11,867 bases of DNA from Candidatus Latescibacterota bacterium (GTDB lineage: Bacteria; JAAXHH01; JABIQT01). The notes under the pieces are model-generated. The model searched no databases, was not told the origin of the DNA, and saw only the letters and a program-made list of their open reading frames with translations. The DNA is taken from positions 1 through 11,867 of the forward strand of contig JABIQT010000046.1 in NCBI GenBank assembly GCA_018667995.1, read 5' to 3'. Below, piece after piece: positions 1-11,867 of the stretch. The stretch's first letter is position 1. Each line of letters opens with the position of its first letter. A program made the position numbers and the translations under genes.

Positions 1-117
1 ATTGTACCGGAACGCGATGAAGGGCATTACACCGTAATGCGGTATCTCGAAATCGACTTCAACGCCGACGTGGACGACGGCATGTTCAGCCTGTCACGGC
101 TCGAAAGACGGCGGTAA
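1..117 (+). CDS. C-terminus of probable LolA-type outer membrane lipoprotein-sorting protein (partial)
   Basis: An open frame runs from the left edge for 38 codons to TAA at 115-117. The visible end contains a beta-strand-like stretch (YTVMRYLEIDFNADV) followed by a DDGMFSLSRLERRR tail. This resembles the C-termini of COG2834 outer-membrane lipoprotein-sorting proteins, in which a final strand is followed by an 'FSLRNL'-type ending. Such proteins are periplasmic and shuttle lipidated cargo between membranes. The stop lies 2 bases before the first permease start, so the gene is almost certainly the upstream member of the same operon, which fits a LolA-like role. The family call rests on about 38 residues and on context. 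The N-terminus and signal peptide lie outside the window. Confidence 0.55.
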   Translation: MVPERDEGHYTVMRYLEIDFNADVDDGMFSLSRLERRR

Positions 118-119
118 CC

Positions 120-1361
120 TTGGCGACTACCAGTACCCTTCGCATCGCATGGCGCAATCTGGGACGGAACCGAAAACGCACCTTTCTTGCCGTATCGGCC
201 ATTGCCCTGGGCCAGCTGACGTTCCTCGTGATTTCCGCTCTGATGAATGGATACGGCGACCAATATTTCAATTCCATCACAGGCCCGTTGATCGGGCACA
301 TTCAGATTCACGCTCCTGAATGGCGCGAAGACCGGTCCATCGATCTGGCCATTGACGACCTCGGGGCCCGCCTGGAACAGCTGCGAGCCGATCCCGGCGT
401 AGCTCATGCCGCACCTCGTATGTATGCCCCTGTGTTAGCAGCGTTGACGGATGAGGGATTCATGGGCATGGTCATTGGCATAGACGCCCAGGTAGAGTCA
501 CACGATTCCGGACTCTTAGCAGGTCAGGATTTATCCGGCCAAATGGGAGAACGGCGTGTTCTTGTCGGAAGCACCTTCGCCAGAAAATATGACATTACCC
601 CTGGTATGGAATTGGCGGTGATCGGTCAGGATGTAGACGGTTCTATCGCCAATGACCTCTTTACCGTTACCAATATCGTCTCGTCACAGGTAGACATTGT
701 AAACAGCCTGGGCATCGTCATGTCAATTGAGGACGCTCAGGAGTTTCTATTGATGCCGGATCAGGCCCACGAAGTGCTGATCCATGTGAAAGAACCCGAG
801 ATGGTCTTGGAAGTTGTTGCCGGTTTGTCGACGTTGCCTGTCGTTGATGGCCTGGAAATACTGCCGTGGCGGGAAATAGTGCCTCAACTCGTTTCAATGA
901 TAGATATGATCGGAGCATTTACACTCATCATACTCGTCATTGTGTTTATCGCAGCTGCAGCGGGCATAACAAACACTATGCTCATGTCCACATACGAGCG
1001 GATTCACGAATTTGGAATGCTCCTCTCACTGGGATGCCAGCCGAACCGCCTCGGGCGCATGGTAGCCGTAGAGGCTATGCTGCTCGGGCTGGTGGGGGTC
1101 ACAGTGGGTTCCGCACTGGCCATCGGCGTGGTGCTGTTGACTATGGACTCGGGACTGGATTACGCCGCTCTTGGCGGCAACGATGCATCCTACCAGGTGG
1201 CGTTTCAGGGGATGCAGATCACGTCGCGGGTGACCCCCAAGCTCCTGCCGACTGATATAGGTATCGGTATCGTCGCAGTTCTGTTCACCTCCTTCATCTC
1301 AGCTCTGTGGCCCATGTTACACATCGTACGCCTCGAACCTATGGAGGCCATGAGATCTTGA
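120..1361 (+). CDS. ABC transporter permease, FtsX/MacB (LolC/E-like) family, first of pair
   Basis: This 413-residue inner-membrane permease has the type VII ABC layout. A basic N-terminal amphipathic stretch (RIAWRNLGRNRKR, residues 8-20) leads into TM1 (about 21-43). A large periplasmic MacB-PCD-like domain follows (about 44-258), then an FtsX core with TM2 (about 264-288), TM3 (about 316-342) and TM4 (about 378-401). The cytoplasmic loop after TM2 (YERIHEFGMLLSLG, 292-305) matches the conserved coupling region 'ERxxEFGxLxAxG' of LolC/LolE and MacB proteins. The C-terminal RLEPMEAMR is also typical. The TTG start at 120 is chosen because the N-terminal basic helix begins there, it sits 2 bases after the previous stop, and no in-frame ATG lies near. 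Its Shine-Dalgarno is weak, so coupled translation is likely. It probably pairs with the next permease as a heterodimer. Confidence 0.9.
   Translation: MATTSTLRIAWRNLGRNRKRTFLAVSAIALGQLTFLVISALMNGYGDQYFNSITGPLIGHIQIHAPEWREDRSIDLAIDDLGARLEQLRADPGVAHAAPRMYAPVLAALTDEGFMGMVIGIDAQVESHDSGLLAGQDLSGQMGERRVLVGSTFARKYDITPGMELAVIGQDVDGSIANDLFTVTNIVSSQVDIVNSLGIVMSIEDAQEFLLMPDQAHEVLIHVKEPEMVLEVVAGLSTLPVVDGLEILPWREIVPQLVSMIDMIGAFTLIILVIVFIAAAAGITNTMLMSTYERIHEFGMLLSLGCQPNRLGRMVAVEAMLLGLVGVTVGSALAIGVVLLTMDSGLDYAALGGNDASYQVAFQGMQITSRVTPKLLPTDIGIGIVAVLFTSFISALWPMLHIVRLEPMEAMRS
1343..1347 (+). promoter_or_regulatory. Ribosome binding site deciding the TTG start of permease 2
   Basis: GGAGG lies inside the end of permease 1, 10 bases before TTG 1358. 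It supports that TTG over an in-frame start further upstream at 1307. Confidence 0.6.
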
Positions 1362-2599
1362 GCAGCTCACTGGTGTCCAAATTCGCCCTACGATCGCTCG
1401 GAAGGAACATCCGCCGGACCATTCTTTCCGTGGCCGGGGTGGGCATAGGCTGCACGGTAGCACTCTTTCTGACGGCCTTTGTGCGAGGGAGCAACGAGTT
1501 GCGTATCAGGTCGATCGCGGACAGCGGATTCGGACATGCGCGAATTGCACCGGCGACATGGGAGAAGCAACGGGACAACGACTTACGCCTCCAAAATGGT
1601 GTCCGAGATCTGGCTGTGCTTCAAGGTACTGAAGGCGTGAAGGTCGCAGCCCCCCATTCCCGAATAACTGCTCTTCTGGCCTTCGGTACGAGAGTAATTG
1701 GCGTAGAGATGCTGGGTGTCGACCCCCAGATGGAAGCCCTTCTGAACAGGGTCGTCCGAACCGTCAGCGAGGGACGCTATCTTCGAGCTGACGACCGCGA
1801 TGCCGTAGTCATCGGAAGTGTGATAGCCGACAGACTGGAAGTAACGATAGATGATGATCTTTTCATGACGGTCGTTGACCATGCCGGGCAGATGCAATAT
1901 GCCATGGTGCGTATCGTCGGCATCGCCCATACCGGAAGCAAAGAACTGGATACGGGCATCTGTCATATTTCTCTTGATGACGTCGAGCGTCTGACCGGAT
2001 ACGCGGGTAGTGCAGAGATCTCCATAACCTTCGATGATCCACTTAGCATCGACGAGATGGTGGCACAAATTGAAGGCGAACTGCCCACCGGTGATATCAT
2101 ATTGCCCTGGAACGAAGTGCTGCGCGCGCAGGGCGGGGACGCAGCCAGCGATCAGGGCTTCATGCGATTGTTGTCTATAATTGTAGTAGTGGTCGTAATT
2201 CTGGGAATCACAAGTGCCCAACTGACCGCCATGCTGGAGCGCAGACGCGAATTCGCAGTGCTCATGGCATTGGGAATGAAGGATCTACAGGTCATTCGAC
2301 TCGTCACGATAGAAGCCCTCGTGCTGGGCCTGATGGGAGCTGTAGCAGGCCTGTTACTAGCGACGCCTCTCGTCTACTATACTGCAACCAATGGAATTGA
2401 CTTCTCAGCAATGGTCGAAGGCGACTTTGCGATTGAGGGCGTCCTATTCGATCCCATCCTTTACACAGATTTGGGATACTGGATGGTACCACATGCATTG
2501 ATCATCGCTATTGTCTCTACGCTCGTTTCGGCTCTATATCCAGCCTGGTTCGCGATCAGAACTGATCCCACCTCAGCGCTCAGTCTGCGGGAGGCTTGA
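1358..2599 (+). CDS. ABC transporter permease, FtsX/MacB (LolC/E-like) family, second of pair
   Basis: This 413-residue permease has the same architecture as its upstream neighbour. It has a basic N-terminus (FALRSLGRNIRRT, 9-21), TM1 (about 22-43), a periplasmic domain (about 44-265), and TM2 (about 270-291). The cytoplasmic coupling loop is LERRREFAVLMALGM (293-307). TM3 (about 315-341) and TM4 (about 376-399) precede an IRTDPTSALSLRE tail. TTG 1358 is taken as the start: it overlaps the upstream stop as TTGA, has GGAGG 10 bases upstream, and puts the basic helix at the right place. A longer frame from 1307 would add 17 residues that are only the out-of-frame end of permease 1. The two permeases diverge strongly in the periplasmic domain, which suggests a LolC/LolE-like asymmetric pair rather than a recent duplication. 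Confidence 0.9.
   Translation: MSSSLVSKFALRSLGRNIRRTILSVAGVGIGCTVALFLTAFVRGSNELRIRSIADSGFGHARIAPATWEKQRDNDLRLQNGVRDLAVLQGTEGVKVAAPHSRITALLAFGTRVIGVEMLGVDPQMEALLNRVVRTVSEGRYLRADDRDAVVIGSVIADRLEVTIDDDLFMTVVDHAGQMQYAMVRIVGIAHTGSKELDTGICHISLDDVERLTGYAGSAEISITFDDPLSIDEMVAQIEGELPTGDIILPWNEVLRAQGGDAASDQGFMRLLSIIVVVVVILGITSAQLTAMLERRREFAVLMALGMKDLQVIRLVTIEALVLGLMGAVAGLLLATPLVYYTATNGIDFSAMVEGDFAIEGVLFDPILYTDLGYWMVPHALIIAIVSTLVSALYPAWFAIRTDPTSALSLREA
2589..2594 (+). promoter_or_regulatory. Ribosome binding site deciding the ATPase start
   Basis: GGGAGG sits 7 bases before ATG 2602 but only 1 base before the alternative TTG at 2596. The ATG is therefore the start. Confidence 0.7.
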
Positions 2600-2601
2600 A
2601 C

Positions 2602-3312
2602 ATGAGCGATACGCTCGTGGACATCAAGAAGGTCGTAAAGGAGTTCCACACAGGAAAAGTGGCTGTACAGGCACTGCGCGGAGTGGACCTGGTGGTGAAG
2701 ACCGGTGACTTCATGGCTATAGTCGGACCCAGCGGAAGTGGCAAAACGACACTTCTCAATATCATTGGGGCACTGGATATTCCCACTGGCGGAAGCGTCA
2801 ACCTATTCGACCGAAATCTCTCTGAGTTGAGCAGAAAGGACCGGGCGGACCTCCGTCTACACCAGCTTGGATTTGTATTTCAGGCCTATAATCTCGTACC
2901 CGTTCTAACAGCTCGCGAGAACGTGGAGTTTGTATTGGAGCTCCAGGGAGAGGGCAATGGGCGTGAAACGACAGCATTGGCCACGCTGGAGTCGCTTGGA
3001 CTCGCAGATCTGGCCGACCGACGTCCTACCGAAATGTCCGGGGGACAACAGCAACGCGTTGCCGTTGCTCGGGCGGTCGCATCGAAACCCAAGTTAGTAC
3101 TCGCGGACGAGCCTACGGCAAACCTTGACAGTGAGAATGCGGAGACGCTTCTCAAAATGATGCGAGACCTGCGGGACACACACGATATGACCTTTGTGTT
3201 CTCTACCCATGATCCTCTGGTTGTGTCATACGCGTCACGTGTGGTGACGCTCCGAGATGGTGTAGTCGTAAGTGATGAGCAAAGAAACGGTGACGAAATA
3301 GGGGAGGATTGA
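2602..3312 (+). CDS. ABC transporter ATP-binding protein, LolD/MacB type
   Basis: This 236-residue cytoplasmic ATPase powers the two adjacent permeases. All nucleotide-binding motifs are intact: Walker A GPSGSGKTT (42-50), Q-loop Gln94 (FVFQAYNLVP), signature SGGQQQRVA (146-154), Walker B LVLADEP (165-171), D-loop ANLDS (173-177) and H-loop STHD with His203. The FQ-YNL-P-LTARENVE stretch after the Q-loop is characteristic of the LolD/MacB/FtsE-like subgroup that pairs with FtsX-type permeases. The length is normal for a stand-alone LolD-type subunit. MacB instead fuses the ATPase to its permease. The ATG start lies 2 bases after the permease 2 stop. The barrel gene follows after 4 bases. An ortholog name such as lolD is not assigned because substrate is unknown and several paralogous systems share these motifs. 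Confidence 0.95.
   Translation: MSDTLVDIKKVVKEFHTGKVAVQALRGVDLVVKTGDFMAIVGPSGSGKTTLLNIIGALDIPTGGSVNLFDRNLSELSRKDRADLRLHQLGFVFQAYNLVPVLTARENVEFVLELQGEGNGRETTALATLESLGLADLADRRPTEMSGGQQQRVAVARAVASKPKLVLADEPTANLDSENAETLLKMMRDLRDTHDMTFVFSTHDPLVVSYASRVVTLRDGVVVSDEQRNGDEIGED
3301..3307 (+). promoter_or_regulatory. Ribosome binding site for the TTG-started barrel gene
   Basis: GGGGAGG overlaps the last codons of the ATPase gene and lies 9 bases before TTG 3317. It supports a non-ATG start. Confidence 0.65.
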
Positions 3313-3316
3313 ACCA

Positions 3317-4576
3317 TTGCGTCATCGAATCATAGGGTCATTGGTTGCTCTGCTTCTGTTGGTGCCCTGGCAGGTCGCCCAGGCAATCGAGCTCTGGTCC
3401 AGCAAATCTGGTGATCGATACTACATATTCGACGCCGCACTCAAGTGGACATCCCTGGTCTCTCACGCACCCAAAGATCTTCTTCTATTTCCCGAACGTT
3501 GGAGCGGCACCACGCTCTGGCGGGGACGAATGACCGTGGGCGCTCAACCCGTCCCCTGGATCAACTTCAGACTAGCCTACGAGCAGAGAACTCGAAACGT
3601 CTCACAGCAGTCAGGCTCCGCTGGATCGGGTTTTCTCCTGCCCACGACTCGCGCGCCCTACCGCATCTCTCAGCTCGACGCGAAGCTGGCAGAAGTAGGT
3701 AACACCTTCTCTTACCGTCACGAAGTGGACCGGGCATTTGCCGCCTTTCATTCTGGCGACCTCGAACTCACCGTGGGGCGGCAGCCTATCGGATGGGGAC
3801 GCGGCCTTTTTTTCGGCGCTGTGGATATATTCGCCCCTTTTTCGCCGCTGGAAAGCGATCGTGAATGGCGACGCGGTGTCGATGCCGTCCGCAGCAGCCT
3901 TCCGCTATCGGATCTCATCTCGCTCGAAACACTCGCCGTTATGGACAAGTCGCTCGAATCGTCTGCCTTCGCGGCACGTTTGCAGGGCTATGTAGGTGAT
4001 ATAGACGGTGAAGTGATGATTGGTAAACGAGCGGACGACTATTTTTCTGCCGTGACGACATCCTTGCCTATGCTGGGAGCAGAACTTCATGGAGAGGTCG
4101 CGCTGTTCAGAACGGCCGACGGAGCAGGACTGGGGCGCAACGACACCGTCATCAAAGGCGTGGTTGGCGGTTCATACGGCCTGAATGCGTCTGGCCAGTT
4201 CTTGATTGCGGCTGAGTATCACTACTCCGGGTTCGGTGTCAATGACATCACCCAAGCTCAGTTCCAACTCCAGAATCCACGATTGCAGGCTCGCTTTGAG
4301 AGGGGCGATAGTCAGATTCTCGGTCGACATGCAGCGGCCTTTCAGCTTTCATACGGTGTGGGCGGTGCCGCCCCCCTGGGCCTATCATGGATCTTCAGCC
4401 CAGAGGACAGATCCGGGGTGATCACGCCATCCACTCGGTGGCTCTTTTCGGACAATGTAACGCTCATCGGGCAGCTTTATGTGGCGCACGGCAGTCATCC
4501 CGTGAACGGAAGAATCACCAGTGAATACGGCGCAACTCCCACTGGAGGCTTAATCCAGATCAGCTTCTATTATTGA
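3317..4576 (+). CDS. Outer-membrane beta-barrel protein (uncharacterised) of the exporter operon
   Basis: This 419-residue protein begins with a Sec signal peptide: basic MRHR, a hydrophobic core of about residues 6-17, and probable cleavage after AQA (21-23). The mature part alternates polar and hydrophobic residues as in transmembrane beta-strands and ends in GLIQISFYY. A terminal aromatic is the usual outer-membrane barrel insertion signal. A central segment, LTVGRQPIGWGRG...DIFAPFSP (151-177), resembles the 'GRQ-I-WG-G----DLFNPF' motif of porin-like families such as DUF1302-type proteins. I cannot name the family with certainty. TTG 3317 is preferred because the signal peptide starts exactly there and GGGGAGG precedes it. 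It is the last gene of the ABC/LolA-like operon, so it may be the outer-membrane endpoint or acceptor for exported cargo; that role is inferred. Confidence 0.8.
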   Translation: MRHRIIGSLVALLLLVPWQVAQAIELWSSKSGDRYYIFDAALKWTSLVSHAPKDLLLFPERWSGTTLWRGRMTVGAQPVPWINFRLAYEQRTRNVSQQSGSAGSGFLLPTTRAPYRISQLDAKLAEVGNTFSYRHEVDRAFAAFHSGDLELTVGRQPIGWGRGLFFGAVDIFAPFSPLESDREWRRGVDAVRSSLPLSDLISLETLAVMDKSLESSAFAARLQGYVGDIDGEVMIGKRADDYFSAVTTSLPMLGAELHGEVALFRTADGAGLGRNDTVIKGVVGGSYGLNASGQFLIAAEYHYSGFGVNDITQAQFQLQNPRLQARFERGDSQILGRHAAAFQLSYGVGGAAPLGLSWIFSPEDRSGVITPSTRWLFSDNVTLIGQLYVAHGSHPVNGRITSEYGATPTGGLIQISFYY

Positions 4577-4591
4577 GGCATGGGCAGCCTC
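4575..4591 (+). terminator. Weak stem-loop at the end of the exporter operon
   Basis: GAGGC (4575-4579) and GCCTC (4587-4591) form a 5-bp stem with a 7-base loop, starting in the stop codon of the barrel gene. No T-run follows, so termination activity is doubtful. Confidence 0.25.
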
Positions 4592-5447
4592 CGCGTTGTT
4601 TGCGCCGTGCTCCCGGTCCGCACTTTGGCCTGGCCATGGCCTGTTTTATCATCTTGATCATTCCGGCCAGGCGTCCAGACTGTCCATCTGATCGAGTATT
4701 TGCCCTTTGAATGGTATCTCTCGCATTGCCCATCTCGTTCACAGAATTCGAAACTGTGCATTTATTTTGGACCCCTTACGCCTGCTATTCGCCCATTCCT
4801 TTACCGCCCGGCATACGCGTCGGCATGCAGTTGATGCGCCTCACCTTTCGCTCTTTCTTGTCCTAAAAACCGTGATAGCACCGAGACCTGAACCGCCTGA
4901 CGGTAGGTTCCATCCTGTCCTGTCTCCGGGCAATGACAGTACCAATCGATTCTATCGGCCTTTTTTTGGGTTTCGGTGCAGCCAACATTATGTCGCTGAC
5001 AATCTATTCCGTATCGCCGGTGCTCAAGCCGCGAAAATATCACGAGGCAGGCTTCGATCAGCTTTCACACATATCATTCAGAAACACATCGAGTTGGCTG
5101 AAGTGGATCACGGTCTGCTTCTCGGTGGCCGAGGTGTCTGTGCTGGTCGCGGAATTCATAGTACCCACAGCAAATCTCTAACCGCCAGAGACACTACACG
5201 GGGCGCGATTACCATCTTCACATCTCCGTTGGGTATCTACCGCTGGAAGGTAGGTAGTGAAGCTTGTCAGTGCATAATTCAACAGAAAATGAACTTCTAT
5301 AACATGCCCAGTGCAATCCTTAGGGATGACATAGATATTTGCATCTCGCATAACAAGGGGCATTGACTTCTCTCGTAGACTTTCGGGTTATTTGACGGAA
5401 CGAGTCTTAACTATTTACAGTCGTATACCATAGAAATGATTCTTTTC
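4577..5447. other. Long intergenic stretch without a supported gene
   Basis: About 870 bases separate the barrel gene from the structured leader of the next operon. Open frames exist on both strands: one of about 219 codons on + at 4707-5366 and one of 82 codons on + at 4933-5181. None has a Shine-Dalgarno site at a plausible start, a recognisable motif or a sensible composition. The longest is rich in His, Arg and Ser, as shadow frames usually are. A short inverted repeat, CCTGGCC at 4629-4635 and GGCCAGG at 4665-4671, is the only structure noted near the operon end. The stretch could be a decayed gene, an unrecognised RNA, or simply spacer. Confidence 0.5.
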
Positions 5448-5547
5448 GGTCGGCAGGATGGAGACCATCGGAGTATCAGAGAGACGACCTTAACCCCTAC
5501 CGTTTTCCCTCTATGTTATTCGAACAGACTCAGATTCTGCGTTCTGA
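5448..5547 (+). promoter_or_regulatory. Structured 5' leader upstream of the YHYH gene
   Basis: Three small inverted repeats lie in the leader. An outer GGTCG (5448-5452)/CGACC (5485-5489) pair encloses a GATGG-AGA-CCATC hairpin (5457-5469). A further TCAGA (5530-5534)/TCTGA (5543-5547) pair has an 8-base loop. All stems are only 5 bp. The nested arrangement suggests a folded leader RNA, but no known riboswitch class is recognised. No convincing promoter hexamer pair was found beside it. Confidence 0.25.
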
Positions 5548-5568
5548 AGCTTGAAGCGTACCCTCATT

Positions 5569-5575
5569 AAGGAGG
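5569..5575 (+). promoter_or_regulatory. Consensus ribosome binding site of the YHYH gene
   Basis: AAGGAGG is 5 bases before ATG 5581. It rules out the in-frame start at 5551, which would add 10 residues before the signal peptide. Confidence 0.8.
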
Positions 5576-5580
5576 CAACC

Positions 5581-6318
5581 ATGAAGGCATACAGGGCCGT
5601 ACTGACGTTCGTCGCACTTTTCGGTCTACAGTGCGACGATTCCAACCCGACGAGCTCTACAGGATCAACCGGATCTACAGGCGGGACCAGCACATCATTG
5701 CCGTCCGCATTTAACCATTTCGTCGATGCGGTGACCGTCTCCGTGCAAGGCACCAATATCGTGCTCGAAGCCGAAGGTATTCCAAACCATACGAGTCCCT
5801 ATTGGGGCAGTAGCCATGCTCTGTATGAGGCTCCGCACTCAGGTATGGTGGTCAATCCAAATAACATCGCGTCCCAAAACCTGACCTTCACCATACCTCT
5901 TCAACCGGAGGTAGCCCCTACCATTAGCGCTACCTCGCTTGGCCCCGTGGGCATTGCGGTCAACGGCGTCGTTCTGTACAATCAATATGCGGCCGGAAAT
6001 GCCCCGCTGACCAGCGAGATTTTGTCATTCGATCGGCGGAATGGGCACCCTCAGAATTTTGGCCAGTATCATTACCACATTGAGCCACTCTTCATTACGG
6101 AGAATGGTAGCGAACTGGTTGGGTTCCTGCTCGATGGCTTTCCTGTGTATGGCCAAAAGGACCAGAACGGCACTTTGCCTACTGATCTCGATACGGCTCA
6201 CGGGCATACTGGCGTAACACACGATTATCCCGACGGAACGTACCATTACCACATCACGACGGACGCTCCCTATATCTCAGATGGATATCGCGGTTCACCA
6301 GGTACCGTGACTCAGTAG
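5581..6318 (+). CDS. YHYH domain protein, probable exported lipoprotein
   Basis: This 245-residue protein has a short N-terminal signal (MKAYRAVLTFVALFGLQC) with Cys18 in a lipobox-like position. Gln at -1 is atypical, so lipidation is likely but not certain. A Ser/Thr/Gly linker (STGSTGSTGG, 26-35) follows. The rest matches the YHYH domain (PF14240) by its paired motifs: GPVGIAVNGV (121-130), GHPQNFGQYHYHIEP with YHYH at 163-166, LLDGFPVYG (183-191), then AHGHTG (207-211 region) and YPDGTYHYHIT with YHYH at 221-224, and a SDGYRG end. The many conserved His and Tyr residues suggest metal binding, but no activity is established for the family to my knowledge. It starts a three-gene run ending in a SCO copper chaperone, so an envelope copper or redox role is inferred. 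The start is set by AAGGAGG. Confidence 0.88.
   Translation: MKAYRAVLTFVALFGLQCDDSNPTSSTGSTGSTGGTSTSLPSAFNHFVDAVTVSVQGTNIVLEAEGIPNHTSPYWGSSHALYEAPHSGMVVNPNNIASQNLTFTIPLQPEVAPTISATSLGPVGIAVNGVVLYNQYAAGNAPLTSEILSFDRRNGHPQNFGQYHYHIEPLFITENGSELVGFLLDGFPVYGQKDQNGTLPTDLDTAHGHTGVTHDYPDGTYHYHITTDAPYISDGYRGSPGTVTQ
5656..5682 (+). repeat. 9-bp imperfect tandem repeat in the YHYH gene linker
   Basis: Three 9-base units encode STG-STG-STG in the spacer between the lipidated Cys and the folded domain. The first and third units differ only at their last base. Such a linker may vary in length between strains. Confidence 0.5.
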
Positions 6319-6331
6319 GAGAAATGTGACA

Positions 6332-6976
6332 ATGGCGAGTACAAGGAAATTCATGATCATCTCCGCTATCATCGTCCTACTCTCAGGGACCAGTTTTGCT
6401 ATTTCTGTCAGTGAATCAGATATGATTTTCAGTGCGAAAATCCACACGCCAGTGGAAATTCCAGATATATCGATCGACCGAAGTGAAACGATTATAGAAA
6501 ATGGCGTCCTGCTCCACGGGAATATCCCCTATTCTGGGCGCGTCCATCGAACCGCTAATAACGGTCAGCTTAACCTCGTCACAGAATACCTAAACGGCTT
6601 AAAACACGGTACTTCTGAGTCAAGGTATGAAAATGGAGACCGGGCCGAGGTCCGGCACTATGAATACGGTCACAAGACGGACGTTCACATTGGTTGGTGG
6701 CCAAACGGTAGAATGAAGTTTTCATACGGATTCTCGGAGGGAAGGTACGAAGGCGCATTCCTCGAATGGTACAGCAGCGGGCAGCAGGCCACGGCATTCA
6801 ACTATGAGGATGGAGTAGAGATAGGTACCCAGAGGGCGTGGCGTTCCAATGGAAAGCTCTACATCAACCTGGTATACAAGAATGGAAAACGCTATGGCGT
6901 ACTTAGAACCAAGCCCTGTTTTCAGATAGTTGACGGACAGCGCAATTCCCTGGAGGAGCCTGATGAGGCATTTTAG
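6332..6976 (+). CDS. Exported MORN/YwqK-like repeat protein
   Basis: This 214-residue protein has a Sec signal peptide: basic RK, a hydrophobic core of about residues 8-18, and probable cleavage after SFA (21-23). The remainder is a run of roughly 22-25-residue repeats built on the MORN-like pattern 'NG...G....Y..G': NGLKHGTSESRYENGD (88-103), WWPNGRMKFSYGFSEGRYEGAF (122-143), YSSGQQATAFNYEDGVEIGTQ (147-167), and RSNGKLYINLVYKNGKRYG (171-189). This is the organisation annotated as 'YwqK family antitoxin', a name that overstates function; here export argues against a cytoplasmic immunity role. AGGAG at 6317-6321 lies 10 bases before ATG 6332 and 4 before an in-frame GTG at 6326, so the start could be either. 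The 3' end overlaps the SCO gene by 14 bases, indicating co-translation. Confidence 0.8.
   Translation: MASTRKFMIISAIIVLLSGTSFAISVSESDMIFSAKIHTPVEIPDISIDRSETIIENGVLLHGNIPYSGRVHRTANNGQLNLVTEYLNGLKHGTSESRYENGDRAEVRHYEYGHKTDVHIGWWPNGRMKFSYGFSEGRYEGAFLEWYSSGQQATAFNYEDGVEIGTQRAWRSNGKLYINLVYKNGKRYGVLRTKPCFQIVDGQRNSLEEPDEAF
6952..6958 (+). promoter_or_regulatory. Ribosome binding site deciding the SCO gene start
   Basis: GGAGGAG inside the end of the MORN-like gene lies 4 bases before ATG 6963. It supports that ATG over the in-frame start at 6930 and gives a normal lipoprotein signal. Confidence 0.7.
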
Positions 6977-7613
6977 CGTCGCGTCCATCTTGATTCTAAC
7001 CGCCATTGCCGGATGCACGACCGATCCGGCAACAGATATGCTACCGTATTACAGTGACGCGGACCTGACACCTCAGTGGATAGACGCAGATGATCCGATG
7101 TACCACCAAATTCACACGATCGCCCCCTTCCATTTGATAAACCAGAATGCCGATGTGGTAACTGAAGATACGTTCGCTGGGAGCATATATGTGGCCGACT
7201 TCTTCTTCGCGACCTGCCCAGGAATATGTCCTACGATGACAAAGAACATGCTAACGATTCAGGAAGCCTACAGGAACGATTCCGACATTATGTTCCTGTC
7301 GCACTCTGTAACTCCTGAAATCGATACACCAGAGGTGCTCAATCGCTACGGTGAGGAGTACGGCATTCTGCCGGAGAAGTGGCACCTGGTCACTGGGGCA
7401 CGTGAGGAAATATACACACTAGCGCGACAGTCCTATTTCGCGGAAGAGGACTTGGGCTTACCAGTAAATGAGAGTGATTTTCTTCATACGGAGCTGTTCT
7501 TTCTCATCGACACAAACGGTCGCATTCGTGGCATCTACAAGGGTACATTTCCCAACGAGATGACGAGATTGATAGCGGACATTAAGCTGTTGAAGGAAGA
7601 AGGTCCGGCTTGA
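6963..7613 (+). CDS. SCO1/SenC family copper chaperone lipoprotein
   Basis: This 216-residue thioredoxin-fold lipoprotein carries a clean signal and lipobox (IAGC, Cys18). It is therefore predicted to be membrane-anchored in the periplasm. The SCO metal site is complete: DFFFATCPGICPTM with Cys85 and Cys89 in CxxxC, and His175 in DFLHTELFFLID. The 86-residue gap from the second Cys to His equals that of the well-studied Bacillus subtilis Sco protein. Family members deliver copper to, or reduce, the CuA site of cytochrome c oxidase. No oxidase genes are visible here, so the client is unknown. The gene overlaps its upstream neighbour by 14 bases and closes the YHYH-MORN-SCO run. ATG 6963 is preferred because of GGAGGAG and because the lipoprotein signal begins there. 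Confidence 0.95.
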   Translation: MRHFSVASILILTAIAGCTTDPATDMLPYYSDADLTPQWIDADDPMYHQIHTIAPFHLINQNADVVTEDTFAGSIYVADFFFATCPGICPTMTKNMLTIQEAYRNDSDIMFLSHSVTPEIDTPEVLNRYGEEYGILPEKWHLVTGAREEIYTLARQSYFAEEDLGLPVNESDFLHTELFFLIDTNGRIRGIYKGTFPNEMTRLIADIKLLKEEGPA

Positions 7614-7670
7614 GTGGGCCCTGCAGATCTAGTCTTGCAGAAGGATAGAATGCTCCGCAAGTGAATCGGA

Positions 7671-8339
7671 TCATTGAACCGCGAGTCGCTCGCGGTCGAG
7701 CCGGGTCAAGAACGGCTGTACCTTGGATACGAACTGATCGACGGAGGTTTCAGGCGAATCATGACTGGTATCAATTTCCATCTTATTCCCGATTCTTGAG
7801 GCATGGAAAGCTGCACTAAACAAACGGGATACCCGATCGATATCTTCTTCAGGAACCACAGGATAGGGATGCAGCGCATCCTTCATACGGCGAGCGATGA
7901 CCTCCTCGTCGGCACGGATATGCAATAGTACCGTCTCGGGTGCAAGGTTCATGATAATAGATTCGATTTTCTTCGAATGAATCTCCCGATCGCCTGGTTG
8001 CTGTGGTCCGCCATACTGGTAATATAACCGGGCGTAAATCGTATCCTCTATGTAGTGTCCAATGGTGATATTGTCGTCGTTCACGGCACTCTCATGTGGC
8101 GTGTGATAATATAGATTATGCCGCATATAGGATTCCAGCAGGCGTGTGCTCAACCCCAGCACCTGCTTGTGCTCCTGCTTCGACAGTCTATCCGGATAAT
8201 GGGCGACGACGTCCGGAATCTTCCAATGATCGTGGATCAAACCGAGGTCCGCACCCATTGCCTTCTGCGCCCACCGATGTATTCCCACCGCAAGGGTGGT
8301 AGTCCCTGAATACTCGCACCCAATTATATACAGCCGCAT
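7671..8339 (-). CDS. P-loop NTPase, nucleoside/nucleotide kinase-like, atypical Walker A
   Basis: This 222-residue protein opens with a beta-strand and a P-loop-like motif, YIIGCEYSGTTTLA (4-17). The position normally held by Lys in GxxxxGK[ST] is Thr13. An acidic pair follows a hydrophobic stretch (GHYIEDTIYARLYY, 94-107). LLHIRADEEVIARRMK (138-153) resembles the strand plus LID helix of small-molecule kinases ('L-adpevi--R'). The best guess is a kinase-like or sulfotransferase-like P-loop protein; the substrate cannot be told. Loss of the Lys could mean altered nucleotide use or loss of activity. ATG at 8339 is chosen with GAGGG (8344-8348 on the + strand numbering) 4 bases upstream. It is the last minus-strand gene and converges on the SCO gene. 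Confidence 0.7.
   Translation of the reverse strand: MRLYIIGCEYSGTTTLAVGIHRWAQKAMGADLGLIHDHWKIPDVVAHYPDRLSKQEHKQVLGLSTRLLESYMRHNLYYHTPHESAVNDDNITIGHYIEDTIYARLYYQYGGPQQPGDREIHSKKIESIIMNLAPETVLLHIRADEEVIARRMKDALHPYPVVPEEDIDRVSRLFSAAFHASRIGNKMEIDTSHDSPETSVDQFVSKVQPFLTRLDRERLAVQ
7678..7696. terminator. Perfect 8-bp hairpin at the convergent gene junction
   Basis: ACCGCGAG (7678-7685), loop TCG, CTCGCGGT (7689-7696). It lies in the last codons of the minus-strand P-loop gene and 64 bases past the SCO stop. Because it is symmetric it could slow polymerases from both sides. Neither strand has a following T-run, so a classic intrinsic terminator is not shown. Confidence 0.35.
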
Positions 8340-8385
8340 TCATCCCTCTATCTGCGATCTCTCATGGTACGCCACAGAGGCTGCT

Positions 8386-8424
8386 AAGAGGTCTCATCCG
8401 CCCGGCGGCAGGAAGAAACCTCTT
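8386..8424 (-). terminator. Long stem-loop between oxidoreductase and P-loop genes
   Basis: On the minus-strand RNA, AAGAGGUUUC and GAGACCUCUU form a 10-bp stem with one G-U pair. The 19-base loop can itself fold as CCGC-CGG-GCGG. On the + strand the same position would be a C-A mismatch, so the structure favours minus-strand transcription. Only a short UU follows, so it may be a terminator, attenuator or processing site separating the two genes. Confidence 0.4.
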
Positions 8425-8466
8425 TCCCGGACAGATCCAGGATTCACTTGGCCACAACCCGCTTCG

Positions 8467-9504
8467 TTAAAGGGGAATTGAGATGGCTTTGCCCTCGGCC
8501 ATACTGCGGTTGACTGCTTCGGTGAACTCCATATACTTCACACCTGTGTCAAAAGTGGTATGGGTAATAGCCTCTTCGCCGCGAATGGCTCCTATGAACT
8601 CATCCTCCACCCGCCAACCACCCCGCTCGGTGTCAGGAATAGCGATCTCCTGCAAGTCAGAATCACCACGCCGCGCACCATAGAGTGCGCCGCCCGAGAT
8701 GCGGAGCGTCCCCTCACTTCCATAAATATTGGCGTCGGCCACACCGCCAAACCCCTGGACGGAGGAGACCATCATGTACCCCTGAGCGCCACAAGCAAGA
8801 TCCATGATAACATCAATATGTTCTGGTACCCTGGCGACACGCATATGATTGGTAGCGCTATCATGGCGCATCTTCACAAACGTCTTTCCCTGTGCCATGA
8901 CGGATGTCGCTTCACCTACCCACCGCAGCATAGCTTCGTACCAGATGCCCATGCTCATGATGTTGAGTCCGCTGAGATCGTAGTCCTGGCGCCATTGTAT
9001 GGGCCCATCGCTGTCCAGGAAATCGTTTCCGGAAGCCCGGAGTTCGACCGAGAGGATATCTCCGACATATCCGTTGGCAATATGACGCTGAATAGTCTTA
9101 TCCGCCCAAAGGGTCATCGGCGATGGCACAATCTGGGCAACCAAGTCCGGATGTTCTTGCGCCACATTACGCATGACGTAGGCCTCTTCAGCATTCATAG
9201 CCATCCGTGCCTCTGTCATCACGTGCTTTCCGGATGCGAGAGCTGCGAGCACGAGTGTGCAGTGCATATATGGCCAGGTCCCTATCACGATCGCATCCGT
9301 ATCGTCTGCCTCGATCAACTCGGCCCAGTTGTTGTATACGGTGCTGATTCCGAACTGCTTGGCGACACGCTCTGAGGATTCCCGACTCCGGTTGCAGACA
9401 CTGACGATCTCAACGCCATCAATGGCCAACAACCCCGGGATGTGTTTTCCAACGGTATTCGTGCCTGCCCCAATAATTCCTACGCGTATGGTATCGTTAC
9501 TCAA
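8467..9504 (-). CDS. Gfo/Idh/MocA family oxidoreductase, EAR variant
   Basis: This 345-residue protein has an N-terminal Rossmann fold with VGIIGAGTNTVGKHIPG (8-24) for NAD(P) binding. Residues 71-80 (AIVIGTWPYM) and GKHVMTEARMAM (92-103) match the usual family layout. The second half is the alpha/beta substrate domain, including the GSEGTLRI motif (262-269) common in this family. The canonical EKP triplet, whose Lys is generally catalytic, is EAR here (98-100). A 'GKHV--xARMA' subgroup exists in the family as I recall it, so this is probably a real variant and not an error. The substrate is probably a sugar, inositol or derivative, but cannot be specified. The TTG start is supported by AGGAGGG 6 bases upstream. 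It lies 25 bases after the SGNH hydrolase, in one transcription unit. Confidence 0.9.
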   Translation of the reverse strand: MSNDTIRVGIIGAGTNTVGKHIPGLLAIDGVEIVSVCNRSRESSERVAKQFGISTVYNNWAELIEADDTDAIVIGTWPYMHCTLVLAALASGKHVMTEARMAMNAEEAYVMRNVAQEHPDLVAQIVPSPMTLWADKTIQRHIANGYVGDILSVELRASGNDFLDSDGPIQWRQDYDLSGLNIMSMGIWYEAMLRWVGEATSVMAQGKTFVKMRHDSATNHMRVARVPEHIDVIMDLACGAQGYMMVSSVQGFGGVADANIYGSEGTLRISGGALYGARRGDSDLQEIAIPDTERGGWRVEDEFIGAIRGEEAITHTTFDTGVKYMEFTEAVNRSMAEGKAISIPL

Positions 9505-9510
9505 TTTAGA

Positions 9511-9517
9511 CCCTCCT
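9511..9517 (-). promoter_or_regulatory. Strong ribosome binding site for the TTG start of the oxidoreductase
   Basis: AGGAGGG on the minus strand is 6 bases before TTG 9504. This near-perfect site makes the TTG call secure. Confidence 0.8.
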
Positions 9518-9529
9518 GGTCATTTAGTG

Positions 9530-10573
9530 TCAACTGTCGATCTTTATTGTATAGGTCGAACTTCCGTTACCACAACCTTTTCTACTCATCACTCCTGCCA
9601 GATAGCGTGCCATCTCCTCCATACCAGAAGGCGACGGATGTACCAGATCCGCTGTCAAACCAGTCATAGTGGATAGCATGTCCATTCCTGACACATGAAC
9701 GAGCTTGGGCAAATTCAGCGCCTCTACCTGCTTCTTGACGACCGTTCTGAATGCATCAGCCTTTGGATCGGCTGCAAAATCCCATCGGCAGGGGAATACG
9801 TCGATACAAAAAATCCATTTGTCTGGGTGCGCTCTAGCAATGGTAGGAATAAAGTAGGCAACCCGACGCTCGAACTCCTCTACCTCAATCGAACCGAGCA
9901 AATTGATGCCTAATTCCATGGATGCGAAATCCCAGTCGTCACGACCCGAGATGTAATCGGCCATTGATGGTTCCAGATGGGCACCGCCACCAAACCCGAG
10001 GCTGATGAGATCCACACTCAGAAATTGAGCTGTCCGCATGGCATAGGTGCCAGTGGGGCGCACCGCGTTACTGCCGTGGGTTATGGAGGATCCATATGCC
10101 AGATAACGCACGTCGGGCGTCTGATCCGCGCGCGGAAGCGTGGTTTCCCCTTCTATGGATAGCAGGCGGCACGGCGGACGCCAGGGCAATATCACTCGTG
10201 ACAGGCCGATATCGTAAGGTAGGTCGTGGGATCGTGTCAATTCTCCGAGGCGGTCTGTGTTTGCATGGCGGGTCACGACGACCTCGGTCGGATCGAGTCC
10301 GATGGTATGCACGCTTGACAGAAATGAGCCTTGATATACCTCGACGATGGCCGGCACCGGGGATGCCCCCGTGTCCCTCAGCGTGATTCGTGCCTCGTCG
10401 CCTGTCAGGTTAAAGCGCACCTCTGACCCAGGTGTCGCCACCGCATTGTTCATAGCAGAACTGTTGAGGCCTAATCGAAGCGCATTTGGAATGCGAGAAA
10501 AGGTCTTGCTACCGTCGTCCCCCTCATCAAGCAGCTCGTGCACATTGTACAATTCTACATCTTTATAGATCAT
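9530..10573 (-). CDS. SGNH/GDSL-type hydrolase with N-terminal beta-rich domain
   Basis: The protein has 347 residues. The first 145 or so form a beta-rich domain of the kind that precedes the catalytic domain in several GDSL esterases, including SsfX3-like proteins. The SGNH domain follows: block I YLAYGSSITHG (158-167) with nucleophile Ser163; a glycine-rich block II (SLGFGGGAHLEP, 191-202); block III ELGIN (220-224) with Gly222 and Asn224; and block V ADLVHPSPSG (308-317) with Asp309 and His312. All four catalytic blocks are present. The GDS triplet reads GSS, as in many GDSL_3 members. It likely removes acyl or acetyl groups from a sugar or other ester; the substrate is unknown. No signal peptide is seen, so it acts in the cytoplasm. 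The ATG start has AAAGGGG 5 bases upstream. The amidohydrolase stop lies 26 bases before. Confidence 0.9.
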   Translation of the reverse strand: MIYKDVELYNVHELLDEGDDGSKTFSRIPNALRLGLNSSAMNNAVATPGSEVRFNLTGDEARITLRDTGASPVPAIVEVYQGSFLSSVHTIGLDPTEVVVTRHANTDRLGELTRSHDLPYDIGLSRVILPWRPPCRLLSIEGETTLPRADQTPDVRYLAYGSSITHGSNAVRPTGTYAMRTAQFLSVDLISLGFGGGAHLEPSMADYISGRDDWDFASMELGINLLGSIEVEEFERRVAYFIPTIARAHPDKWIFCIDVFPCRWDFAADPKADAFRTVVKKQVEALNLPKLVHVSGMDMLSTMTGLTADLVHPSPSGMEEMARYLAGVMSRKGCGNGSSTYTIKIDS

Positions 10574-10599
10574 TCTTGCCCCTTTATCTGGGTATCAAG

Positions 10600-11352
10600 T
10601 CAGCCTAATCCAAGCAGGCGTTGGGCATTCCCGCCCAAAACCATTCGCTTGGCTTCATCCGTAATCCGTGCCGTTATGATCTTTCCGATCTGTGGCCGGG
10701 GATCCATCAGTGGAATGTCCGATCCGAACAGTACGCGATCCGCACCAGCAAGGGTCACGAGTTCTTCGATTACTCCGGGAGATCGAAACGTCGAGCATGT
10801 CTCCAGATACACATTGCTATGCCTCTTAGCTGCTGCAATTGCCTCAGCCCGAGCTTCGGGAACATTGCCAGAGTGCCCGGCTACGAACTTCACGTTGGGA
10901 AACTTCGGGGCTACTTTCTCGAAGTATCTCGGCCTGTTGTTCACCAGGTGATCAGTGTGAAGAATGATAGCGAGACCACGTTCATTGGCGAATTCGTAAA
11001 TGGGGTACCAGGGCTCCTGGTCGAACGGCCACGGAGCATATGGAGGATACAGCTTGATCGCCACGAATTCCAGCTCATCTATAGCGCGGGTCAATTCGGA
11101 TATCATCCGATCGGGCATAGTGGGAGACACGTAGGCGAATCCCACGAAGCGATCGGGGTGTTTCGAGACAAAGCGCGCCAGGATATCGTTACCCGTCGTA
11201 CCGTCTGGATGAAATATGGCGAAAAGGCATGAGACATCGATTCCGGCTTTGTCCATGGCGTGAAGCATCAGCGATGGATCGTCTCTCATGCCCCACCGGT
11301 CCCAACGACCTACATGGCCATGAAAGTCGATTACCCGGCTCCCTTCTATCAT
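10600..11352 (-). CDS. Amidohydrolase family 2 (metal-dependent TIM-barrel hydrolase)
   Basis: This 250-residue cytoplasmic enzyme of the amidohydrolase-2 family (PF04909) has a complete metal site. It shows VIDFHGHVG (7-15) with His11 and His13, AIKLYP (98-103) with Lys100, LHTDH (131-135), VAGHSGN (157-163) with His160, and LFGSDIP (208-214) with Asp212. Family members hydrolyse or decarboxylate small ring or acyl substrates (lactones, carboxylated aromatics). The actual substrate here is unknown. ATG 11352 is preferred over GTG 11382: it has GGAG 6 bases upstream while the GTG has none, and the shorter form starts right before the first metal-binding strand. It leads the SGNH hydrolase by 26 bases. 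Confidence 0.92.
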   Translation of the reverse strand: MIEGSRVIDFHGHVGRWDRWGMRDDPSLMLHAMDKAGIDVSCLFAIFHPDGTTGNDILARFVSKHPDRFVGFAYVSPTMPDRMISELTRAIDELEFVAIKLYPPYAPWPFDQEPWYPIYEFANERGLAIILHTDHLVNNRPRYFEKVAPKFPNVKFVAGHSGNVPEARAEAIAAAKRHSNVYLETCSTFRSPGVIEELVTLAGADRVLFGSDIPLMDPRPQIGKIITARITDEAKRMVLGGNAQRLLGLG

Positions 11353-11514
11353 AAGTCGCTCCGCACGTTCAGCATATCTCACCGCAGACTGACAATGGTT
11401 CTATTCCAGATTGTCCCATGGAACATACGTTGGACCTTCGGCGCCACAGACCGGCCGGGTTCGGTGCCATGGAATGCAGATACATGGCTCCCACTGTCCC
11501 GGTACGCCACCCCT
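11353..11514 (-). promoter_or_regulatory. Spacer upstream of the amidohydrolase, with a short inverted repeat
   Basis: This 162-bp gap is the widest in the minus-strand cluster. It contains GACAAT (11391-11396) and ATTGTC (11410-11415), 6-bp arms 13 bases apart, centred about 50 bases before the start. It may hold a separate promoter or operator for the downstream genes, though no convincing -35/-10 pair was found. Confidence 0.25.
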
Positions 11515-11867
11515 TCAGCATAGGATGCGCTCCACGTTCTCTGCACATATGAGGCGCAAGGCCTCATCGCTCAGATCGGAATGGTGAAGGTAATACATCA
11601 TGGGTCCCATGCCGTAGCGCGGGTACCAGGATCCGTAAATCAAACGCTCTGCGCCAAATGTATCACACAGGGACTCGATTTCACCGATAGGCTCATACCT
11701 GCTCAACTCGAGGTGTGCGTTGGGGAGTGCCTTGAGTATAGGCCGGACTAACAAAGCGTGGCTGTAGTGGGCACCGACGAGGACGGTCATCAGCTTCGGA
11801 TACACGCTCAATGTGGAGACTAATTCGTGCGGATCCACATCGGACAGGGGTATCCAGATCGGTATAC
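11515..11867 (-). CDS. Amidohydrolase-like protein, C-terminal part (5' end outside window)
   Basis: An open frame enters from the right edge and runs 116 codons to TGA at 11515-11517. The end has the amidohydrolase-2 C-terminal pattern: a strand ending in VGAHYSH, then a helix, LPNAHLELSRYEP, FGAERLIYGSWYPRYGMGP, and a final LSDEALRLICAENVERIL helix. The 'GAERLIYGS' segment aligns with 'GADRVLFGSD' of the neighbouring amidohydrolase, but the Asp that completes the metal site is Trp here. A GTG at 11838 could start a shorter form, but the frame stays open upstream to the edge, so the gene is treated as truncated by the window. It probably belongs to the same cluster. Confidence 0.75.
   Translation of the reverse strand, partial: IPIWIPLSDVDPHELVSTLSVYPKLMTVLVGAHYSHALLVRPILKALPNAHLELSRYEPIGEIESLCDTFGAERLIYGSWYPRYGMGPMMYYLHHSDLSDEALRLICAENVERILC

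Follow-up and report, generated by a model that had tools for sequence, protein, structure and literature searches.

SCO proteins have a thioredoxin fold, and some of them act in redox reactions. Bacteria, marine phages, and giant viruses all have members of the YHYH domain family (PF14240), which has no established function, and no solved structure of it was found in this analysis. The one published prediction for YHYH gives phage YHYH domains a His-triad and Asp Zn site and a role as Zn-dependent hydrolases (PMC7824862). YHYH also appears among candidates for phage host recognition (PMC7029224), PF14240 is listed among the families prevalent in diatoms (PMC11992049), and a survey of copper genes in Bizionia lists SCO proteins and not YHYH (PMC11213822). 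We found no published description of an operon of YHYH, MORN, and SCO genes in the open-access literature searched, which is weak evidence of novelty, as subscription journals lie mostly outside it.

Gene organization of the window

The window, i.e., the whole stretch of DNA that was analyzed (11,867 nucleotides), is the entire contig C865 of a draft genome of 6.06 Mb that is 85% complete. Genes for a YHYH protein, a MORN-repeat protein, and an SCO protein follow one another on the forward strand and form one operon. The initial annotation had described three same-strand genes with gaps of 13 and -14 bases, and the open reading frame (ORF) coordinates give exactly these gaps. The operon contains the following features:

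5569..5575, + strand, AAGGAGG, ribosome-binding-like site of the YHYH gene (from sequence)
5581..6318, + strand, YHYH gene (245 aa; ATG 5581, stop 6318) of the SCO-linked PF14240 subfamily, product exported and a probable lipoprotein
6332..6976, + strand, gene for an exported MORN-repeat protein (214 aa from ATG 6332; orthologues match MORN_2, and the predicted model is MORN-like)
6963..7613, + strand, gene for an SCO1/SenC-family lipoprotein (216 aa; ATG 6963, stop 7613; from Pfam, conservation, and alignment to 1on4)

GTG 6326 is a possible alternative start of the MORN gene. All three products had been called exported and two of them likely lipoproteins. With signal peptides judged by eye, the lipoprotein call stands for the SCO protein, which has a good lipobox (IAGC), and is less clear for the YHYH protein, whose lipobox at Cys18 is atypical (GLQC; Cys in 96% of homologues). 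The MORN protein of the window has the look of an ordinary signal peptide, and 82% of its homologues have a Cys at the export-signal position.

The upstream genes stop at 4576, about 1 kb before the YHYH gene, and the genes downstream of SCO lie on the opposite strand. Scans for promoters and terminators at the window operon gave results at chance level. The upstream genes form one run (120-4576, + strand) encoding two FtsX/MacB-type permeases, an ABC ATPase, and an exported protein of 419 aa that has no Pfam or NCBIfam match, and the run probably encodes a transporter resembling MacB/LolCDE together with a dedicated partner. The reverse strand (7671-11838) encodes a Gfo/Idh/MocA oxidoreductase, a GDSL lipase-like protein, a P-loop kinase-like protein that matches nothing in Pfam, and, as judged by eye, amidohydrolase-like proteins.

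Conservation of the operon across genomes

Species genomes were scanned with aligned YHYH proteins of the operon type as the query. This returned at least 503 confirmed relatives, of which the best 80 were analyzed, with YHYH, MORN, and SCO genes called at each locus by family HMMs. All three genes were present on one strand in 75 of these 80 loci, the closest to the window YHYH. Their order was YHYH-MORN-SCO in 58 and YHYH-SCO-MORN in 14 loci and SCO-MORN-YHYH in 1, and 2 loci (L023 and L026) had MORN and SCO fused in one frame. Four of the five loci without the full set (L030, L036, L066, and L067) are on short or truncated contigs, and the fifth (L086) is a true YHYH orphan. Hosts of the 80 loci include Bacteroidota, Acidobacteriota, Gemmatimonadota, Calditrichota, and Fibrobacterota, and the same operon is carried on Persicobacter plasmids; in a tree of 78 proteins that was built quickly and left unfinished, the window YHYH clusters with Acidobacteriota. 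This gene arrangement is far above chance expectation, and the YHYH, MORN, and SCO proteins almost certainly act together.

Two organism labels in this set look doubtful, either through mislabeling, misbinning, or transfer: the “Cellulophaga” locus L065 is nearly identical to Flectobacillus, and the “Acidimicrobiia” locus L042 falls inside Acidobacteriota. At five loci (L047, L073, L079, L083, and L091), an additional, longer YHYH gene and, after it, a gene whose small product is similar to the N-terminal part of HupE/UreJ are located directly upstream of the operon, and HupE/UreJ genes adjoin YHYH in L012 and L069. On Loktanella plasmids (L008 and L014), two YHYH genes flank two PEBP/YbhB genes in a conserved-looking arrangement without SCO.

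Recognized copper genes are rare in the flanks of the operon loci. An AraC-type regulator gene and a CusB-like gene occur near the operon in L006, and in L062 (Flavobacterium branchiophilum) the region 2397-5635, near the module, encodes MbnP and a MauG-type di-haem peroxidase as well as a long YHYH protein bearing a Por secretion tail.

Linkage of YHYH and SCO genes in genomes not chosen for SCO

The 80 loci had been found through operon-type YHYH proteins, and PF14240 was therefore searched in 395 Bacteroidota genomes drawn evenly and without regard to SCO, of which the 39 positive genomes were then searched for PF02630. SCO matches were located at most 3 kb from 22 of the 60 YHYH places in this sample, with 0.23 expected under random placement. 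This linkage was concentrated in YHYH frames of at most 305 aa (20 of 20 near SCO; 0.1 expected), whereas full-length PF14240 matches were never near SCO (0 of 24) and the places of neither type seldom were (2 of 16). The P value for the short frames (6e-36) is nominal only, because the border of 305 aa was set after the data had been seen and because the genomes share ancestry. The center of the draw, G096, came from the operon search, and the short-frame count without it is 19 of 19. One genome (G281, the same as locus L143) has YHYH and MORN genes side by side and no SCO gene within the 9 kb read; its YHYH frame has 346 aa and was counted among the others, so that linkage by sequence type is 20 of 21. 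Among 247 Acidobacteriota genomes, G604 and G710 have YHYH linked to SCO, as does G100, which was taken from the operon search, and G688 has a short YHYH that has no second histidine set and no SCO link. The enrichment near SCO genes on which the initial annotation had staked its copper proposal is thus strong in the short subfamily with duplicated sites and missing among full-length PF14240 proteins.

Conserved residues and internal duplication of the YHYH protein

The window YHYH protein matches PF14240 (E = 7e-28; 98.3 bits against a gathering cutoff of 25) and has the conserved D..GH..YHYH core of that family. Among 98 YHYH homologues, H80, D161, H166, H174, H176, D195, D214, H219, H232, and H234 are 96 to 100% conserved (numbered from TTG 5551; subtracting 10 gives the numbering from ATG 5581). 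A profile comparison of residues 117-172 with residues 175-235 indicated an internal duplication (score, 47.3; E = 4.5e-10), with a maximum score of 18.4 in 100 column shuffles, and each half has the pattern hhGhhhxGhxhY followed by D, GH, and YHYH. The two YHYH motifs noted at the outset are therefore both found in the window protein, one in each of two repeats:

5935..6093, + strand, YHYH internal repeat A (residues 119-171; from the internal duplication and conservation)
6031-6033, 6046-6048, 6070-6072, and 6076-6078, + strand, conserved repeat A residues D151, H156, H164, and H166, respectively
6106..6270, + strand, YHYH internal repeat B (residues 176-230; from the internal duplication and conservation; lost in sampled full-length PF14240)
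6190-6192, 6205-6207, 6244-6246, and 6250-6252, + strand, conserved repeat B residues D204, H209, H222, and H224, respectively

The first YHYH motif is retained throughout the wider family. The second set reads HGH..YHYH in SCO-linked YHYH proteins and NGR..YYYV or NGM..YGYY in sampled full-length PF14240 proteins. We considered an intact second set as a marker of SCO linkage and rejected it as more than a one-way rule, since L145, L008, and L005 have the set without SCO nearby. The AlphaFold2 model of the YHYH protein has a mean pLDDT of 88.3, with values above 90 across most of the domain.

Features of the SCO and MORN proteins

The window SCO protein matches PF02630 (SCO1-SenC; E = 9e-27; 94.1 bits against a cutoff of 22.8). 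A further His, in the motif HxI..F before the domain, is 95% conserved. Conserved residues that bear on the function of the SCO and MORN proteins are as follows:

7215..7229, + strand, SCO CxxxC, with Cys codons at 7215-7217 and 7227-7229 (100% conserved in 80 sequences)
7485..7487, + strand, codon of the predicted distal copper-ligand His of SCO (99% conserved; aligns with the His of B. subtilis Sco, 1on4)
6917..6919, + strand, codon of the conserved MORN Cys196 (from ATG 6332) in the C-terminal tail (97% conserved; invariant in alignment A7; low pLDDT)

The window MORN protein itself has no Pfam match, MORN_2 included. Its Persicobacter orthologue (L006) matches PF07661 (MORN_2), and its AlphaFold2 model (pLDDT, 86.5) resembles MORN structures in Foldseek, with a disordered tail that contains Cys196. 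The idea that such a gene belongs to a toxin-antitoxin system originates in YwqK-type names, and we rejected it here, as no toxin was seen and the adjoining genes are those for YHYH and SCO.

Metal-sensor-like regulators upstream of related operons

In 29 of the 67 loci with at least 2.5 kb of upstream sequence, YHYH is closely preceded on its own strand by two genes, one for an extracytoplasmic function (ECF) sigma factor and one for a helical periplasmic protein with a membrane anchor. As a rule, these two genes are separated by a small anti-sigma-like gene. Metal_resist matches were found in 11 of 24 members of the periplasmic protein group and LTXXQ matches in 11 of 24. Compared with solved structures, the profile of this group matched Spy (3.6e-6), NccX over its full length (1.1e-5), and CnrX (0.01 to 0.07), and its conserved residues are His, His, and Cys. 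The order of ECF sigma, anti-sigma-like, and CnrX-like genes is presumably a metal-responsive layout of the CnrYXH type. No such genes are among the ORFs of the window, and none are hidden in the 1 kb upstream of its operon. The CnrX/NccX/Spy-like protein and the ECF sigma factor, encoded in 29 of 67 loci although not beside the window operon, independently support a connection with metal biology.

Proposed function and alternative explanations

The best explanation is that YHYH, MORN, and SCO work as a single unit that handles metal in the Gram-negative envelope. The conservation of the operon, the YHYH-SCO linkage, the conserved ligands, the duplication in YHYH, and the regulator context in relatives form its observed basis, from which we infer the identity of the metal, the direction of its transfer, and the scaffold role of MORN. 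By analogy with SCO proteins, the metal would be copper. The SCO lipoprotein would bind it through CxxxC and His and pass it to the putative His/Asp sites of YHYH, which might store copper or be a copper-dependent enzyme of a new kind. MORN may keep SCO and YHYH together, and its tail cysteine could help to exchange thiols or metal with SCO. In species with the CnrX/NccX/Spy-like sensor, metal stress would free the ECF sigma factor and thereby turn the operon on.

Taken as a whole, a chain that passes copper (or reducing equivalents) from SCO to YHYH on a MORN scaffold has in our judgment an even chance of being right. Counting against the copper chain are the absence of ECF and CnrX-like genes beside the window operon, the scarcity of copper genes in the flanks, and the exceptions G281 and L086; the YHYH domains of phage tails, which have no SCO partner, also point to another metal or role. 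The initial suggestion that YHYH is a copper-handling partner of SCO is thus strengthened by the SCO linkage, which holds for one subfamily, and by the metal-sensor-like genes in 29 of 67 loci, and it is weakened by a window that has none of those genes. A more far-reaching proposal, which we put forward tentatively and with rather more doubt than belief, is that the SCO-linked YHYH proteins make up a class of envelope metalloproteins that is new and has a fold unseen in the PDB, with an internal duplication and two putative Asp/His3 sites. Each would receive copper from its own SCO by way of a cysteine-tailed MORN scaffold, and in many species a CnrX-like sensor and an ECF sigma factor would switch these proteins on.

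Alternatively, the operon may encode a thiol-redox module, in which SCO acts as a thiol-disulfide reductase that keeps the MORN tail Cys or another partner reduced under envelope stress and YHYH is a zinc or iron protein. Besides the fold and redox roles of SCO proteins in general, the single conserved MORN Cys next to SCO would fit this reading, including in the MORN-SCO fusions, where Cys196 is retained directly ahead of the SCO domain, as would the likeness of the upstream periplasmic proteins to Spy, since Spy-like proteins are envelope-stress proteins. However, the distal His of SCO, which serves copper binding and is unneeded for thiol exchange, is kept in 99% of sequences, and the MORN tail Cys is also retained in the G281 protein, where no SCO is near. 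We consider a thiol-redox module unlikely.

A somewhat less probable alternative would make YHYH a Zn-dependent hydrolase of polymers in the envelope or outside the cell, with SCO and MORN serving its folding or anchoring. It draws on the published prediction for the phage domains and on the occurrence of the same domain in phage structural proteins, and viral YHYH proteins do match. The phage-type comparison, however, concerns other branches of the family, and no enzyme fold was matched: Foldseek of the YHYH model against the PDB gave no match below an E value of 0.29, VIA-align gave no Z score of 2 or more among the chains re-examined, and a sequence search for solved relatives returned none that was credible. 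A hydrolase would also leave the SCO link and the CnrX-like sensor unexplained.

SCO might instead serve in the usual assembly of CuA in cytochrome c oxidase and stand beside YHYH and MORN by accident, as it genuinely belongs to the SCO1/SenC family and has the full set of copper ligands. The genome of the window has two more SCO genes, one on contig C350 beside genes for a PCuAC-like protein and a cytochrome c and one on contig C44 inside a cox operon (neighbors named by eye from their sequences), and the canonical SCO roles therefore look filled in this genome and the window SCO looks specialized. No cox or PCuAC gene adjoins the window SCO, its YHYH neighbor is conserved across phyla, and we reject the CuA-assembly reading as very improbable. 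Chance adjacency or shared ancestry without a common function is hardly credible and was likewise rejected, for even though many loci come from related Bacteroidota, so that their counts are not independent, and the frame-length border is post hoc, 20 of 20 short YHYH frames are near SCO against 0.1 expected, and the linkage spans five phyla despite changes of gene order and two fusions.

The proposed metal-handling module thus provides a testable hypothesis, with named partners and residues, for an orphan domain of which one subfamily is linked over a wide range of taxa to a copper chaperone, to MORN, and to a metal-sensor-like regulator, and the regulator context points to an inducing signal for the operon. 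The operon also suggests that the client of some SCO proteins is not cytochrome oxidase. Overall, it is a good lead on the role of one YHYH branch, which is probably the handling of copper or another metal in the cell envelope.

Comparison with known systems

The SCO-linked YHYH proteins belong to the same Pfam family as the full-length PF14240 and phage tail types and have the first D..GH..YHYH set in common with both. In contrast to the full-length proteins, they are shorter, have the second histidine set, and are encoded in an operon with MORN and SCO. The window SCO is of the same family as SCO1/SenC chaperones such as B. subtilis Sco and shares the lipobox, CxxxC, and distal His, but it is tied to YHYH and MORN rather than to an oxidase or PCuAC and has the extra His before its domain. 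Like the CnrYXH and NccYXH systems of Cupriavidus, 29 of the 67 related loci combine an ECF sigma factor with an NccX/CnrX/Spy-like protein and, in most cases, a small anti-sigma-like gene, whereas the genes downstream of these regulators are YHYH, MORN, and SCO instead of those for an RND efflux pump, and the regulators are absent beside the window operon. The copper pair MbnP/MbnH likewise consists of an exported metal protein and a dedicated partner, and both of its genes lie near the module in L062; its sequences, however, are unrelated to those of the YHYH module, and MbnP occurs at that one locus only.
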